64,000 nucleotides of DNA from Clostridiales bacterium. GTDB taxonomy: Bacteria > Bacillota > Clostridia > Christensenellales > Aristaeellaceae. The translations under genes and the position numbers were made by a program. This document shows positions 1 through 64,000 of the stretch, piece by piece. The stretch is taken from contig JAAYIN010000037.1 of NCBI GenBank assembly GCA_012523405.1, forward strand, positions 1 through 64,000. Direction: 5' to 3'. A model generated the notes under the pieces. It did not search any database and was not told where the DNA came from. It worked only from the letters and a program-made list of their open reading frames with translations. How positions within the stretch are numbered: position 1 is the first letter of the stretch; every line of letters starts with the position of its first letter.

Positions 1-29
1 ACAAGTGTAAAATGAGTGTAGGACTGCAT
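1..29 (-). CDS. IS30-like transposase, N-terminal fragment cut by window edge
   Basis: Only nine full codons lie in the window. On the minus strand an AGGAGG box sits just before an ATG at 29, and the peptide begins MQSYTHFTL, which resembles the start of IS30-family transposases (a short N-terminus leading into a T-L-E-E-R motif and a helix-turn-helix). The family call is inferred from these few residues and from the terminal-repeat-like DNA just upstream (62-85). It could be another protein, and the rest of the gene is outside the window. Confidence 0.45.
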
Positions 30-85
30 GGTGAACCTCCTAGTGTTGATTTTGTGTGGTAACTCTATTTTACACTAGTTTCTCT
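30..85. mobile_element. Probable terminal region of an IS30-like insertion sequence
   Basis: This is the leader of the partial transposase. On the minus strand a GTGTAAAATAGAG-type sequence around 65-80 precedes the AGGAGG box and start codon, and a related GTGTAAAAT string recurs inside the coding start (5-13 on the plus strand). IS30-family ends often carry such GTGTAAAA motifs. The exact outer end and any target duplication cannot be fixed without the other end. Confidence 0.35.
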
Positions 86-184
86 TTGCAGTCTCTTTTT
101 TGTTGCACTTGCTATTATAATCTGCCCACAGCCCCTATCGTTCCCCCGTCCTCCCGCACTCCCCTATCGTCCCCTCCCCAACGT

Positions 185-218
185 AAAAGCCGCAACACAT
201 TTCTGCGTTGCGGCTTTT
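185..218 (-). terminator. Intrinsic terminator after oadA-like gene
   Basis: A perfect 12-bp stem (AAAAGCCGCAAC paired with GTTGCGGCTTTT) encloses a 10-nt loop. Read on the minus strand the stem ends in a T-run and lies 8 nt past the oadA stop, so it ends the five-gene operon. Confidence 0.85.
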
Positions 219-225
219 GATATGC

Positions 226-1626
226 TTATACGGGCATTGTTTTTTGATCTTTGTTGAGCATGGTGCTGTCAACGCCAAGCTGCTTTGCCTGACGGTACTG
301 GAAGTACTTGATAGCCACCTGCGGGAACAATGCGTAGCTGAGGATATCCTCATCCTGCTGATAGTAATCGCGGATTTCTTCGCGGTACTTCTCCAGCTCT
401 GGCGGGATGTCATCGGCTGGGCGATTGGTGATGACTTTATCATCTCCAATAACCTTCTTGCGAACGTCTGCGTTTACCTCTGCGGGTAGACGGCCGTACT
501 CGCCGCGCAGCAAGCCCTTGGACTCCTTGGTCACGAGCTTGTAGCGCTCGCCGCCTAGGATGTTCATAACAGCCTGTGTGCCAACGATCTGGCTTGTGGG
601 GGTAACCAGCGGCGGATATCCGAAGTCCTTGCGAACTCGCGGTACTTCTTCGAGCACCTCGTAGTACTTGTCCATTGCGTTAGCCTGCTTGAGCTGACCG
701 ATCAAGTTGGAGAGCATGCCGCCCGGTACTTGATAGAGCAATGTATTAGGATCAGTTGCAAGAACGCGGGCAGGATCGCGCCAGCCCTCTTCTGTCAGCT
801 CTTCTGCAACACCGCGGAAGTGGGTTGCAATTTCAGCCAGAAGCTTCAGGTCAAGACCTGTATCATACTCGGTGCCGCGCATGGTAGCAACGATGGACTC
901 GGTGCTGGGCTGCGATGTACCGTTTGCCAAAGGCGATAGGCAGGTATCAACAACATCAATGCCGGCTTCGATAGCCTTGAGCAATGTCATTGCGCCGGTG
1001 CCGGTGGTGTCATGGGTATGAAGGACGATGGGCAGATTGGTTTCTGCCTTCAGGCGCTTCACGAGGCTGTATGCATCGTAGGGCAGGAGCAAGTTTGCCA
1101 TGTCCTTGATGCAGATCAGGTCTGCGCCCATCTTTGCGATATCAGCTGAAAGCTTCACAAAGTAGTCTTCGGTGTGAACGGGAGAGATGGTGTAGCTCAT
1201 CGCTACCTCTGCTTTTCCGCCGTACTTCTTTGTTGCCTTGACAGCTGTTTCCATGTTGCGAAGGTCGTTGAGCGCATCAAAGCAGCGGATGATGTCGATG
1301 CCGTTTTCGATTGACTTCTTGGTAAAGAAATCAACTACGTCATCAGCATAGTGCTTGTAGCCTAGAATGTTCTGACCACGGAACAGCATCTGGAGCTTGG
1401 TGTTGGGCAGACCCTTGCGAAGGGTGCGCAGGCGCTCCCACGGGTCTTCATTTAGAAAGCGAAGGCAGGTGTCAAAGGTCGCGCCGCCCCAGCATTCCAA
1501 GGAGTAATATCCCACTTTATCCAGCTGCTCAAAAGCGGGGATCATTTGGGAGGTTCTCATGCGAGTAGCCGCCTGACTTTGGTGACCATCGCGCAAAATC
1601 GTATCGGTAATTCCAACCTTAGGCAT
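226..1626 (-). CDS. oadA: Oxaloacetate decarboxylase alpha / transcarboxylase 5S-type carboxyltransferase subunit
   Basis: This subunit moves CO2 between oxaloacetate/pyruvate and biotin. It is a TIM-barrel carboxyltransferase with metal ligand Asp13 (RDGHQS), a carbamylated Lys174 (ICIKDM) and metal ligands His203/His205 (HTHDTTG). At 466 aa it ends after the PYC_OADA domain and has no biotinyl domain. The carrier is encoded separately two genes upstream, as in the 5S subunit of propionibacterial transcarboxylase or PycB-type proteins. The start has a GAGGTG box 6 nt upstream. It is the last gene of the operon, 23 nt after the beta subunit. Whether it works as a Na+-pumping oxaloacetate decarboxylase or as a transcarboxylase half is inference. 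Confidence 0.9.
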   Translation of the reverse strand: MPKVGITDTILRDGHQSQAATRMRTSQMIPAFEQLDKVGYYSLECWGGATFDTCLRFLNEDPWERLRTLRKGLPNTKLQMLFRGQNILGYKHYADDVVDFFTKKSIENGIDIIRCFDALNDLRNMETAVKATKKYGGKAEVAMSYTISPVHTEDYFVKLSADIAKMGADLICIKDMANLLLPYDAYSLVKRLKAETNLPIVLHTHDTTGTGAMTLLKAIEAGIDVVDTCLSPLANGTSQPSTESIVATMRGTEYDTGLDLKLLAEIATHFRGVAEELTEEGWRDPARVLATDPNTLLYQVPGGMLSNLIGQLKQANAMDKYYEVLEEVPRVRKDFGYPPLVTPTSQIVGTQAVMNILGGERYKLVTKESKGLLRGEYGRLPAEVNADVRKKVIGDDKVITNRPADDIPPELEKYREEIRDYYQQDEDILSYALFPQVAIKYFQYRQAKQLGVDSTMLNKDQKTMPV

Positions 1627-1649
1627 TTATTTCACCTCATTTTTTTGCA

Positions 1650-2888
1650 TTAACCAAACATGCTAAGCAGCATGCCGGCTGCAATAGCGGAGCCAATAAC
1701 ACCAGCAACGTTCGGGCCCATAGCGTGCATGAGCAGGAAGTTGGAGGGATTGGCTTTCTGGCCTTCCACTTGGCTGACACGAGCAGCCATAGGCACAGCG
1801 GATACACCGGCAGAACCGATCAACGGGTTGATCTTGCCGCCAGAAATCTTGTTCATGAGCTTTGCAAGCAGAACGCCGCCTGCTGTACCAAAGCCAAACG
1901 CAACCACGCCAACGCACATGATGATCAGTGTTTTGGGCTGCAAGAACGTTTCAGCATCGGCAGTTGCGCCAACAGTGACACCAAGGAAGATAGTGACGAT
2001 GTTCATCAGCTCGTTTTGAGAGGTCTTGTTGAGGCGATCAACCACGCCGCTCTCGCGGAATAGATTACCCAGCATCAACATACCAATCAGCGGTGCAGCC
2101 GAAGGCAATAGCAAGCTTACGATAATGGTAACCGCGATCGGGAAGATGATCTTCTCGGTCTTGGTGACGGGGCGAAGCTGTTCCATGACGATTTCGCGTT
2201 CCTTCTTTGTGGTCAGCGCTCTCATGATCGGAGGCTGAATGACCGGAACAAGCGCCATGTAGCTATACGCAGCAACTGCGATAGGTCCAAGCAGATGCGG
2301 TGCGAGCTTACCGGTTAGGAAGATAGCCGTAGGGCCATCCGCGCCGCCGATAATGCCCGTGGATGCCGCTTCCTGCGCCGTAAAGCCAAAGACGGAGTAG
2401 CAAACGATAAATGTAACGAAGATACCAATCTGAGCAGCTGCGCCAAGGAGCAGGCTCTTGGGGTTAGCAATGAGGGGACCAAAGTCCGTCATGCAGCCAA
2501 CGCCAAGGAAGATCAGCGGCGGGAAAATACCAAGCTTTACGCCTTGGTACAGGTAATAGAGCACGCCGCCCGGGTTCTCCAGATACTGATAGACAAGGGA
2601 TCCATCCGCCAGCAAAACAGCTGTACCGTTCTTGCCGTTATGGAAAGCATCGGTAAGATAAATATAGGATGGATTGTCCATCACGCCCGACAAGGGCAGG
2701 TTAACCAAAAGCATACCAAATGCAATGGGCAGGAGCAGGAGCGGCTCGTACTTTTTGACAATGGCCAAATAAAGCAGTACGCACGAAATGATCAGCATAA
2801 TCAGCGTCTTGGGGTCCTGGATTAGCTGCATAACACCTGACATTTCGGCCAGCTTGACCAAGCTATCGCCGATATTGAGTGTTTCCAT
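1650..2888 (-). CDS. oadB: Na+-translocating decarboxylase, beta subunit
   Basis: This 412-aa polytopic membrane protein belongs to the OadB/GcdB/MmdB family. These proteins decarboxylate carboxybiotin and couple the reaction to Na+ export. It has about ten hydrophobic segments, the family signature [20 protein letters not shown] near residue 180, and a conserved C-terminal half ([17 protein letters not shown]). The N-terminal segment carries a short insert (residues about 80-110) between membrane segments. It lies between the biotin carrier and the alpha-like subunit. No strong Shine-Dalgarno sequence precedes the ATG, so translation may depend on coupling or a long leader. Confidence 0.92.
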
Positions 2889-2941
2889 GATTCTTGATCA
2901 ACTCGCTTTCTGTATTCGTTATAGGTTGATCGCGGGCGATC

Positions 2942-3325
2942 TTAACCGATAACAATGAGCGGATCTCCGCTGTTAACAGTAGCGCCGTTTGATACAACAA
3001 CCTGTTGGATTGTGCCATCGCAGGGAGCCATGATTTCGTTTTCCATCTTCATTGCTTCCAAAATGACGAGGACATCGCCCTTCTTCACTGCCTGACCCTG
3101 CTTGACTTTGACATCAAGAATGGTTCCGGGCATTGGGGAAGAGATTTTTTCGCCGCCGGCGATAGGTGCAGCAGCTACAGGAGCAGCAGCCACGGGAGCG
3201 GCTACAGGAGCAGCAGCTACGGGAGCGGCCATAGGAGCAACGGGGGCCATAGGAGCGGCACCGCCGACTTCCTCTACAGATACCTGATAACCAACACCAT
3301 TTACGGTAATGTTGAATTGACGCAT
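2942..3325 (-). CDS. Biotin carboxyl carrier protein of the decarboxylase
   Basis: This 127-aa carrier has three parts: a short N-terminal strand region (1-20), a flexible Ala/Pro-rich linker (about 22-57), and a biotinyl/lipoyl domain (about 58-127). The biotinyl lysine is Lys93 in the motif EAMKMEN. It corresponds to MmdC/GcdC or the 1.3S subunit of transcarboxylase. The repetitive linker DNA (3160-3250) is GC-rich coding sequence, not a non-coding repeat. It is the only biotin carrier in the operon, so it must serve both the MmdA-like and OadA-like catalytic subunits (inference). AAGGAGG precedes the ATG. Confidence 0.92.
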   Translation of the reverse strand: MRQFNITVNGVGYQVSVEEVGGAAPMAPVAPMAAPVAAAPVAAPVAAAPVAAAPIAGGEKISSPMPGTILDVKVKQGQAVKKGDVLVILEAMKMENEIMAPCDGTIQQVVVSNGATVNSGDPLIVIG

Positions 3326-3371
3326 GGGATGAAATCCTCCTTAATCAATTGACAATTGCGCTAAACGCCGA

Positions 3372-3731
3372 TTAAAACCGGCTGTACGTTTGTTCTTCGC
3401 GGCCTGCACGGCTCCATGCCGGTGCATTGTTCACACGCTTGACGCGGCGAACCACAAAGCCGCCTTCCCCATCCCACACAGCAGCAATCGCAGCGGTAAT
3501 GGCAGCGATCACATCAGCGGGAATGCCTTCTACCTCGGTTACAACGGGCATTGCAACTGGGGGAGCGGCAATCGGGGCAGCTACGGGCGGAGAAGCTTTG
3601 GTCTTTTTATTATCGCCTGATGTTGCAAATTTTGTCATAAGCTTTACGCAGAAAATCAGCAAAGTCAAACCAGCAAAAACGACGACCATTCCCAAGCCCG
3701 CAACTGAAAGGCTATACATAAATTTATCCAT
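3372..3731 (-). CDS. OadG/MmdD-family small membrane subunit
   Basis: This 119-aa protein has one N-terminal membrane helix (residues about 8-30, GLGMVVVFAGLTLLIFCVKLM). A charged stretch, an Ala/Pro linker (about 45-65) and a short conserved tail with V-I-A-A-I-T-A-A-I and a W-S-R-A-G-R motif follow. Such subunits (gamma of oxaloacetate decarboxylase, delta of methylmalonyl-CoA decarboxylase) anchor and assemble the soluble carboxyltransferase onto the membrane pump. It follows mmdA by 21 nt. An AGGAAGGG-like box precedes the start. Confidence 0.85.
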   Translation of the reverse strand: MDKFMYSLSVAGLGMVVVFAGLTLLIFCVKLMTKFATSGDNKKTKASPPVAAPIAAPPVAMPVVTEVEGIPADVIAAITAAIAAVWDGEGGFVVRRVKRVNNAPAWSRAGREEQTYSRF

Positions 3732-3752
3732 GATTTACCCTTCCTTTCCGCG

Positions 3753-5225
3753 TTACATCGGCAGATTGCCGTGCTTCTTGGGCGGATTGCTGTCGCGCTT
3801 GCTTGCTAGCATCTCAAGAGCTGAGATCAGCATGACGCGAGTCTGAGCAGGATCGATGATATCATCAACCATGCCGCTCTTTGCTGCATTCACAGCACCT
3901 GCAACGTTTGCAATGTACTCATCTGCATACTTAGCGCGAGCTGCGTCAACCGTCAGGTCTTTGTCAGCCTTCACTTCGTCAGCATAAAGCACTGCAACGG
4001 CAGCTTCGGGGGTTAGGGCAGAGATCACAGCGGTAGGCCATGCATAGGTGACATCAGCGTTTGCCTTGCCGCCCATTGCAACATATGCCTGACCAATTGC
4101 GTCGCCTGTAACAACTGCGAGCTTGGGTGAGGTTGCTTCTGCATAAGCATAGAGCATCTGGCTCTGTGCCTTAAACAGCCAACCCTGCTGCTCGATGCTG
4201 TCAACTTCAACACCGCAGGTATTGAGCAAGCTAACAATCGGAATGCTGAAGCAGTCCATAAAGCGCACAAAGCGTGCAGCCTTTTGAAGTGCACCTGCAG
4301 TGAGCTTGCCATTAGCCAAAACAAAGCCAACGGTGCGGCCGCCCATACGAGCAAGTGCCACACGAACGCTGTCCTCGTATGCTTCATACAGCTCAGCGTA
4401 TACGCCGTTATCTGCCAGCGAAGCCAGCAAGCTGCTAGCATCGGATGGATCGATAGCGGGCAAAATACGATTCATATCATCGGTATCGATGATTTCGGTG
4501 TCTTCCAGATTGCTTGAAGGTAGGAAGGCTAGAATTTGCTTTGCCTTAGCAATCGCTTCATCCTCATCCTTGCCAACCAGTGCGCATGCGCCCATCTTAG
4601 CTGCCACATTTGCGCCGCCAAGCTTGTCTGCATCCACTGCCAAACCGTTCATTGCAGCCATGACCTGAGGTCCAAAGACCATCAGCTGTCCGACTTTTTC
4701 AGCAATGATGGAAACATCAGCAAGCTGTGTGAGCAGAGCTGCGCCGCCAATGCACGGTCCAAGCACCAAGGAAACCATGGGGCATACGCCGCTCATGCGT
4801 GCCATTCTCTGATAGATTTCAGAGTAAGCGCTCATAGCCTGTGCACCCTCATCAATACGGACACCTGCGCTGTCCATGACAGCAAGAACAGGTGCGCCTG
4901 TTTTCTGTGCCATATCCAGCAACTTAATGATTTTAGCAGCTTGCAATTGTCCCATTGCGCCGCCATGCACAGTATAATCCTGTGCGAAGATGTAAACGGG
5001 ACGTTCCCCGATGGTGGCATAACCGGTAATGACGCCGGCGCCCTCCTCGTCTTGGCTCACCATTGCAAATAGCTCAACAAAGCTACCTGCGTCAGCGATT
5101 TTCTGGATGCGCTCGCGTGCGGTTAGTTTGCCTGCATCGCGTTGCTCCTTTAGGCGCTTTTCGTCGCCGCCGAGGATGGCGTCACGAATTTCCAGCACCT
5201 TTTGAAGGTCTTGAGAATTGTGCAT
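3753..5225 (-). CDS. mmdA: Acyl-CoA carboxyltransferase subunit (methylmalonyl-CoA decarboxylase alpha / transcarboxylase 12S type)
   Basis: This 490-aa carboxyltransferase has two crotonase-like halves. The N half has D-Y-T-V-H-G-G-A-M-G and G-P-C-I-G-G-A-A oxyanion motifs, and the C half has N-T-C-G-V-E-V-D and the GDAIGQAYVAMGGK acyl-CoA motif. The family moves CO2 from methylmalonyl-, malonyl- or glutaconyl-CoA to biotin. I place the start at 5225 because GGAAGGAG lies 7 nt upstream and the protein then begins MHNSQDLQ. An in-frame ATG at 5297 would add an arginine-rich 24-residue extension and has a poor site. It is the first gene of the operon. Methylmalonyl-CoA is the likeliest substrate, but sequence reading alone does not prove it. 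Confidence 0.9.
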   Translation of the reverse strand: MHNSQDLQKVLEIRDAILGGDEKRLKEQRDAGKLTARERIQKIADAGSFVELFAMVSQDEEGAGVITGYATIGERPVYIFAQDYTVHGGAMGQLQAAKIIKLLDMAQKTGAPVLAVMDSAGVRIDEGAQAMSAYSEIYQRMARMSGVCPMVSLVLGPCIGGAALLTQLADVSIIAEKVGQLMVFGPQVMAAMNGLAVDADKLGGANVAAKMGACALVGKDEDEAIAKAKQILAFLPSSNLEDTEIIDTDDMNRILPAIDPSDASSLLASLADNGVYAELYEAYEDSVRVALARMGGRTVGFVLANGKLTAGALQKAARFVRFMDCFSIPIVSLLNTCGVEVDSIEQQGWLFKAQSQMLYAYAEATSPKLAVVTGDAIGQAYVAMGGKANADVTYAWPTAVISALTPEAAVAVLYADEVKADKDLTVDAARAKYADEYIANVAGAVNAAKSGMVDDIIDPAQTRVMLISALEMLASKRDSNPPKKHGNLPM

Positions 5226-5337
5226 TTCCGTTCTCCTTCCATGCGTAAGTGGTCTTTGGCTGGGTCGCAGTCGAAAAATGCTCAACTTGCTCCCCATTCA
5301 TTTGATTCTACTTCTCCTTCCTGTTTTCCTGCTTAAA

Positions 5338-5353
5338 TGTGATTTTTTTCACG
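5338..5353 (-). promoter_or_regulatory. CRP/FNR-like palindrome upstream of mmdA operon
   Basis: TGTGA, six T residues, then TCACG match the half-site spacing of Crp/Fnr-family operators. The site lies about 113 bp before the mmdA start in the untranslated region of the operon. The six-T spacer makes a chance match possible. No regulator gene of this family is in the window. Confidence 0.3.
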
Positions 5354-5440
5354 ATTTTTTTTAGAAACATAGGAAATAGTCGAAAAACTGCGAACAAAAA
5401 GGGATTGTAGCGCATTATTATGCCCCACAACCCCCATTGT

Positions 5441-6241
5441 TTATGGATTTATTTCGTATACAGTATATGCGCCTTTTTCTTCATACCCTAGTTTTTCAGC
5501 TAGCGCTACTGACATGCGGTTTGCTGCATCCCAGCTGGGATATAGGCCGCGCTCAAGGCAGTTTAGGATTAGCTGCGCGCTGCAAGCCAGCGCAATGCCG
5601 CGCCTGCGCATATCATGGCGTGTATCCACTTCGATTTCAATGCCGCCAGGATAATAAGCATACGCCGAGCAGCCCCCTACGATCTCATCCCCGCGCAGCG
5701 CAACTACGCCTAGACCATTGACCATAAAATCTTCGCACGAAGAAAAGCTCGAACAAAAATCTCTCGCCCATTCCGTCGCCATCACAATAGGGTATAGTTC
5801 AGCGTCGATTGGACGCATTGTAAACTCTGCCGCAAGTGCACAAGCGTACTGATGCAGTCGTTCCTTGTCAAAGGCATTGGGGTCTTTTTTGATCGCGTAT
5901 CTTTCATACTTCTTGGCAGTATCGCCAATCAACTCTTCCAGCAATTGCAGCCAAGCATCATTTTGCGGCGCAATGATTGCATTTCGTTCGCCTGTTTTCT
6001 CCAGAAATGCCAGCACCAATTCCTTGGCATCGGGCAGCGCATCGTCCCCTGCAAAAAACACAAAGTCAGAGATGCTGACCAGTGCAACCCGTGGCGATTG
6101 CTCCTCCGCCAAGCACCATACCTCGCCCATGCAGCCTCCAAGTGCCGACCATATCATCGTTTCTTCCCAGCCGTCAAACAGAGGCGCCATTTCGCTCAAT
6201 GCTTGTGTGCCTGTTATTTGCCTAAGCCCTCTTCTGTCCAA
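5441..6241 (-). CDS. GNAT-family N-acetyltransferase
   Basis: This 266-aa protein resembles the two-part GNAT acetyltransferases typified by the Firmicute GNAT_acetyltran group. It has a divergent N-terminal half (1-130) and a C-terminal acetyl-CoA domain with the strand V-V-A-L-R-G-D-E-I-V-G-G, then E-I-E-V-D-T and the pyrophosphate loop R-H-D-M-R-R-R-G-I-A. The start is a TTG at 6241 with AGGAGG 10 nt upstream, inside the end of the dehydratase gene (28-nt overlap), so translation is probably coupled. The substrate is unknown. Its position after a sugar-nucleotide enzyme leaves open that it acetylates an amino sugar. Confidence 0.75.
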   Translation of the reverse strand: MDRRGLRQITGTQALSEMAPLFDGWEETMIWSALGGCMGEVWCLAEEQSPRVALVSISDFVFFAGDDALPDAKELVLAFLEKTGERNAIIAPQNDAWLQLLEELIGDTAKKYERYAIKKDPNAFDKERLHQYACALAAEFTMRPIDAELYPIVMATEWARDFCSSFSSCEDFMVNGLGVVALRGDEIVGGCSAYAYYPGGIEIEVDTRHDMRRRGIALACSAQLILNCLERGLYPSWDAANRMSVALAEKLGYEEKGAYTVYEINP

Positions 6242-7248
6242 GTTCTTAATTCCTCCTGAATATAGGTGAGCTCAAGCAGCTTCCCCTTCACCTCGTCAAC
6301 GGTAAGCAAGGTGGTATTGTTGCTGTTAAACTCCGTCAGGGTGTTGCGATTTTCGTCACCCTCTACAAAATACTTGTCATAATTCAAATCACGCGCATCG
6401 GATGGAACCCTAAAAAAGTTGCCCATGTCCACTGCGTTCATGCATTCCTCATTGGTCAGAAGCGTTTCATACATCTTCTCGCCATGACGAATACCGATGG
6501 TTTGAATGGGATTATCCGCATGGAAAACCTCTTTGACCGCCTGTGCAAGAACGTTGATGGTGCAAGCCGCCGCCTTCTTTACGAGGATATCGCCGCTATG
6601 CGCATTTTCAAACGCAAAGAGAACCAGCTCCACCGCCTCCTCAAGGCTCATGATAAAGCGCGTCATATCCCCATCCGTTACTGTCAGCGGTTTTCCCGCT
6701 TTGATCTGCTCAATAAACAGCGGAATGACAGAACCGCGTGAACACATGACATTGCCATAGCGCGTTCCGCAGATCAGCGTCCTGCTGGGCGATACTGTGC
6801 GGGATTTGGCAACAAACACCTTTTCCATCATCGCTTTGGATGTACCCATTGCATTAACAGGATAGGCCGCTTTGTCTGTGGAGAGGCAGATGACCTTCTT
6901 CACGCCTTCCTCGATGCATGCCGTCAGGACATTGTCTGTGCCCAGCACATTGGTTTTCACCGCTTCAATCGGGAAAAACTCGCAGGAAGGGACCTGCTTG
7001 AGTGCAGCCGCATGAAACAGATAATCCACATCATGAATGGCATTTTTCACACTGCTCAAATCGCGCACATCGCCAATATAGTACTTGATTTTATCGGTTT
7101 GATAGTGGTGACGCATGTCGTCCTGCTTTTTCTCATCACGGCTGAAAATGCGAATTTCCTTGATATTCGTATGTAGAAAACGCTTGAGAACAGCTTCACC
7201 AAACGAGCCTGTGCCGCCTGTGATCATGAGTGTTTTATCTGTAAACAT
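6214..7248 (-). CDS. CapE-like UDP-N-acetylglucosamine 4,6-dehydratase/epimerase
   Basis: This 344-aa short-chain dehydrogenase-type enzyme starts with an NAD(P) motif GGTGSFG (residues 11-17) and carries S-T-D-K (123-126) and N-A-M-G-T-S-K (132-138). The usual catalytic Tyr of the Y-x3-K pair is Met134, a feature of the CapE/inverting UDP-GlcNAc 4,6-dehydratase group. Such enzymes make 4-keto-6-deoxy sugar nucleotides for capsule, glycan or flagellin sugars. No other polysaccharide gene is nearby. The neighbours are purC (2 nt upstream) and the overlapping GNAT gene. GAGGAGG within the purC end serves as its ribosome site. Confidence 0.85.
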   Translation of the reverse strand: MFTDKTLMITGGTGSFGEAVLKRFLHTNIKEIRIFSRDEKKQDDMRHHYQTDKIKYYIGDVRDLSSVKNAIHDVDYLFHAAALKQVPSCEFFPIEAVKTNVLGTDNVLTACIEEGVKKVICLSTDKAAYPVNAMGTSKAMMEKVFVAKSRTVSPSRTLICGTRYGNVMCSRGSVIPLFIEQIKAGKPLTVTDGDMTRFIMSLEEAVELVLFAFENAHSGDILVKKAAACTINVLAQAVKEVFHADNPIQTIGIRHGEKMYETLLTNEECMNAVDMGNFFRVPSDARDLNYDKYFVEGDENRNTLTEFNSNNTTLLTVDEVKGKLLELTYIQEELRTWTEEGLGK

Positions 7249-7250
7249 CG

Positions 7251-7985
7251 TTATTCCTCCTCAGAATTCTTCAGTACATATCCTGTCAGCCTGTGCAAAA
7301 CCTCGCGGTACGCCTCTGCCACATCCCCCATGTCATGCCTGAATCGATCGATGTCAAGCGGTTCGTGTGTTCCTTCGTCCCAAAAGCGACAGGAATCAGG
7401 CGAAATCTCATCAGCAATGATGATCTCACCCTTATATCTGCCAAATTCCAATTTAAAATCGATCAACTCAATGTTGATCTCAGCCATGCATTGCCCCAGA
7501 ATTTCGTTTACCTTCAGGCTCAGCTGCTTCATCAGCTGCACCTCTTCAATCGTGGCAAGCGACATGGCTGTCACATGTGTGCTGTTGATCAGCGGGTCTT
7601 CCAGTTCGTCGCTTTTGAGGCAGTACTCAATCACTGGGTTTTTCAGTTTCGCACCATCCGGGTAGCCAATGCGCTTGGCAAGACTGCCCGCTACGATATT
7701 TCGCACCTTCACCACAAACGGGATGATCTCCGCACGCCTCACCAGCGAGGAGCGGTCATCAATGCGGCGAATAAAGTGATTGGGGATGCCTTTTTCCGTG
7801 AGCATGGAAAAAATATACTCACAAATCAAGTTGTTGATCTCGCCTTTGCCAACGATACGCCCACGCTTTAGCCCATGGAATGCAAAGGCCTTGTCTCGGT
7901 AGTAGACAACCACTTCATCGGGGTTATCTGTTGCATAAATTCGTTTGCCTTTACCCTCGGCAATCATTTTGGTAATATTGCTCAT
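7251..7985 (-). CDS. purC: Phosphoribosylaminoimidazole-succinocarboxamide synthase
   Basis: PurC joins aspartate to CAIR in purine synthesis, using ATP. The 244-aa protein has the full family length. Motifs are G-K-G-K-R-I-Y (11-17), the central R-R-A-E-I-I-P-F-V-V-K-V-R-N, and the C-terminal signature L-I-D-F-K-L-E-F-G followed by A-D-E-I-S-P-D-S-C-R. GGGAG precedes the ATG. It stands apart from other pur genes and leads a three-gene transcript with the CapE-like and GNAT genes, an unusual setting. Confidence 0.95.
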   Translation of the reverse strand: MSNITKMIAEGKGKRIYATDNPDEVVVYYRDKAFAFHGLKRGRIVGKGEINNLICEYIFSMLTEKGIPNHFIRRIDDRSSLVRRAEIIPFVVKVRNIVAGSLAKRIGYPDGAKLKNPVIEYCLKSDELEDPLINSTHVTAMSLATIEEVQLMKQLSLKVNEILGQCMAEINIELIDFKLEFGRYKGEIIIADEISPDSCRFWDEGTHEPLDIDRFRHDMGDVAEAYREVLHRLTGYVLKNSEEE

Positions 7986-8137
7986 TCATTCTCCCTCACC
8001 ATAAATTGTCGTTAAAATGAGTTGTATACTGCCAGCGCAGCACAAATAATTGTAGCACGCTTTAATATACTGTGCAAGAGCTGCCGTGATATGCCATTGA
8101 TTCCTTTGGTTATGGGCGCATGATAAACCGGGCAGAC

Positions 8138-8180
8138 AAAAAAGCCGCCCCGCAGAAAAATCTCCTGCGAAGCAGCTTTT
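8138..8180 (-). terminator. Intrinsic terminator after CapA-like gene
   Basis: An imperfect GC-rich stem (GCCGCCCCGCAG with CTGCGAAGCAGC) is followed on the minus strand by a run of six T. It is 9 nt downstream of the CapA-like gene stop at 8190. Confidence 0.75.
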
Positions 8181-8189
8181 GCTATTGAT

Positions 8190-9203
8190 TCATTTTGATG
8201 CTTTGTTTTCAAACCATATTTCATCTGTGATATCGATCTTGCTGTCCTTTTGAATGAGCTTCATGATGCGCTCATAGTCCTCATCCTTTGCCCATTCTGG
8301 GCGAAAGTTGTTGTCGGGTCTTGCACTGGAAGTCAGTACAGGCATGAGGCGAAGCGTCACTCCCTCATAACCCTCCTCGCCAAACGATAGCACCGCCTGC
8401 ATCACTACCGCATCAAAGGTGCGCATATCGTGCGTACCGCCAAAGACCAAATTGCCAAGGCTGTATATCACCACGCCGTTGCCGCGTCTTTGGATACCCT
8501 GCACGCAATGGGGATGCGTTCCAACAATGATATCCGCACCATTTTCTATCGCAAAGTCTGCCATCTTTTCCTGCCGTCTGTTGTGCTTGGGACTGTATTC
8601 CTCGCCCCAATGACACGAGTAAATAATCATATCACAGCCGGCATCCTTCAGCGTCTGCAAATCATCAAGCATCGGTTGCTTGTTCCCGCGCCACGTCGTC
8701 TCCCTGCTGCCGGCAAATCCGATTTTGATTCCGCTGTTTTCATAAATATAGCAGGTTCCATAGCCGCTGAAAAACACTGCGCCTGCCTCCAATGCCTCAC
8801 GCGTGCTCTGCTGTCCTGTCTTGCCAAAATCGATGTAGTGGTTGTTGGCAATGTTCACTTGCTCAATCCCAGCTGCTTTTAGAATATCTGTATATCCGGG
8901 ATCGCCCCTAAAGGTATATTGTTTGTCGCTCAGATGCCCTTTGCTATGCTCCTGCAATACCACCTCAAGGTTGATCAAACTCATATCATCGGTTTGAAAT
9001 GGCTGCTTAATCGCTTCAAAGCACCAGCCCACACCCTTCTCCCGAATCACAGTATCAAAGGTGTCGTCATTTTTCTTCCATTTTTCCCGCGTCCCAAGCA
9101 CGCAGTCTCCCCCAAGCGTGATAACAATCTCCGTTGCAAACGCCGCAGAAACCTCCATCATCATCAGAACAATGAGTATCAACGCGATCATTTTATGCTT
9201 CAT
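8190..9203 (-). CDS. CapA-family metallophosphatase-like secreted protein
   Basis: The 337-aa protein begins with a signal peptide (about 1-23, ending A-A-F-A) followed by the PGA_cap fold: L-G-G-D-C-V-L-G at residue 30, N-L-E-V near 77, N-N-H-Y-I-D-F-G, C-H-W-G-E-E-Y and G-T-H-P-H-C-V-Q-G. These are the metal-binding blocks of the calcineurin-like CapA family. In poly-gamma-glutamate operons CapA belongs to the polymer export complex, but no capB or capC is present, so the role here is unassigned. A second paralogue lies at 36304-37398. It stands alone, transcribed away from the MATE gene. Confidence 0.82.
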   Translation of the reverse strand: MKHKMIALILIVLMMMEVSAAFATEIVITLGGDCVLGTREKWKKNDDTFDTVIREKGVGWCFEAIKQPFQTDDMSLINLEVVLQEHSKGHLSDKQYTFRGDPGYTDILKAAGIEQVNIANNHYIDFGKTGQQSTREALEAGAVFFSGYGTCYIYENSGIKIGFAGSRETTWRGNKQPMLDDLQTLKDAGCDMIIYSCHWGEEYSPKHNRRQEKMADFAIENGADIIVGTHPHCVQGIQRRGNGVVIYSLGNLVFGGTHDMRTFDAVVMQAVLSFGEEGYEGVTLRLMPVLTSSARPDNNFRPEWAKDEDYERIMKLIQKDSKIDITDEIWFENKASK

Positions 9204-9433
9204 ATTTCATCCATCCTTATGTATCCATGTAAACAATATGACAATGAATAGCAGCAATAGGTTCAATTCGTTTTAGAAATAGATCATTGTTTACAAATTG
9301 GTCGATTAATTCCTGTGATTTAAGACGTGTCTTTCGCCATATGCCACATCAAAATCAAGGCATGGTAAATCATGTTTTTTATGACAATCAATACCGCATA
9401 AAACGGTTGTAAAACATATGAAATCCACTATTG

Positions 9434-9482
9434 CAAAACACTCAAAACCATCGTACACTGTACGTTGGTTTTGAGTGTTTTG
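9434..9482. repeat. 49-nt near-perfect palindrome in MATE gene leader
   Basis: Arms of 17 bp (9434-9450, CAAAACACTCAAAACCA, and 9466-9482) are exact complements. Between them CGTACA-C-TGTACG forms a second perfect palindrome, and a single T-T pair is the only mismatch in 49 nt. It lies 3 nt before the GGGAGG ribosome site of the MATE gene. There is no U-tract, so it is not a plain terminator. It could be an operator for a dimeric regulator or an RNA hairpin controlling translation. Confidence 0.8.
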
Positions 9483-9500
9483 GCAAGGGAGGCTTCCATC

Positions 9501-10853
9501 ATGGGCAAGACATCCACACGCGACATGACAGTCGGTTCACCATTTCGATTGATCACAGGTTTTTTCTTTCCATTGCTCTTCGGCCTACTGTTTCAGCAAT
9601 TTTATAACATGGTTGACACCATCGTCGTTGGCAAGTTTTTGGGCGTACAGGCATTGGCAGGCGTAGGATCAACCGGTTCGCTCACTTTCCTTGTGCTCGG
9701 ATTTTCTGTCGGCGTTTGCAACGGATTCGTCATTCCCGTTGCACAAAAATTTGGCGAGCATGACTACCGCGGACTAAAGCAATATGCCGTTAACGCGATC
9801 ATGCTGTCAGTCATCGTTTCTACCGTGCTTACCATCATCGTATGCCTGCTTTGCCGTGACTTCCTACTATGGATGAACACACCGTCAGATATTTTCGATT
9901 ACGCTTACGACTACCTTTTCATTGTCTTTCTGGGGATTCCCGTTATCTTTATTTACAATGTGCTCTTTGGCATTATCAGATCCCTTGGCGACTCGCGCTC
10001 CCCCGTTATGTACTTGGTCTTTTGCTCCATCCTCAACGTTGTGCTTGACCTACTCTTTGTTGTCACATTTAAAATGGGCGTTAGCGGCGCTGCATGGGCC
10101 ACCGTCATCTCTCAAGGCGCGTCCTCTTTGCTCTGTATCAACTACATTCGTCACTGCGATTTACTCATACTGCAAAAAGAAGACTGGCATTTTAACAAGG
10201 CCTGCGTGAAGCATTTGCTTTCGATGGGGCTGCCTACAGGTCTTCAGTATTCAATCACTGCCCTTGGCTCGATCATATTGCAGACCGCCGTCAATTCGCT
10301 CGGTTCTGTCTTTGTCGCCTCTGTTGCTACAGGCGCTAAGGTCAGTCAGCTTTTCTGCTGTCCGTTTGATGCGATGGGCAGCACCATGGCCACCTATGGC
10401 GGGCAGAATATCGGCGCTAAAAAACTAGACCGCATCGGACAAGGGCTTAAAACCTGCTGCATCATGGGTACGATCTATGCAGTACTCGCCTTTTTGCTGC
10501 TCTATTTCTTTGGCGGGTATTTTACTCAGCTATTTGTTGATGCCTCAGAAACCCTTGTGCATCAAAACGCGCACCAGTTTCTCATCGTCAACTCCGCTTT
10601 CTACATCCCCCTCGCCTTTGTCAACATCGTACGCTTCTTGATTCAAGGGCTTGGTTTTTCAAAGCAGGCTGTATTTGCGGGCGTATGCGAAATGGTCGCA
10701 CGCACAGTCGTTGGCTTCGCCCTTGTGCCGATCTTTGGCTATAGCGCCGTATGCTTCGCGAATCCTGTCGCATGGATCGCTGCCGATCTGTTCCTATTCC
10801 CTGCTTATGCTTACGTAATCAAACGCCTGCGCCATCAATTAGCGCAGGCTTAA
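9501..10853 (+). CDS. MATE-family multidrug/Na+ antiporter
   Basis: The 450-aa inner-membrane exporter has about twelve hydrophobic segments in two similar halves, as in DinF/NorM-type MATE proteins. N-terminal features are G-S-P-F-R-L-I and F-F-P-L-L-F-G-L-L-F-Q-Q-F-Y-N-M-V-D-T-I-V-V-G-K-F. The start at 9501 has GGGAGG 8 nt upstream. An in-frame start at 9465 would lie inside the palindrome and is unlikely. It is a single-gene unit. The substrate is unknown. The long palindrome just upstream suggests its expression is controlled. Confidence 0.9.
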   Translation: MGKTSTRDMTVGSPFRLITGFFFPLLFGLLFQQFYNMVDTIVVGKFLGVQALAGVGSTGSLTFLVLGFSVGVCNGFVIPVAQKFGEHDYRGLKQYAVNAIMLSVIVSTVLTIIVCLLCRDFLLWMNTPSDIFDYAYDYLFIVFLGIPVIFIYNVLFGIIRSLGDSRSPVMYLVFCSILNVVLDLLFVVTFKMGVSGAAWATVISQGASSLLCINYIRHCDLLILQKEDWHFNKACVKHLLSMGLPTGLQYSITALGSIILQTAVNSLGSVFVASVATGAKVSQLFCCPFDAMGSTMATYGGQNIGAKKLDRIGQGLKTCCIMGTIYAVLAFLLLYFFGGYFTQLFVDASETLVHQNAHQFLIVNSAFYIPLAFVNIVRFLIQGLGFSKQAVFAGVCEMVARTVVGFALVPIFGYSAVCFANPVAWIAADLFLFPAYAYVIKRLRHQLAQA

Positions 10854-10867
10854 TATCCAAACCTATT

Positions 10868-12232
10868 CTATTGTTTAGCAAATCCATATTCAAATAGCTT
10901 GCTTAAATCCTGCCATCCGCGATTGCGCCCTTGAGCGCCAAACAATACCGCAACGAGCGTTTTTCCGTCACGCTGCGCTGCACCTACATAACAAAATCCT
11001 GCTGCGGATGTATATCCGCTCTTAATCCCCGCTGCGCCGTAAATATAGTACTGCGAGGCGGGGTTAAATATTTCACTTTGATTGACAACTTGAAGCGGTC
11101 CGCGAAGGCTGGTCTGAGGCATCGTATAGCTCAGGCTTGTAACAATCTCGCAAAAAGTCGGATCAGTCAGTCCTGCTCTAGCGACCATGGCTAGGTCTTT
11201 TGCTGTTGTATAATGCGACGCATCATGGTAACCGTGCGGATTGACGAAGCTGGAGTTACTCATGCCAAGCTCTGCTGCTTTTTGATTCATCCTTGCTACA
11301 AATGCATCCACGCTTCCCGCGTCAATCTCCGCTACGGCATTGGCTGCATCGTTTCCCGAGCGAATCATCAGTCCATGGAGAAGGTTTCGCATCGACATTT
11401 CCTCGCCCGGGTATACAGGCACCACAGAGCTGTCCTTGGGAATATCGGCTGCCGACTCAGGGATGGTAATCACCTCGTCAATATTGCCATATTCTAGCGC
11501 CACAAGGAGCGTTAATATCTTCGTTGTGCTTGCTGGATACGAAATCGTATCCGCGTTATACTCGAACAAAATCTCGCCGCTGGGGGCATCAATGACAATG
11601 GCAGATTTCGCATAAAGATACTCCTGCGTCAGCGAAAGCGGAGATGAGGTGTCAAAATAAATAGGTGCAACAAAATTATATGCCGACAGATCGGAGGCTA
11701 GGAGAGCCTGCAACTTTGGCGATGCAATGCCATCCGTGGATATGTCGGTTGCGCCGAGTGAAATCATCTTGTTCTGAAACTGCATAACGGCATTCACGGT
11801 CTTCTGTCCGTATGCGCCGTCAGCAGAGTCATCCAGCATTTTCAGGTCGATCAAGCGTCCTTGGAGCAAACTCACCTTTGCCCCTTTGCTGCCTTGGCAA
11901 AGCGTCCTTAGGGTATCTTCTGCATTCGGATCAAAGATCAGCGCCAGCGTTTCCGCATCACCGTCGCCTGTTTCGTTCACCTGATGTCCCGCCAAAGCAA
12001 GGAGCCGCTGCGCTTCCATGACAGCGGCTGTTGTTTGCTTGCCATAGATGCCGTCAGCCGCAGAGCCTGTCAGCTCCAGCTTTTGCAGCCTCTGCTGAAG
12101 CTGCACGACAGCATCGCCCGTATCTCCTGCTTTCAGTGCAGTCATCTCTGCTTGGCTGCTTGCAGCAGCCACATTCATCATCATTAAAAATACCAAAGTG
12201 AATACAATCAAAACTGACCATAGCCGTTTCAT
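10868..12232 (-). CDS. D-alanyl-D-alanine carboxypeptidase with two peptidoglycan-binding domains
   Basis: This secreted S11-family DD-carboxypeptidase (454 aa) trims peptidoglycan stem peptides. Signal peptide is 1-24. Two PG_binding_1 repeats follow at about 33-95 and 112-178 (each with A-V-x-x-L-Q/L-L-Q-G-R-L and D-G-x-Y-G-x-K-T). The catalytic domain runs from about 200, with Ser235-x-x-Lys238, Ser292-Gly293-Asn294 and Lys404-Ser-Gly. All three active-site motifs are intact. The N-terminal location of binding domains differs from vegetative DacA. A spore-cortex role (DacF-like) is possible given the adjacent sporulation genes, but that is inference. Confidence 0.9.
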   Translation of the reverse strand: MKRLWSVLIVFTLVFLMMMNVAAASSQAEMTALKAGDTGDAVVQLQQRLQKLELTGSAADGIYGKQTTAAVMEAQRLLALAGHQVNETGDGDAETLALIFDPNAEDTLRTLCQGSKGAKVSLLQGRLIDLKMLDDSADGAYGQKTVNAVMQFQNKMISLGATDISTDGIASPKLQALLASDLSAYNFVAPIYFDTSSPLSLTQEYLYAKSAIVIDAPSGEILFEYNADTISYPASTTKILTLLVALEYGNIDEVITIPESAADIPKDSSVVPVYPGEEMSMRNLLHGLMIRSGNDAANAVAEIDAGSVDAFVARMNQKAAELGMSNSSFVNPHGYHDASHYTTAKDLAMVARAGLTDPTFCEIVTSLSYTMPQTSLRGPLQVVNQSEIFNPASQYYIYGAAGIKSGYTSAAGFCYVGAAQRDGKTLVAVLFGAQGRNRGWQDLSKLFEYGFAKQ

Positions 12233-12395
12233 ATAAGGGGTAGCTCCTTTCAGCGATGTATCTGTTGTTCTTTACATAAAACGATGAAGTTCCTCGTTTT
12301 GTTGCATTTAAGGGATTTTTCGGTAATTTAAGCCATTTACAAGCGTGGTCATTTGTTTGCATCCTCTCGCATACCATCACTTTGGAGGGATGCAT

Positions 12396-13517
12396 ATGAA
12401 ACGAAATTACCCGCCTGTTTGGCTATCCGCATTGATTCTTGCCATATTGCTCCTTTGGAGAATTCTTGGTGCACCGATCACATCTCAGCAGTTTTCTGAC
12501 CTTGATACGCCATTTTGGCAAGCGAGGATACTGCTTCCTTCGCGTATCAATCGTGTGCTCATTCTTTGGATGCCCGCAACCATCCAAGAGCCGACTCCGC
12601 AAACCCTCATGGATGAAAGCATGGATGCAGACGACCGCGAGCTTGCACGCTTCACCGACATCACTGATGATCAGGCCACTTTGATGGTCTATTTGGCGCA
12701 GGAAAGCAAGCTGGTAGAAATGACGCTGGAGGGCTATGTATGCGGCGTGTTAGCCGCTGAAATGCCCGCCGCCTATCACCAGGATGCCCTCAAGGCGCAG
12801 GCAGTTGCCGCGCGCACCCGCGCAATCTATCAATTGCAAAGCGGTGGATGCTCCGAGCATGAAGGGGCTGATATCTGCACAAACAGCAGCCATTGCCAAG
12901 GGTATGCGACATTGACCGAATGCCATAGCATGTGGGGCAACGAATATGAGATGTACAAAGAGCGCGTAACATCGGCTGTAAGTGCAACGGTGGACGAGCT
13001 GCTCACATACAATGACCAGCTCATCATGGTCATGTACCATGCGATGAGCGGCGGCACAACTGAAGCGGCGCAGACGGTTTTTTCAAGCAGCGTTCCCTAT
13101 CTTGTCAGCGTGAGCAGTTCAGGCGAGGAAAGCGCGCGAGGCTTTTACACAGACAGCACATTCACTTTTGGCGAAGCCGCCGAGCTGCTTGCAAAGCAAT
13201 TCCCAACCTTCGGCATCACTGCCGATACCGTCCAGCAATCCTTGCTCATAGGCGAATATACACCTACTGGACGAATTCGAAATATGCTGCTGGGCGGTCA
13301 CGAAATTCTCGCTACCGATTTTCGCAAAGCGCTTGGTCTCAGAAGCACATGGTTTTCGCTTTCCACCGATTCCGCCTCCATCACATTTCATCAGCGCGGC
13401 TACGGTCATGGCGTAGGCATGAGCCAAGTTGGCGCAAACATCATGGCGGCAAACGGCTCGACCTACCGCGAAATCCTTGCTCATTATTACTCGGGCACGG
13501 TGATTGAAAAACAATAA
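12396..13517 (+). CDS. spoIID: Stage II sporulation protein D (SpoIID, lytic transglycosylase)
   Basis: The 373-aa protein has an N-terminal membrane helix (about 8-25) and a SpoIID/LytB domain with L-E-x-Y-V-x-G-V-L-A-A-E-M-P-A, A-L-K-A-Q-A-V-A-A-R-T, C-x-x-Y and the C-terminal G-R-G/ H-G-V-G-M-S-Q-x-G-A signature. SpoIID cleaves glycan strands during engulfment together with SpoIIP and SpoIIM. GGAGGG lies 6 nt before ATG 12396. An ATG at 12390 is too close to it. It is followed by spoIIQ, as in other Clostridia. A possible sigma-E site lies immediately upstream but is weak. Confidence 0.92.
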   Translation: MKRNYPPVWLSALILAILLLWRILGAPITSQQFSDLDTPFWQARILLPSRINRVLILWMPATIQEPTPQTLMDESMDADDRELARFTDITDDQATLMVYLAQESKLVEMTLEGYVCGVLAAEMPAAYHQDALKAQAVAARTRAIYQLQSGGCSEHEGADICTNSSHCQGYATLTECHSMWGNEYEMYKERVTSAVSATVDELLTYNDQLIMVMYHAMSGGTTEAAQTVFSSSVPYLVSVSSSGEESARGFYTDSTFTFGEAAELLAKQFPTFGITADTVQQSLLIGEYTPTGRIRNMLLGGHEILATDFRKALGLRSTWFSLSTDSASITFHQRGYGHGVGMSQVGANIMAANGSTYREILAHYYSGTVIEKQ

Positions 13518-13574
13518 GTCAATTGCTGTATACGAAAGCGCTCCTCTGGCAATCCTAACGCTGGAGGGATGCCT

Positions 13575-14297
13575 ATGCAAAATAGTAAAGTCTGGCAAGG
13601 GGTTAAGAAGGTATATGCTCAATATGACCGCTTGATGGAGAAACAGGGTTTTTATATTGTCCTAGCAATCTGTGTACTCGTCATCGTGATCAGCGCTTTT
13701 TACACATTTAAACTGCGCGATGATATCGATGATCTGCCCAGTGCCGCACCAACCCGAGACACGCAGAGTGTTGCTGGTATGGAAGGCAATCAAACGCTAT
13801 CGGAGGCTCAAGCACTCATCAAAAGCCAAGGCGCTGGTCAGCCGCTGAGCGTGCCGACCCAGTCCGCATTCGTGTTAACGCAGCCTGTGAACGGTTTTAC
13901 CGGACGCACATTTAGTGATACCCAACCACAGTACTTTGCCCAAATCACCGCTTGGCAAATTCATTTGGGCATAGATTTGGAATCCGACTATGGCGCGATT
14001 GTCGCCGCATGTGCGAGCGGAACGGTACGCAGCGTACTGACCGATAACGAAAAGGGCTTGTCCATCCAAATCGACCACGGCAATGGATATAAGAGCTTAT
14101 ACTGCGGCTTGAGCGACGCGAGCTATGTCAAGGCGGGCGATCCTGTGATGCAGGGACAAACCATTGGGCATGTGGGCAATGGCGTCCTCGCAGAAAGCGA
14201 TGCAGCGCCTCATTTGCATTTCGAAATTTGGAGAAATGATAAGCCCGTCGATCCGCTTTCCGTTTTTTTAGGCATTGACACAAGCAATACAATGTGA
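13575..14297 (+). CDS. spoIIQ: SpoIIQ-like M23 (LytM) peptidase, forespore side of engulfment channel
   Basis: The 240-aa protein has one N-terminal membrane helix (about 25-46), a linker rich in Ser/Gln, and a LytM domain from about 95. The zinc ligands H130-x3-D134 and H213-x-H215 are all present. Bacillus subtilis SpoIIQ lacks one ligand, whereas clostridial forms keep a complete site. It follows spoIID by 57 nt, and its leader repeats the GGAGGGATGC-x-TATG context seen at spoIID. The likely role is to bridge to SpoIIIAH between forespore and mother cell. Assignment to SpoIIQ rather than a general M23 protein rests on this context. Confidence 0.85.
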   Translation: MQNSKVWQGVKKVYAQYDRLMEKQGFYIVLAICVLVIVISAFYTFKLRDDIDDLPSAAPTRDTQSVAGMEGNQTLSEAQALIKSQGAGQPLSVPTQSAFVLTQPVNGFTGRTFSDTQPQYFAQITAWQIHLGIDLESDYGAIVAACASGTVRSVLTDNEKGLSIQIDHGNGYKSLYCGLSDASYVKAGDPVMQGQTIGHVGNGVLAESDAAPHLHFEIWRNDKPVDPLSVFLGIDTSNTM

Positions 14298-14320
14298 TAC
14301 ATTTCAATACGTTGTAATAC
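14287..14320 (+). promoter_or_regulatory. 20-bp-period direct repeats at glmS promoter
   Basis: Two 14-nt boxes, ATACAATGTGATAC (14287-14300) and ATACGTTGTAATAC (14307-14320), are spaced one 20-bp period apart, and a TATAAT at 14323-14328 follows directly. They overlap the spoIIQ stop codon. The arrangement suggests a pair of regulator sites on the glmS promoter, but no consensus that I know fits exactly. Confidence 0.4.
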
Positions 14321-14344
14321 AATATAATTATAGGAGGCAGCTCT

Positions 14345-16180
14345 ATGTGCGGAATCGTTGGATATATAGGGAAAAATCAAACATCACCCATCTTAATGGA
14401 TGGCTTGGCACGGCTTTCCTACCGCGGCTATGATAGCGCAGGTGTAGCCATCATTGATGACAAAGGAAAAATCAATGTCAGGAAAGCAAAGGGCAGGCTG
14501 GAAAACCTAGAAGCCCTGCTATCAGAGCAACCGCTCTACGGTCATATCGGCATTGGGCATACCCGCTGGGCAACGCATGGCGAACCTAGCGATTTAAATG
14601 CGCATCCCCATACCGATGTCAAGGGCGGCATCGCTGTCGTGCACAACGGCATCATTGAAAACCATGAATCGCTCCGCCGTCATTTGATCAGTACAGGTGC
14701 TATTTTTGTGAGCCAAACAGACACGGAAGTCATCGCTCATCTGCTCAATCACCTCTACGACGGAGACATGAAGCGTGCGCTGATTCGTGCGATGGGCATG
14801 ATCGAGGGAAGCTACGCGCTTGGCATCGTCTGCGATCAAGAGCCCGATGTCCTTTATTGCGCGCGGCACGATAGTCCGCTTGTCATCGGCTCCAAGAATG
14901 GCGAGGGTTTTATCGCATCTGATATCCCCGCATTGCTCAGCCACACACGCGACGTAATCTTCCTGCAAGACAAGGAAATCGGCGTGTTAGATCAGCACGG
15001 CATTAGCATCTTTGATGCCTATGGCAAGAGCAAGGAACACGCTATTTTTCACGTAGATTGGGATTTATCCAGCGCAGAGAAGGGCGGCTATGCGCATTAT
15101 ATGCTCAAGGAAATCCACGAGCAGCCTGTTGCATTGCAAAGAACATTTACCCCTCGCTTTTTAGAAAATCCTCATGACTACCATTGGCTGCCGCTCACGC
15201 ATGACGAAATCAAAGGTCTGCGCAAGATCAGCATTGTTGCATGCGGCACCGCCTACCACGCAGGCATGATTGGCAAGTACGCGATCGAGCGCATTGCGAG
15301 AATCCCGGTGGAGGCTGATATCGCCAGCGAATATCGCTACCGAGCACCCATCATTGGCGAGGATGAGCTGTTTATCGCCGTATCGCAAAGCGGCGAAACC
15401 GCCGATACGCTTGCAGCGCTCAGGGAAGCCAAGCGGCGCGGCGCACGCGTAATCGCCCTTTGTAATGTTGTAGGCTCTACCATCACGCGCGAGGTTGGCG
15501 ATGAGAACACGCTATACACCTACGCAGGACCTGAAATCGCAGTAGCGAGCACCAAGGCCTATACAACGCAGGCCGAAATGATGCTCATGCTCGCCATTGC
15601 ATTTGCAGAAATCAGGGGAGAGCTGCCAAAAGAAAAAACCACTGCATTGATTGAAGAACTAAGCCAATTGCCCAAAAAAGCAGAAATTGCGCTTCGCAGT
15701 GAATCAAAGCTGCAAAAATTCGCCAATACCGCAGCGCAAAAAAAGCATGTGTTCTTTATTGGGCGCGGCCTTGATTATGCGCTCTCCATGGAGGCCGCGC
15801 TCAAGCTCAAGGAAGTCAGCTATATATTCAGCGAAGCCTACGCAGCGGGCGAACTAAAACACGGCCCCATTGCGCTATTGCAGGAAGGGCGTCTAGTCGT
15901 AGCAACGCTCACCCAGCCTGAGCTGGTTGATAAAATGCTCAGCAACCTGCGTGAGGTATCCGCGCGCGGTGCACGCATACTGGTTGTGTGCAGCGAGAGC
16001 CTTGTCAGAAAAGTACAGGATCAGGTGGATGAGGTCATCATTATTCCCGATACCCATCCCCTCTTTGCTCCTTTGCTAGCCGTGATCCCTTTGCAGTTAT
16101 TTGCATACTGTATGGCAGTAGAGCGGGGCTGCGATGTGGATAAACCGCGCAACCTAGCAAAGAGCGTTACCGTGGAGTAA
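14345..16180 (+). CDS. glmS: Glutamine-fructose-6-phosphate aminotransferase (isomerizing)
   Basis: GlmS makes glucosamine-6-phosphate from fructose-6-phosphate and glutamine, the first step to UDP-GlcNAc. The 611-aa protein has the N-terminal nucleophile Cys2 (MCGIVGYIG), the glutaminase motifs T-R-W-A-T-H-G and H-N-G-I-I-E-N (about residues 75-105), and two SIS sugar-isomerase domains (about 285-420 and 455-595). It ends with the conserved D-K-P-R-N-L-A-K-S-V-T-V-E. AGGAGG precedes the ATG. Only 47 nt separate it from spoIIQ, too little for the glmS ribozyme of many Firmicutes. Confidence 0.97.
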   Translation: MCGIVGYIGKNQTSPILMDGLARLSYRGYDSAGVAIIDDKGKINVRKAKGRLENLEALLSEQPLYGHIGIGHTRWATHGEPSDLNAHPHTDVKGGIAVVHNGIIENHESLRRHLISTGAIFVSQTDTEVIAHLLNHLYDGDMKRALIRAMGMIEGSYALGIVCDQEPDVLYCARHDSPLVIGSKNGEGFIASDIPALLSHTRDVIFLQDKEIGVLDQHGISIFDAYGKSKEHAIFHVDWDLSSAEKGGYAHYMLKEIHEQPVALQRTFTPRFLENPHDYHWLPLTHDEIKGLRKISIVACGTAYHAGMIGKYAIERIARIPVEADIASEYRYRAPIIGEDELFIAVSQSGETADTLAALREAKRRGARVIALCNVVGSTITREVGDENTLYTYAGPEIAVASTKAYTTQAEMMLMLAIAFAEIRGELPKEKTTALIEELSQLPKKAEIALRSESKLQKFANTAAQKKHVFFIGRGLDYALSMEAALKLKEVSYIFSEAYAAGELKHGPIALLQEGRLVVATLTQPELVDKMLSNLREVSARGARILVVCSESLVRKVQDQVDEVIIIPDTHPLFAPLLAVIPLQLFAYCMAVERGCDVDKPRNLAKSVTVE

Positions 16181-16208
16181 CCTGCAATGATTTACATATT
16201 GGAACAAT

Positions 16209-16254
16209 AAAAGAAGGATTCAGATCAACCCATATGATCTGAATCCTTCTTTTT
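16209..16254. terminator. Bidirectional intrinsic terminator between glmS and rpsU
   Basis: A perfect stem (AAAAGAAGGATTCAGATCA at 16209-16227 with its complement at 16235-16253) surrounds a 7-nt loop and ends in T5. A-rich DNA on the left side lets it work on both strands. Confidence 0.88.
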
Positions 16255-16259
16255 CATAG

Positions 16260-16291
16260 AAAAAACCCATTTCGACAAATATCGAAATGGG
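16260..16291 (-). terminator. Intrinsic terminator of rpsU / heat-shock operon
   Basis: CCCATTTCGA and TCGAAATGGG pair perfectly around a 6-nt loop. On the minus strand the stem is followed by TTTTTT. It lies 18 nt after the rpsU stop. Confidence 0.88.
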
Positions 16292-16309
16292 AATCTGACT
16301 GCTTATGAA

Positions 16310-16483
16310 TCAGTACTTGCGCTTGCGTGCAGCCTCAGCTTTCTTCTTGCGTTTCACGCTGGGCTTCTCATAATGCTCGCGCTTGCGAGCCTCTGCCAAA
16401 ACACCTGTGCGAGCACATTGACGTTTGAACCGCTTAAGAGCGCTTTCCAGGGATTCGTTTTCGCGGATGCGTACCTCGGACAC
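16310..16483 (-). CDS. rpsU: 30S ribosomal protein S21
   Basis: The 57-aa basic protein starts [19 protein letters not shown] and ends [13 protein letters not shown], the typical bS21 sequence and length. Translation begins at a GTG (16483) with GGGGAGG 6-7 nt upstream, so ATG-only gene finding would miss it. S21 joins the small subunit near the anti-Shine-Dalgarno region. It is the last gene of the block running from hrcA, about 140 nt after hinT. Confidence 0.95.
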
Positions 16484-16623
16484 TGTTATCCCTCCCCTCG
16501 CTCATTTCGCTTACATTCTGTTCAACCAAACATTGATTTACAGCGTAAGCGATCGTAGCTATATTATAACGCTTAACTTCAATGCCGTCAACTATGAATT
16601 TTGATTTTATCGAATATTTATGC

Positions 16624-16968
16624 TTATGCCATTCGCTCGATGAGTTGCGCGCCGCCCATGACATGGTAGTGCATATGGTGCACGGTTTGACGTGCATCCT
16701 CACCACAATTGTTGACAATTCGATAACCGCTTTGCGTAATTCCCAGCAATTCGGCAACTTTTGCGCAGGTACGCAAGCATGCCGCGAGCTCTGCGTCGCT
16801 TAATTCTTGGTGCTGCGCAACGCTTGAGATATGCGTTTTAGAGATCACAAGCGCATGCACGGGTGCTTGCGGACTGATATCATGAAATGCATAGGTATAC
16901 TCATCTTCATATATTTTCTTGGAAGGTATTTCTCCTGCGATGATCTTGCAAAACAAACAATCCTGCAT
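16624..16968 (-). CDS. HIT-family nucleotide hydrolase (HinT-like)
   Basis: The 114-aa histidine-triad protein has C-L-F-C-K-I-I-A-G-E-I-P at the N-terminus and the triad H-H-M-H-Y-H-V (about residues 97-104). HinT-type enzymes hydrolyse adenosine phosphoramidates and aminoacyl-adenylates. It sits between mtaB and rpsU, a common Clostridia order. Confidence 0.93.
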   Translation of the reverse strand: MQDCLFCKIIAGEIPSKKIYEDEYTYAFHDISPQAPVHALVISKTHISSVAQHQELSDAELAACLRTCAKVAELLGITQSGYRIVNNCGEDARQTVHHMHYHVMGGAQLIERMA

Positions 16969-17012
16969 GATACATCCCTCGCTTTCTGCTATGTATACAG
17001 TTGATTTAGTAG

Positions 17013-18305
17013 TTATTCAACAATAACGCCCTTCATTCCTTCTCCCGCGAGTTCAGTCAATCGAACATTTACAAGTGTGCCAGCTTTGCCGCCTTCTACC
17101 TGCACATGTATATATTCGGGCGTATATCCCACCATTTCGCCGTTTTTCAGCTGTTCTTCAAGCAGTACCTGATGAACGGTGCCAACCATGCCCCTTCGGT
17201 ACGTTTCTGCCAATTGATCGCCCAGTGCAATCAAACGGTGCACACGGTTTTCCTTCACCTTGTCTGGAATTTGATCTTCCATTATTGCTGCAGGTGTTCC
17301 TTCGCGGGGGCTAAACGGGAATACATGAATCTTGGCAAAGCCAATCTTTTCGCAAAAATTTTCTGTCTCTTCAAACTCGGCTTCCGTTTCGCCCGGAAAA
17401 CCTACAATGACATCAGTTGTAAAGGCCGCATTTGGATACGCGCTCCTGATGCGCTGCGCTGCATCAAAGAACTGCGTGGTATTATACCCGCGCTTCATTC
17501 GCTGGAGCACCGCATCGCTGCCGCTTTGCAGCGCCAGATGAAACTGCGGGCATAGCTGGGGAAGCTTGGCAATATCAGCAACAAACGCATCCGTTGCGAC
17601 GCGCGGTTCAAGTGAACCAAGGCGAATTCTTTCTACGCCCCGAGTCCCTGCAACCAGCGTAACAGCATTTGCCAGGCTCGGCTTGTCGGGCAAATCGCGT
17701 CCGAAGCTGGTCAGGTGAATACCCGTCAGAACAAGCTCATGGAATCCCGCCTCCGCCAGCGCCATGGCTTCTTTTTGGATATCCTCCATCTGCCTTGAGC
17801 GTATGTTTCCGCGCACCGATGGAATGATGCAGTAGGTGCAGTGGTTATTGCAGCCTTCCTGAATCTTCATCACCGCGCGGGTATGCCCCTCATGGTTATG
17901 AATCACAAGCGGCTCGTAGGGAACAGCGGTGAGGGTATCCACGGCCACAAGCTGCACATCCTCCGCAATTGCTTTGTGCAGCATTTCCACCACACGCCCG
18001 CGGTACTGCGTCCCTAAAATCAAGCGCGCACCTGTTTCCAAAAGCTCCTCACCCATGCGCTGCGCAAGGCAGCCTGTCACCACAATATCCGCCTGCGGGT
18101 TGCGCCTTTTAAAACGCCTCACAAGCTGTAAACTTTTCTTATCCCCTGTACCCGTTACGGTGCAGGTATTAATCACGCAAACATCAGCAGGTGCATTTCC
18201 AGCAACAACCACATAGCCATTTTGCTCAAATTGCTCCAGCATCGCCTGTGTATCGTATTGATTGACCTTGCAACCCAGTGTTGTAAAGCAAACCGTCTTT
18301 GGCAT
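17013..18305 (-). CDS. mtaB: tRNA t6A37 methylthiotransferase
   Basis: This 430-aa radical SAM enzyme converts t6A to ms2t6A at position 37 of ANN-decoding tRNAs. The N-terminal UPF0004 domain has T-L-G-C-K-V-N-Q-Y-D-T, N-T-C-T-V-T and T-G-C-L-A-Q for the auxiliary cluster. The radical SAM motif C-N-N-H-C-T-Y-C lies near residue 150, and a C-terminal TRAM-like domain covers about 370-430. T-L-G-C-K-V-N is diagnostic of MtaB against MiaB. It is 18 nt after rsmE. Confidence 0.95.
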   Translation of the reverse strand: MPKTVCFTTLGCKVNQYDTQAMLEQFEQNGYVVVAGNAPADVCVINTCTVTGTGDKKSLQLVRRFKRRNPQADIVVTGCLAQRMGEELLETGARLILGTQYRGRVVEMLHKAIAEDVQLVAVDTLTAVPYEPLVIHNHEGHTRAVMKIQEGCNNHCTYCIIPSVRGNIRSRQMEDIQKEAMALAEAGFHELVLTGIHLTSFGRDLPDKPSLANAVTLVAGTRGVERIRLGSLEPRVATDAFVADIAKLPQLCPQFHLALQSGSDAVLQRMKRGYNTTQFFDAAQRIRSAYPNAAFTTDVIVGFPGETEAEFEETENFCEKIGFAKIHVFPFSPREGTPAAIMEDQIPDKVKENRVHRLIALGDQLAETYRRGMVGTVHQVLLEEQLKNGEMVGYTPEYIHVQVEGGKAGTLVNVRLTELAGEGMKGVIVE

Positions 18306-18323
18306 CCTGACACCTCTTATTCA

Positions 18324-19085
18324 TTACATCTCGCCAAGCGCTGTCCACAGAACCGCAAGCGCACAAAGACCGGCGGTTTCAGTGCGCAAAATGCGTCTGC
18401 CCAGCGTCACGCTGATTGCGCCTATATCACGTAGCTTTTCCCATTCTCTTTGGGAGATGCCGCCCTCAGGACCAATCACAACGGCGACACGATGAAGCGT
18501 TTTGCCCTCGTCAATGCAGCGCTGAACCGCTTGGCTCATAGGCAGCGCATGTTCCTCTTCCCATGCGATAAAAACCGCATCAAAGGCGGGCGAAGCCTTT
18601 TGAAGTGCATTTAGCATTTTGGCAAAATTCACAGTCTGAGCGACCTGCGGTATATGGGCACGGCTGCTTTGTTTCGCCGCTTCAAGGGCAATGCGCGAGA
18701 TGCGTTCTTGCTTTTTCTGCGCCCTATCAGGCTTATCGGCCTTGGCTACGCTTCGCTCCATCTCCACAGGCCAAAGCTCCCACATGCCAAGCTCAGTCGC
18801 CTTTTGCGCGATCATTTCCAGCTTGTCCGCTTTGGGCAGTCCTTGGATCAGCACAGCCTGCGCGGGCGGCTCGGGCGACGGGCAAAGCTCTCTCACAATC
18901 GCCGTAACTTCCTGTTCATTGACGATTTGAAGCTCTGCCTTATACAGATTGATGCCATCAATCAGCTGCACTTCATCACCTTTGCGAAGCCTAAGTACGC
19001 GCGTTGCATGTGCTACTTCATCCTTTGGAAACACTACGACGATTCCGATGCCGCTAATTGGCTCCTCTAAATAAAAGCGATGCAT
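18324..19085 (-). CDS. rsmE: 16S rRNA (uracil-1498-N3)-methyltransferase
   Basis: RsmE methylates U1498 in helix 44 of 16S rRNA. The 253-aa SPOUT-class protein has an N-terminal PUA-like part (R-V-L-R-L-R-K-G-D), K-A-T-E-L-G, and the trefoil-knot SAM site V-V-I-G-P-E-G-G-I-S followed by L-G-R-R-I-L-R-T-E-T-A. Its ATG overlaps the prmA stop (TAATG), so the pair is translationally coupled. Confidence 0.95.
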   Translation of the reverse strand: MHRFYLEEPISGIGIVVVFPKDEVAHATRVLRLRKGDEVQLIDGINLYKAELQIVNEQEVTAIVRELCPSPEPPAQAVLIQGLPKADKLEMIAQKATELGMWELWPVEMERSVAKADKPDRAQKKQERISRIALEAAKQSSRAHIPQVAQTVNFAKMLNALQKASPAFDAVFIAWEEEHALPMSQAVQRCIDEGKTLHRVAVVIGPEGGISQREWEKLRDIGAISVTLGRRILRTETAGLCALAVLWTALGEM

Positions 19086-20035
19086 TACTTTGCCTCATTT
19101 CTCAGGCATAGTGCAACCCACTCGCCCTTCTCCAAGCGATCTTGCACCTGATAGCCCGCTGCTTTTGCAGCACTTAGCACATCCTGTTCGCGCTCGCGAA
19201 TAATACCCGAGCAGATCAAGAGTCCATCTTTGACCAAATGGCGCGTCAGGGGGCCTGCTAGCATGCAGATCGCATCAGCTACGATATTCGCTACCGCGAG
19301 TTCGCAAGGCATAGCCTCGCTCTTCACAAGGTCGCCCTCAACCACGCGCACATGCTCACCCACATTGTTGAGCGCAACATTTTCCTTTGCCACCTTCACG
19401 GCCGATGGATCAATATCAATCGCAAGCACATCCGTAGCGCCAAGCTTTGCCGCAGCAATCGCGAGAATGCCGCTGCCTGTGCCAACGTCCATCACGCGCA
19501 CGCCGTCCCTAAGATGCCGCTCAAGCATTTCCATGCACATGTTGGTGGTCTCATGCGTGCCTGTGCCAAATGCCATGCCTGGATCAAGCTCGATCATCAG
19601 ATCGCCGTCCTGCTGCTGATACGCTTCCCATGTGGGCTTGACAACTAGATGCGAACCGATGCGGAAGGGCTTGTAATGCTTCTTCCAATTCTCAGACCAA
19701 TCCTCATCCGCTACATTTGTCATTTCAAGCGTCATGGTGCCCATGTCAATGCCAAAATCAATGCCCGAAAGCTCAGCCAGCTTTTGCTTGACACTTTGAA
19801 TCACATCAAAAGTGTTTTCGTTTTCTTCAAACCAGCCCTTCACCAGCACATCTTCCGGCATGCTGTCAAGAAGCTTAGGATCATATAGTTCCCAGTATAC
19901 ACCGGGCTGCGTAGGATCGGGAACATCAGCGCGGTCAATGATCTCCGTACCTGTTGCGCCAAGAAGCATCAGCGCTTCGCTGACGATGTCCGAGCCCTCT
20001 GTTGTCGTGTGCACAATCGCTTCGCACCACTGCAT
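19085..20035 (-). CDS. prmA: Ribosomal protein L11 methyltransferase
   Basis: PrmA methylates ribosomal protein L11. The 316-aa protein has an N-terminal L11-recognition region and a class I methyltransferase fold with D-V-G-T-G-S-G-I-L-A-I-A near residue 180, an A-I-D-I-D strand and V-A-N-I-V-A-D. D-P-G-M-A-F-G-T-G-T-H-E precedes the SAM motif as in the family. The start at 20035 has GGAGGTG upstream. The longer in-frame reading to 20098 runs through the dnaJ-prmA hairpin and is unlikely. Confidence 0.95.
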   Translation of the reverse strand: MQWCEAIVHTTTEGSDIVSEALMLLGATGTEIIDRADVPDPTQPGVYWELYDPKLLDSMPEDVLVKGWFEENENTFDVIQSVKQKLAELSGIDFGIDMGTMTLEMTNVADEDWSENWKKHYKPFRIGSHLVVKPTWEAYQQQDGDLMIELDPGMAFGTGTHETTNMCMEMLERHLRDGVRVMDVGTGSGILAIAAAKLGATDVLAIDIDPSAVKVAKENVALNNVGEHVRVVEGDLVKSEAMPCELAVANIVADAICMLAGPLTRHLVKDGLLICSGIIREREQDVLSAAKAAGYQVQDRLEKGEWVALCLRNEAK

Positions 20036-20056
20036 AGGAACACCTCCGTATTTCAA

Positions 20057-20107
20057 AGTCAAAAAGCGTGCGTGTCGGGTTTCCCCTGCGCATCGCACGC
20101 TTTGACT
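20057..20107 (-). terminator. Hairpin/attenuator between dnaJ and prmA
   Basis: AGTCAAA plus GCGTGCG on one side pair with CGCACGC plus TTTGACT on the other. On the minus strand the stem is followed by a T-rich stretch. It lies just past the dnaJ stop and before the prmA ribosome site. This is consistent with partial termination that lowers the distal genes relative to the chaperones. Confidence 0.65.
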
Positions 20108-20110
20108 GTC

Positions 20111-21241
20111 TTAGTTGTTAAATAGATCCTTCAGCTTATCTGCAAAGGATTTGCGGCCTTCGTATTCCTTGCCGCTCATGCTCTCATCCAGCTGACGAAG
20201 CAAATCCTTTTGCTTCTCGGACAATTTTCTTGGCACATCGACCGTTACGGTCAAAATCAAGTCACCCTTTACGCCATTTCTGAGCGAAGGAATACCATGA
20301 CCTTTGATACGGAACTGCGTGCCTGTCTGCGTTCCCTCAGGAATGCGCTGCTTCACAGGCTTTTCAAGGGTCGGAATATCAATCTCCGCACCGAGTGCCG
20401 CCTGCGTCATGCTGATGGGCATTTCCAAAAGGATGTTGTTGCCATCACGGACAAAAAGCTTATGCGGACGAACCGTCACCGTGATATACAAATCCCCCGC
20501 GGGACCGCCGCGAAGCCCCGGTTCACCCTCGCCGCGCTTGACAAGGCTGACTCCGTTTTGAATGCCTGCCGGAATGCGAATCGTCAGTGTACGCTTCTTG
20601 CGCACATGACCTGTTCCGTTGCAGCCCGAGCATTTATCCTTGATGATCTTGCCTTCGCCGCCGCATGTGGGGCAGGTACGCACGGTAACCATAAAGCCAC
20701 CGCCTGTACGCACTTGACCCGATCCATTACAGGTGGGACAAGTCTGAGGCTGGCTGCCGGCTTTTGCGCCGCTGCCGCTGCAAGTTTCGCATGTTTCTTT
20801 GCGGAAGAAGTCAATGGTTTTCTCGCAGCCAAACGCTGCTTCCTCAAATGATATCGTCATCGGGTGCTGCAAGTCGTTGCCCTGCACAGGACCGTTGCGG
20901 CGCGCCTGATTGCCGCCCATACCGCCGCCAAAGAACGAATCAAAAATACTCTCAAAGCCGCCCATTCCCCCGCCGCCAAAACCGTTGAAGTCAAAACCGC
21001 CTGAACCGCCGCCCATTTGGGGACCGTCAAAGCCGAATTGATCATAGCGTGTACGCTTTTGGGAATCGCTCAATATTTCATTTGCCTCATTGAGCTCCTT
21101 GAAGCGCTCCTCCGCCGTCTTATCATTTGGATGCAGGTCGGGGTGACATTCTTTTGCTTTTTTGCGGTATGCGCTTTTTATATCTGCGTCCGTAGCGTCC
21201 TTTGAAACGCCAAGCACCTCGTAATAATCGCGCTTTGCCAA
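20111..21241 (-). CDS. dnaJ: Chaperone protein DnaJ
   Basis: The 376-aa type I J-protein stimulates the DnaK ATPase and delivers clients. It has a J domain (1-70, with H-P-D near 33), a Gly/Phe-rich stretch (about 75-115), a zinc-binding domain with four C-x2-C-x-G-x-G repeats (CETCSGSG, CPTCNGSG, CPTCGGEG, CSGCNGTG) and C-terminal substrate domains. Its gene lies 152 nt after dnaK, separated by a large hairpin. Confidence 0.97.
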   Translation of the reverse strand: MAKRDYYEVLGVSKDATDADIKSAYRKKAKECHPDLHPNDKTAEERFKELNEANEILSDSQKRTRYDQFGFDGPQMGGGSGGFDFNGFGGGGMGGFESIFDSFFGGGMGGNQARRNGPVQGNDLQHPMTISFEEAAFGCEKTIDFFRKETCETCSGSGAKAGSQPQTCPTCNGSGQVRTGGGFMVTVRTCPTCGGEGKIIKDKCSGCNGTGHVRKKRTLTIRIPAGIQNGVSLVKRGEGEPGLRGGPAGDLYITVTVRPHKLFVRDGNNILLEMPISMTQAALGAEIDIPTLEKPVKQRIPEGTQTGTQFRIKGHGIPSLRNGVKGDLILTVTVDVPRKLSEKQKDLLRQLDESMSGKEYEGRKSFADKLKDLFNN

Positions 21242-21326
21242 ATGCTCACCTACTCACTCTCTTGTTGACTCATGTCATTATCTATGGCTATGAGCCAAAG
21301 CCATCTATTCGTATACAGACCGAACA

Positions 21327-21370
21327 CCTCGGCGCAGTATAGGAGAGAGCATCTCCAGGCTGCGCCGAGG
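21327..21370 (-). repeat. Large two-step hairpin between dnaK and dnaJ
   Basis: An 11-bp outer stem (CCTCGGCGCAG at 21327-21337 with CTGCGCCGAGG at 21360-21370) holds an inner GGAGA/TCTCC stem. No T-run follows, so it is probably an mRNA stability or processing element rather than a terminator. Confidence 0.65.
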
Positions 21371-21393
21371 TCGCTGATCATGCGTTATCGATC

Positions 21394-23223
21394 TTACTTT
21401 ACTTCTGCGTCTGCGTCAATGGTGCCGTCATCGTTCATTGGATTGCCTGCATCATCGGTTGTGCCTTCAGCATTTTCAGCGCCTTCTGCGCCTTCTTGCT
21501 GATAGAGCTTGCCAAAGATCTCATAGACCTTCTGGGTCATCGCTTCCATAGCCGTCTTGATCTCTTCGGTCTTGCCGCCCTCGCGCACTTTCTTGAACTC
21601 GTCAATCTCGTGCTGTACGGTGTTCTTGTCATCCTCAGAGAGCTTTTCGCCATTGTCGCGAAGCTGCTTTTCGAACTCATAGATCAAGGTATCTGCGCGG
21701 TTTTGAATTTCGACTTCTTCCTTGCGGAGTTTGTCTTCCTCAGCGAATTGCTCCGCTTCCTTCACACGTTGCTCGATCTCTTCATCGCTCATGTTGGTGG
21801 ATGCGGTGATGGTGATCTTCTGCTCGTTGCCTGTGCCCTTATCCTTAGCGGATACGTTCACGATGCCGTTGCGGTCGATGTTGAAGGTAACTTCAATCTG
21901 CGGCACGCCGCGGGGAGCAGAAGGAATGCCTGTGAGCTGGAAGCGGCCAAGGGTCTTATTATCATAAGCCATGGGGCGCTCGCCCTGAAGGACATGAATT
22001 TCAACAGCAGTCTGGCCGTCAGCAGCTGTGGAGAACACCTGCGACTTGGAGGTCGGGATGGTGGTGTTGCGCTCAATCAGCTTGGTGAAGATATGACCCT
22101 CTGTCTCAAGGCCAAGGCTTAGGGGCGTTACGTCAAGGAGCAATACGTCTTTGACTTCGCCGCCAAGAACGCCTGCCTGAATAGCTGCACCGATGGCAAC
22201 GCACTCATCAGGGTTGATGCCCTTGAAGGGGTCCTTGTTGGTGATCTTCTTAACTGCATTCTGCACAGCAGGGATACGAGTCGAGCCGCCGACCAAGATG
22301 ATCTTATCGAGCTGATCGGGGGTGAGGTTCGCATCTTTGAGTGCTTTGGTTACAGGCTCGATGGTATCTTCAACAAGGTCTGCGGTCAGTTCATCAAACT
22401 TTGCACGGGTCAGCGTCACGTCAAGGTGCTTAGGACCGTTTGCATCGCTGGTGATGAAGGGCAGGTTGATGTTGGTGCTCATCACGCCGGAAAGGTCGAT
22501 CTTTGCTTTTTCGGAAGCTTCCTTCAAGCGCTGGTAAGCCATCTTATCCTGACGAAGGTCAATGCCGTTGTCATTTTTGAAGCAATCTGCAACATAGTTG
22601 ATCACGCGCTCATCAAAGTCATCGCCGCCAAGACGGGTGTTACCGTTTGTGGACAGAACTTCAAACACGCCATCGCCGATCTCAAGGATACTAACGTCGA
22701 ACGTGCCGCCGCCCAGGTCATACACAAGAATCTTGTGATTGCCGTCTTTGTCCATGCCATAAGCAAGGGAAGCAGCGGTAGGCTCGTTGATAATACGCAT
22801 GACCTCAAGTCCTGCAATACGGCCTGCATCCTTTGTTGCCTGACGCTGGCTATCGCCAAAATACGCAGGAACAGTGATAACAGCCTGAGTAACGGTTTCG
22901 CCAAGATATGCCTCCGCATCAGCCTTCAGCTTCTGAAGAACCATTGCGCTGATTTCCTGAGGATTGTGATCCTTGCCGTCAATGGACACCTTGAAAGGCA
23001 TGCCCATTTCACGCTTGATGGAGATGATGGTGCGGTCAGGGTTGGTAATCGCCTGACGCTTTGCAATCTGACCAACCAAACGCTCGCCATCCTTTGTGAA
23101 TGCCACAACAGAAGGGGTGGTACGAGCACCTTCTGCATTTGGGATAACGACGGCCTCGCCGCCCTCCATAACAGCAACGCAGCTATTTGTTGTACCTAAG
23201 TCAATACCAATAATCTTTGCCAT
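21394..23223 (-). CDS. dnaK: Chaperone protein DnaK (Hsp70)
   Basis: The 609-aa Hsp70 has an ATPase domain starting [20 protein letters not shown], with [24 protein letters not shown] and [11 protein letters not shown] substrate-binding domain follows the D-V-T-P-L-S-L-G linker region, and an acidic, Gly/Asn-rich tail ends the protein. The start at 23223 has AAGGAGG 8 nt upstream. It works with GrpE and DnaJ encoded on either side and is controlled by HrcA through the CIRCE at 25031. Confidence 0.98.
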
Positions 23224-23313
23224 AATAATTTCCTCCTTAAAATTCACCGTGGTCTACCACGTAGTTAAATGCTAGTGTCAATCTATGTGAAGGTTTGTTT
23301 GCGCGAGTCAATG

Positions 23314-23955
23314 TCATTCTGGAACAACCTTGACCATAGCGTGGCGAAGCACCACACCTTCCATCTGGTATCCCTTTTGGAATACTTCGCAAACAGTACC
23401 GGGTTCTCCGTCATCAGCCGAACCCTGCATCACTGCGTTTTCCAAGTTCGGGTCAAAGGCCTCGCCTTTTCGGTCAATGGTGGTGATGCCGCGTTTTTCA
23501 AAAGCATCGCATAGCTGGCGGTGAACCATCTGCACGCCTTCTTTTAGCGCAGTATCGCTACTATCCGTTGCTGCGCTAATTGCACGCTCGAAGTTGTCAA
23601 TCACCGGCAGAAGCGTTGTCGCAAATGCTCTTGTTCCATCATCAAATGATTCCTTACGCACGTTTTGGTTGCGGCGTCTAAAATTGTCAAAATCCGCTTG
23701 CACACGCTGCGCCATGTTCAGGTACTCTTCCTGCTTTGAAACAGCTGCTGCAAGTGCATCTGCTATTTCGCCTGTGACCGTATCCTGCTTCATTTCGTCC
23801 TTGGCAACTTCCTCAGCTACCACTTCATCACTAACCGCTTCCAGCTCAGCACCCATTGCGTCAATGGCTTCGGTCTCCTCAGCTGACAGCGGTTGATCGT
23901 GAATATCCTGCATAGTCTTACCCCTTTGTTGCTTCTTGTTTTTCTTTGCCAACAT
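23314..23955 (-). CDS. grpE: Nucleotide exchange factor GrpE
   Basis: The 213-aa protein releases ADP from DnaK. It has an acidic, low-complexity N-terminus (about 15-75), a long coiled coil with D-F-D-N-F-R-R-R-N near 107 and a beta-domain with Q-K-G-Y-Q-M-E-G-V-V-L-R-H-A-M-V-K-V near the end. The ATG at 23955 has AAGGAG 5 nt upstream and lies 2 nt after the hrcA stop. A second ATG at 23913 with AAAGGGG is an alternative start that would give 199 aa. Confidence 0.95.
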   Translation of the reverse strand: MLAKKNKKQQRGKTMQDIHDQPLSAEETEAIDAMGAELEAVSDEVVAEEVAKDEMKQDTVTGEIADALAAAVSKQEEYLNMAQRVQADFDNFRRRNQNVRKESFDDGTRAFATTLLPVIDNFERAISAATDSSDTALKEGVQMVHRQLCDAFEKRGITTIDRKGEAFDPNLENAVMQGSADDGEPGTVCEVFQKGYQMEGVVLRHAMVKVVPE

Positions 23956-23957
23956 AA

Positions 23958-24983
23958 TCACTCCTTATCCTGCGTAAGCAGGTCGGTGAGCTGTTTACCC
24001 ATGACGCCGAGTATACTCAGCACGCGCCCGTATTGCATTCGCGTTGGGCCAATTACACCGATCGTTCCATGCGTGTTGTCGCTCATGCGATACGTTGCTG
24101 TCACAATCGAGCAATCCGAAAGCTCTGGTAATCCGGTTTCCGGACCAATACGCACGGTGAATGCCATTTCTCCGTGGTTTTCAAGTAGTTTAATCAGCCT
24201 ATCCTTTGTTTCCAGAACGCTGAGGAAGCCCTTGGCCTTCTCAATATCGTTATACTCTGGGAAATTCAGGATTTTGCTTGTGCCGCCCAGTGCAAGCTTT
24301 GACTTTGAGCCCTGCGCTTCCACTTCGCCAAGAAATTCTACGATTCCGGAGATCACTGCATCATCAGCTTGCAGTTCATGAACTGTTTCGCCAAGGATTG
24401 CCTGTGCTTCCGTGAGCGTGAGCCCGCTGAGCTGCGTGGTGAGGCTTCTGCTGATTGCATAAAGTGCATCCGCGTCCATGTCAGCTCCAACCCTGATCAC
24501 GCTGTCGCGCATAATGCCGCCATCGGTAACGATGACCACCAATGCGCTCGTTGATGAAACGGGTACAAGCTGAATGTTTCTGATGCGAAGCTCCGCGCCC
24601 TTTGGCGTAACCACCAGCGATGTATAATGTGTGAGTCCGGATAGCACCTGCGCTGCCCGATTGATCACATCTTCCATCTGCTGCGCGCGATTGCCAAAGA
24701 ACTTTTGCACGCTAGCCACATCGTCCGCATGGAGTGCTTCATGCCTCAAAAGCTGATCGACATAAAGCCGATATGCCTTTGTACTGGGAATACGTCCCGC
24801 ACTTACATGGGGCTGATCCAGATAGCCCAGTTCTTCAAGATCGCTCATCTCGTTACGAATGGTTGCCGAGCTTAATCCCATCTCGTATTTCTTTGAAATG
24901 GTTCTGCTGCCTACGGGAATTGCAGTCAGAATGTAATCATCAATGATCGCTTGGAGAATACGAAACTTACGAGCATCCATCAT
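23958..24983 (-). CDS. hrcA: Heat-inducible transcription repressor HrcA
   Basis: HrcA binds CIRCE and represses class I heat-shock genes, with activity tuned by GroE. The protein (341 aa from 24983) begins with a winged helix: R-K-F-R-I-L-Q-A-I-I, then T-I-S-K-K-Y-E-M-G-L-S-S-A-T-I-R-N-E-M-x-D-L-E-E-L-G-Y. A GAF-like dimer domain and the C-terminal I-G-P-T-R-M-Q-Y follow. GGGAGGT precedes two adjacent ATGs. It is first in the operon and so represses itself. Confidence 0.96.
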   Translation of the reverse strand: MMDARKFRILQAIIDDYILTAIPVGSRTISKKYEMGLSSATIRNEMSDLEELGYLDQPHVSAGRIPSTKAYRLYVDQLLRHEALHADDVASVQKFFGNRAQQMEDVINRAAQVLSGLTHYTSLVVTPKGAELRIRNIQLVPVSSTSALVVIVTDGGIMRDSVIRVGADMDADALYAISRSLTTQLSGLTLTEAQAILGETVHELQADDAVISGIVEFLGEVEAQGSKSKLALGGTSKILNFPEYNDIEKAKGFLSVLETKDRLIKLLENHGEMAFTVRIGPETGLPELSDCSIVTATYRMSDNTHGTIGVIGPTRMQYGRVLSILGVMGKQLTDLLTQDKE

Positions 24984-25030
24984 CTTCCTGCACCTCCCTT
25001 TCTTGATCGAAATATCACGTTTGTTTGTTG

Positions 25031-25057
25031 TTAGCACTCGTTGTGCTTGAGTGCTAA
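25031..25057 (-). promoter_or_regulatory. CIRCE operator (HrcA binding site)
   Basis: TTAGCACTC, nine bases, then GAGTGCTAA give an exact match to the consensus inverted repeat. It begins about 3 nt after the predicted transcription start of hrcA, the standard place for HrcA repression. Confidence 0.97.
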
Positions 25058-25066
25058 CACATGCAT

Positions 25067-25095
25067 ATCATATGCCAGCCATGCAAATTTGTCAA
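25067..25095 (-). promoter_or_regulatory. Sigma-A promoter of the hrcA operon
   Basis: On the minus strand TTGACA (25095-25090) and TATGAT (25072-25067) are separated by exactly 17 bp, placing the start near 25060 just before CIRCE. Confidence 0.93.
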
Positions 25096-25222
25096 GACCT
25101 TTTGCAAGAATATCAAGTGAATTCAATTTTTGTTCACAATCTCCTATTAGACTATTCACAGGTGAAGGATCGCTTCAATATTTCTGCTGATTTGCAGCCT
25201 GCCGCGCGATATATTTTCATTC

Positions 25223-25251
25223 TTCAAAAATACCCAAATCGGTGATACAAT
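25223..25251 (+). promoter_or_regulatory. Sigma-A promoter of the alcohol dehydrogenase gene
   Basis: TTCAAA (25223-25228), a 17-bp spacer and TACAAT (25246-25251) preceded by an extended -10 TG. It lies about 30 bp before the start codon. Confidence 0.7.
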
Positions 25252-25281
25252 AGACATAACGCAAACGAAAAGGAGCGAACA

Positions 25282-26457
25282 ATGATGATTGATTTTACCT
25301 TTCACAATCCAGCCAAGATCATCTTTGGCAGAGATTCATTATCGCATTTAGCGCAGGAAATTTTAAACTATGGCACGCGTGTACTCGTTGTATACGGCGG
25401 CGGTAGCATCAAGCGCATCGGCTTATATGATGAGGTCATGGAGAGCCTCAATTCCATTGCTGCATCATTTTGGGAGCTTTCAGGCGTACAGCCCAATCCA
25501 AGGCTCTCCCTTGTATATGAAGGCATCGACATTTGCAAGAAGAACGGCGTCGAGCTCGTACTGGCAGTAGGCGGCGGCAGTGTCATCGATACTGCAAAGG
25601 CCATTGCCAACGGCGCATGCTACGGCGGCGATGTATGGGACTTATATCTTGGCAAAGCGAGCAATGAGTGCGCTCTGCCGCTCGGCACAGTCGTCACCAT
25701 CCCCGCAGCGGGCAGCGAAATGAGCTTTTCCAGCGTCATCACGCGTGAGGAGGACAGCTGCAAAGTGGGGCGCAATTCGCCCTTCAATGTCCCCAAGTTC
25801 TCCATCCTCAATCCCGAGTACACCTACTCCTTGCCGCCCTACCAGACCGCTGCTGGCTGCGTGGACATCATGGCGCATCTGATGGAGCGTTACTTCACCC
25901 AGATCCAGCATGTAGAGCTCACCGACCGCATGATGGAAGGTGCACTCGTCACCATGCTGCACAACTCACCCATCGTTATGGCTGATCCAACAAACTACGA
26001 TGCCCGCGCAGAGATCATGTGGACAGGCTGCCTAGCGCACAATTCACTATTTCAAACAGGGCGCATCGGAGACTGGGCAAGCCACAAGCTGGAGCACGAA
26101 CTGAGCGCACTTTATGATATCGCTCACGGTGCAGGTCTTGCGATCATGTTCCCCGCATGGATGAAGTACGTACTCCCACGCAGCGGCGCAAAGAAGCTAG
26201 CGCAGTTTGCTACCCGTGTCCTAGGCGTGCCCGAAGACCTTGGCACAGAGGAAGACATCGCATATGAGGGCATTGCTCGTCTTGAGGGTTTTTATCGTTC
26301 GCTTGATATGCCTGTAAGATTGCATGAAGCAGGTATTGACGACCGCGACTTTGACCGCATGGCGCAGCGCTGCGCAGATTTGGTTGGCGGAACAATCGGT
26401 GCATTCGTGCCGCTATCCGCTTCGGACGCCGTCGAAATTTACAAACTAGCACTTTGA
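25282..26457 (+). CDS. Iron-containing alcohol dehydrogenase (BdhA/YqhD type)
   Basis: The 391-aa type III alcohol dehydrogenase reduces aldehydes with NAD(P)H. The Rossmann part has Y-G-G-G-S-I-K-R near residue 38 and the G-G-G-S-V-I-D-T-A-K signature near 97. Metal ligands can be read in C-V-D-I-M-A-H-L-M-E-R-Y, S-H-K-L-E-H-E-L and A-H-G-A-G-L-A-I-M-F-P-A-W-M. Y-G-G-G-S rather than a shorter loop fits the butanol dehydrogenase/YqhD branch. The physiological substrate is not set by sequence. AAAGGAG lies 6 nt before the start, and the Nudix gene follows by 23 nt. Confidence 0.92.
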   Translation: MMIDFTFHNPAKIIFGRDSLSHLAQEILNYGTRVLVVYGGGSIKRIGLYDEVMESLNSIAASFWELSGVQPNPRLSLVYEGIDICKKNGVELVLAVGGGSVIDTAKAIANGACYGGDVWDLYLGKASNECALPLGTVVTIPAAGSEMSFSSVITREEDSCKVGRNSPFNVPKFSILNPEYTYSLPPYQTAAGCVDIMAHLMERYFTQIQHVELTDRMMEGALVTMLHNSPIVMADPTNYDARAEIMWTGCLAHNSLFQTGRIGDWASHKLEHELSALYDIAHGAGLAIMFPAWMKYVLPRSGAKKLAQFATRVLGVPEDLGTEEDIAYEGIARLEGFYRSLDMPVRLHEAGIDDRDFDRMAQRCADLVGGTIGAFVPLSASDAVEIYKLAL

Positions 26458-26480
26458 TTCATCGTGCAGAATGAGGTTTT

Positions 26481-26999
26481 ATGGAACTCTGGGATCTATA
26501 CGACATCCAGCGCTTGAAACTAGGTAAAACCCACGAGCGTGGAAAGCCTTTGGACAAAGGCGAATATCATTTGGTGGTTCACGTTTGCATCTTCAACTCC
26601 AAAGGTCAAATGCTCATCCAGCAGCGTCAGCCCTTCAAAGAAGGCTGGCCGAATCTCTGGGATATCACCATCGGCGGCAGCGTTGTTCGCGGCGAAACCA
26701 GTCAAATGGGTGCCCATCGCGAGCTTCTGGAAGAGATCGGCTACGACTACAATTTTGAAGGCGTACGCCCGCATATAACCCTCAATTTCGTTCGCGGCTT
26801 CGACGACGTCTATCTCATCCAGCAAGACCTTGACCCCGCCGCACTAACCCTCCAATACGAAGAAGTCCAGCGCGTCAAGTGGGCAACCCGCGAGGAAATC
26901 CAGCAGATGATCATCGAGAAGACCTTCATCCATTACCACCCGCCCCTCATCGATCTGTTTTTCGAGTTACGGCACACGTATAATTCAATTGTGGAGTAG
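26481..26999 (+). CDS. Nudix hydrolase
   Basis: The 172-aa protein holds a full Nudix box: G-x5-E-x7-R-E-L-x-E-E-x-G (G-S-V-V-R-G-E...R-E-L-L-E-E-I-G near residue 72-93). The strand pattern before it (V-V-H-V-C-I-F-N, Q-R-Q-P-F-K-E-G-W-P-N-L-W-D) resembles the IPP-isomerase-like/YfcD group. These enzymes hydrolyse nucleoside diphosphate derivatives, and the substrate is unknown. It is probably cotranscribed with the alcohol dehydrogenase. Confidence 0.88.
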   Translation: MELWDLYDIQRLKLGKTHERGKPLDKGEYHLVVHVCIFNSKGQMLIQQRQPFKEGWPNLWDITIGGSVVRGETSQMGAHRELLEEIGYDYNFEGVRPHITLNFVRGFDDVYLIQQDLDPAALTLQYEEVQRVKWATREEIQQMIIEKTFIHYHPPLIDLFFELRHTYNSIVE

Positions 27000-27055
27000 G
27001 GAGACGGGGAACGGTTAGGGGCTGCCGCCCCTATAACCCCGCGCAGGGCTTTGCC
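27000..27055. repeat. Two short GC-rich hairpins before tandem repeat
   Basis: GGGGCTGCCGCCCC (about 27019-27032) and GCAGGGCTTTGCCCTGC (about 27043-27059) are self-complementary. They resemble dispersed intergenic hairpin repeats of Clostridia. No T-run follows, so terminator function for the Nudix gene is uncertain. Confidence 0.5.
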
Positions 27056-27384
27056 CTGCACCCGTTTTTGAGTTTTCTGTAATGGTAAATGGAAAAAGCG
27101 GCGAAGCCCATACGGCTGTTATTGGGTACTTCTATACAAGGGCAATTAAAAAGGGGCGAAGCACCTGCACCCGTTTTCGAGTTTTCTGTAATGGTAAATG
27201 GAAAAAGCGGCGAAGCCCATACGGCTGTTATTGAGTACTTCTATGCAAAAGCAATTAAAAAGGGGCGAAGCACCCTGCACCCGTTTTCGAGTTTCCTGTA
27301 ATGGGTAGATGGAAAAAGTGGCGAAGCCCATACGGCTGTTATTGGGTACTTCTATGCAAGGGCAATTAAAAAGAGGCGAAGCCC
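27056..27384. repeat. Three tandem copies of a ~110-bp intergenic repeat
   Basis: Units begin with CTGCACCCGTTTT at 27056, 27165 and 27275 (periods 109 and 110 bp) and end with a GGCGAAGC-C motif. Copies differ at only a few positions each. The period is not a multiple of three, so the open frames running through it on both strands are accidental. Each unit holds two GCGAAGC boxes and an A5 tract. The block lies between the convergent ends of the Nudix gene and pckA. Confidence 0.9.
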
Positions 27385-27391
27385 CCCCACA

Positions 27392-27432
27392 ACAAACCTC
27401 CCGACACGCTGATCGCGCATCGGGAGGTTTGT
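27392..27432 (-). terminator. Stem-loop after pckA
   Basis: ACAAACCTCCCGA and TCGGGAGGTTTGT pair perfectly over 13 bp around a 15-nt loop, 14 nt beyond the pckA stop. The T-content after the stem is modest on the minus strand. Confidence 0.7.
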
Positions 27433-27445
27433 CATTTGTATGAAC

Positions 27446-29020
27446 TTAAGCCTTGGGGCCTGCTTCGATTACTGCTGCGTCCATCTTCTCGTATTTTGTG
27501 AAGTTTTTCTGGAAAAGGCCAGCAAGCTTTTTGGCGGTTTCGTCATAAGCAGCTGCATCGCTCCAGGTCTTCTTAGGTGCGAGGACTTCGTCAGGAACGC
27601 CTGGGCAGGTCGTAGGTACGCTTACGTTGAAGATAGGATCGAGTTCAAACTCGCTCTTCTCAAGATCACCGTTTAGGCAAGCAGTAACCATTGCACGGGT
27701 GTAGGGCAGGCTCATGCGCTTGCCGCCCTTGCCGTAGCTTCCGCCGCTCCAGCCGGTATTTACAAGGTATACGTTAGCGCCGCTCTTGTCGATCTTGTCG
27801 CCAAGTAGCTCTGCATAGCGTGCTGCGGGCAGGGGCAGGAAGGGCTCGCCAAAGCATGTGGAGAAGGTTGCCTGAGGCTCGGTAACACCGCGCTCAGTAC
27901 CTGCAAGCTTTGCAGTGTAGCCGCTTACATAGTGGTACATAGCCGCTTCGCGAGTTAGCTTGCTAACGGGGGGCAATACGCCAAATGCGTCAGCAGTTAG
28001 GAAGATAACGGTCTGAGGAGTGCCAGCAACGCCGGGGATCTGAGCATTGGAGATGTACTCAACAGGATAGCCAACGCGGCTGTTCTCTGTCAGGCTGTCA
28101 TCAGCAAAATCAAATTCGCGGGTCTCATCGTCCATTACAACGTTCTCAACCAATGCGCCGAACTTGATTGCACCATAGATTTCAGGCTCATGCTCTTTGC
28201 TCAGGTTGATGCACTTTGCGTAGCAGCCGCCTTCGATATTGAAGATGCCCTCGTCGCTCCAGCCGTGCTCGTCATCGCCGATGAGGTTACGGTTAGGATC
28301 AGCGGAAAGGGTGGTCTTGCCTGTACCGGACAGACCGAAGAACACAGCGCTGTCGCCGTTTGCGCCAACGTTAGCGGAGCAGTGCATGGAGAACACGCCG
28401 GCCTTAGGCAAAATGTAGTTCATGACGCTGAAAACGCTCTTCTTGATTTCGCCTGCATACTGGCTGCCTGCAACGATAACCATCTTCTTCTCAAAGGAGA
28501 TGATGATAGCAGCTTCGCTGTTCACGCCGTCAACCTCAGGAATGCACTTGAAACCAGGTGCAGCAATGATGGTGAAATCTTCTTGGAAGTTAGCAAATTC
28601 GTCTTCTGTAGGACGAACGAGCAACTGATGGATGAACATATTCTGGCTAGCCAGTTCATTCACAACACGAACGCCGATGCGGTACTTTTTGTCAGCGCCT
28701 GCAAAGCCATCAAATACGAAGATATCGCGGCCTTGTAGGTATGCGCACATACGCTTGTAAATGCTGTCAAACTTTTCACCGCTGATTGGAACATTGATCT
28801 TGCCCCATGCGATTTCGTCATGGATGGAAGGCTCGTCAACAACGAAACGATCCTCAGGTGAACGGCCTGTGTACTTGCCTGTCTTAACAACGAGCGCACC
28901 TGTATTGCTGAGCTTACCTTCACCGCGTGCAAGTGCCAATTCGGTCAAACGGCTAGCAGGTAAATTGTGATAAACGGCCTTGGATTCGATGATGCCTAGT
29001 TTTTTGAGATCCAAACTCAT
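27446..29020 (-). CDS. pckA: Phosphoenolpyruvate carboxykinase (ATP)
   Basis: PckA interconverts oxaloacetate + ATP and PEP + CO2 + ADP. In anaerobes it often runs toward oxaloacetate. The 524-aa protein has the PEPCK-specific block with [13 protein letters not shown] (kinase-1a P-loop), [17 protein letters not shown] (kinase-2/metal) and R-S-P-E-D-R-F near 65. AGGAGG lies 8 nt before ATG 29020. The longer reading frame to 29092 has no ribosome site. It is a single gene behind a promoter that contains a perfect palindrome. Confidence 0.96.
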
Positions 29021-29308
29021 GATGGGTTCCTCCTCTATAAAACTAAATGTATGGCAGCGAACTGCCTTTGTGGTCATACAAGACAAAGCCACAACTCTGC
29101 CCTAATTCAGATAATTCGGAATATAGCAGGTATTCTCCTGCTATTTCAAAAAATTTTGTTTTATTTTTCACAATTCTTTATTTTCAAACGTTTTCATACT
29201 TAATATACACCTAAATCAGCCAACAGAATACCGGAATATATTTTTTATCACCCTCTTTTTCGGCTGTTTCTTAGCTGTTTTTTAGCGGTAATTTTCCATT
29301 TCAACAAA
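29021..29308. other. Intergenic region upstream of pckA
   Basis: This AT-rich region holds the pckA leader (29021-29113) and its promoter/operator (29120-29149). The rest (29150-29308) shows A/T runs but no gene, tRNA or clear second promoter. Confidence 0.6.
29120..29149 (-). promoter_or_regulatory. pckA promoter with 22-bp palindromic operator in the spacer
   Basis: On the minus strand TTGAAA (29149-29144) and TATATT (29125-29120) are 18 bp apart. A perfect palindrome, ATAGCAGG-N6-CCTGCTAT (29123-29144), fills the spacer. A protein bound there would block RNA polymerase directly. It does not match the Rex, CcpA or CcpN consensus as I know them. Confidence 0.65.
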
Positions 29309-29345
29309 AAACAAGTGCATGCAGTATGACCGCATGCACTTGTTT
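29309..29345 (-). terminator. Intrinsic terminator after flotillin gene
   Basis: AAACAAGTGCATGC and GCATGCACTTGTTT form a perfect 14-bp stem. On the minus strand it runs into T6. It is 22 nt after the flotillin stop. Confidence 0.88.
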
Positions 29346-29366
29346 CTATCTGTATGATGATTTATT

Positions 29367-30809
29367 TCACTCAGTTTGCGCGTTGTCCTGTGCGACCGGC
29401 GATTGCTCTGCAGTTTCCTCGAGCGTTCTGCCAATCAAACCGCCCGTAGTCACGTCCTTGAGCATCTTGGGAATATCAAGACCTACCGCGCCTTTCATCG
29501 CTTCAAAGGTTTGAAGCATCGAGCCTGTGATATCCTGAGTTAGGTTTGTTGCAGCGCCTTGTCCAAACATCAATATCTTCTCCGTCTGTGCAAGCGGCTC
29601 GCCGATGGCGCGCGCTACCTCAGGCAGCTTATTGATGACCATTTCAAGCATAGCAGCTTCGCCATACTTCTGCATTGCCATAGCTTTGAGCTCAATTGCT
29701 TGTGCTTCGGCTTGACCTTGCAGCAGCGTTGCTTCTGCCTTCATCTTGGCTGCATAGAAGATCGCATCAGCATTTGCCTGTTGCTCTGCCTTGGCTGCTT
29801 CTGCCTGTGCAATACGCGAATCACGCTCTGCCTCAGACCTTTCACGAATCTCCACATTGAGCTTCTGACGCTGAATTTCAACTTGCTGGCGTTCAAGATC
29901 CGTCTGGCGTTGCAGCTTGACCATTTCTGCGGCTGCACGTTCTTCCTCAAAGCTCTTACGCGCGATTTCCTGCTGTACCTTATAGGCAATATCAGCATCT
30001 GCCTGCGCGCGATCTGCTTCAATCTTGTAGATTGCCTGCTTCAGCTCGAGGTCCTTTGACTGCTCGGACATTAAAGCATCCGCTTCTACCTTCGCTTTAT
30101 GACCCTGCTGGAGAGCTGCGGCCTCAGCAATCTTTGCATCGCGCTGTTTTTCCACGATGTTCTTGGTTGCCATGGTTTCCACAACACCTTCGCTGTCAGC
30201 GAAATTCTGGATCGTGATATTGATGATCTCAAGACCCATGTTCGCCATATCAGCAGCTGCTGCACGGCTTGTTTCCGTTGCGAATTTATCGCGGCTCTGC
30301 ACTAGATCAGCAATGGTCATGCGCCCGATGATCTCACGCATATTACCTTCCAGTACCTGCTGAGCAATCGCGGCAATATCCTTTTGAGTCCAATTTAGAA
30401 ACTGCTCGGCTGCGGTTGCGATGGATAGGTCATCCGCCCCAACCTTAATATTAGCAACGCCATCAACCATAACAGAAATATACTCCTGGGACGGTACAGG
30501 TTGCGTTGTGCGAATATCTACCTGCATGATACCAAGATTCAGCTTATCCACACGTTCAAAGAAAGGTATGACAAATGTCGCGCCGCCACGTACAATTCGG
30601 TAACCAAACTTTTTAACTTTCTCATTTCCGCTTTCATCTTTCACCTTGTAGCGTCTGCGGATTCCGCCCGATATTACCAGTGCGATATTCGGCGGCACTT
30701 TGCGGTAATTGAGCAGCAGAATGAACACGATCAATACAGCCACAATGATTCCGATATATGGTACAAGCGTTTCTAAAAAACCCATTACGTTCAAACCCAA
30801 CCCCTCCAT
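29367..30809 (-). CDS. Flotillin-family membrane scaffold protein
   Basis: The 480-aa protein has an N-terminal membrane segment (about 14-34), an SPFH/band-7 domain (about 35-220, with P-P-N-I-A-L-V-I-S-G-G and I-V-R-G-G-A-T-F-V-I-P) and a long Glu/Ala-rich coiled coil (about 220-400) with repeated E-A-E-A and Q-A-K patterns, ending in a flexible tail. FloT/YqiK proteins organise functional membrane microdomains. No NfeD partner is adjacent. The start chosen is ATG 30809 with a GAAAGGA box; an internal ATG eight codons later is possible. Confidence 0.9.
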   Translation of the reverse strand: MEGLGLNVMGFLETLVPYIGIIVAVLIVFILLLNYRKVPPNIALVISGGIRRRYKVKDESGNEKVKKFGYRIVRGGATFVIPFFERVDKLNLGIMQVDIRTTQPVPSQEYISVMVDGVANIKVGADDLSIATAAEQFLNWTQKDIAAIAQQVLEGNMREIIGRMTIADLVQSRDKFATETSRAAAADMANMGLEIINITIQNFADSEGVVETMATKNIVEKQRDAKIAEAAALQQGHKAKVEADALMSEQSKDLELKQAIYKIEADRAQADADIAYKVQQEIARKSFEEERAAAEMVKLQRQTDLERQQVEIQRQKLNVEIRERSEAERDSRIAQAEAAKAEQQANADAIFYAAKMKAEATLLQGQAEAQAIELKAMAMQKYGEAAMLEMVINKLPEVARAIGEPLAQTEKILMFGQGAATNLTQDITGSMLQTFEAMKGAVGLDIPKMLKDVTTGGLIGRTLEETAEQSPVAQDNAQTE

Positions 30810-30845
30810 TCATCCTTTCAATCTATGCGCTTCTCACATGATTTT

Positions 30846-30874
30846 AGTATAGCAAAACAAGCACTCAAAAGCAA
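30846..30874 (-). promoter_or_regulatory. Promoter of flotillin gene
   Basis: On the minus strand TTGCTT (30874-30869) and TATACT (30851-30846) are spaced 17 bp, about 37 bp before the flotillin start. Confidence 0.6.
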
Positions 30875-30875
30875 G

Positions 30876-30913
30876 AAAACCATCCGAAGGGTACAAGCCC
30901 CTTGGATGGTTTC
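30876..30913 (-). terminator. Intrinsic terminator after hom
   Basis: AAACCATCC (30877-30885) pairs with GGATGGTTT (30904-30912), extended by AAGGG/CCCTT inside. On the minus strand T4 follows. It separates hom from the flotillin promoter. Confidence 0.8.
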
Positions 30914-30935
30914 AAAAAGCCTCAGCGGCTTGATT

Positions 30936-32222
30936 TTAGTCTTGTTCTACACGGATAATGCTCTCTACCGTCGCGATTTCCTCGCCGATTTTGCAAATGG
31001 CCAGCTGCATATTTTCCTCACTCGCGCTATGGGTAATGAACACGAGCGTCACGCGCCCATTTAGTTTATCGCCCTTTTGCTGCATCGCTGCGATACTGAC
31101 GCCATGATCAGCAAAGGTTTGAGCGATTTTGCTGAGGACACCCGGCTTGTCGTATGCCAGCATGCGCACATAGAAGGGGCAATGCCAGTCAGTGTTCTTC
31201 TGAAGCGCAATCGCTGGGCATTCTGCATTTTCAAAGGTCGGATACAGGTGGTGGTTGGTTGAGGCCGCGCGCACCAAATCGCTGACAATCGCGCTCGCCG
31301 TCGGCATATCGCCAGCACCGCGTCCCATAAACATCATCTCGCCGCAAGCATGTCCATAGAGGAACACCGCATTAAATGCGCCCGAGATATTAGCGAGCGG
31401 ATGCTCGTTTTTGATGAATGTGGGATGAACCCTCGTCTCTACGCGAAGCCCGTCACGCTTTGCAATTGCGAGCAGCTTGAGCGTATAACCAAGCTCCTGT
31501 CCGCAGCGAATATCCTCCGATTGAACACGGGTAATACCCTCCACAAATACATTGTCAAAAGGCACGCGTCCGTGGAATGCAAGGCTCGCCAAAATGCTGA
31601 GCTTATACGCGGCATCAAGCCCTTCCACATCAGATGCAGGGTCCGGCTCTGCAAGCCCGAGCCTTTGCGCCTCCGCAAGCACATCCTCGTATGCGGAACC
31701 ATCCTTGCTCATGCGGGTAAGGATGTAGTTGGTGGTACCGTTAACAATGCCATAGATGCGGCTGATACGGTTTGCCTGCAAGCTCTCATCCAGCGAATGA
31801 ATGATCGGAATCGCGCCGCAAACTGCCGCCTCGTAGTAAAGCCCTGCACCGGTTTCCTTCGCTGCTTTTTGCAGCTCATGCCAGTAAAGTGCAAACGCTA
31901 CTTTGTTAGCAGTCACAACCGTCTTTCCGCGCTGCAGCGCATGCAGCATCCATTGATGCGCTGGCTCTTCGCCGCCAAGGAATTCCAGCACAATAGTGAT
32001 TTCAGGGTCGTCGATCACATCTTCCACACGATCCGTTAAAACGCCTTGCGGAAAATCAATCTCACGCGGTTTCGTCATATCGCGCACAAGCACATGTTTC
32101 ACTTCAAAACTCAGCCCTGTGCGATGCGAAATGTCGCGTCCAAAGCCCTCCAGCAAGCGCCATACGCCGCTTCCGACATTGCCGCAGCCCAGAAAACCTA
32201 TTTTCACAGCCTTGTCCATCAT
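30936..32222 (-). CDS. hom: Homoserine dehydrogenase
   Basis: The enzyme reduces aspartate semialdehyde to homoserine for threonine and methionine. The 428-aa protein has an NAD(P) motif G-F-L-G-C-G-N-V-G-S-G near residue 9, V-T-A-N-K near 100, the catalytic block G-I-V-N-G-T-T-N-Y-I-L-T-R-M, S-D-V-E-G-L-D-A-A-Y-K, and a C-terminal ACT domain (about 345-428) for threonine feedback. The start at 32222 has AAAGGA 5 nt upstream. It follows coaX by 33 nt and is probably in one transcript with panT-coaX. Confidence 0.95.
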   Translation of the reverse strand: MMDKAVKIGFLGCGNVGSGVWRLLEGFGRDISHRTGLSFEVKHVLVRDMTKPREIDFPQGVLTDRVEDVIDDPEITIVLEFLGGEEPAHQWMLHALQRGKTVVTANKVAFALYWHELQKAAKETGAGLYYEAAVCGAIPIIHSLDESLQANRISRIYGIVNGTTNYILTRMSKDGSAYEDVLAEAQRLGLAEPDPASDVEGLDAAYKLSILASLAFHGRVPFDNVFVEGITRVQSEDIRCGQELGYTLKLLAIAKRDGLRVETRVHPTFIKNEHPLANISGAFNAVFLYGHACGEMMFMGRGAGDMPTASAIVSDLVRAASTNHHLYPTFENAECPAIALQKNTDWHCPFYVRMLAYDKPGVLSKIAQTFADHGVSIAAMQQKGDKLNGRVTLVFITHSASEENMQLAICKIGEEIATVESIIRVEQD

Positions 32223-32255
32223 CTTCATCCTTTCGCGAATCATGCTAAATGTTCT

Positions 32256-33023
32256 CTAGCAATTCCGCTCATAAATCAAACGCAGTCCCTTTAGCGTCAA
32301 AATACCGTCCAGCTTATCGATTACCTTAGTATCATCAGCCACCAGCAGTGCCATACCTCCTGTTGCAACAACAATGGCATCGGGCGCTTTAAGCTCTTCC
32401 TTCATTTTTTGAACAAGGTAGTCCACCTGTCCAATATATCCGTAAATGAAGCCCGCTTGAAGGTTAGAAACCGTTGTTTTGCCGATGACACGATCAGGCT
32501 TCACAAGTTCGAATCTTGGCAGCTTTGCCGTTCCGCTCACAAGCGCCTCACTCGTCAGCTTCAGCCCAGGGCTGATGCAGCCGCCAAGGAAATTGCCATG
32601 CTCATCAATCGCGCCAAAAGTCGTTGCCGTGCCAAAGTCGATGAAAATACACGGACCGCCGTATTCATCGTATGCAGCAACGGCATTGGCAATGCGGTCG
32701 CTGCCCAATTCACGTGGATTGTCATACTTGAGATTGATGCCCGTCTTGATCCCCGGGGCAACAATCATGGGTACTTTATCAAAATAGTTCCTGCACATAT
32801 GTTCCAGCGTGAAGTTCACCGGAGGCACAACGCTTGACATGATGATGCCTTCTACATCCTTCATATTATATCCTTCACGGGCAAAAAGCCCTGTAAGGGT
32901 CAAACCGTATTCATCGGAAGTAACGCTCTTTCGCGTAGAGATGCGCCAGTACGTCTTCATCTCCTTGCCCTCAAAAAGAGCCGTTTTGATATTGGTATTA
33001 CCTACATCTAGGACTAAAATCAT
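32256..33023 (-). CDS. coaX: Type III pantothenate kinase
   Basis: CoaX phosphorylates pantothenate, the first step to CoA. The 255-aa ASKHA-fold protein has L-D-V-G-N-T-N-I-K (4-12), the G-S-D-R-I-A-N motif near 107, and D-F-G-T-A-T-T-F near 129 followed by G-G-C-I-S-P-G. It lies 4 nt after an ECF S-component gene, which points to a shared pantothenate uptake and activation unit. Confidence 0.95.
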   Translation of the reverse strand: MILVLDVGNTNIKTALFEGKEMKTYWRISTRKSVTSDEYGLTLTGLFAREGYNMKDVEGIIMSSVVPPVNFTLEHMCRNYFDKVPMIVAPGIKTGINLKYDNPRELGSDRIANAVAAYDEYGGPCIFIDFGTATTFGAIDEHGNFLGGCISPGLKLTSEALVSGTAKLPRFELVKPDRVIGKTTVSNLQAGFIYGYIGQVDYLVQKMKEELKAPDAIVVATGGMALLVADDTKVIDKLDGILTLKGLRLIYERNC

Positions 33024-33027
33024 TGAA

Positions 33028-33750
33028 TTATCCCTTCTCGCCAGATTGCGACTTATTCACGGGCGGCTTCACCGCCGATTTATGTCCGCTGCGCCTTAGC
33101 ACCGCTTCCACTGCTGTTTTGATCATCGGAACGACCAATGCTGCCACAAGTGCTTCCGCAATACCATTTGGCAATCCTACAACCGCCACCAGCCATGCAC
33201 CCGCATTGTTTAAATAGGCGGCTTCCGCATTACCTGTATGAATCATTCCATTGATGAGCTCCGTTAGCTCCGCACCATATATAATAACGAGCATCCCGAG
33301 GCAGCCAACCGTATTGGTGATGGTTGCCAGAATCGAAGCAACGACCGCTCCGACTCTCTCCGACCACTTGCTCTGGCTAAAAATCTTCTTGATGAGCATA
33401 TAAACACCAACCGCCACAAGCGGCACAAGAAGCCTTGGCAATATGCTGATAAGCGGATTGCGAAAGAATATGGATAGCCCGACCGCGCCTGATTCCCACG
33501 AGCGAATAAAGCTGCAAATACCAAATACCGCGCCAACAATAAGCCCGACTACAGGTCCTTCCACCAATGCCGATAGAATCACCGGCACATGCACGGTCGT
33601 GACCGATAGCAGCGGGGGCGGCAATGTCACCATACCGATGGGGGTAAAGACAAGGATAGCGGTGATCGCGCTCATCATACCTGAGATCACCATTTTTCGG
33701 ATCAAGTTACTCTGTTTGTTTCTTTTCTTAATGATGTCCTGTGGTGCCAT
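33028..33750 (-). CDS. ECF transporter S component, probable pantothenate (PanT-like)
   Basis: The 240-aa membrane protein has about six hydrophobic segments after a charged N-terminus. The early motif S-G-M-M-S-A-I-T-A-I-L and the L-V-E-G-P-V-V-G-L-I-V-G-A-V-F-G block are typical of ECF substrate-binding subunits. Pantothenate specificity is inferred from the 4-nt spacing to coaX. The energising A/A'/T genes are not in the window, as expected for group II ECF systems. The start is at 33750 (GGAGG 9 nt upstream). A basic C-terminal tail ends the protein. Confidence 0.82.
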   Translation of the reverse strand: MAPQDIIKKRNKQSNLIRKMVISGMMSAITAILVFTPIGMVTLPPPLLSVTTVHVPVILSALVEGPVVGLIVGAVFGICSFIRSWESGAVGLSIFFRNPLISILPRLLVPLVAVGVYMLIKKIFSQSKWSERVGAVVASILATITNTVGCLGMLVIIYGAELTELINGMIHTGNAEAAYLNNAGAWLVAVVGLPNGIAEALVAALVVPMIKTAVEAVLRRSGHKSAVKPPVNKSQSGEKG

Positions 33751-33828
33751 AACAATCATCCTCCGTTCGAGTTCATCAGTAGATACCCGACGTATTTATG
33801 GAATCCATGTATCCATTTTGGGGTTAGT

Positions 33829-33849
33829 CCGTCTCAGGATTGATGACGG
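33829..33849 (-). repeat. Small hairpin in panT-coaX-hom leader
   Basis: CCGTC and GACGG pair around an 11-nt loop in the about 107-nt untranslated leader. I could not match it to a known riboswitch class. Confidence 0.3.
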
Positions 33850-33863
33850 CAAACCTTGGAAGC

Positions 33864-33892
33864 ATTATAAAGCCTAAAGAAATAATTGTAAA
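33864..33892 (-). promoter_or_regulatory. Sigma-A promoter of panT-coaX-hom
   Basis: On the minus strand TTTACA (33892-33887) and a perfect TATAAT (33869-33864) are 17 bp apart. Confidence 0.85.
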
Positions 33893-33907
33893 GCTCTGAA
33901 ATCAGCA

Positions 33908-33949
33908 AAAGAGGCGGCACGGGCATTTCCTGCACCGTGCCGCCTCTTT
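33908..33949 (-). terminator. Intrinsic terminator after the acidic zinc-ribbon gene
   Basis: A perfect 15-bp GC-rich stem (AAAGAGGCGGCACGG with its complement) ends in TTTT on the minus strand. It is 15 nt past the stop at 33965. Confidence 0.9.
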
Positions 33950-33964
33950 AAAAAGCAATAATGA

Positions 33965-34435
33965 TTATTCTTCGTCTTCAAAAACGTCTGTGAAAAAAGG
34001 CTTGCCGCATGCCTTGCATACCGGACTTTCGTCAAAGTCGATATCAGCAGCTTTGATCATCACGCTTTGACCGCAATGAGGGCAGTCAAATGCAAGTTCA
34101 TCATCCTCTTCAAAGTCGCCAAACGCTTCGAATTCGTCATCATCATCGTCTTCATCATCGTCGTCGTGATCATGACCACAGCCGCATCCGCAGCCATCTT
34201 CGTCATCATCATCGCCAAATAGAATCTCTTCCAAATCAGCGAAATCGGTGGAAAGTTCATCAACGAACTCGGAAACTTCTTCAACATCCTCGTCCACTTC
34301 CGTGATCATCTGAGCCATGTCATCCATGACGCTGATCATCTCAAGGATAAGCTTGTTTTCTTTTTGTTCCTTGTCAAGACCCATACCATCTGCCAAACCA
34401 CGAAGGTAGGAAACGCGATCAGTAATTGTACGCAT
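33965..34435 (-). CDS. Acidic zinc-ribbon protein of the CD1247 type, function unknown
   Basis: The 156-aa protein has three parts. A helical N-terminus (1-72, starting M-R-T-I-T-D-R-V-S-Y-L-R-G-L-A-D-G) resembles the CD1247 N-terminal domain of Clostridia. A very acidic stretch (about 73-112) contains the Cys/His string GCGCGCGHDHDDDDED. The C-terminal zinc ribbon has C-P-H-C and C-K-A-C-G. It follows efp by 25 nt, an order common in Clostridia. The Cys-Gly repeat next to His-Asp suggests metal binding, but no function is known to me. Confidence 0.75.
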   Translation of the reverse strand: MRTITDRVSYLRGLADGMGLDKEQKENKLILEMISVMDDMAQMITEVDEDVEEVSEFVDELSTDFADLEEILFGDDDDEDGCGCGCGHDHDDDDEDDDDDEFEAFGDFEEDDELAFDCPHCGQSVMIKAADIDFDESPVCKACGKPFFTDVFEDEE

Positions 34436-34460
34436 AATATACTCCTTTTGCTACTGCTAA

Positions 34461-35018
34461 TTAGCAGCGCTCCATGTATTCGCCCGAGCGGGTGTCAACG
34501 CGAATGTGATCGCCGATGTTGATAAACAGCGGCACTTGCAGGGTATAGCCTGTTTCGAGGGTAGCAGGCTTGTAGGTGTTGCTGGCGGTGTTGCCCTTGA
34601 AGCCGGGCTCGGTATCGGTGATCTCAAGCTCAACAAAGTTGGGGGCATCCACGCTGAAGGGCTGTTCCTTAAAGAAGCGAACGGTTACGTTTTGACCTTC
34701 CTTCACGTAGGGGATTGCATCCTCAACCTGATCAGAGTTAACAGGAATCTGCTCGTAGGTTTCCATGTCCATGAAGTAGTATAGACCGCCGTCGTTGTAA
34801 ACATACTGCATGTCCTTGGTTTCAATAATAGCACGAGCGGTTTTGTCGGAAGGATTGAAAGTACGTTCAATCACTGAACCCGTCATTACATTCTTCATTG
34901 TCGTGCGGACGAACGCCGCACCTTTGCCTGGCTTTACATGCTGAAAATCGACGATATTCCAAACTCCGCCGTCCCATTCGATGGTGATACCTTTTTTAAA
35001 ATCGCCAGCTGTAATCAT
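34461..35018 (-). CDS. efp: Elongation factor P
   Basis: EF-P rescues ribosomes stalled at polyproline. The 185-aa protein has three beta domains: KOW-like N-terminal with [12 protein letters not shown], a central OB fold, and a C-terminal domain with G-F-K-G-N-T-A-S-N-x-Y-K-P-A-x-L-E-T-G and [13 protein letters not shown]. The loop tip at position 32 is Lys (P-G-K-G), the residue used for modification in many bacteria. It sits 54 nt after pepP. Confidence 0.97.
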
Positions 35019-35072
35019 CGTTAGTTCCTCCTCGATTTGATTTGACTCTATATGGGTAGTATGACTGATTTT

Positions 35073-36140
35073 TTATAGGATGATGAGTTCACGCGTAGGC
35101 AATGTCAGCACTTCGCATCCGTCCTCTGTGACCGATACGGAATTCTCAATGCGAACACCGCCAATCCCGGGCAGGTAAATGCCGGGTTCTACAGTCATGA
35201 TCTGTCCAGCAACGAGCGTATCGTTACATGCTTGGCTAAAGCGCGGATTTTCATGGATATCAATGCCTACACTATGCCCAAGTCCATGACCAAAGCGGCC
35301 TTCGTAGCCCTTGCCATAGATATAGTCACGCGCAATGGAATCAATAGCGCGGCAGTTCTTTCCTGCCATGACCGCATCCTGAGCCATTTTCTGTGCTTCA
35401 AGAACGATTTGATACACTTTCTTCATCTCAGCACTCGGCTCGCCAACAGCGACCGTACGAGTCATATCCGCACAATAACCACCGTATAGTGCACCAAAGT
35501 CCATAGTAATCATGTCACCGCGGCGAATTTTGTATTCGCTGGGCACTGCATGCGGCAAAGAGCCGTTTGCGCCCGCAGCAACGATGGTCGAAAAGGAACA
35601 TGCACTTGCGCCATGGCGCATCATGTCAAAATTAAGTGTGAGCGCAATTTCCTTTTCTGTCACGCCTTCTTTGATGACAGAGAGTACGCGTTCAAATGCG
35701 TCGCCAGTGATCTTGCAAGCTTGGCGGATGAGCGATAATTCATGCTCGTCCTTCACCTCACGCAGTTTTTCAACAATATGGCCAAGGTTCTTCCACTCCA
35801 CTGCCGGCACAGCCTTGCAGCAAGCCTCAAAAGCGCTCACCGTCAGATAATCGCTTTCATAATAAAGCGTCTCAATGTCTTCCTTGGCGCAAATACCGGC
35901 TACAATATTCTCGTGGGATTTTCCCTTGTCCGTCATGCAGACAGAGAAACCCTTCCCCTCATTTTCCGCCTGCTCTGTATAGCGGAAATCAGTGACAATA
36001 GCGCAGGATTTGCTTGATACATAGACAAGCCCTTCTCCTGTGTAACCTGCGATATAGAACATATTGCTGGGGTTATACAAAAGCACGCCTTCGTGCTCCG
36101 ACAGCTGCATTGCTTCTATCAGTTTTTTTGCTCTTTCCAT
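35073..36140 (-). CDS. Xaa-Pro aminopeptidase/dipeptidase (M24B)
   Basis: The 355-aa metallopeptidase removes N-terminal residues before proline. It has a creatinase-like N domain (1-125) and a pita-bread catalytic domain with metal ligands in M-D-F-G-A-L-Y-G-G-Y-C-A-D-M-T-R, G-H-G-L-G-H-S-V-G-I-D-I-H, V-E-P-G-I-Y and G-G-V-R-I-E-N. Pairing with efp is widespread in Firmicutes (yqhT-efp). It leads the efp transcript. Confidence 0.93.
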   Translation of the reverse strand: MERAKKLIEAMQLSEHEGVLLYNPSNMFYIAGYTGEGLVYVSSKSCAIVTDFRYTEQAENEGKGFSVCMTDKGKSHENIVAGICAKEDIETLYYESDYLTVSAFEACCKAVPAVEWKNLGHIVEKLREVKDEHELSLIRQACKITGDAFERVLSVIKEGVTEKEIALTLNFDMMRHGASACSFSTIVAAGANGSLPHAVPSEYKIRRGDMITMDFGALYGGYCADMTRTVAVGEPSAEMKKVYQIVLEAQKMAQDAVMAGKNCRAIDSIARDYIYGKGYEGRFGHGLGHSVGIDIHENPRFSQACNDTLVAGQIMTVEPGIYLPGIGGVRIENSVSVTEDGCEVLTLPTRELIIL

Positions 36141-36196
36141 CAGTGCTTCTCCTCACAAACGGCCAAGCCGCTAGTATTGGCACAAAGCCATTTTTT

Positions 36197-36202
36197 ATTG
36201 TA
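36197..36202 (-). promoter_or_regulatory. Extended -10 promoter of pepP-efp
   Basis: On the minus strand TGGTACAAT gives a TG-extended -10 about 57 bp before the start codon. The -35 region is poor, so this is tentative. Confidence 0.45.
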
Positions 36203-36303
36203 CCATAAACAATTTGAACGCGCCACATTTTTTTGTCATTGTTCTGACATTTTCAGCAATTTCATGTGAAGAATACCAGTCTATGAAGGGCTTTTCAGGC
36301 GTT

Positions 36304-37398
36304 TTAGTCCCACTGTATGCTTTTTTGCTTCGCGCCAAGTCCTTCCTGATAGGGCAGTATTTCAGCTGATGAAGTGCTTTGAATCTCCTCGATTACCAAT
36401 TCTGCCTCAGTACCAGTGAGCAGCGTTGGCTGAAAATCATTTCGGCCGCGCTGTGTACTTTGCGTAATCGGATGAAGTGTCCATGAGAGCTCCTTCAATC
36501 CGCCATCCGCAAAATGAAACGATGCACCCAGCAGAAGCGCATGATAATCCTTGGGGTTGGTATTCCCGCCAAAGCAGCAGTTGCCGAGGCTGTAGATGAT
36601 CGGCACACCATCGATCACATCAATGTCCTGCACCACATGCGGATGATGCCCCACGACAAGCGATGCACCTGCATTGACTGCCGCCTTCGCAATCCGCTCC
36701 TGACTATCCATATGAATCCGCTCATATTCCTCGCCCGCATGCATCGTATGAACAATTGCGCTGCATCCAAGGGAATAAAGAAGCTGTATCTGCTCCCTTA
36801 GTTTCTCCTCATCAGCCTGCCACAGACTAGCCGTCAGACCAATCCTGACCCCATCCTTTTCAAAGATGCAGAGCGTGTCTTCATATACATAGGCAATGCC
36901 CGCGCTATCAAGTGCCGCTACCGTATCCCTATATCCGCGCTCCGAGTAGTCCATGATATGGTTGTTTGCCAGATTCACGCATTCAACGCTGCCATCCGTT
37001 AGCACATCCGCGTAGGATGGATCACCGATATAGTTATACTTCTTTTTGACCTTATCCTCTGTGCTTGCGGAGAGCACGCCCTCCAAATTCACAACCGTGA
37101 GATCATCATTTGCAAAAAGGGACTGCACATTCGCAAAGGGGTAAGCTGTTCCGTTTTCTTCAACGATTGACCGAAACGAATGTCTGGATGATTGTATCGC
37201 CGTCTCGCCGCCAAACGTGCAGTCTCCCGCAAACGTCATGGCAATCGTATTTTCGCCGCTCGCAACCGCGTCCGCTGTCTCCGCCAATTCATCAGGAGGG
37301 TGACCCGAATCAAATACATATAGTCTGCCCTGTGCAGACGCGCTGCTCATTCCCATCAAAAACAGGAGTGCGCAAATCAAAATGATTGTTTTTCTCAT
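36304..37398 (-). CDS. CapA-family secreted protein, second paralogue
   Basis: From ATG 37398 the protein has 364 aa: signal peptide (about 1-21, L-F-L-M-G-M-S-S-A-S-A), a short spacer, then the PGA_cap fold with F-A-G-D-C-T-F-G-G-E, V-V-N-L-E-G-V, N-N-H-I-M-D-Y, M-H-A-G-E-E-Y and G-H-H-P-H-V-V-Q-D. It shares these blocks with the protein at 8190-9203 but is longer at the N-terminus. No poly-gamma-glutamate synthase genes are near. The ribosome site AAGGAGG is 14 nt before this ATG and 3 nt before an earlier ATG that opens a four-codon frame ending in an ATGA overlap, so initiation may be coupled. Confidence 0.8.
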   Translation of the reverse strand: MRKTIILICALLFLMGMSSASAQGRLYVFDSGHPPDELAETADAVASGENTIAMTFAGDCTFGGETAIQSSRHSFRSIVEENGTAYPFANVQSLFANDDLTVVNLEGVLSASTEDKVKKKYNYIGDPSYADVLTDGSVECVNLANNHIMDYSERGYRDTVAALDSAGIAYVYEDTLCIFEKDGVRIGLTASLWQADEEKLREQIQLLYSLGCSAIVHTMHAGEEYERIHMDSQERIAKAAVNAGASLVVGHHPHVVQDIDVIDGVPIIYSLGNCCFGGNTNPKDYHALLLGASFHFADGGLKELSWTLHPITQSTQRGRNDFQPTLLTGTEAELVIEEIQSTSSAEILPYQEGLGAKQKSIQWD

Positions 37399-37472
37399 AC
37401 GGCTCGCATTCGCCTCCTTTTTTTCTGCTTTCTGTGTTTCCAGTATACCACACCCCTTCTTTTTTCGATATG

Positions 37473-37509
37473 AAAAAGAGCTTTGAAGCAATTTTTGTTG
37501 CATTCAAAG
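37473..37509 (-). terminator. Intrinsic terminator after noc-like gene
   Basis: CTTTGAAGCAA pairs (one bulge) with TTGCATTCAAAG. On the minus strand C-T-C-T5 follows. It lies 22 nt past the stop at 37532. Confidence 0.75.
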
Positions 37510-37531
37510 CCCTTTTTGATATTCAAGCCCT

Positions 37532-38299
37532 TTATTCTTGTTTCGATTGTGCAAACAGCGGTACCGTTACCCGAACCTCCGCCACTCGCTTGCCTATATT
37601 CACCTGCATGCTCGCATCCAGTCCCGCATCACACATTTGATCTACAATCCCGCGGATGGCATTGAGATACAGCCGGTAATCCCGCATCAGTGGTTTCATT
37701 TTCCTTCCGCCTGCCATTGGAATGGGCATGCGCGAGAGCACATCGTCAATCAGTTGCTCCGTTTCCTTCACACTTAATCCTCCCTCAGCTACATGCCGAA
37801 GGACTCGCACTCTACCCTGCAACCCCGGCACGCGCAAAAGCTCCTGTGCATACCGTTCGCACAGACCATGCTTTAGCAAAAGTACTCGCACCTCTTGCCC
37901 AAGATTCAAAAGGCGCAATTTCTTGCGTACCGTACTAACAGAGCGACCAATACGCGTGGATAATTCCTGCGCTGTTAAGCCTGAACTCATGAGGCTTCGA
38001 TATTCATCCGCTTCGTTTAAATAATGTATACTGCCGCTAACGAGCTTGTCCAGCAGTTTAGAAACGCGTTCGTCCAAACAATCCGTAGGACTGAGCACAG
38101 CATCTACGCAGCCTTGCCCCTCCGCTTTGAGACGATTAAGCCTCTCACGGCCAGAAAGCAATATGTACTTTCCGTCCCCGCGTGCAGCAATGGTCACCTC
38201 TGCGCCATCTTCCTCCACCGTCCAAAGCGCATCAAACTCGTGAGTGTCCACAATGTCCTTAATCGGCACCCAACAGACTTGATTCACTGCCGCTTGCAT
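37532..38299 (-). CDS. ParB/Noc-like nucleoid protein
   Basis: The 255-aa protein follows the ParB layout: an N-terminal ParB/sulfiredoxin-like domain (about 8-95) with L-L-S-G-R-E-R-L-N-R-L-K in place of the usual G-x-R-R-x-x-A box, a helix-turn-helix (about 105-140, L-T-A-Q-E-L-S-T-R-I-G-R-S-V-S-T-V-R-K-K-L) and a C-terminal region. Noc/ParB proteins bind DNA as CTP-dependent clamps. The rsmG neighbour matches the rsmG-noc order near the origin in Firmicutes. Unusually, parA/soj and a second parB are absent, and the nucleotide box is degenerate, so the call is a family-level one. Confidence 0.72.
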   Translation of the reverse strand: MQAAVNQVCWVPIKDIVDTHEFDALWTVEEDGAEVTIAARGDGKYILLSGRERLNRLKAEGQGCVDAVLSPTDCLDERVSKLLDKLVSGSIHYLNEADEYRSLMSSGLTAQELSTRIGRSVSTVRKKLRLLNLGQEVRVLLLKHGLCERYAQELLRVPGLQGRVRVLRHVAEGGLSVKETEQLIDDVLSRMPIPMAGGRKMKPLMRDYRLYLNAIRGIVDQMCDAGLDASMQVNIGKRVAEVRVTVPLFAQSKQE

Positions 38300-38458
38300 G
38301 TGCCCACCTTCTTCATCAGAATTGAACGCGCCCGAGTGCCCCGTCTGCCCTCCCCCTTGACATTCAGAGCCCTTCGGGCGCGCTCTTACTCACTTGTTTC
38401 CTCATTCAAACCCTTATTCCTTCTAGCTTTGCCGCTCTTTCGTCCGCCAAAAAACGAC

Positions 38459-38485
38459 GAGCGCACCATCTCAAATGGTGCGCTC
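38459..38485 (-). terminator. Intrinsic terminator after rsmG
   Basis: GAGCGCACCAT and ATGGTGCGCTC pair perfectly over 11 bp with a 5-nt loop. On the minus strand GTCG-T6 follows. It separates rsmG from the noc-like gene. Confidence 0.82.
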
Positions 38486-38503
38486 CCTGTCATATTCACT
38501 CGA

Positions 38504-39259
38504 TTATTTGATTGCTTTGTCAAAACCGCCTAGCGGCTTGCGCGACGGCGTGCCTGCTTTTCGCGGATACTGTCGAACGGTTTCTTGTATCTTTTCCGAA
38601 AGAAGGACACAATGCTGCCAATCTGGCTGGGACGGGATCGGAATAGGAATACCGTTCACTTCTCCTCCGCCGACCAATTGTGCTGCTTTTTGCCCCGCTT
38701 CAAGCTCGGTATCGGCCGATGGTCCTTTGTAGCAGATCATTTTGCCGCCCACCTTGGCAAAGGGAAGCAGCAATTCACACAGCACAGGCAATGGCGCCAC
38801 TGCCCTAGCAAGTGCAATATCAAATGCTTCGCGGTAATTGGCGTCTCGCCCGCCGTCCTCCGCACGCGCATGCACAAGGCTCACATTCGTCAGTTCAAGC
38901 GCTTCCACCACTGCCGATAAAAACCCAATTCTCTTTTGAAGCGAATCCAGCAGCGTCACCTGAAGATCAGGTCTTGCAATCGCAAGCGGGAGCCCCGGAA
39001 ATCCCGCGCCGCTTCCCACATCAATCACCGAGGCGCTGATCGGGAAAAGCCCATCCACTAAAAGAGGTGCGAGCGAGTCCATATAATGGCGATCAATCGA
39101 TGTTTCAAAATCCGTATCGCCTGTGAGGTTCATACGCTCATTCCACTCTGTGAGCAGCTCATGATACCGCGCAATCCGCCCAGCCGTGCGCTCATCATAT
39201 CCAATGGCTAACGCCTGTAGGCTTGCTTCTATCCTTACTTCCCAATCTGCCCTATTCAT
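38504..39259 (-). CDS. rsmG: 16S rRNA (guanine-527-N7)-methyltransferase
   Basis: RsmG (GidB) methylates G527. The 251-aa protein has W-N-E-R-M-N-L-T, R-H-Y-M-D-S-L and the SAM loop V-I-D-V-G-S-G-A-G-F-P-G-L-P-L-A-I near 80-95, then L-L-D-S-L-Q-K-R and A-R-A-V-A. The ATG at 39259 overlaps the ydcF-like stop (ATGA), which fixes the start. The in-frame reading to 39301 would add 14 residues without a ribosome site. The C-terminus carries a basic extension after the usual end. Confidence 0.94.
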   Translation of the reverse strand: MNRADWEVRIEASLQALAIGYDERTAGRIARYHELLTEWNERMNLTGDTDFETSIDRHYMDSLAPLLVDGLFPISASVIDVGSGAGFPGLPLAIARPDLQVTLLDSLQKRIGFLSAVVEALELTNVSLVHARAEDGGRDANYREAFDIALARAVAPLPVLCELLLPFAKVGGKMICYKGPSADTELEAGQKAAQLVGGGEVNGIPIPIPSQPDWQHCVLLSEKIQETVRQYPRKAGTPSRKPLGGFDKAIK

Positions 39260-39912
39260 AGCGGCAACCCCAGATACTTGATTCCCCAATACTTCACCCA
39301 TGATAACGCCTCACGCATATGATTTCTCAGCCAAAAATTCCATTCAGGGCGACATAGGCTGCCAGCGCCCTGCGCGATAATCCCCTCATCGCGAGCAATC
39401 CAAAGCGCACGCGGCAGATGATAATCGCTGGTGATGATCATGGGATTTGTGCAGCCTAGATCCTGCAGTATCTCCCATGAAAACCTGAGGTTTTCCTTTG
39501 TATCCTTGCTTTGATTCTCGGATATAATATCGTTTTGGGGATAGCCGCGAGATAGGAGTACCTCACGCATCACATCGCCCTCCGCCGCAGGTTCTTTCCC
39601 GCCTTGACCGCCTGCCACAACCACGTAGCAAGGATTCTTATCATAGTACTCCATCGCTTTATCAAGCCGCCTGCCAAGCTCCACCGATGGCTCGCCTGAT
39701 GGCAGCACCTGCGCGCCAAGCACAATCATGCAGTCATATCCAGCAGGCTCGGGCACATTGATTTCCCAGTAGTACACCAAGCCAATGAGCGTACCGTAGC
39801 ATAGGATACCAAAGACGCACAAGCATAGCATCACCATCAGCACCCTCCTTGCTACACTCCGCTTCTTATTCTTCCCCTGAGGGTTTGGGTTGTTTTTTAT
39901 CTTGTCGCTCAT
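39256..39912 (-). CDS. YdcF/SanA-family (DUF218) membrane protein
   Basis: The 218-aa protein has a basic N-terminus, a membrane helix (about 25-48) and a DUF218 domain with I-V-L-G-A-Q-V near 64, V-V-A-G-G-Q-G-G near 97, E-N-Q-S-K-D-T-K-E-N and T-S-D-Y-H-L-P-R-A. Family members act at the cell envelope (SanA, ElyC) but their reaction is poorly known. It overlaps the radC end by 47 nt and the rsmG start by 4 nt. Confidence 0.85.
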   Translation of the reverse strand: MSDKIKNNPNPQGKNKKRSVARRVLMVMLCLCVFGILCYGTLIGLVYYWEINVPEPAGYDCMIVLGAQVLPSGEPSVELGRRLDKAMEYYDKNPCYVVVAGGQGGKEPAAEGDVMREVLLSRGYPQNDIISENQSKDTKENLRFSWEILQDLGCTNPMIITSDYHLPRALWIARDEGIIAQGAGSLCRPEWNFWLRNHMREALSWVKYWGIKYLGLPL

Positions 39913-40696
39913 TATTCATTGTCTTCTTTCCCTGCATCTTTTGCAGCTGGCTGCGAATCAGCACTTCACCTGCTGAATCTGCCACCTTGGTCAGAATGCC
40001 GCTGCCGTATGGTGATTGCTCGATCAGTCCGCACCCCACCATGCTCAGCGCTTTATTCCCCGCTACTATAATGTGATCTGCCATGATCACTTCAATACTC
40101 ATCAGCAAGTTTGAAAGCTGCCTGGTGGTGTCCAGATCACTATGTGAAGGGATGACTGAACCTGCGGGATGGTTGTGGCAAAGCAGTACGGAATGCGCAT
40201 TGTGCTTTAGTACCTCATTGGCAACAAGGCGAGGATACGCCTGCACTTCATTGATTGATCCACGGGATATCAGCGCATTATGAATGACCTGCATCTGTCC
40301 ATTGAGGCAGATCGCATAAAAATGTTCTTGTTTCAAACCGCTCAGCAAATTGATGCAGTATCGCTCTGCTGTTTCGCGATTGGACATCTGCACCTTGTCG
40401 CCCGAACGACTGAGTTCCATCCTTTTGGCAACCTGAGAAAACAGGCTCAGCAGCGACGCTGCGTATTCTCCAACGCCGTCCACTTTTCGAAGTTCGCTTG
40501 CATCCGCTTCAAATACTGCGTGTAAACTGCCAAAATGATTCAAAATCGAGTGAGCCAATGGGTTGACGTTCCTCTGTGGAATCGCATAAAACAAAATCAG
40601 CTCCAGCACCTCATGAGCTGCAAAGCCGTCTAGACCTTCCTTGCCAAAGCGTTCCCGCATCCGTTGTCTATGTCCGCTATGTTCGCCAGCCATCAT
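39866..40696 (-). CDS. radC: RadC-family JAMM-domain protein
   Basis: The 276-aa protein has an N-terminal helix-hairpin-helix-like region (V-D-G-V-G-E-Y-A-A near 71-79) and the C-terminal MPN/JAB domain with the metal motif H-N-H-P-A-G-S-x8-D (about residues 172-186). Despite the name, a DNA-repair role is not established. The C-terminal 20 residues are Lys/Gln-rich and are encoded over the start of the ydcF-like gene. Confidence 0.92.
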   Translation of the reverse strand: MMAGEHSGHRQRMRERFGKEGLDGFAAHEVLELILFYAIPQRNVNPLAHSILNHFGSLHAVFEADASELRKVDGVGEYAASLLSLFSQVAKRMELSRSGDKVQMSNRETAERYCINLLSGLKQEHFYAICLNGQMQVIHNALISRGSINEVQAYPRLVANEVLKHNAHSVLLCHNHPAGSVIPSHSDLDTTRQLSNLLMSIEVIMADHIIVAGNKALSMVGCGLIEQSPYGSGILTKVADSAGEVLIRSQLQKMQGKKTMNNERQDKKQPKPSGEE

Positions 40697-40730
40697 GCAG
40701 CCCTCGTTTCGGATCGATTAGTGATGTGAT

Positions 40731-40760
40731 AGTATAGCATAAAATGACGAGGAAGTTCAA
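40731..40760 (-). promoter_or_regulatory. Promoter of radC-ydcF-rsmG
   Basis: On the minus strand TTGAAC (40760-40755) and TATACT (40736-40731) are 18 bp apart, about 35 bp before the radC start. Confidence 0.7.
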
Positions 40761-40896
40761 ATAATGGGAACATGCTATGTGAACAAGACGTAACAATTTT
40801 GCCGCCTCAACCTTCCAAAAATGCAATTTCTTGTTTGATCACCTCGTTATATAGATGACGCCACTTTCTTCTTTTGAAAAACACTCGCTTAAGGGG

Positions 40897-40925
40897 TTTA
40901 AACCCTGCATTTTCTGTAGTATAAT
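40897..40925 (+). promoter_or_regulatory. Promoter of the cdaA operon
   Basis: TTTAAA (40897-40902), a 17-bp spacer and a perfect TATAAT (40920-40925), 53 bp before cdaA. Confidence 0.75.
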
Positions 40926-40978
40926 AGAAAGTGGATTGTTAAATAAATTTCGTTGTCGTAATGGCAGGGAGGGAACGC

Positions 40979-41842
40979 ATGCAGACTTTATGGGTACAGA
41001 TCAAGTCCGTTTTGTGGAATGTGTTCAATCGTCCCACCATCGCCGATGTTTTGGATATCTTCATCGTCGCTTTTTTGTTATACGAACTGCTGATGCTAAC
41101 AAAAGAAACACGTGCAAGCGCGGTCCTCAAGGGCCTTGCTATGCTTGTGCTTGCGAGCTGGGTGAGCGATCTCCTTGGACTGACGGCACTCAACTGGGTG
41201 CTGCTCAATGTCGTGAACAACGGTGCGGTGGTCATAGTCATCCTTTTCCAACCCGAGCTGAGAAAGGCATTGGAGCAGATCGGCCGCGGTACAATCCGAG
41301 GCAGTTCCCGCCTTACCGATACTCAGCAAAGCGGGCATCTGGTCAGGGAGCTAACCAATTGTCTGGTGAATCTGAGCCGCCGCCGCGTTGGCGCACTGAT
41401 CGTTATCGAGCAGCGCATCGGACTAAAGGACATCATTGAGACAGGCACAGCGCTAGATTCTCAAATCTCATCGGCTTTGCTGGAGAACATATTCGAACCG
41501 AATACACCGCTCCATGATGGTGCTGTCGTACTGCGCAGCGATCGCATCATGGCTGCTGCATGTATATTAACCCTAAGTGAAGGCAAGGAAATCAGCAGAG
41601 AGCTAGGCACGCGTCATCGCGCAGCGCTTGGCATTACCGAGAGCACGGATGCCATCACGCTCATCGTGAGCGAGGAAACAGGCATTATCTCCCTTGCAAA
41701 GAACGGTCGCCTGACAAGGCATTTGGACCGCGCAGCGCTTGAGGAACTGCTCACATCAATTTATTATCAAAAAGACACCGGCCTTATCGTCACATTGCGT
41801 GATAAGCTAAAATGGCGTAAGGAGGTACGCAATGAACGCTGA
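40979..41842 (+). CDS. cdaA: Diadenylate cyclase CdaA
   Basis: CdaA makes c-di-AMP from two ATP. The 287-aa protein has three N-terminal membrane helices (about 20-40, 45-65, 70-90) and a DAC domain with D-G-A (180-182) and R-H-R (212-214), both intact. The start at 40979 has GGGAGGG a few bases upstream. cdaR overlaps its end by 11 nt. c-di-AMP controls K+ and osmolyte balance and cell-wall homeostasis in Firmicutes. Confidence 0.96.
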   Translation: MQTLWVQIKSVLWNVFNRPTIADVLDIFIVAFLLYELLMLTKETRASAVLKGLAMLVLASWVSDLLGLTALNWVLLNVVNNGAVVIVILFQPELRKALEQIGRGTIRGSSRLTDTQQSGHLVRELTNCLVNLSRRRVGALIVIEQRIGLKDIIETGTALDSQISSALLENIFEPNTPLHDGAVVLRSDRIMAAACILTLSEGKEISRELGTRHRAALGITESTDAITLIVSEETGIISLAKNGRLTRHLDRAALEELLTSIYYQKDTGLIVTLRDKLKWRKEVRNER

Positions 41843-43187
41843 ACCTAACAAATCTCCGCAGCATACCCCAAACAATAGCCCCAGCTTTAGAGCTGCGCTA
41901 AAGTCACTGCTACAAGACATTAGGCGCACCATACGCCATAACTGGCTGTGGAAGCTGCTGGCGCTCTTTCTTGCCGTTTGCCTCTGGGCAGGCTTGATCA
42001 CGCAAGATCCGACGCTCACCCGCGAGCGCACTTTTTCGGACGTAGCCGTCAATATCTCAGGAGCGGATTCCCTTCGGCGCAATGGTATGATCGTACTGAA
42101 CGGTCTTGAGGCAGACACCCTAACCGCGAAACTTCGCGTCGATGTACCGCAGCGAGAGTACAATACCGCCACCGCAAGCAATTACAATCCTCGCGTCGAT
42201 TTAAGCCGCATCACTGAAACAGGTACGCAAACGCTGAAAATCCTCAGCACCGCCACGACCACATATGGAATCGTCGACTCCATTTCGCCCGAAAGCATCG
42301 AGGTTTATGTAGACAACTACGTCACCAACTACCGCGTACCCGTCAGCATCAATCAAGTCGGCAATTACCCCACAGGCTTTTACGCCTCTTCACCATCGCT
42401 AAACCCGTCCATCGTCGCCGTAAGCGGACCCGAAAGCCTTGTGACACAAATCGCTCGTATCTATGTCGATTTTGATGTGTCCTTGCTGGATGCCGCCGCA
42501 GGCACTACGCGCTCCGCGCTCCCCATTCATTTTGCCGATCAATCAGGAAACGCGATTGAAAGCGATCTGCTTGAGGTCACAAGCTCCGACGTTCTGCTGC
42601 GCACCATTATCGTTGAGCAGCAGCTATATGACACAAAGACCATTTCAGTAGCCAACCTCGCTTTAACACAGGGTGCACCAGCCCTTGGCTATGAACTCAA
42701 GAGCGTCACCGCATCGCCAAGCACATTGCTTGCCGCGGGCGATGCAAGCAAGCTCGGTCTGCTTGATACGCTGTTCATAGATTCGCCTATCAATATAGCC
42801 GATCGCACGCAGTCCTTCTCCGTTGAAGTAAAGCTCCGCAAGCCATCCGATTTGGTTTATCTCAGTTCGGATTCCGTGACGCTTTACTGCGAGATCACGC
42901 CTGTGATTGTTACGCGCACCTTTGACAAGGTAAAAATACGAGTGCGCGGCACCGAGCAAGGACAAGGCTTCTCTCTCAATGAAAGCACGGCATCCGTCGC
43001 CATCACCGGTCCGCAGCTGATCGTTGAGGACATAGATAGCTCTGCGATCACTGGCTACGTGGATGCAAGCATGCTCACATCAAATGAGGGTGAGCTTCCC
43101 ATTTTACTTACCATCGATGACATCGATTTGAGCAATCTCAGCTACGCTGTAAGCCCAAGCAATGTCTTCGTCTCCTCCACTAACTAA
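41832..43187 (+). CDS. cdaR: CdaA regulator (YbbR-domain protein)
   Basis: The 451-aa protein has a cytoplasmic N-terminus, one membrane helix (about 37-55, L-W-K-L-L-A-L-F-L-A-V-C-L-W-A-G-L) and about four YbbR repeats on the outside. Repeats show the pattern V-x-V-x-G-x-x-x-x-V/I (for example V-A-V-S-G-P-E-S-L-V, V-A-I-T-G-P-Q-L-I-V). CdaR modulates CdaA. glmM, the usual third gene of this operon, is missing here. Confidence 0.92.
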   Translation: MNAEPNKSPQHTPNNSPSFRAALKSLLQDIRRTIRHNWLWKLLALFLAVCLWAGLITQDPTLTRERTFSDVAVNISGADSLRRNGMIVLNGLEADTLTAKLRVDVPQREYNTATASNYNPRVDLSRITETGTQTLKILSTATTTYGIVDSISPESIEVYVDNYVTNYRVPVSINQVGNYPTGFYASSPSLNPSIVAVSGPESLVTQIARIYVDFDVSLLDAAAGTTRSALPIHFADQSGNAIESDLLEVTSSDVLLRTIIVEQQLYDTKTISVANLALTQGAPALGYELKSVTASPSTLLAAGDASKLGLLDTLFIDSPINIADRTQSFSVEVKLRKPSDLVYLSSDSVTLYCEITPVIVTRTFDKVKIRVRGTEQGQGFSLNESTASVAITGPQLIVEDIDSSAITGYVDASMLTSNEGELPILLTIDDIDLSNLSYAVSPSNVFVSSTN

Positions 43188-43211
43188 TGTTGAAAACGAA
43201 AGGGTTTTTGA

Positions 43212-44387
43212 ATGAACAGCTTTGCCAATACCATATTGACGCTGCTCCTAGGCTGGCTGCGTACATTCATCAATAATCTATGGACAATCGCAGGCAGTGG
43301 CGGCAGCGGCGCATTCTTTCAATTTTTCGCCTCCAACTGGAAGTTGATTGTACTATTCATTTGCTTATGCGGCGTGGTCATTGATCTGGTGATTTACTTT
43401 ATCAGATGGCGTCCCTACTATGTATGGAGCTCGAAACTGGGTCGTTTCCGCAAGGGAAACAAGAGCGAGAAAGCCGCACATTCCCAGCGCGGCGACCAAG
43501 AACCATATACTCCCCCAAGTGGCGTTTATCAAGAAGAACCTGCGCAGGAAGACCCCTATGCCTATCAGCAAGAACAGCAGCTCTATGCTCCGCAGCAGCA
43601 AACCATTTCCTATGATAAGCCCCATATGATCCCTCAGCAGTTTCAGCCCATCGTTCAAACCGAAACACAGCAGCCCGTCACCTATGCGCCGCAGGCTGCG
43701 ATGACTGATCAAACCATTACCTACGCCCCAGTTGCCTATAGTTATCCCGAGCAACCCGCCTATACTCAACCGGAGTTTTTTGATCCGGTATTTGATGACG
43801 CTCCCAACCATTGGAACACAGATGACACAATGCTTCAATCCGCCGTGAATGGCGACTATCAGCATCCCAATCATGATATGCAGGGCACTTTTGGCATGCC
43901 TATGCCCGAGCCGATTAACTCAGTGCGCGAATTGCAGGCGACATTCGCCCAGCCCGCTCCCATCGAGCAACCCGTCATCTTCCAAGAACCCGTTATGCAG
44001 CCGCCCATTGAAATCCCAGAAATCAAAAGCCCCGTACATCCGGGTCTTGATTCGGATGCATTTCGACAGAATTTCGGGCTCAGTCCCGCAGGATCGCTAT
44101 CTGGCTTCGTCAGCACTGAAGATGAAGAGATGGATGAAGATATCTGGGATACAGACGAAGGCACCAGCAGCTTTTCTCCATTTGCAGCGCATGAGGATGA
44201 AGAGCTGGTCGGTCAGCGAAGATCACGCAATCCCTTTGCGGGCATTGCAAAGCGGGCACGCGACCTCGTAGGCGATGATGAAAAGAACCCACCCACCATT
44301 CGTGACTTACAAAAAACCGTGGATCTGCGCACTGCTTTCCACGATCCAGTCTATCCCGAACGCAACAATGAAAGCGGTGACTATTAA
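43212..44387 (+). CDS. Uncharacterised membrane-anchored protein with Gln/Pro-rich tail
   Basis: I do not recognise this 391-aa protein. The N-terminus has one amphipathic/hydrophobic stretch (about 5-25) and a strong membrane helix (about 44-64). A basic cluster (R-W-R-P-Y-Y-V-W-S-S-K-L-G-R-F-R-K-G) marks the cytoplasmic side. The rest is low complexity, rich in Gln, Pro, Tyr and Glu (about 95-270), then acidic (about 300-330), ending in a basic segment and a short ordered-looking tail (P-T-I-R-D-L-Q-K-T-V-D-L-R-T-A-F). It lies 24 nt after cdaR and its stop overlaps the ATPase start, so it belongs to the c-di-AMP operon. A scaffold or membrane tether is a guess. Confidence 0.7.
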   Translation: MNSFANTILTLLLGWLRTFINNLWTIAGSGGSGAFFQFFASNWKLIVLFICLCGVVIDLVIYFIRWRPYYVWSSKLGRFRKGNKSEKAAHSQRGDQEPYTPPSGVYQEEPAQEDPYAYQQEQQLYAPQQQTISYDKPHMIPQQFQPIVQTETQQPVTYAPQAAMTDQTITYAPVAYSYPEQPAYTQPEFFDPVFDDAPNHWNTDDTMLQSAVNGDYQHPNHDMQGTFGMPMPEPINSVRELQATFAQPAPIEQPVIFQEPVMQPPIEIPEIKSPVHPGLDSDAFRQNFGLSPAGSLSGFVSTEDEEMDEDIWDTDEGTSSFSPFAAHEDEELVGQRRSRNPFAGIAKRARDLVGDDEKNPPTIRDLQKTVDLRTAFHDPVYPERNNESGDY

Positions 44388-45082
44388 TGCAGGCATTAAA
44401 CGCTCGCTACATAGTGCTTGTCGGCAACTATGGCAGCGGCAAAACCGAGCTGGCTCTTTCGATTGCTCGCTCGATACGCAAGGAAAAGCAGGGGCGCATC
44501 GCCATGGTTGACCTTGATATTGTGAATCCATATTTCAGGAGTGCTGAGAAAAGCGAGCTCCTCATTGAAGAGGGCATTGAAGTGTTCATGCCTTCTTTTG
44601 CGATGTCCACAGTGGATATCCCTGCTCTCCCCGCGCAGATTCAGGGGATATTTGAGCAGGATTTTGATCATGTCATCATCGATGTCGGCGGAGACGATAC
44701 CGGCGCGACAGCTCTTGGACGCTACGCCCCCTATATCAAGCCGCTGCGTGACCAAATGCATGTGCTGTATGTTGTGAATCCCTATCGTCCGCTTTCCGGC
44801 ACTGCCGAGGCTATTGAGGAGATGTTCTCACTCATCGAGCTCAAAGGGCGTTTGCGTCCTGATTATATGGTCAACAACTGCAATTTGCAGGAAGATACCA
44901 AAGCAAACGATCTAATCGAAGCGCAAACACTGCTCACCCAAGTTTCTCAAACCCTCGATGTGCCCATCGGGCTCATCTCAGGTATGGACAAGCTAAAATC
45001 CGAATTACCACCCGATATGCAGGCATTATACTTCTCATTCACACCCATCATGAAGCCCGACTGGCTGGTGGATGAAGAGTGA
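44387..45082 (+). CDS. P-loop ATPase of the ParA/MinD-like (SIMIBI) class, role unknown
   Basis: The 231-aa protein has a Walker A motif G-N-Y-G-S-G-K-T-E (13-21), a switch-like V-D-L-D-I-V-N-P-Y-F-R-S and Walker B/switch II V-I-I-D-V-G-G-D-D-T-G-A-T-A-L-G-R-Y. The late N-N-C-N-L motif resembles the N-x-x-N/D base-recognition site of SIMIBI proteins. The ATG shares its A with the end of the previous stop (TAATG), so the two are coupled. Function is unassigned. Its fixed place after cdaAR and the membrane-anchored protein suggests a shared envelope or signalling task. Confidence 0.75.
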   Translation: MQALNARYIVLVGNYGSGKTELALSIARSIRKEKQGRIAMVDLDIVNPYFRSAEKSELLIEEGIEVFMPSFAMSTVDIPALPAQIQGIFEQDFDHVIIDVGGDDTGATALGRYAPYIKPLRDQMHVLYVVNPYRPLSGTAEAIEEMFSLIELKGRLRPDYMVNNCNLQEDTKANDLIEAQTLLTQVSQTLDVPIGLISGMDKLKSELPPDMQALYFSFTPIMKPDWLVDEE

Positions 45083-45303
45083 ACGAAGCATTTCCCTCCC
45101 ACAGGCCTTTATAGAGCGCGTGAGGCAGCAGCTGACCAATGAAGCTGATGCCTATTTTCATCGTTTAACGAACCTTTTTGCCGCGGCATACGCCTGAGCA
45201 AGCAAAAGCAAATCACATTGCCTGATGCACTTTACGATAATTTGATCTCGCCCATACCCTGGTGCAGCGGCAATGGCTACTATATTAAGCAGGAAGGAGA
45301 CAG
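45072..45303 (+). pseudogene. Frameshifted N-terminal stump of an RsmF/Nol1-type rRNA cytosine-C5 methyltransferase
   Basis: From an ATG at 45072 the first frame reads S-L-P-Q-A-F-I-E-R-V-R-Q-Q-L and then D-A-Y-F, like the start of NOL1/NOP2/Sun methyltransferases of Clostridia. At about 45159-45164 the homologous reading jumps frame and continues S-F-N-E-P-F-C-R-G-I-R-L-S-K-Q-K and P-I-P-W-C-S-G-N-G-Y-Y, the conserved R-G-I/L-R-x-N and P-W-C segments of that family. The SAM domain and catalytic Cys region (about 350 residues) are absent, because the aldo/keto reductase gene begins at once. A single small indel plus a large deletion explains it. The stop of the first frame is at 45197. Confidence 0.65.
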
Positions 45304-45304
45304 C

Positions 45305-46240
45305 ATGAATACCACTCAACTAAAGGGAATCTCACTCCCCGCATCCCGCCTTTGCATCGGCGGTTGCCCTGCAGGCGAATATGGCTGGGGCGATGTGAGC
45401 AGAGAAGAAATCGAAGCCGCTATGCTTCGCGCATTAGAGCTTGGCATCAATGTCTTTGACACAGCAGATACATACGGTCTGGGGCGATCCGAAATCACCA
45501 TGGGTGAGGTTTTTCATGCACACCGTGATCGCGTAATTATCGCGACTAAATTCGGTGTGCGCATTGAGCATGGAAAGACATTCTATGACAATAGCCCAGC
45601 CTATATCGAAAAAGCGCTTGCCGCAAGCCTTAAGCGCCTAAACAGCGACTATATCGACCTATATCAAATTCATTATTTGGATCACCAAACACCGATTGAT
45701 CAAATGATGGAAACGCTCATCCGCCGCAAGCAGCAGGGCGATATCCGTGCCATCGGGCTCAGCAATGTGGGGGCGAAAGACGCAGAAGCGTTTCTTCCCT
45801 ATGCCGATGAAATCGCTAGTTTTCAAAATCATTACAGCCTTGCCCACCGCACCGATGAGAGCGAGATTGAGACCATCGCCAGCAGCCTGCAAATCTCACC
45901 CATGACTTGGGGAAGCCTTGGGCAGGGCATTTTGACAGGCAAGTATGACGCGAGCGTCCGCTTTGAGGCAAACGACCGCCGAAGCAGAAGCATCTATGAT
46001 AATTTCTATGGCAAGAAGCTCGCCCGCAACCTGCGCATTGTGGATGTTATGCGCCCCATCGCCGTGCATCACGATGTACCCATTGCGGCCGTAGCCATCC
46101 GCTGGATACTGGACAAGCTGCCAACCAGCATGGTCATCACAGGCGTTAAGAATCCTAAACAGGCGGAAGGCAACGCCATCGCGCTCTCCTTTGAGCTGAC
46201 ACCAAATGAATTGCAGCAGTTGGATGATGTCTCAAAATAG
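45305..46240 (+). CDS. Aldo/keto reductase
   Basis: The 311-aa TIM-barrel NADPH reductase has the full catalytic tetrad: Asp52 and Tyr57 (F-D-T-A-D-T-Y-G-L-G-R-S-E), Lys82 (A-T-K-F-G-V) and His123 (Q-I-H-Y). A cofactor loop lies near W-G-S-L-G-Q-G-I-L-T-G-K-Y. GGAAGGAG 6 nt upstream fixes the start at 45305. The same frame runs back to 45218 only because it reads through the methyltransferase remnant. Substrate unknown. Confidence 0.9.
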   Translation: MNTTQLKGISLPASRLCIGGCPAGEYGWGDVSREEIEAAMLRALELGINVFDTADTYGLGRSEITMGEVFHAHRDRVIIATKFGVRIEHGKTFYDNSPAYIEKALAASLKRLNSDYIDLYQIHYLDHQTPIDQMMETLIRRKQQGDIRAIGLSNVGAKDAEAFLPYADEIASFQNHYSLAHRTDESEIETIASSLQISPMTWGSLGQGILTGKYDASVRFEANDRRSRSIYDNFYGKKLARNLRIVDVMRPIAVHHDVPIAAVAIRWILDKLPTSMVITGVKNPKQAEGNAIALSFELTPNELQQLDDVSK

Positions 46241-46330
46241 GCTTAAGCTGCGCACCCAGTCCCTCATTTAGGTCCTTTTGGGGGAGAGGGTTTGAGGCGC
46301 CGCGCTCTTCACTTGAGCTCTCTCCATCAA

Positions 46331-46372
46331 AAAACCCTCCGATCGCCATCTCATTTGCGATCGGAGGGTTTT
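46331..46372. terminator. Bidirectional terminator between aldo/keto reductase and acyl-CoA synthetase genes
   Basis: A perfect 16-bp stem (46331-46346 with 46357-46372) around a 10-nt loop has A4 on one side and T4 on the other. It is 4 nt after the synthetase stop. Confidence 0.88.
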
Positions 46373-46375
46373 GCT

Positions 46376-48031
46376 TTACTTATTTTCGTCTCGGCTGCGA
46401 ATGAGCTTGCGCTGAATCTTACCGCTGACAGTTTTGGGTAGGTCATCCACGAATTCAATGATACGCGGATACTTGTAAGGAGCTGTTACCTGCTTGACAT
46501 GGGTTTGCAGTTCTTTTTTCAGCTCGTCGGATGGTTGATACTCGCCGCTTTTCACAAGCACGATCGTTGCCTTAACGATCTGCCCGCGGTCAGGATGCGG
46601 TACTGCTGTAACTGCGCATTCAAGCACTGCAGGGTGACTGATCAATGCACTTTCCACCTCGAAAGGTCCAATGCGGTAACCGCTGGACTTGATCACATCA
46701 TCGCTGCGGCCAACGAAATTATAGTAGCCTTCTACATCGCGCCACGCCATGTCGCCCGTATGATACATGTTATCATAGAACACAGCGTCGGTCTGCTCTT
46801 TGCTTCTATAATATTCCGTGAATAGCCCTGCGGGATGACCACGGTCAAGCCTGACAACGATCTCGCCCTCAACGCCGTCATCCACATCATTGCCTTCGCT
46901 GTCAACCAGAGCGATATCATAGTTGGGCGACGGTCTGCCTGTGCTGCCTGGCTTTGGCTCCATCCATTTGCTGGTAAGAAGCAAGGGGGTTGATTCACTC
47001 TGACCAAAACCCTCGTGGATTTTAAGCCCTGTCAGGCGATAAAACTGCTCATAAACCTCGGGGTTTAGGGGCTCGCCGGCAGTATTTGCCCAGCGAAGCG
47101 ATGATAGATCATACTTGCTGAGGTCTTCCTTGATAATGAATCGATAAATGGTGGGGGGGGCACAGAAGCTTGTGACATGATACTGTGCAAGCTTTTGCAG
47201 AAGGTCAGGGGCGATAAAACGATCAAAGTCATAGACAAAGAGCGTTGCGCCGCAAATCCACTGTCCGTAAATCTTGCCCCAGCCAGCCTTTGCCCAGCCT
47301 GTATCCGCCACCGCAATATGCACATCATCATCGCCGATATTATGCCAGTAATAAGCCGTTGCTGTTTGCGCGATGGGATATGTCCAGTTGTGCACAGCCA
47401 TCTTAGGCATGCCGGTTGTGCCGCTGGTGAAGTACATGAGCATCATGTCTTCGTTATTGGGAAGATCTATGGGCTTGTCCCAGTCCTCAGATGCCGCTGC
47501 CATTTCAGCGTCAAAGTTTAAAAACCCCTCGGCTTCGCCAAGCGTAAACAATGCGGAAAGCGTGCTGCATTCTTTGGACGCTGCCAGCACATGCTCCTGT
47601 ACATCGGGCTCTTCCACGCAGATAATGGCGCACGAGCTGGATGCTTGCACGCGGTACACAACATCCTTTTTCTGCAATTGTGCGGTTGCGGGAATCAATA
47701 TACAGCCAATTTTGAGAAGTGCTACAGTCGCTACCCAATACTGCCAGCGACGCTTGAGCATGAGTACGACGGGATCGCCCTTTTTCAGCCCATGTGCCTT
47801 AAACACATTCGCGGCTTGATTGCTCATTTTGCTAATTTCCCCAAATGTAAACTCACGCTCGTTGCCATGAACATCGCACCAAATCAGCGCGCGCTTATTA
47901 GGTGAAATCCTCGCATATTCATCAACAACATCATAGGCAAAGTGGAAACGCTTGGGGATTTGCAATGAAAAGTTTTGTTCAAAGTCCTCTTGTGACGTAA
48001 AGTCGGTCCTAATATAACGATCGGCCAGCAT
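46376..48031 (-). CDS. AMP-forming acyl-CoA synthetase
   Basis: The 551-aa ANL-superfamily enzyme activates a carboxylic acid to its CoA ester through an acyl-AMP. It has the P-loop Y-F-T-S-G-T-T-G-M-P-K near 212, the core G-E-P-L-N-P-E-V and G-Q-S-E-S-T-P, the hinge Y-H-T-G-D-M-A-W and the C-terminal catalytic Lys in K-T-V-S-G-K-I-Q-R. It looks like the acetyl/medium-chain branch; the acid is not fixed. The start at 48031 has AAGGAG 9 nt upstream. A TTG at 48049 would overlap that box. It follows an XRE-cupin gene by 44 nt. Confidence 0.9.
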   Translation of the reverse strand: MLADRYIRTDFTSQEDFEQNFSLQIPKRFHFAYDVVDEYARISPNKRALIWCDVHGNEREFTFGEISKMSNQAANVFKAHGLKKGDPVVLMLKRRWQYWVATVALLKIGCILIPATAQLQKKDVVYRVQASSSCAIICVEEPDVQEHVLAASKECSTLSALFTLGEAEGFLNFDAEMAAASEDWDKPIDLPNNEDMMLMYFTSGTTGMPKMAVHNWTYPIAQTATAYYWHNIGDDDVHIAVADTGWAKAGWGKIYGQWICGATLFVYDFDRFIAPDLLQKLAQYHVTSFCAPPTIYRFIIKEDLSKYDLSSLRWANTAGEPLNPEVYEQFYRLTGLKIHEGFGQSESTPLLLTSKWMEPKPGSTGRPSPNYDIALVDSEGNDVDDGVEGEIVVRLDRGHPAGLFTEYYRSKEQTDAVFYDNMYHTGDMAWRDVEGYYNFVGRSDDVIKSSGYRIGPFEVESALISHPAVLECAVTAVPHPDRGQIVKATIVLVKSGEYQPSDELKKELQTHVKQVTAPYKYPRIIEFVDDLPKTVSGKIQRKLIRSRDENK

Positions 48032-48075
48032 TCTACCAAACTCCTTCAACTACGGCAGGCTCATGATCCTACTGC

Positions 48076-48630
48076 TTATGGAATCACCATCGCTAAAAAA
48101 TGTACCGCCTCATCACCTAGTGCCTGCATAGCGTGGGGTGTATGGGAATCATAATACACGCTATCGCCCGGATGAAGAATAATGTCATTTTTGCCAATCA
48201 CAATACGCATTGTGCCCGAAAGCACATAGTCAAACTCCTGCCCATCATGACTGTTAGGCACAAGCTCCTTGTTCGTATCGGGTGGCACAGTGACAAATAA
48301 CGGTTCAATTTTGCGATGCACAAAATTGTACGCTAAGTTCTTATAGATATATTGATCACGACGGCTAATTTGCTGTCCCTTGCCCGCGCGCGTTACGCTC
48401 AGAATATTGAGTTTGGGGCTTTCGCCCGTCAACAATTCCGTCATATCCACATTAAAAACTTCGCCAATCTTAACCAAAAAGCTGATCGGCATGTCAACCT
48501 CACCGCTCTCATATTTGCGGTAATCATCTACGGATACACCTAGTACTTCTGCCATCTGTTCGACGGTGTAGTCCGAGATTTCGCGAAGATCCAAAATACG
48601 CATGGCAATTTGCTTCACAGAATCGGACAT
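48076..48630 (-). CDS. XRE-family regulator with cupin sensor domain
   Basis: The 184-aa protein has a helix-turn-helix (about 8-58, M-A-E-V-L-G-V-S-V-D-D-Y-R-K-Y-E-S-G), a linker and a C-terminal cupin (about 110-180) with S-H-D-G-Q-E-F-D-Y-V-L-S-G and H-P-G-D-S-V-Y-Y-D-S-H-T-P-H-A. Such proteins commonly sense a small carboxylate or amine and regulate the gene beside them, here the acyl-CoA synthetase (inference). The start at 48630 has AAGGAGG upstream. Confidence 0.88.
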   Translation of the reverse strand: MSDSVKQIAMRILDLREISDYTVEQMAEVLGVSVDDYRKYESGEVDMPISFLVKIGEVFNVDMTELLTGESPKLNILSVTRAGKGQQISRRDQYIYKNLAYNFVHRKIEPLFVTVPPDTNKELVPNSHDGQEFDYVLSGTMRIVIGKNDIILHPGDSVYYDSHTPHAMQALGDEAVHFLAMVIP

Positions 48631-48784
48631 AACGGGTGCGCCTCCTTTATAGCCCTCTTGGGGCAAACTTATCCCTCATTATACACAATTCCACATTTCG
48701 ATACAAGCACTTATTTCATCAGATACGTATAAAAAACAAAGAAAAGCGATTGTATGTATATTCGGTGTATGCACTTTAAGCAAA

Positions 48785-48821
48785 TACAAACCCCATGTCT
48801 TTTATCGACATGGGGTTTGTA
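48785..48821 (-). terminator. Intrinsic terminator after PII-like gene
   Basis: A perfect 15-bp stem (TACAAACCCCATGTC with its complement) around a 7-nt loop, 23 nt past the stop at 48844. On the minus strand TTTGCTT follows. Confidence 0.8.
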
Positions 48822-48843
48822 CTTATATGACATGAGGTCATAT

Positions 48844-49563
48844 TTATTCGTCGTCATCCTCGCTTGAAATCTCGCCCGCTGCTTCCATAACGCTGCGAAG
48901 ACCCGCTACGTTTTCTACAGGCAGGGAGAACATCACGGTATGAGCAGGGCTCTTTAGGCCTGCGTTTTCCATAATGCAGCGCATGATCTCGCTCTTATCC
49001 TTCGCCGCTGTCAAAATCAGCAGCATTTCCTTCTCATCAGCGATGGGCATGCCGAAGAACTTGTTATCACCAAAGGGATTGGTTCCCCGTGCGTGAATGA
49101 CTGTTCCGCCCATTGCACCCGCTGCTCTAGCAGCGTCCATTACACTATCCACATGTCCGCGATTGGTAATCGCAACAATCAGTTCATATAAGAAAACCTG
49201 TTCTTCCACATTTGCCACCTCACCTATAATGATTTTTTGGCCTTTGGTTAGGTATTTTAGGCTGCTAGCGCCAGCGATACTGCCTACAGGAATTGTCATC
49301 GCGCAGCCATTGCCGTGCATGTCAAGTCCCATGGTGCTAACCAGTTCCGTCATCAGGCGCTTTGCCTTTTTCTTGCGTACCATTGTATAAATAAGTGCCT
49401 TGCCTGTTTTCTCCAGGCCCATTAAGCTCAGTAATTTCTGGCTTGCAGTTCCTTGGCAAAGCAAACCAAAAATGCTCTCTACATCATTATCTCGCAAAAA
49501 TGCCGTTAAATCCTCGTCATATTCACGCTTGACAATAACAACCAACAGTCGAAGGTCATGCAT
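48844..49563 (-). CDS. Tandem PII-like signalling protein partnered with DUF1538 transporter
   Basis: The 239-aa protein is built of two PII-like halves: about 3-100 (L-R-L-L-V-V-I-V-K-R-E...I-Y-T-M-V-R-K-K-K-A-K-R-L-M) and about 123-230 (Y-E-L-I-V-A-I-T-N-R-G-H-V-D-S-V-M-D-A-A-R-A-A-G-A). The second half has a T-loop-like H-A-R-G-T-N-P-F-G-D-N-K-F-F-G followed by E-K-E-M-L-L-I-L, typical of P-II-family proteins. Canonical uridylylation Tyr51 is not evident. PII proteins bind ATP/ADP and metabolites and gate partner proteins. The gene lies 39 nt after a DUF1538 membrane protein, the likely partner. The acidic tail (S-S-E-D-D-D-E) is notable. Confidence 0.82.
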   Translation of the reverse strand: MHDLRLLVVIVKREYDEDLTAFLRDNDVESIFGLLCQGTASQKLLSLMGLEKTGKALIYTMVRKKKAKRLMTELVSTMGLDMHGNGCAMTIPVGSIAGASSLKYLTKGQKIIIGEVANVEEQVFLYELIVAITNRGHVDSVMDAARAAGAMGGTVIHARGTNPFGDNKFFGMPIADEKEMLLILTAAKDKSEIMRCIMENAGLKSPAHTVMFSLPVENVAGLRSVMEAAGEISSEDDDE

Positions 49564-49602
49564 ATGTTTCTAATACCTCCTTATCAGTAGGGTAGTATAC
49601 CA

Positions 49603-51189
49603 TCATTCGATAATTTCCTCAACCATAGATGTATCATTTTGGCTTTCCGCGTCATTTTTCTTTTGCTTATGGCTAAAGACTAGGCCAAGGATTTGAATCG
49701 CAATCAACGGTGTCATCGCAACCATCGCAACCACACCAAATGCGTCTGTGGCAACGTTGCCGCCGACCGCCACGCATGTGCCCATTGCGAGCGGCAGCAG
49801 GAAGGTTGCGGTCATGGGTCCCGATGCAACGCCGCCCGAGTCAAATGCGATGGACGTAAACACAGGCGGAACGAATTTCATTAGTATCATAGCAATTGTG
49901 TAGCCGGGAATCAAGAGGTACATCAATGGCATTCCTGTTAAAATTCGGAGCATCGATAATCCGACCGATGCCGCAACGCCAATTGACAAGCTCAAATTAA
50001 GGGCTCGCTTTGGGATCGAACCTGCGCTGAGTTCATATACCTGCTTTGCAAGGACGTGAACAGCGGGCTCTGCCGCGACAACGAAATAACCAATGACCAT
50101 GCCAACAGGAATCAGTATCCAGTTGAATTCCAGTGCGCCCATCATCTGTCCAAGGTAGTTACCCATGGGCATAAAGCCTACATTAACGCCTGTCAAGAAC
50201 AGCACTAGACCAATGTAGGTGTAAAATAGACCAGAAATAATACGCGCCACTTCATTGCGATGAAGTTTGAGAATGAAAATCTGGAAAATGATGAAAAACA
50301 CAACAATGGGCAGAACCGCCATCGCTACCTCGACCATATAAGTCGGGATGGCTTGGATGAACATCTGTGCCATGGACTGTGTATCGGGGATGGAAACAAG
50401 CTCCAGCGGAACATAAGGGGTGCTTTCAGGATGGTAGATCAGGCTCAAAATCATCACAGCCAAGATCGGACCAACCGAACATAGCGCCACAAGTCCGAAG
50501 CTATCACTGCCCGCGTCCTTATCGCTACGCATTGCACTCACGCCAACGCCCAGCGCTAGGATGAAGGGAACTGTCATCGGCCCTGTTGTTACACCGCCTG
50601 AGTCAAATGCTACTGCTAGGAATGTATCTGGGACAAACTGTGCCAGAATGAAAATCAAACCATAGCAGCCAAGGAGCAGCCACGACATCTTAATCTTGAA
50701 CATAATACGAAATAACGCAATGACAAGAAAAATTCCGACGCCGATGGAAACCGCCATAATCATCACCATGTTAGGCACACCCGGCACCTGCTCTGCGAGC
50801 ACCTGCAAATCGGGTTCTGACATGGTCACGAACATACCCACTAAAAAAGCAACCAGCGCTGTAAGCCACAGCTTGTTATTGCGCGATAAAGCAGAACCTA
50901 CATGCTCGCCTATCGGCGTCATCGCTAGGTCCGTACCAAGTGAAAACAGCGCCATTCCTACGATCAGCATCACCGCGCCGATCAAAAATGCCATCATGGA
51001 GTCAGTTGGAATGGGCAAAAGGACAAAACATAATATCATTACGATCACAGTGATCGGAACAACTGATGAGACCGACTCGGCCATTTTCTCCCTCAGGATC
51101 GTTCGATGATCTTGTCCATTTTTCTTCATACGTCTTTTTTGCTGCTCAAATTTCTCTTTTTTCTCTCTTTTCTCTCGCTCTTTGGGCAT
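49603..51189 (-). CDS. DUF1538 multi-pass membrane protein with two homologous halves
   Basis: The 528-aa protein has a basic, highly charged N-terminus (about 1-45) and about twelve or more membrane segments. The two halves repeat the same landmarks: M-T-P-I-G-E-H-V-G / F-M-P-M-G-N-Y-L-G; S-E-P-D-L-Q-V-L-A-E-Q-V / A-E-P-A-V-H-V-L-A-K-Q-V; A-F-D-S-G-G-V-T-T-G-P-M-T / A-F-D-S-G-G-V-A-S-G-P-M-T; and D-S-F-G-L-V-A / D-A-F-G-V-V-A. This pseudo-twofold design, with a duplicated A-F-D-S-G-G motif, is typical of secondary transporters. The substrate is unknown. Start at 51189 with AAAGGAG upstream. Confidence 0.85.
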   Translation of the reverse strand: MPKEREKREKKEKFEQQKRRMKKNGQDHRTILREKMAESVSSVVPITVIVMILCFVLLPIPTDSMMAFLIGAVMLIVGMALFSLGTDLAMTPIGEHVGSALSRNNKLWLTALVAFLVGMFVTMSEPDLQVLAEQVPGVPNMVMIMAVSIGVGIFLVIALFRIMFKIKMSWLLLGCYGLIFILAQFVPDTFLAVAFDSGGVTTGPMTVPFILALGVGVSAMRSDKDAGSDSFGLVALCSVGPILAVMILSLIYHPESTPYVPLELVSIPDTQSMAQMFIQAIPTYMVEVAMAVLPIVVFFIIFQIFILKLHRNEVARIISGLFYTYIGLVLFLTGVNVGFMPMGNYLGQMMGALEFNWILIPVGMVIGYFVVAAEPAVHVLAKQVYELSAGSIPKRALNLSLSIGVAASVGLSMLRILTGMPLMYLLIPGYTIAMILMKFVPPVFTSIAFDSGGVASGPMTATFLLPLAMGTCVAVGGNVATDAFGVVAMVAMTPLIAIQILGLVFSHKQKKNDAESQNDTSMVEEIIE

Positions 51190-51882
51190 TTCATCACTCC
51201 TTTGTTTCGTTGATTCGTTGTCATTCAAAGATGTCTGCCTGGTCAATGATTTGCACATTGGCACTTACGCTGGAAGTGCGCAAATTAGGTTATCTAAACT
51301 CCTGTCAATGGCAAATGCCACCACAAGCAGACATTCTCGCCTTCGTATCGCAAAAAAACCCTGATCTACATCCAGTATTGGACGATGTCGACCAAATCAT
51401 ACTGCCGTCATCCTAAGTGACCTCAGGCAATACTTGATCGATGCAGACAAGTACCTTTGCAAAACATTTTTTCAGAAATTTTTCTGTTACACTGAAAGCA
51501 CATGCAATGCACCAAATATGACATGCTATTAAAGTGTATGCATTCAGCCCTATAAAAATGACTACCCATTAAGTATAACAAGATGTGAGGAAATAAGCAA
51601 CTTGCCAATCGATTCTTAACAGTTCGTTAATTTCCAGAGGGCCGTAGTGAAATAATATATCGTCTCATTCCAAATAGACCATCCGTCAAGCGTACGATAC
51701 ATGTATAAAGTCACATCGCAGCCCAGCCATCGTTTTTTTTCTGAGAACGAAGAAATATTTGTACTTCCAAATCTTTCCCCTGCATAAACCCACCTCAAAA
51801 TCCCATACTAGGGATGCAAAGACAAAACGGCACAAACGTGCATTAGCTGCACGTCAAAAGCCGTCAAGGAGGCTGAAAGCAA
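51190..51882. other. 693-nt intergenic region upstream of spoVT
   Basis: The region holds the leader of the DUF1538 gene on the left and the spoVT promoter on the right. A 61-codon frame at 51231-51416 (+) gives a protein-like string (ending H-P-V-L-D-D-V-D-Q-I-I-L-P) but has no ribosome site. A minus-strand frame at 51616-51798 lacks an ATG start. Both may be debris of older genes. No RNA gene or mobile element is seen. Confidence 0.5.
51782..51810 (+). promoter_or_regulatory. Sigma-G/F-type promoter of spoVT
   Basis: GCATA (51782-51786), a 17-bp spacer and CATACTA (51804-51810) match the forespore sigma-G consensus (GNATR, CATNNTA). spoVT is a known sigma-G gene in Bacillus. The transcription start would fall near 51817, giving a 66-nt leader. 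Confidence 0.72.
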
Positions 51883-52437
51883 TTGCGAGCAACAGGTATT
51901 GTGCGCAGAATAGACGAGCTTGGGCGTGTGGTTATCCCCAAAGAAATCAGAAGAACGCTTAGGATTCGTGAAGGAGATCCCTTGGAAATCTACACCGACA
52001 GGGACGGTGAGGTCATCCTAAAGAAGTATTCCCCCATCGGCGAAATGTCCGCCTTCGCAAAGGACTATACCGAATCCATCTTTCGTTCAATGGGCCATAT
52101 TGCATGCATCGTTGACCGTGATCAGGTAGTAGCAGCAAGCGGCGTGAGCAAAAAGGAGCTATCGGATAAACCTATTAGTCATGATCTTGAAACCGCCATT
52201 GCCAATCGTCAAACCGTAGCCATCAACCGCGCTGGCGGCGGAAAAATCGTTGCCGTCACCAACGAGGACGATATCACAGGCTATACCGCGCAGGTGGTTT
52301 CTCCCATCATCTCAGATGGCGAGGCCATCGGTGCAGTGCTTCTTTTGAGCAAGGAACAAGGCGCAAAGATGGGCGATGCAGAGCTTAAGGTTGCAGAGAC
52401 TGCCGCAGGCACTGTTGGCCGCCAGATGGAGCAATAA
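51883..52437 (+). CDS. spoVT: Stage V sporulation protein T, AbrB-like forespore regulator
   Basis: The 184-aa protein has an AbrB swapped-hairpin DNA-binding domain (1-50, R-R-I-D-E-L-G-R-V-V-I-P-K-E-I-R-R-T-L) and a C-terminal GAF-like domain (about 55-180). SpoVT adjusts sigma-G gene expression in the forespore. The start is a TTG at 51883 with AAGGAGG 10 nt upstream. A sigma-G-type promoter lies about 75 bp before it. A hairpin separates it from spoVB. Confidence 0.95.
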   Translation: MRATGIVRRIDELGRVVIPKEIRRTLRIREGDPLEIYTDRDGEVILKKYSPIGEMSAFAKDYTESIFRSMGHIACIVDRDQVVAASGVSKKELSDKPISHDLETAIANRQTVAINRAGGGKIVAVTNEDDITGYTAQVVSPIISDGEAIGAVLLLSKEQGAKMGDAELKVAETAAGTVGRQMEQ

Positions 52438-52479
52438 GCACAAAAAGGGCATCTGCCCATTCATGAAACAAAACTTGCG

Positions 52480-52520
52480 AAACCGCGGCAATGCGCATAT
52501 AATGAGCTTGCTGCGGTTTT
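52480..52520 (+). terminator. Terminator-like hairpin between spoVT and spoVB
   Basis: AAACCGCGGCAA pairs with TTGCTGCGGTTTT (one mismatch), ending in a T-run. It may end most spoVT transcripts or attenuate read-through. Confidence 0.65.
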
Positions 52521-52572
52521 TGGTATTTCCAGCCAAATGCCGCACTATCACTTCCATTCGGAGGGATTTTCT

Positions 52573-54168
52573 TTGACCAGTAAACAAAAATCAATCGTGG
52601 GCGGCATGACGATACTAAGTATCGTGGGCATTGTCTGCAAGATTGTCGGTGCACTTTATCGCATCCCCTTGCAATGGCTCATCGGAGATGAGGGCATGGG
52701 TACGTACCAGCTCATCTTCCCATCCTATAATATGCTGCTAACGATTTCTTCCGCCGGTCTGCCAGTAGCCATCAGCCGCATGGTCAGCTATTCTCTTGCG
52801 CAGGATAACCCCGGTAACGCTCGCCGCATCTTCCGCATTGCCCTCAGTTTTTTATCAGCGGTTGGCTGCGTTGCGATGATTTTCATGATCGCCTTTAGCC
52901 CCGCGCTGGCTCGCCGCACGGGCGACATCACCACACAACCCGGATTTGTTGCCATTGCGCCCTCTTTGCTGCTCGTTTGTACGATGTCTGCATTCCGCGG
53001 CTTCATGCAGGGACAGCAAAACATGGTGCCCACCGCTATCTCCCAGCTCATTGAGCAGGTTGGCAAGGTTTTTGTTGCACTGCCCTTGGCATGGCTGGGT
53101 ATGCGTACATCCATTGCCTATGCAGTCGCGGGCATGTTCCTTGGCACAAGCATCGCCGAGGCCGCTGCACTGCTTTATATGTTTGTGGTTTACCGCAAAA
53201 AGAAAGCCGATTTTGATCTGCGTTTGCAGGATGAAACGCAGGATTTATCCGATAATAAGGCGCTTGCAAAGCAGCTCTTTTCGCTCAGCATTCCCATCAC
53301 CATCGGCGCATGCATCGTTCCGCTGGCTTCCTTTATCGATAGCGGACTGCTGCTTAACCGCCTAATCCTTGCTGGTTTTGAGCTTGATAACGCCCGCGCG
53401 CTCTATGGGCGCTATGGCAATGTGCTGTCTTTGATCAATATACCCACCGGACTTGCAACCGCCATTGCCATGAGCCTTGTGCCTTCCATTTCTACCGCAA
53501 TGGCTCGCGGAGACGGACAGGCCATGCGCCACCAAAGCGCTCTTGGGCTCAAGCTTTCGCTGGTCATAGGGCTCCCTTGCTCCCTTGGCATGAGCATGCT
53601 GAGCAAGCAACTTTTGAGCATGGTCTATAAATTCAACACCCCAGATGCCCTGAATGTCGCCGCGCAGCTTCTGAGCATCTCCAGCTTTACCATTGTGCTG
53701 TTTACTGTTGTGCAAAGCACGACGGGCATTCTCCAAGGGCTGCGCAAACAACGCATCCCCATGTACACGCTTGTTGCAGGCGTTGCGGTAAAGATCTTCC
53801 TGAACTACACATTGATTGCCATGCCTCAGATCAACATTTTCGGCGCACCCATCGCGTCGCTTGCCTGCTATACCATCAGCATGGTGCCCAACCTCTACTT
53901 CGTATATAAGTACACCAAAATGAAGTTTGACTTCATGAATACGCTCGCTAAGCCCTTGCTGTCGACCGTGCTCATGGGCGTAGTGCTTTATCTGTTTATC
54001 AAGCTGCTGCCATCAGGCAGGCTTTGGACATTGATCCTCGTTTTCATCGGCATGATCAGCTACTTTGGTTTTGCCTTGCTTACAGGCGCACTCAGCAGGG
54101 ATGATATCCAGCCCCTGCTTCGCCGCATCAACCGAAAGAAACTAAAGCGTACGAAAGAAGGGAAGTAA
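52573..54168 (+). CDS. spoVB: SpoVB/MurJ-family polysaccharide flippase-like membrane protein
   Basis: The 531-aa MOP-superfamily protein has about fourteen membrane helices. The N-terminal block G-A-L-Y-R-I-P-L-Q-W-L-I-G-D-E-G-M-G-T-Y-Q and F-R-G-F-M-Q-G-Q-Q-N-M-V-P-T-A are SpoVB signatures. SpoVB is needed for spore cortex synthesis and is thought to move lipid-linked precursors. A TTG at 52573 with GGAGGG 7 nt upstream is the best start. An in-frame ATG at 52537 has no ribosome site. The order spoVT-spoVB-mazG-hup matches the yabM-yabN region of Bacillus. Confidence 0.92.
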   Translation: MTSKQKSIVGGMTILSIVGIVCKIVGALYRIPLQWLIGDEGMGTYQLIFPSYNMLLTISSAGLPVAISRMVSYSLAQDNPGNARRIFRIALSFLSAVGCVAMIFMIAFSPALARRTGDITTQPGFVAIAPSLLLVCTMSAFRGFMQGQQNMVPTAISQLIEQVGKVFVALPLAWLGMRTSIAYAVAGMFLGTSIAEAAALLYMFVVYRKKKADFDLRLQDETQDLSDNKALAKQLFSLSIPITIGACIVPLASFIDSGLLLNRLILAGFELDNARALYGRYGNVLSLINIPTGLATAIAMSLVPSISTAMARGDGQAMRHQSALGLKLSLVIGLPCSLGMSMLSKQLLSMVYKFNTPDALNVAAQLLSISSFTIVLFTVVQSTTGILQGLRKQRIPMYTLVAGVAVKIFLNYTLIAMPQINIFGAPIASLACYTISMVPNLYFVYKYTKMKFDFMNTLAKPLLSTVLMGVVLYLFIKLLPSGRLWTLILVFIGMISYFGFALLTGALSRDDIQPLLRRINRKKLKRTKEGK

Positions 54169-54170
54169 CA

Positions 54171-55622
54171 TTGAATCCAATCACCGTTGTCACCTTGGGA
54201 ACAGGATGTGAGGCATACCTCACGCGCGGAGCATATCGCGCGCTTCAGGACGCATCAAAGGTCGTGCTTCGCACAGAGCGTCACCCGCTAGCACCGTTCA
54301 TCAAAAACGAAGGAATCGCTTATGAAACACTAGATTCGCTCTATGATGAATGTGAGGATTTCGATACCTTCAACACCGCTGCTGCCGTTTCGCTTCTTTC
54401 GCTTGCTCAGTCATCGCCCATCTGCTATGCAGTGAGCGATCCGGCGTTTGATAACACCATCGGTGCATTGCTGAAACTCGAGGGTACAGATACCAGCATC
54501 ACCATTCTACCAGGCGTGAGCCATGCGGACAGATGTCTTTCGCTGCTCGCTCATCAGACCTCATCGGTTCGGCTGTATGCGGCAAGTGAGTTTCAGTCAG
54601 CACGCGTTACGCCCAGCGAACCATTGCTGCTTTGCGAGCTGAACAGCAGAGAATCCGCCAGCGGCTGCAAACTGCATTTGATGTCCCTCATGCCCGATGA
54701 CCTCACAGTTTCATTGATCCAAGGGGACGGGAAAAGCGGCGAACTGACGCGCTATGACATTCCTCTTTTTGAGCTGGATCGCCAAGCATCCTATAACCAC
54801 CTATCCGCTGTGTACATTCCAGCCGCCATCCTTGATCAGCGTATTCGCTATGACATGGACGACCTCATCGAGGTGATGATGCGCCTTCGTGCGCCTGACG
54901 GCTGTCCATGGGACAGGGAGCAATCACATGAAACGCTGCTCAAGGATTTGCTGGAGGAAAGTTACGAGTTCATACAGGCGGTTCGTGATGAGGATGTCGA
55001 GCATATGTATGATGAGCTAGGTGATGTTTTATTGCAGGTCGTATTCCATGCCGAGATTGCGCGCCAGCACGGCGAATTTGATATCAACGATGTCACCACT
55101 GCCATCTGCCAAAAGATGATCGAGCGTCACACCCATATCTTTGGCAACGAAAAGGCTGAAACGGCTGAGGATGTGCTAGTCAACTGGGAGGCAATCAAAC
55201 GCAAACAGCGCGGCATATCATCCACCTCAGAGGCAATGGACGATGTCTCCACCGGACTATCCTCCCTCATGCGCGCGAGCAAGGTGCAGCACAAGGCCGC
55301 CAAGGTCGGTTTTGATTTTGAGAGTGCACAGGATGCCTTCAAGAAGATTTATGAGGAGGCAGACGAGGTTGCGGAGAATATTCGCAACGGTGAAGACCCC
55401 GAAATGGAGCTGGGAGATCTTCTTTTTTCAATTGTGAACGTATCCCGTCTTTTAGGCGCAAACCCTGATATCGCCTTGTTTACAGCCACCAACAAGTTCA
55501 TTTCACGCTTTAAGAAAATGGAAATTTTGATAAAAAAGACGGGAAAATGCATTCAGGACTTGACTTTATCAGAAATGGATGTATACTGGACAGCGGGAAA
55601 GCGTGATGGGGAAAGGGTTTGA
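54171..55622 (+). CDS. MazG-family nucleoside triphosphate pyrophosphohydrolase with N-terminal methylase-like domain (YabN type)
   Basis: The 483-aa fusion has an N-terminal tetrapyrrole-methylase-like domain (about 1-215, T-V-V-T-L-G-T-G and a degenerate middle) and two MazG units: D-G-C-P-W-D-R-E-Q-S-H-E-T-L near 245 with L-E-E-S-Y-E and D-E-L-G-D-V-L-L-Q-V-V, and a second E-E-A-D-E...E-L-G-D-L-L-F near 400. MazG removes pyrophosphate from (d)NTPs. The start is TTG 54171, 2 nt after the spoVB stop. Confidence 0.93.
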   Translation: MNPITVVTLGTGCEAYLTRGAYRALQDASKVVLRTERHPLAPFIKNEGIAYETLDSLYDECEDFDTFNTAAAVSLLSLAQSSPICYAVSDPAFDNTIGALLKLEGTDTSITILPGVSHADRCLSLLAHQTSSVRLYAASEFQSARVTPSEPLLLCELNSRESASGCKLHLMSLMPDDLTVSLIQGDGKSGELTRYDIPLFELDRQASYNHLSAVYIPAAILDQRIRYDMDDLIEVMMRLRAPDGCPWDREQSHETLLKDLLEESYEFIQAVRDEDVEHMYDELGDVLLQVVFHAEIARQHGEFDINDVTTAICQKMIERHTHIFGNEKAETAEDVLVNWEAIKRKQRGISSTSEAMDDVSTGLSSLMRASKVQHKAAKVGFDFESAQDAFKKIYEEADEVAENIRNGEDPEMELGDLLFSIVNVSRLLGANPDIALFTATNKFISRFKKMEILIKKTGKCIQDLTLSEMDVYWTAGKRDGERV

Positions 55623-55672
55623 TACTGAAATCCGAGCACCCCACCTTTCAATAATATCTTGACCCTGGGAAC

Positions 55673-55695
55673 ACCATGTCCAACAAAAACATGGT
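55673..55695 (+). repeat. Small hairpin in hup leader
   Basis: ACCATGT and ACATGGT form a 7-bp perfect stem with a 9-nt loop, 7 nt before the AGGAGG of hup. It may affect translation or stability of an abundant mRNA. Confidence 0.45.
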
Positions 55696-55719
55696 AATAA
55701 CATGAGGAGGTATTCATTT

Positions 55720-55995
55720 ATGAACAAAGCTGAATTAACTACTGCTATCGTGAAGAAGACCGGTTTTACCAAGAAGGATGCTGAAAAGGCATTGGCAGCT
55801 GTAACAGAAGTAATCACTGAGGCTCTATCCGCTGGCGAAAAAGTTCAGGTTGTTGGCTTCGGCTCTTTCGAAGTTCGCAATCGTCCCGCACGCGTTGCTC
55901 GCAACCCCCGCACCGGCGAACAGATCCAGATCGAAGCTTCTAAGGCTCCTGTTTTCAAAGCAGGCAAGGCTCTGAAGGACAGCGTTAACGCTTAA
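55720..55995 (+). CDS. hup: DNA-binding protein HU
   Basis: The 91-aa histone-like protein starts MNKAELTTAIVKKTGFTKKD and has the family signature G-F-G-S-F-E-V-R-N-R-P-A-R-V-A-R-N-P-R-T-G near 46-66. HU bends and packages DNA as a dimer. AGGAGG 9 nt upstream sets the start at 55720. A strong terminator follows. Confidence 0.97.
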   Translation: MNKAELTTAIVKKTGFTKKDAEKALAAVTEVITEALSAGEKVQVVGFGSFEVRNRPARVARNPRTGEQIQIEASKAPVFKAGKALKDSVNA

Positions 55996-56025
55996 TTGAT
56001 CTAAATTGTCGCCATTTTCGGTGAC

Positions 56026-56061
56026 AAAGCACCTGTGTCTTTTGACGCAGGTGCTTTTTTT
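56026..56061 (+). terminator. Intrinsic terminator after hup
   Basis: AAAGCACCTG and CAGGTGCTTT pair perfectly and T7 follows. It ends the spoVT-hup stretch. Confidence 0.9.
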
Positions 56062-56071
56062 CTTCCTCCGA

Positions 56072-56100
56072 TTGCTCTATCGCTTCAAATTTGGTATGAT
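56072..56100 (+). promoter_or_regulatory. Promoter of the M42 peptidase gene
   Basis: TTGCTC (56072-56077), a 17-bp spacer and TATGAT (56095-56100), about 31 bp before the start codon. Confidence 0.7.
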
Positions 56101-56130
56101 ATGCTTACACTCAAATAGGAGGTTATGATC

Positions 56131-57153
56131 ATGAATACACAATATGCAATTGAGCAAACAATGAGATTGTTGGCTATTGACAGCCCCACAAGCTATACAA
56201 AAAACGTGACTGACGACTTGCTCGTCACCCTAACCGATCTAGGCTTCAGACCCACCAGAACGCGCAAGGGCTGCGTTGTCTGCCCTATCGGCGGAAACGG
56301 GCATCCGCTCGCATTGGCTGCACATGTGGACACACTTGGGCTGATGGTTCGAAACATCAAAAGCAACGGACGTTTAGCCTTCACCCGCATTGGCGGTCCA
56401 TCCTATCAGGCGATTGAAACAGAGAACGTGACCGTGATCACGCGCGAGGGCAAACGCTACAGCGGCGTGGTGCAGGTTCAAAATGCATCCATCCATGTAA
56501 ACGATGACCTTGACGGCGGCAAGCGGAGCGACAAGACAATGGAGATACTGCTTGACGAAATGGTTTCCACCAAAGAGGAGACCCATGCGCTTGGCGTCAG
56601 CGTTGGCGATATCGTCTGCCTTGATCCCCGCGCGCAGGTCATGCCATCAGGTCACATCCGCAGCCGTTTCCTTGACGACAAGCTCAGTGCGGGTATGCTC
56701 ATCGCCGTTGCCCGCGCAGTGTCCGAAGGTCATGTAACGCTTTCCCGAAGCACAACCCTCTACTTCTCTGTATATGAGGAGGTTGGGCATGGTGCATCCA
56801 GCGGACTACCTGCTGATCTGGAAGAATTGCTCGTGGTGGACATGGGCTGCGTGGGCGATGAAATCGACTGTACAGAGCAGCAGGTCTCCATCTGCGCCAA
56901 GGATAGCAGCGGACCCTATGACTACGATATGACCAGCCGTTTGATCGCTCTTTGCAAAAAAGAGAGCATTGATTATGCGGTGGATGTCTATCCCCACTAT
57001 GGTTCTGATGCAGGCGCGGCATTGTCGGCAGGATTTGATATTCGCTGTGCGCTGATCGGCGCAGGCGTCTATGCCTCCCACGGCTATGAGCGCGGACATA
57101 TCCTCGGTGTCCAGAACTCCTTGAAGCTGATCAAGGCATTCATCGAGGCGTAA
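56131..57153 (+). CDS. M42-family aminopeptidase
   Basis: The 340-aa di-metal aminopeptidase (tetrahedral TET/glutamyl aminopeptidase family) has A-A-H-V-D-T-L-G near 67, F-L-D-D-K-L-S-A-G near 178, the catalytic Y-E-E-V-G-H-G-A near 214, D-M-G near 235, and S-H-G-Y-E-R near 320. GGAGG lies 8 nt before ATG 56131. An ATG at 56125 is too close. It has its own promoter between the hup terminator and rqcP, interrupting the usual mazG-hup-rqcP run. Confidence 0.9.
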   Translation: MNTQYAIEQTMRLLAIDSPTSYTKNVTDDLLVTLTDLGFRPTRTRKGCVVCPIGGNGHPLALAAHVDTLGLMVRNIKSNGRLAFTRIGGPSYQAIETENVTVITREGKRYSGVVQVQNASIHVNDDLDGGKRSDKTMEILLDEMVSTKEETHALGVSVGDIVCLDPRAQVMPSGHIRSRFLDDKLSAGMLIAVARAVSEGHVTLSRSTTLYFSVYEEVGHGASSGLPADLEELLVVDMGCVGDEIDCTEQQVSICAKDSSGPYDYDMTSRLIALCKKESIDYAVDVYPHYGSDAGAALSAGFDIRCALIGAGVYASHGYERGHILGVQNSLKLIKAFIEA

Positions 57154-57182
57154 ACACTCAGCAAAGAAAGAGGTATTTTCAT

Positions 57183-57461
57183 ATGCGTTTGGATAAATTT
57201 CTAAAGGTATCAAGAATCATTAAGCGCCGCACCGTCGCAAACGACGCATGCTCAGGCGGACGCGTTTCCCTCAATGGCAAGGTAGCCAAGCCGGGCGCAG
57301 AGGTCAAAGAAGGCGATTTGCTAGAAATCCGCTTCGGCAGCCGCATCGGCAAGTACCGCATTGCCCTGATCAAGGATGTTGTCCGCAAGGAAAATGCACA
57401 GGATATGTACGAGGTACTTGAGGAGGACGCGCAGACGAAAGCCGAGCGCGGCGAAGAATAA
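57183..57461 (+). CDS. rqcP: S4-domain ribosome quality control protein RqcP (YabO)
   Basis: The 92-aa protein is essentially one S4 RNA-binding domain (M-R-L-D-K-F-L-K-V-S-R-I-I-K-R-R-T near the start, then G-G-R-V-S-L-N-G-K-V-A-K-P) with a basic strand and an acidic tail. RqcP works with RqcH to add alanine tails on obstructed 50S subunits. It overlaps ispD by 1 nt. Confidence 0.92.
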   Translation: MRLDKFLKVSRIIKRRTVANDACSGGRVSLNGKVAKPGAEVKEGDLLEIRFGSRIGKYRIALIKDVVRKENAQDMYEVLEEDAQTKAERGEE

Positions 57462-58162
57462 TGAATAGTTACGTAATCGTACTTGGCGGTGGCAGCGGAA
57501 GGCGCATGGATGCAGGCGTGAACAAGGTGTTCCTGCCCCTTCGCGATGTCCCCGCCATCATCCGTTCCATCGCGCCCTTCTCTGCTATATGCACGGGCGC
57601 TATTGTGGTTGCAGCAGCTGATGAGCTGGAACAAATGCAGACGATGATTGGTCGATACGGTCTTTCAAAGTTCGTCAAGGCTGTGGTTAGCGGAGGCAAA
57701 GAGCGTCAGGACTCGGTCGCAAACGGACTAGCGGCACTGCCCGGCGATGCCGAAGCGGTGCTTGTTCACGATGGCGCACGCCCGCTGGTAACGGTGGACG
57801 TGATCAAGCGCGTGCTCTCCTCCATCCAAGCGCGAGGCTGCGGAATTGCTGCGGTCAGCGTGGTGGATACCATCAAGCGTGCCAAGCGCACGGGCGAGGT
57901 TATCCAAACCCCGCAAAGAGACGAGCTATATGCCATGCAAACCCCGCAGGGCTTCCGTGCCGACCTCATTCGCAGCGCCCACCTCAAAGCGTGCGAGGAA
58001 GGCTATATCGCCACCGATGATGCCGCGCTCCTTGAATATGCAGGCATGCCCGTATTTCTATGCGAGGGAGACCGCGAAAACATCAAACTCACAACAGCGA
58101 TTGACATTGCGCTTGCAGAGGCTATTTTGATTGCCCGCATGGAAAGGGAGATCATCGAATGA
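57461..58162 (+). CDS. ispD: 2-C-methyl-D-erythritol 4-phosphate cytidylyltransferase
   Basis: IspD joins CTP to MEP in the non-mevalonate isoprenoid pathway. The 233-aa protein has the nucleotide loop G-G-G-S-G-R-R-M-D-A-G-V-N-K near 9-22, S-G-G-K-E-R-Q-D-S-V near 77 and V-L-V-H-D-G-A-R-P near 98, then Q-T-P-Q. Its first base is the last base of the rqcP stop, and its end overlaps ispF by 4 nt. Confidence 0.96.
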   Translation: MNSYVIVLGGGSGRRMDAGVNKVFLPLRDVPAIIRSIAPFSAICTGAIVVAAADELEQMQTMIGRYGLSKFVKAVVSGGKERQDSVANGLAALPGDAEAVLVHDGARPLVTVDVIKRVLSSIQARGCGIAAVSVVDTIKRAKRTGEVIQTPQRDELYAMQTPQGFRADLIRSAHLKACEEGYIATDDAALLEYAGMPVFLCEGDRENIKLTTAIDIALAEAILIARMEREIIE

Positions 58163-58635
58163 TACGCATTGGTTATGGAATGGACGTACACAAATTAGTA
58201 GAAGATCGCAAGCTGATTTTATGCGGGATTGAAGTTCCGCACACCTTCGGTTTGCTTGGACACAGTGATGCAGACGTTGCTACCCACGCACTCATGGACG
58301 CGCTGCTTGGCGCACTGGCGCTTGGCGACATCGGCAAGTTATTCCCCGACACAAGCGAGGAATACCGCGGCGCGGATTCTGTTGAGCTGCTTAAGGTTGT
58401 GATGGAACACGTCAGTGAGCACGGCTATCGGCTTGGCAACACAGACATCACCATCGCCGCTCAGCGTCCCAAGCTTCGCCCCTACATTGACCTGATGCGC
58501 GAGAATCTAGCGGCTGCGATGAATGCCTCAGTCGACCAGATCAGCGTGAAAGCCACAACCACCGAAAATCTCGGTTTTGTTGGCGAAGAGCTCGGCATGA
58601 GTGCATATGCGGTCTGCCTTTTGATCAAAGCGTAA
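58159..58635 (+). CDS. ispF: 2-C-methyl-D-erythritol 2,4-cyclodiphosphate synthase
   Basis: IspF cyclises CDP-ME-2P, the step after IspE. The 158-aa trimeric enzyme has G-Y-G-M-D-V-H-K (zinc Asp8 and His10), G-H-S-D-A-D-V near 34, D-I-G-K-L-F-P-D-T near 56, and K-A-T-T-T-E-x-L-G-F-V-G near 130. ATGA overlap with ispD shows coupling. Confidence 0.97.
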   Translation: MIRIGYGMDVHKLVEDRKLILCGIEVPHTFGLLGHSDADVATHALMDALLGALALGDIGKLFPDTSEEYRGADSVELLKVVMEHVSEHGYRLGNTDITIAAQRPKLRPYIDLMRENLAAAMNASVDQISVKATTTENLGFVGEELGMSAYAVCLLIKA

Positions 58636-58665
58636 CCATACCACACCAAAGAGGAGAGGGTAGCG

Positions 58666-61041
58666 ATGCAAAAGCGTCCTGTGATCTCAGCGCATAACTA
58701 CGTGATGCTTACGCTCGCCCTTGCCTTCTTTGTGGGTTGTCGTTTTGCCCTGAACTTTACGCAGGGTGCATGGCCTTGGCTCGTTTTCGGTCTTGGCATA
58801 GCCCTGCTTCCTTTGCGCCGTAAAATGGATAAGAGCATTTATATTGCTCTGGCACTTTGCTCCTTATCCATTGGCATCATGCTAACACATCATGCGCTCA
58901 CGCCCATCGCGCCAACGCCCGGACATTATGAAGTCACAGGCTATGTCTATGGCGATCCGACGATCAGGGATGATGGGCGCATCACCTTTACCCTAACGGA
59001 TATTTCGCTTGACGGCGCCATGCAAGATGGGCGCGCCTACTGTTCGGTATATTTAAACGGCGAGGAAATGCCCGCTGTTTTTGATGGGGCTGCATTGAGA
59101 TTTGACGGCAGGGTATACTTACCAGACGGCAAGAGCGGTGCGCCTCATTTTGATTTCAGGCTTTGGATGCTTCAAAACAATATGACCTTTGGCATCGCTT
59201 CATCCAGTGAACTCACCACCGACAACACCCCTGAAACCGCACCCGTCAAGGATTGGGCATCGCGCATCAGAAAGGTGTTCTCCAAATCCCTGACCCGCAC
59301 CATGGGCGACAACTCGCGTCTCGCCATGGCCATGCTGTTCAGCGACCGCGAAGGTCTCGCAACGGATGAAAGCGAGGCGTTTTCAAAGCTTGGCATCGCT
59401 CATGTCCTCTCCGTTTCAGGGCTGCACATTGGACTGATTGCAGGGATCATCGTTTGGATTCTCAAGAAATGTCGTGTACCGGTGCGCCGCAGACCGCCGA
59501 TCATCGCAGCATTCCTATTTGTCTATGCCGCTTTGGCTGGCTTTTCGCCCGCCTCCGTTCGAGCCTCCATCATGTGTGTGCTATATGCGATCGCATCGGT
59601 GCTCGTCATCCATCCCGATCCGCTCGCCATCCTTGCCAATGCCATGCTGCTCATCTTGTTATTCAATCCAATGCAGGCGCATTCGGCCAGCTTTACCTTG
59701 AGCTTCTCCGCCTTGGCAGGAATCACACTGCTCGAGCCAGTGTTTATGAACATTTTTAATGCAATCAACCGCAGGAGACGATTGCCTAAGCGTGACCGCA
59801 TGAAAACACGATGGGCACGCATCCGCATTTTCTTTGGCAAACCGCCCAAGCCGTTTGGGTCAGGGCTTGCCCTATCGCTCGCAGCGCAGATCGGCGTGAT
59901 GGTCCCGACCGCCATCACCTTCCATTCTCTGCCCCTCTACGGTGTATTCATCAACCTGCTGGTTGTTCCTTATATGGGTTTTCTCATTCCCATTTATCTG
60001 CTTGCCCTCGCCTCATCCCCTATCCCATGGCTGGGGCAGCCATTCGGCTTCGTTGCCTCTCAAATGAGCGACCTGCTCTTATGGGCGATTCGCCTTCTAT
60101 CTACCCTCCCCTATGCCTCCATACGCGTACCCGCTGTATCGCCGCTTTTGATCTTTGCTTTCTTCATGATCGTCCTTTTGGTATCCAGAAGAACATATGC
60201 CCCAAGGATGCAGAAGGTCTGTGCGATTGCGCTCATCTGCCTTGTGGCCGCTATCGGGACTTACACCTCCCAGCCCGCATCGCTTCGATATATCCAGCTT
60301 GCAGTCGGTCAAGCTGATGCGTCTTTGCTCATGGATAACGACCTGACCATAGCGATTGACGTGGGCGATGACGGAGAAGCAGCGGTTGACTATCTGCTTG
60401 ATGAGGGGCGCAATATCGATGCGCTCTACCTCACTCATCTGCATTTAGATCACGCGCTTGGCATTCATCATCTCATCGAGTCAGGAATCAAGATCAAGCA
60501 AATCTATTTGCCCATCAATGCCGCGGGACAGGGGCTCAGTGAGGAATCCCTCACGCTATACCGCGACATACAAAACCTCGGCATTCCAATCACGGAGCTT
60601 GCAGCCGGCGACCAACTGCGATACAATGAAACGGTGATTGATGTTCTTTGGCCAACGGACACGGCTGCCAGAAGCGGTCATGATGCAAACGACATGCCGC
60701 TTGTGCTGCGCATTGATTTTGGCGGCTATACGCTTTTGAGCACCAGCGATATCAACGGCACTTACGAAGCCTATGCAGCTGCCCCATGCGATGTGCTCAA
60801 GGTTTCTCATCATGGAAGCTCAAAGAGCACATTCAATCAATATTTGGACTTCGTCAGCCCCAAAATTGCAATGGTCAGCTGTTCATCAGGCAGTCGTTCA
60901 CTGCCGGGCACCGATACGCTTCAGCGGCTGACAAACCACCGGATTCCAATCTTTCGCACCGACGAAGCGGGCGATATCACCATTACTATCAAAGACGGTC
61001 AACTATGCGTGACCCCTTATAAAGCGAGGATAAACGAGTGA
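58666..61041 (+). CDS. comEC: ComEC/Rec2 DNA-uptake channel
   Basis: The 791-aa protein forms the membrane channel that takes up single-stranded DNA in transformation. Layout: N-terminal helices and OB-like region (1-200), competence domain of about eight helices (about 215-510, H-V-L-S-V-S-G-L-H-I-G-L and A-L-A-G-F-S-P-A-S-V-R-A), and a C-terminal metallo-beta-lactamase domain (about 540-790) with H-L-H-L-D-H near 590 and S-H-H-G-S-S near 715. Length is full, so competence may be intact. holA overlaps its end by 4 nt. Confidence 0.94.
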   Translation: MQKRPVISAHNYVMLTLALAFFVGCRFALNFTQGAWPWLVFGLGIALLPLRRKMDKSIYIALALCSLSIGIMLTHHALTPIAPTPGHYEVTGYVYGDPTIRDDGRITFTLTDISLDGAMQDGRAYCSVYLNGEEMPAVFDGAALRFDGRVYLPDGKSGAPHFDFRLWMLQNNMTFGIASSSELTTDNTPETAPVKDWASRIRKVFSKSLTRTMGDNSRLAMAMLFSDREGLATDESEAFSKLGIAHVLSVSGLHIGLIAGIIVWILKKCRVPVRRRPPIIAAFLFVYAALAGFSPASVRASIMCVLYAIASVLVIHPDPLAILANAMLLILLFNPMQAHSASFTLSFSALAGITLLEPVFMNIFNAINRRRRLPKRDRMKTRWARIRIFFGKPPKPFGSGLALSLAAQIGVMVPTAITFHSLPLYGVFINLLVVPYMGFLIPIYLLALASSPIPWLGQPFGFVASQMSDLLLWAIRLLSTLPYASIRVPAVSPLLIFAFFMIVLLVSRRTYAPRMQKVCAIALICLVAAIGTYTSQPASLRYIQLAVGQADASLLMDNDLTIAIDVGDDGEAAVDYLLDEGRNIDALYLTHLHLDHALGIHHLIESGIKIKQIYLPINAAGQGLSEESLTLYRDIQNLGIPITELAAGDQLRYNETVIDVLWPTDTAARSGHDANDMPLVLRIDFGGYTLLSTSDINGTYEAYAAAPCDVLKVSHHGSSKSTFNQYLDFVSPKIAMVSCSSGSRSLPGTDTLQRLTNHRIPIFRTDEAGDITITIKDGQLCVTPYKARINE

Positions 61042-62057
61042 ATCATACGGCATTCTTTCAGGCGGTTAAGTCAGGGAACATCGCGCCATGCTATGTGTTT
61101 GAAGGTGCGGAGGAATATATCAAGCAGCAAGCGCTCTCAAACCTCTGCTCCAAGCTGTTGCCTGCAGGGCTTGAAGAGATGAACCTAACCGATCTCACCG
61201 ATCCCGACGCAGATCAGCTCATCGCAGCCTCTGAAACGCTGCCTTTTATGGGTGATGTGCGCATTGTGGTCATACGCGATTGTGCGCTGCTAACCGCAGG
61301 ACGCAAATCAGAGGATGAGCGCAAGATCACTGCCATTTCGGAGTATTTAACCAATATTTCCCCAAGCACCTGTCTTGTTTTCTACGTAAAAGGCAAAGCG
61401 GACGGACGCAAAAAGCTCTACACACAGCTAAAGAAAATGAACTGCATCGTTGATTTTTCCCCCATGGGCGATGCCGAATGCGCAGACTGGGCGCGCAAAA
61501 CCATGCGCCGCAGCGGCAAGCAAATGGACAGTCAAACGGCTGGAAAGCTCATATTCACAGTCGGACGCGACGCTGCACTTTTGAAACAGGAAATGGATAA
61601 GCTCACGAGCTTTTTGCAGGACCGAGATACGGTCACTGATGAGGATATTGACGCCGTATGCACCCGCTCAACCGAGTGCACTGTCTTTCAAATGGTCGAT
61701 GCACAGGTTGCAGGCAAGATGGACACAGCATTCTCGCTCCTTCGCGATATGGTGCGCTCGGGCGAGGATCGCATCGGCATCCTTGCCATGCTGCTGCGCC
61801 AATATCGCATCCTATACCACATGCGCTGTCTCCTTGACGAAAAAACCCCACAGCAAGCACAGGCAAGCCTTCTTGGCATTCCCCCCTTTGCCGTTGGGCG
61901 TACACAGCAGCAGGCCCGCCGCTTTGAAAAAGAGCGCCTCAAAGCCGCATACAGCTATCTGATGAACTACGAATACGAAATCAAAACCGGCCGCATCACA
62001 CAAGATGGCTGTGCAGAAAGTGCACTATTGCAGCTTGAGGGCATTCTCAGAGGTTGA
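61038..62057 (+). CDS. holA: DNA polymerase III, delta subunit
   Basis: The 339-aa clamp-loader subunit has Y-V-F-E-G-A-E-E-Y near 19, the AAA+-like region with V-V-I-R-D-C and an F-S-P-M motif, and a C-terminal domain with R-Q-Y-R-I-L-Y. It opens the sliding clamp. GTG start at 61038, overlapping the comEC stop (GTGA). The comEC-holA order is common in Firmicutes. Confidence 0.92.
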   Translation: MNHTAFFQAVKSGNIAPCYVFEGAEEYIKQQALSNLCSKLLPAGLEEMNLTDLTDPDADQLIAASETLPFMGDVRIVVIRDCALLTAGRKSEDERKITAISEYLTNISPSTCLVFYVKGKADGRKKLYTQLKKMNCIVDFSPMGDAECADWARKTMRRSGKQMDSQTAGKLIFTVGRDAALLKQEMDKLTSFLQDRDTVTDEDIDAVCTRSTECTVFQMVDAQVAGKMDTAFSLLRDMVRSGEDRIGILAMLLRQYRILYHMRCLLDEKTPQQAQASLLGIPPFAVGRTQQQARRFEKERLKAAYSYLMNYEYEIKTGRITQDGCAESALLQLEGILRG

Positions 62058-62090
62058 GAATGCGCACCACCAAATCAAAGGAGCTCTTAT

Positions 62091-63161
62091 ATGCAAAGCG
62101 TATCCGTAAAACAAGTACCGACCTATTCGCCCCAGCTTCTTGACGAAGCCATTGCAGCGCATTTTGATGCGCTTGATGTCGCCAGTGATCTCACCCCTGA
62201 AAGCCGTGTGCTCATCAAGCCCAATTTGCTCGCTGGGCGCGCTCCTGACCTTGCCGTCACCACCCATCCCGAAGTGCTGCTGGCAGTCGTTCGCTGGCTT
62301 TCAGCACGTGGCATTACCAAGATCACACTCGCCGATAGCCCCGGCGGTGTCTACACACCCGCCTCTTTGCGCAAAACATACACCGCATGCGGCCTTGATG
62401 TACTCGATGATTTTCTCACCTTAAACGAAGATATCACCGCAAGCAACAAAGATGGTTTTTCCATCATCACGCCCGTGCTGGAAGCCGACTATATCATCAA
62501 CTGCTGCAAGCTCAAAACCCATGGACTCACGGTCATGACAGCTGGTGTCAAAAATCTATTTGGCTGCGTACCGGGGCTCAAAAAGCCCGAAATCCACTGC
62601 ATGAAGCCGACCATTGGTTCGTTTTGCAATCTGCTGGTGGATTTGGCGGAGGTCGTGCGGCCTCAGGTCACATTGCTGGATGCCATCGACTGCATGGAAG
62701 GCAATGGTCCAGGCGGCGGCTCGGTACGCCACATGGGCTATACGCTTGCGTCCCGCTCGCCCTATGCGCTTGACGAGCAAGCCACCTTGCTCATGGGGCT
62801 GCAAATGCAAATGATCCCCATCCTTCGCATCGCTAAGGAGCGAAAACTGCTAAGCGGCACGACGCAGCTGCTAGGCGATACCCTCAGGCCCGCCAATCCC
62901 CCGTTTACGCTCCCAGACGCCGTTTTAGGCACCGAGAGTATATTTACCCCAAAAGGAATCTTCCACATCGTATTTGGTCGAAAAAAGGCCTTCCCGCGCG
63001 TTTTGACAAGACGATGCGTTGGGTGCGGACTCTGTGCGGAGTCCTGTCCAAAGCATATCATCAAAATCGTCAACAAGAAGGCTGTTATTTCAAAAAAGAA
63101 TTGCATCTCCTGCTTTTGCTGTCAGGAAATGTGCCCCGCACATGCCATCGAAGCAAAATAA
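62091..63161 (+). CDS. DUF362-domain protein with C-terminal 2x[4Fe-4S] ferredoxin
   Basis: The 356-aa protein has a DUF362 domain (about 35-250: V-L-I-K-P-N-L-L, D-S-P-G-G, N-C-C-K-L-K-T-H) and a ferredoxin tail with two C-x2-C-x2-C-x3-C sets (C-V-G-C-G-L-C-A-E-S-C-P and C-I-S-C-F-C-C-Q-E-M-C-P; the extra Cys in the second is notable). It is probably a cytosolic iron-sulfur protein; its reaction is unknown. It follows holA where rpsT is often found. Terminator downstream. Confidence 0.88.
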   Translation: MQSVSVKQVPTYSPQLLDEAIAAHFDALDVASDLTPESRVLIKPNLLAGRAPDLAVTTHPEVLLAVVRWLSARGITKITLADSPGGVYTPASLRKTYTACGLDVLDDFLTLNEDITASNKDGFSIITPVLEADYIINCCKLKTHGLTVMTAGVKNLFGCVPGLKKPEIHCMKPTIGSFCNLLVDLAEVVRPQVTLLDAIDCMEGNGPGGGSVRHMGYTLASRSPYALDEQATLLMGLQMQMIPILRIAKERKLLSGTTQLLGDTLRPANPPFTLPDAVLGTESIFTPKGIFHIVFGRKKAFPRVLTRRCVGCGLCAESCPKHIIKIVNKKAVISKKNCISCFCCQEMCPAHAIEAK

Positions 63162-63200
63162 AGCATGTACACGGTGCCGATGGCAGGTGCTGCGCCTATC

Positions 63201-63231
63201 AAAAAAGTCTCCCAAAGCGGAGACTTTTTTT
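63201..63231. terminator. Intrinsic terminator after DUF362 gene
   Basis: AAAGTCTCC and GGAGACTTT form a 9-bp stem with flanking A3 and T4. It can serve both the DUF362 gene and the facing TetR gene. Confidence 0.88.
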
Positions 63232-63297
63232 CATAGATAGATGCAGGAGATCAAAGATGATGAAGCTAGAAAACAGCCAATACCAATCCGATCTTTT

Positions 63298-63876
63298 TTA
63301 TCCCTCTAAAAATCCCATGCCGCTGGCAATGAGCCGCTCTGCCATCTGTGCAATTTCTTTGGCAGGCGTGTCCATATCCTCAGACAGCCATTTCCGAAGC
63401 AATCCTATGCAGCCAGAGCTTGCAAAGGCATAAAACCACTCAATTTGCACAGGGGTCGCTTTTTCGTAGAGCTTGAGGTTGCTTTCCGTACAGACCACCT
63501 GCCCAAGCTCCAGCACCTTCACCAAAAAATCCTTATCGCCATATTCGCCTAAAATAACCGTGCACACATCCGATTTTTCTTTTAGCAGCCTGAAGATTTC
63601 CGTCGTAATCTCAAGCTGGGTCACCTTAATGTCGGGCAAAAGAAGCGGGCTCAGGGTGTTTTGTACATTTGTATACAGCTCGTCTTCAATCTCAGACCGC
63701 AGCGCATAGATATCCTGATAATGCGCATAAAATGTTCCGCGATTGATCCCTGCCCGTTCGCAAAGCTCTTTGATGGATATGCTTTGAATGGGCTTAATCG
63801 CTAATAATTCGGTGAATGCTTTGCGTATCAGCATTTTACTCACCCTCACGCGATGATCCTTTATCTCGCTATTCAT
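63298..63876 (-). CDS. TetR-family transcriptional regulator
   Basis: The 192-aa protein has an N-terminal helix-turn-helix (about 8-58: R-K-A-F-T-E-L-L, S-I-K-E-L-C-E-R-A-G-I-N-R-G-T-F-Y-A-H-Y) and a C-terminal ligand domain resembling the DhaS-like/TetR_C_7 group. GGAG lies 9 nt before ATG 63876. A consensus promoter and a palindrome at its predicted transcription start suggest autorepression. The gene it controls may lie beyond the right edge. Confidence 0.88.
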   Translation of the reverse strand: MNSEIKDHRVRVSKMLIRKAFTELLAIKPIQSISIKELCERAGINRGTFYAHYQDIYALRSEIEDELYTNVQNTLSPLLLPDIKVTQLEITTEIFRLLKEKSDVCTVILGEYGDKDFLVKVLELGQVVCTESNLKLYEKATPVQIEWFYAFASSGCIGLLRKWLSEDMDTPAKEIAQMAERLIASGMGFLEG

Positions 63877-63908
63877 ACTCAACCACTCCGTTATCAATTT
63901 TCATTTGT

Positions 63909-63921
63909 ATGATATTATCAT
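63909..63921 (-). promoter_or_regulatory. Possible TetR operator
   Basis: ATGATATTATCAT is a perfect 13-bp palindrome placed just downstream of the predicted transcription start of the TetR gene. Confidence 0.45.
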
Positions 63922-63929
63922 TCATTCTC

Positions 63930-63958
63930 ATTATATTACATTTGGTAAAGATATTCAA
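63930..63958 (-). promoter_or_regulatory. Sigma-A promoter of the TetR gene
   Basis: On the minus strand TTGAAT (63958-63953) and a perfect TATAAT (63935-63930) are 17 bp apart. Confidence 0.85.
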
Positions 63959-64000
63959 CAATGCTGTATGTTTTTAAAGCGTGCTGTATTTTAGCATATC

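Follow-up and report, generated by a model that had tools for sequence, protein, structure and literature searches.

A conserved gene pair of a DUF1538-family membrane protein and a tandem PII-like protein: a candidate PII-regulated cation/proton antiporter

The window analysed here is a whole 64,000-nt stretch of a contig from a Clostridiales bacterium (JAAYIN010000037.1), and two neighbouring genes on its minus strand are the subject of this study. The first (49603..51189, 528 aa, ATG start) encodes a fused UmpA-UmpB-like DUF1538 membrane protein with 14 predicted spans in an inverted 7+7 arrangement, and is followed after a gap of 39 nt (49564..49602) by the gene for a tandem PII-like protein (48844..49563, 239 aa), a placement that the earlier note on this DNA had given and that re-reading of the coordinates upholds. 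Read directly, the gap holds AAGGAGG at 49576-49582, 5' of the PII start; upstream of its ATG, the DUF1538 frame stays open to a GTG at 51264. Directly 3' of the PII stop lies an 18-bp hairpin (48782..48824, minus strand), and the 69-nt stretch that contains it (48775-48843) has an MFE of -34.4 kcal/mol (z -9.8); its T run is weak, it is absent from the terminator-scan list, and it probably forms the end of the transcript. A promoter scan gave 5 observed against 5.5 expected. No riboswitch or RNA leader was found within the window, and an RNA scan of 13 of the 80 named loci returned five matches, of which three were tRNAs and the others a T-box and a lysine riboswitch; no match lay directly 5' of the DUF1538 gene on its strand.

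The DUF1538 protein is an internal duplication. Its first half (residues 40-252, 50434..51072, minus strand; UmpA-like, predicted N-in) and its second half (residues 270-502, 49684..50382, minus strand; UmpB-like, predicted N-out) align with a score of 336, compared to 44.9 +/- 7.2 in 500 shuffles (maximum 72), and the Pfam model DUF1538 (PF07556) matches in two stretches with 477 bits, far above its gathering cut-off of 22.6. Both the two homologous halves and the doubled A-F-D-S-G-G-V-x-x-G-P-M-T motif had been pointed out before and are borne out: the motif reads AFDSGGVTTGPMT at residues 194-206 (50572..50610, minus strand), at the break between two helices, and AFDSGGVASGPMT at residues 448-460 (49810..49848, minus strand) in the second half. 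D196 and D450 are each invariant in 70/70 rows of alignment A5. In the structure model (pLDDT 92.5, pTM 0.89) the helix pattern recurs as well (H62-103/H311-352, H107-123/H356-372, H140-164/H394-418), and the conserved acidic residues E125/D127/D196 and E374/D450 are placed at helix breaks, one set per half; D127 is replaced by glycine in one relative (G083). The NCBIfam models UmpA and UmpB are both matched by both halves (E 4e-51 and 2e-42), yet their equivalog cut-offs are missed (173.6 vs 490 and 145.4 vs 500), as they are by five split proteins from Methylocystis, Chelativorans and the genome G122, so that the ion specificity of the clostridial protein may differ.

Whether the halves form an inverted or a parallel repeat had been left undecided in the earlier note, and the loop charges support the former. 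The predicted 7+7 spans of the two homologous partners agree with the K/R pattern, and the K/R sums agree with opposite orientation in 22/22 UmpA and 22/22 UmpB proteins; two loops of the second half agree poorly with the predicted topology. With oppositely oriented halves, the fused protein would be one inverted-repeat unit, like the UmpA-UmpB heterodimer. Foldseek against the PDB gave no match at E <= 0.001 with the DUF1538 model, a second structure comparison gave a best Z of 5.5 over 60 residues, and the searches made found no solved-structure relative of the family. The CLC, EAAT, CNT and NaS1/INDY folds gave weak partial matches (Z 2.8-4.4), the last three mostly over residues ~103-258. 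As these matches are too weak, I name no fold for DUF1538 and draw no support from fold for a transport mechanism.

That the next gene encodes a duplicated PII-like protein is clear from a profile built on the linked PII genes found elsewhere in other genomes, which scores 92.7 bits (E 3.6e-26) for the slower-evolving C-terminal domain (residues 124-230, 48874..49194, minus strand) and 59.7 bits (E 6.3e-16) for the fast-evolving N-terminal domain (residues 1-115, 49219..49563, minus strand), whereas the alignment of the two halves with each other is weak (45 vs a shuffle maximum of 42). The Pfam PII model (PF00543) scores 41 bits over the whole protein, above its cut-off of 25, with the C domain as the best stretch, and 76/80 named relatives hold two PII stretches within one frame, the N stretch scoring 7.9-56 bits. 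In the predicted structure (pLDDT 85.8, pTM 0.83) both domains show a PII-type ferredoxin fold: residues 2-105 match SbtB (6mmc) with Z 10.2 and an rmsd of 2.3 over 88 aligned residues, tied with GlnK, CPII and CutA chains, and residues 126-228 match 1hwu with Z 9.8, where CutA chains come within 1 Z of PII chains. In a tree, five other PIIs of the phylum sample form a separate clade on a long branch (support 100/100).

The ligand residues of canonical GlnB and GlnK are a B-loop T-G-x-x-G-D-G-K and basic residues of the C-loop, and this combination is not found here. The subfamily profile reads kpgkgiaf where solved PIIs have GDGK/RIF, so that the basic residue at the end of the B-loop is replaced, and aGi where they have YRIR. 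A P-G-x-G B-loop is kept in 48/67 N domains and in 12/20 rows of the single-domain PII alignment, and is absent from 67/67 C domains (alignment A6); the N domain at this locus has H-G-N-G in its place.

The pairing of the two genes was followed in a phylum sample of 299 genomes and a class sample of 245 genomes, which overlap slightly and whose genomes are not independent. DUF1538 is present in about one third of both (101/299 and 86/245), and the PII subfamily goes with it: it occurs in 100/101 genomes with DUF1538 versus 6/198 others in the phylum sample (Fisher p 6e-71), and in 82/86 versus 6/159 in the class sample (p 3e-52). Among the nearest relatives, the same 13/21 genomes hold both genes, every pair on a single contig. 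The consistent genomic separation named earlier as grounds for rejecting the pairing is not seen, as PII adjoins DUF1538 in 79/80 named loci, the contig of the 80th ending within the DUF1538 gene, and among the matches listed PII lies at most 1.5 kb away in 92/94 systems. The exceptions to this conserved transporter-PII operon are G218, with the two genes on different contigs, and G465, with a tandem PII and no DUF1538 match. Plasmid matches comprise nine records, with the order umpA-umpB-PII on alphaproteobacterial plasmids, while on viral contigs 0/90 and 0/30 pattern matches were confirmed; the Halomonas and cable-bacteria loci fall outside the sampled genomes. Within the flanks examined, no further conserved operon member was found, the largest other neighbour cluster being present at only 12/80 loci. 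From 0/9 same-class genomes among those listed in the phylum sample, the copy at this locus had seemed possibly foreign to its class, which was overturned by the class sample (86/245) and by 10/12 other genomes of the genus. No report of a DUF1538-PII pairing was found in the openly licensed papers searched.

The two genes thus form a conserved unit, present in some genomes as a single fused protein. At six loci from three families (f130, f144, f146) a single open frame of 608-641 aa encodes DUF1538-DUF1538-PII, with the PII domain always at the transporter C-terminus; in two fused proteins examined, Pfam gave no PII match. These natural fusions imply that PII and transporter are near one another, and since the C-terminus of the transporter is predicted to be cytoplasmic, any fused PII should be as well. 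The idea that each PII half serves one transporter half is weakened by PII copy number, and such a match is not required, as one single-domain PII accompanies two DUF1538 genes at 2/29 phylum-sample loci and also on the two alphaproteobacterial plasmids examined, and three PII domains occur at four loci.

The earlier note held the substrate to be undescribed, but a DUF1538 member, UmpA/UmpB of Halomonas zhaodongensis, has already been published as a Na+(Li+,K+)/H+ antiporter (PMC5484666; NCBIfam NF041627/NF041628). In E. coli it is active when cloned with no PII gene alongside, so that transport as such does not require PII. A growth-pH model is reported to have DUF1538 within its top 20 Pfam features. 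The retention of the pairing in nearly every related genome checked, sometimes as a fusion, suggests that metabolic state controls salt and pH balance via the pump. I consider it probable that the operon specifies a DUF1538 (UmpAB) family antiporter, exchanging monovalent cations (Na+/K+/Li+) for H+, together with its own PII-family regulator, which would gate it from the cytoplasm as in SbtA-SbtB. Cation and proton would bind alternately at E125/D127/D196 and E374/D450, the T-loops of PII would dock on the cytoplasmic face, and whether PII blocks or frees transport would depend on the small molecule it has bound, with an adenine nucleotide as the likeliest ligand; energy status could thereby set cation and pH homeostasis. 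The doubling of PII may permit specialisation, as the nucleotide-site B-loop is mostly retained by the N domain and the C domain T-loop is near that of single PIIs. A more tentative elaboration, which I regard as possible though rather doubtful, is a two-domain heteromeric sensor with composite N/C sites, nucleotide binding by the N domain B-loop and target binding by the C domain T-loop, that gates the 14-span inverted-repeat antiporter; throughout gut Clostridia, adenylate energy charge would in this way be tied to the balance of pH and of Na+/K+, and some lineages would have incorporated PII into the transporter itself.

Alternatively, the PII-like protein may be a constitutive subunit or assembly factor that senses no ligand. 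The loss of nucleotide-site residues suggests this, namely the lack of P-G-x-G in all C domains, the replaced basic residue at the B-loop end and the H-G-N-G of the N domain at this locus, but the retention of P-G-x-G in most N domains, as well as in 12/20 single-domain rows, and the function of UmpAB without PII (PMC5484666), make it unlikely. Similarly improbable is that the clostridial transporters carry, under PII control, a substrate other than Na+/K+, such as ammonium or an organic ion: scores far under the UmpA/UmpB cut-offs and the frequent service of PII proteins in nitrogen uptake (PMC10710835) speak for it, whereas the conserved acidic residues at predicted helix breaks suit cation/proton exchange and an Amt-PII fusion for ammonium is already encoded in the same genome.

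GlnK is not only the regulator of AmtB but also its sequestered partner, and by this precedent the transporter could itself be the sensor, its ion or pH state setting the sequestration of PII at the membrane and free PII acting on a cytosolic target. The independence of UmpAB from PII in E. coli and the tandem PII of G465 without DUF1538 would fit; however, a PII fused to the transporter at six loci cannot be released and no other gene is often linked, and I consider this reading quite improbable. That the genes are chance neighbours or an annotation artefact, to which the separated genes in G218 and the lone PII in G465 might point, is ruled out by the linkage counts together with the fusions and has a negligible chance of being correct.

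If the proposed PII-gated antiporter is real, the reach of PII control would widen beyond nutrient uptake and include salt and pH homeostasis. The two-domain PIIs and the transporter-PII fusions are natural tests of the division of labour in a duplicated PII, and the inverted halves offer a testable structural idea for the DUF1538 transporter family.

PII gating is known for ammonium, nitrate, urea and bicarbonate transporters, and PII regulation seems confined to transporters that work as trimers, according to a review (PMC10710835); the latter point counts against the proposed gating. The present protein resembles UmpAB in belonging to the DUF1538 family and in having two homologous 7-span partners, encoded by overlapping genes in Halomonas, but its halves are fused rather than separate UmpA and UmpB, and it misses the equivalog cut-offs; the main text on UmpAB (PMC5484666) contains neither 'PII' nor 'P-II'. 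As in SbtA-SbtB, the cyanobacterial Na+/bicarbonate symporter and its partner, a secondary transporter shares an operon with a PII-like protein, and the N domain model matches SbtB, though no better than it matches GlnK, CPII and CutA chains; the transporter families differ, SbtB is single-domain, and SbtA is a symporter where antiport is proposed here. Unlike in AmtB-GlnK, the canonical PII ligand residues are partly missing in the PII subfamily; as in AmtB-GlnK and the Amt-PII fusions, PII adjoins the transporter or is fused to it, and the T-loop provides the model for gating.

Both genes are on the minus strand: one encodes the 528-aa DUF1538 protein (49603-51189), the other the 239-aa PII-like protein (48844-49563). 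They lie 39 nt apart, as the earlier note had it, and the gap carries a good ribosome-binding site. Pfam places two DUF1538 stretches in the membrane protein, whose halves are homologous as proposed there (mutual alignment score 336, shuffle maximum 72) and share the landmark motif (AFDSGGVTTGPMT / AFDSGGVASGPMT). The duplication claimed for the PII protein holds as well: its two domains score 92.7 and 59.7 bits against A4, a profile built from 20 linked PII genes, all of other genomes, and compared directly its N and C halves are barely alike (45, shuffle maximum 42). A strong hairpin immediately 3' of the PII stop (48782-48824), absent from the list of the terminator scan, suggests that the transcript ends there. 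The next two genes beyond it, also on the minus strand (46376-48666), encode a regulator of the HTH-cupin type and an AMP-binding enzyme resembling acyl-CoA synthetases.

The two genes are closely linked well beyond the window. In the phylum sample (299 genomes, the window's own included), DUF1538 is found in 101, a match to the linked-PII profile (E <= 1e-6) in 106 and both in 100. The sole genome with DUF1538 and no PII, G056, retains DUF1538 as a remnant, one stretch of which contains six stops; here the whole DUF1538-PII system has decayed. This remnant is seen at L137 and L141 (G056:C1:2161174-2161630), in a genome without PII of this subfamily. The six PII-only genomes match more weakly: G049 at 8e-19, the other five at 7e-11 to 2e-7, and these five sequences form a separate clade on a long branch of the tree. 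The G049 match covers only a 49-residue piece (L123, G049:C31:49228-49374) in a genome without DUF1538, possibly the remnant of a lost system. Among the matches listed, PII lies within 1.5 kb of 92 of 94 DUF1538 systems and is plainly downstream on the same strand in 88, four being flagged as double systems (G076, G103, G137) or for a contig end (G153). The back-to-back pairs are at G076:C152:1605-5296, G103:C120:16721-20215 and G137:C73:49026-52654. One miss, in G083, is an assembly break, the DUF1538 end and then the PII gene sitting on another contig; that in G218 is genuine: a separate contig carries its tandem PII, where the neighbours read as a permease and an endonuclease-like gene. PII is present at all 29 loci fetched from this sample.

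Similar linkage is observed elsewhere. In the class sample of 245 genomes, 86 have DUF1538, 88 have PII and 82 have both. Among the four DUF1538-only genomes, the contig stops just past the gene in G363 and G485, G401 has a cut PII frame at a contig end, and the DUF1538 match in G446 is partial. Five of the six PII-only genomes match weakly (E 7e-11 to 8e-7); the sixth, G465, has a genuine tandem PII (L173:2230-2943) and no DUF1538 match anywhere in the genome; its PII may be an orphan sensor, or the transporter may have been lost. By reading, this PII gene adjoins rubrerythrin-like and Fur-like genes. Among the nearest relatives (21 genomes, counting the window's own), the two genes occur in an identical set of 13, each pair on one contig; of the 12 further genomes in the window's genus, this set contains 10. 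In the named collection (the best 80 of 560 confirmed DUF1538 stretches), whose titles give Clostridia or other Bacillota wherever a group is named, PII is directly downstream at 79 of 80 loci; at the 80th (L080) the contig terminates within the DUF1538 gene. Nine plasmid records carry DUF1538; in five of seven inspected an annotated P-II gene adjoins it, and in the remaining two, unannotated, the DUF1538 frame runs at its end into an overlapping tandem PII frame.

The architecture of both partners varies. Of the 29 phylum-sample loci, 7 have a fused transporter and 22 one that is split or incompletely visible; 20 encode a tandem PII (truncated at an end in two), 7 a pair of separate PII genes and 2 a single one. 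All of the best 80 of 560 named loci have a fused transporter, with a full tandem PII in 76, one cut by a contig end (L114), two genes in two, and no PII stretch in one. On two alphaproteobacterial plasmids, umpA and umpB are accompanied by a single PII gene. These plasmids are conjugative or mobilizable (L034:4570-6184, L035:4267-6058); IS66 genes flank the Methylocystis cluster, and the Chelativorans umpA is annotated as 273 nt, its open frame being longer.

Of all the evidence here, fusion points most strongly to joint action of transporter and PII. At six loci (L163:579-2441, L164:1107-2972, L165:145-2025, L166:501-2357, L167:509-2335 and L168:493-2418; genomes G375, G391, G461, G503, G529 and G348, families f146, f130 and f144) a single frame, open over 608-641 aa, encodes the two DUF1538 halves followed by a PII domain at the C-terminus; this domain scores 39-67 bits with the single-PII model. 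At L163, L164, L166 and L167 an additional tandem PII gene just upstream brings the PII domains to three, and at L168 an N-type domain is the one fused, with a single PII of the C type after it. Pfam, run on two fused proteins, does not report the PII domain; therefore standard annotation would miss the fusions. Elsewhere in the window's own genome PII is matched just once, by the C-terminal domain of an Amt-PII fusion, a 583-aa ammonium transporter (L145:3603-5354, contig C86) adjoining a glutamine-synthetase-like gene by reading.

The substrate, called undescribed in the earlier note, can be approached from the literature, as the DUF1538 family includes the published Na+(Li+,K+)/H+ antiporter UmpAB. 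In that study, both Halomonas DUF1538 proteins jointly, as a heterodimer, give salt and alkali tolerance, and the pair shows pH-dependent antiport in vesicles (PMC5484666); in a machine-learning model of bacterial growth pH, DUF1538 is within the top 20 features (PMC13255231). In NCBIfam both halves of the window protein match UmpA and UmpB, with scores well under the equivalog cut-offs, likewise in five split relatives; for this reason I claim no membership of UmpAB, and cation/proton antiport is a best guess.

The predicted model of the transporter is confident (pLDDT 92.5, pTM 0.89, alignment of 70 sequences). Helix lengths recur across its halves (62-103/311-352, 107-123/356-372, 140-164/394-418), and two helices of each half are interrupted, one at S-E-P-D / A-E-P-A and the other at A-F-D-S-G-G. 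E125, D127, D196, E374 and D450 are kept in 70 of 70 alignment rows; D127 is G in the G083 relative, a sequence outside this set. No solved structure matched the protein by sequence, and none convincingly by fold. Positive charge concentrates in opposite loops of the two halves: K/R of loop 1-2 is 0.01 in the first half versus 3.99 in the second, and of the helix-2 extension 3.21 and 0.29. In the second half, loops 4-5 (1.03, predicted outside) and 5-6 (0.11, predicted inside) agree badly with this topology. In the split proteins, summed K/R is higher in inside than in outside loops in 22 of 22 UmpA and 22 of 22 UmpB. As the loop sides were assigned beforehand from the window protein and the proteins tested are related, this is strong but not independent evidence that the two halves are oppositely oriented. 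The PII fusions are consistent with a C-terminus on the cytoplasmic side.

In the predicted PII model, residues 2-105 match SbtB (6mmc; Z 10.2, rmsd 2.3, 88 aligned) and residues 126-228 Herbaspirillum PII (1hwu; Z 9.8, rmsd 2.5, 86 aligned), CutA chains tying with PII-family chains for both domains. In a tree of 119 domains (a subset of loci, with few columns and many open forks, the L035 PII lost to the length filter), 59 rows comprising the C domains, the second members of split gene pairs and three single PIIs group together (support 94/90, under the star threshold), while the N domains form no single clade and have long branches. This tree fits one early duplication, followed by faster change in the first copy. 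Over 67 tandem proteins, pairwise identity averages 0.34 in the N domain and 0.50 in the C domain. The B-loop P-G-x-G is kept by 48 of 67 N domains (the window's own has H-G-N-G) and by none of the 67 C domains; of the 20 A4 rows, 12 have it. The T-loop region is conserved in both domains, differing between them.

The best explanation, which I consider probable, is a DUF1538 monovalent cation/proton antiporter with its own PII-family regulator. The fused proteins raised my confidence in it, and also in the more doubtful proposal that the two-domain PII (B-loop in N, T-loop in C) forms composite sites which would gate the antiporter by adenylate energy charge. Certain residues of canonical PII proteins serve ligand binding; they are not conserved in this subfamily, which would make 2-oxoglutarate a less likely ligand. 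Since the PII ligand pocket sits at the subunit boundary (PMC10117731), a chain with a single intact B-loop could take part in composite sites, but decay would also explain it. UmpAB is active in E. coli on its own (PMC5484666), which fits PII as a regulator rather than an essential subunit.

In searches of openly licensed papers I found none on the DUF1538-PII pairing, the tandem PII or an inverted topology of UmpAB; PII, P-II, topology and inverted are all absent from the main text of the UmpAB paper (PMC5484666), and PII is unmentioned in passages of a cable-bacteria paper naming UmpAB (PMC12093952). The side-by-side genes are visible in public annotation, and PII-gated transporters are already known, as are both protein families. 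A passage of a review lists AmtB, Amt1, Nrt, Urt and SbtA as PII-regulated, and no antiporter (PMC10710835). In SbtA-SbtB, the T-loops of a PII-like trimer enter the transporter's cytoplasmic cavity, an insertion that depends on AMP (PMC10117731), and by analogy with this pair PII would gate the antiporter by adenine nucleotides, at a guess by inhibiting transport.
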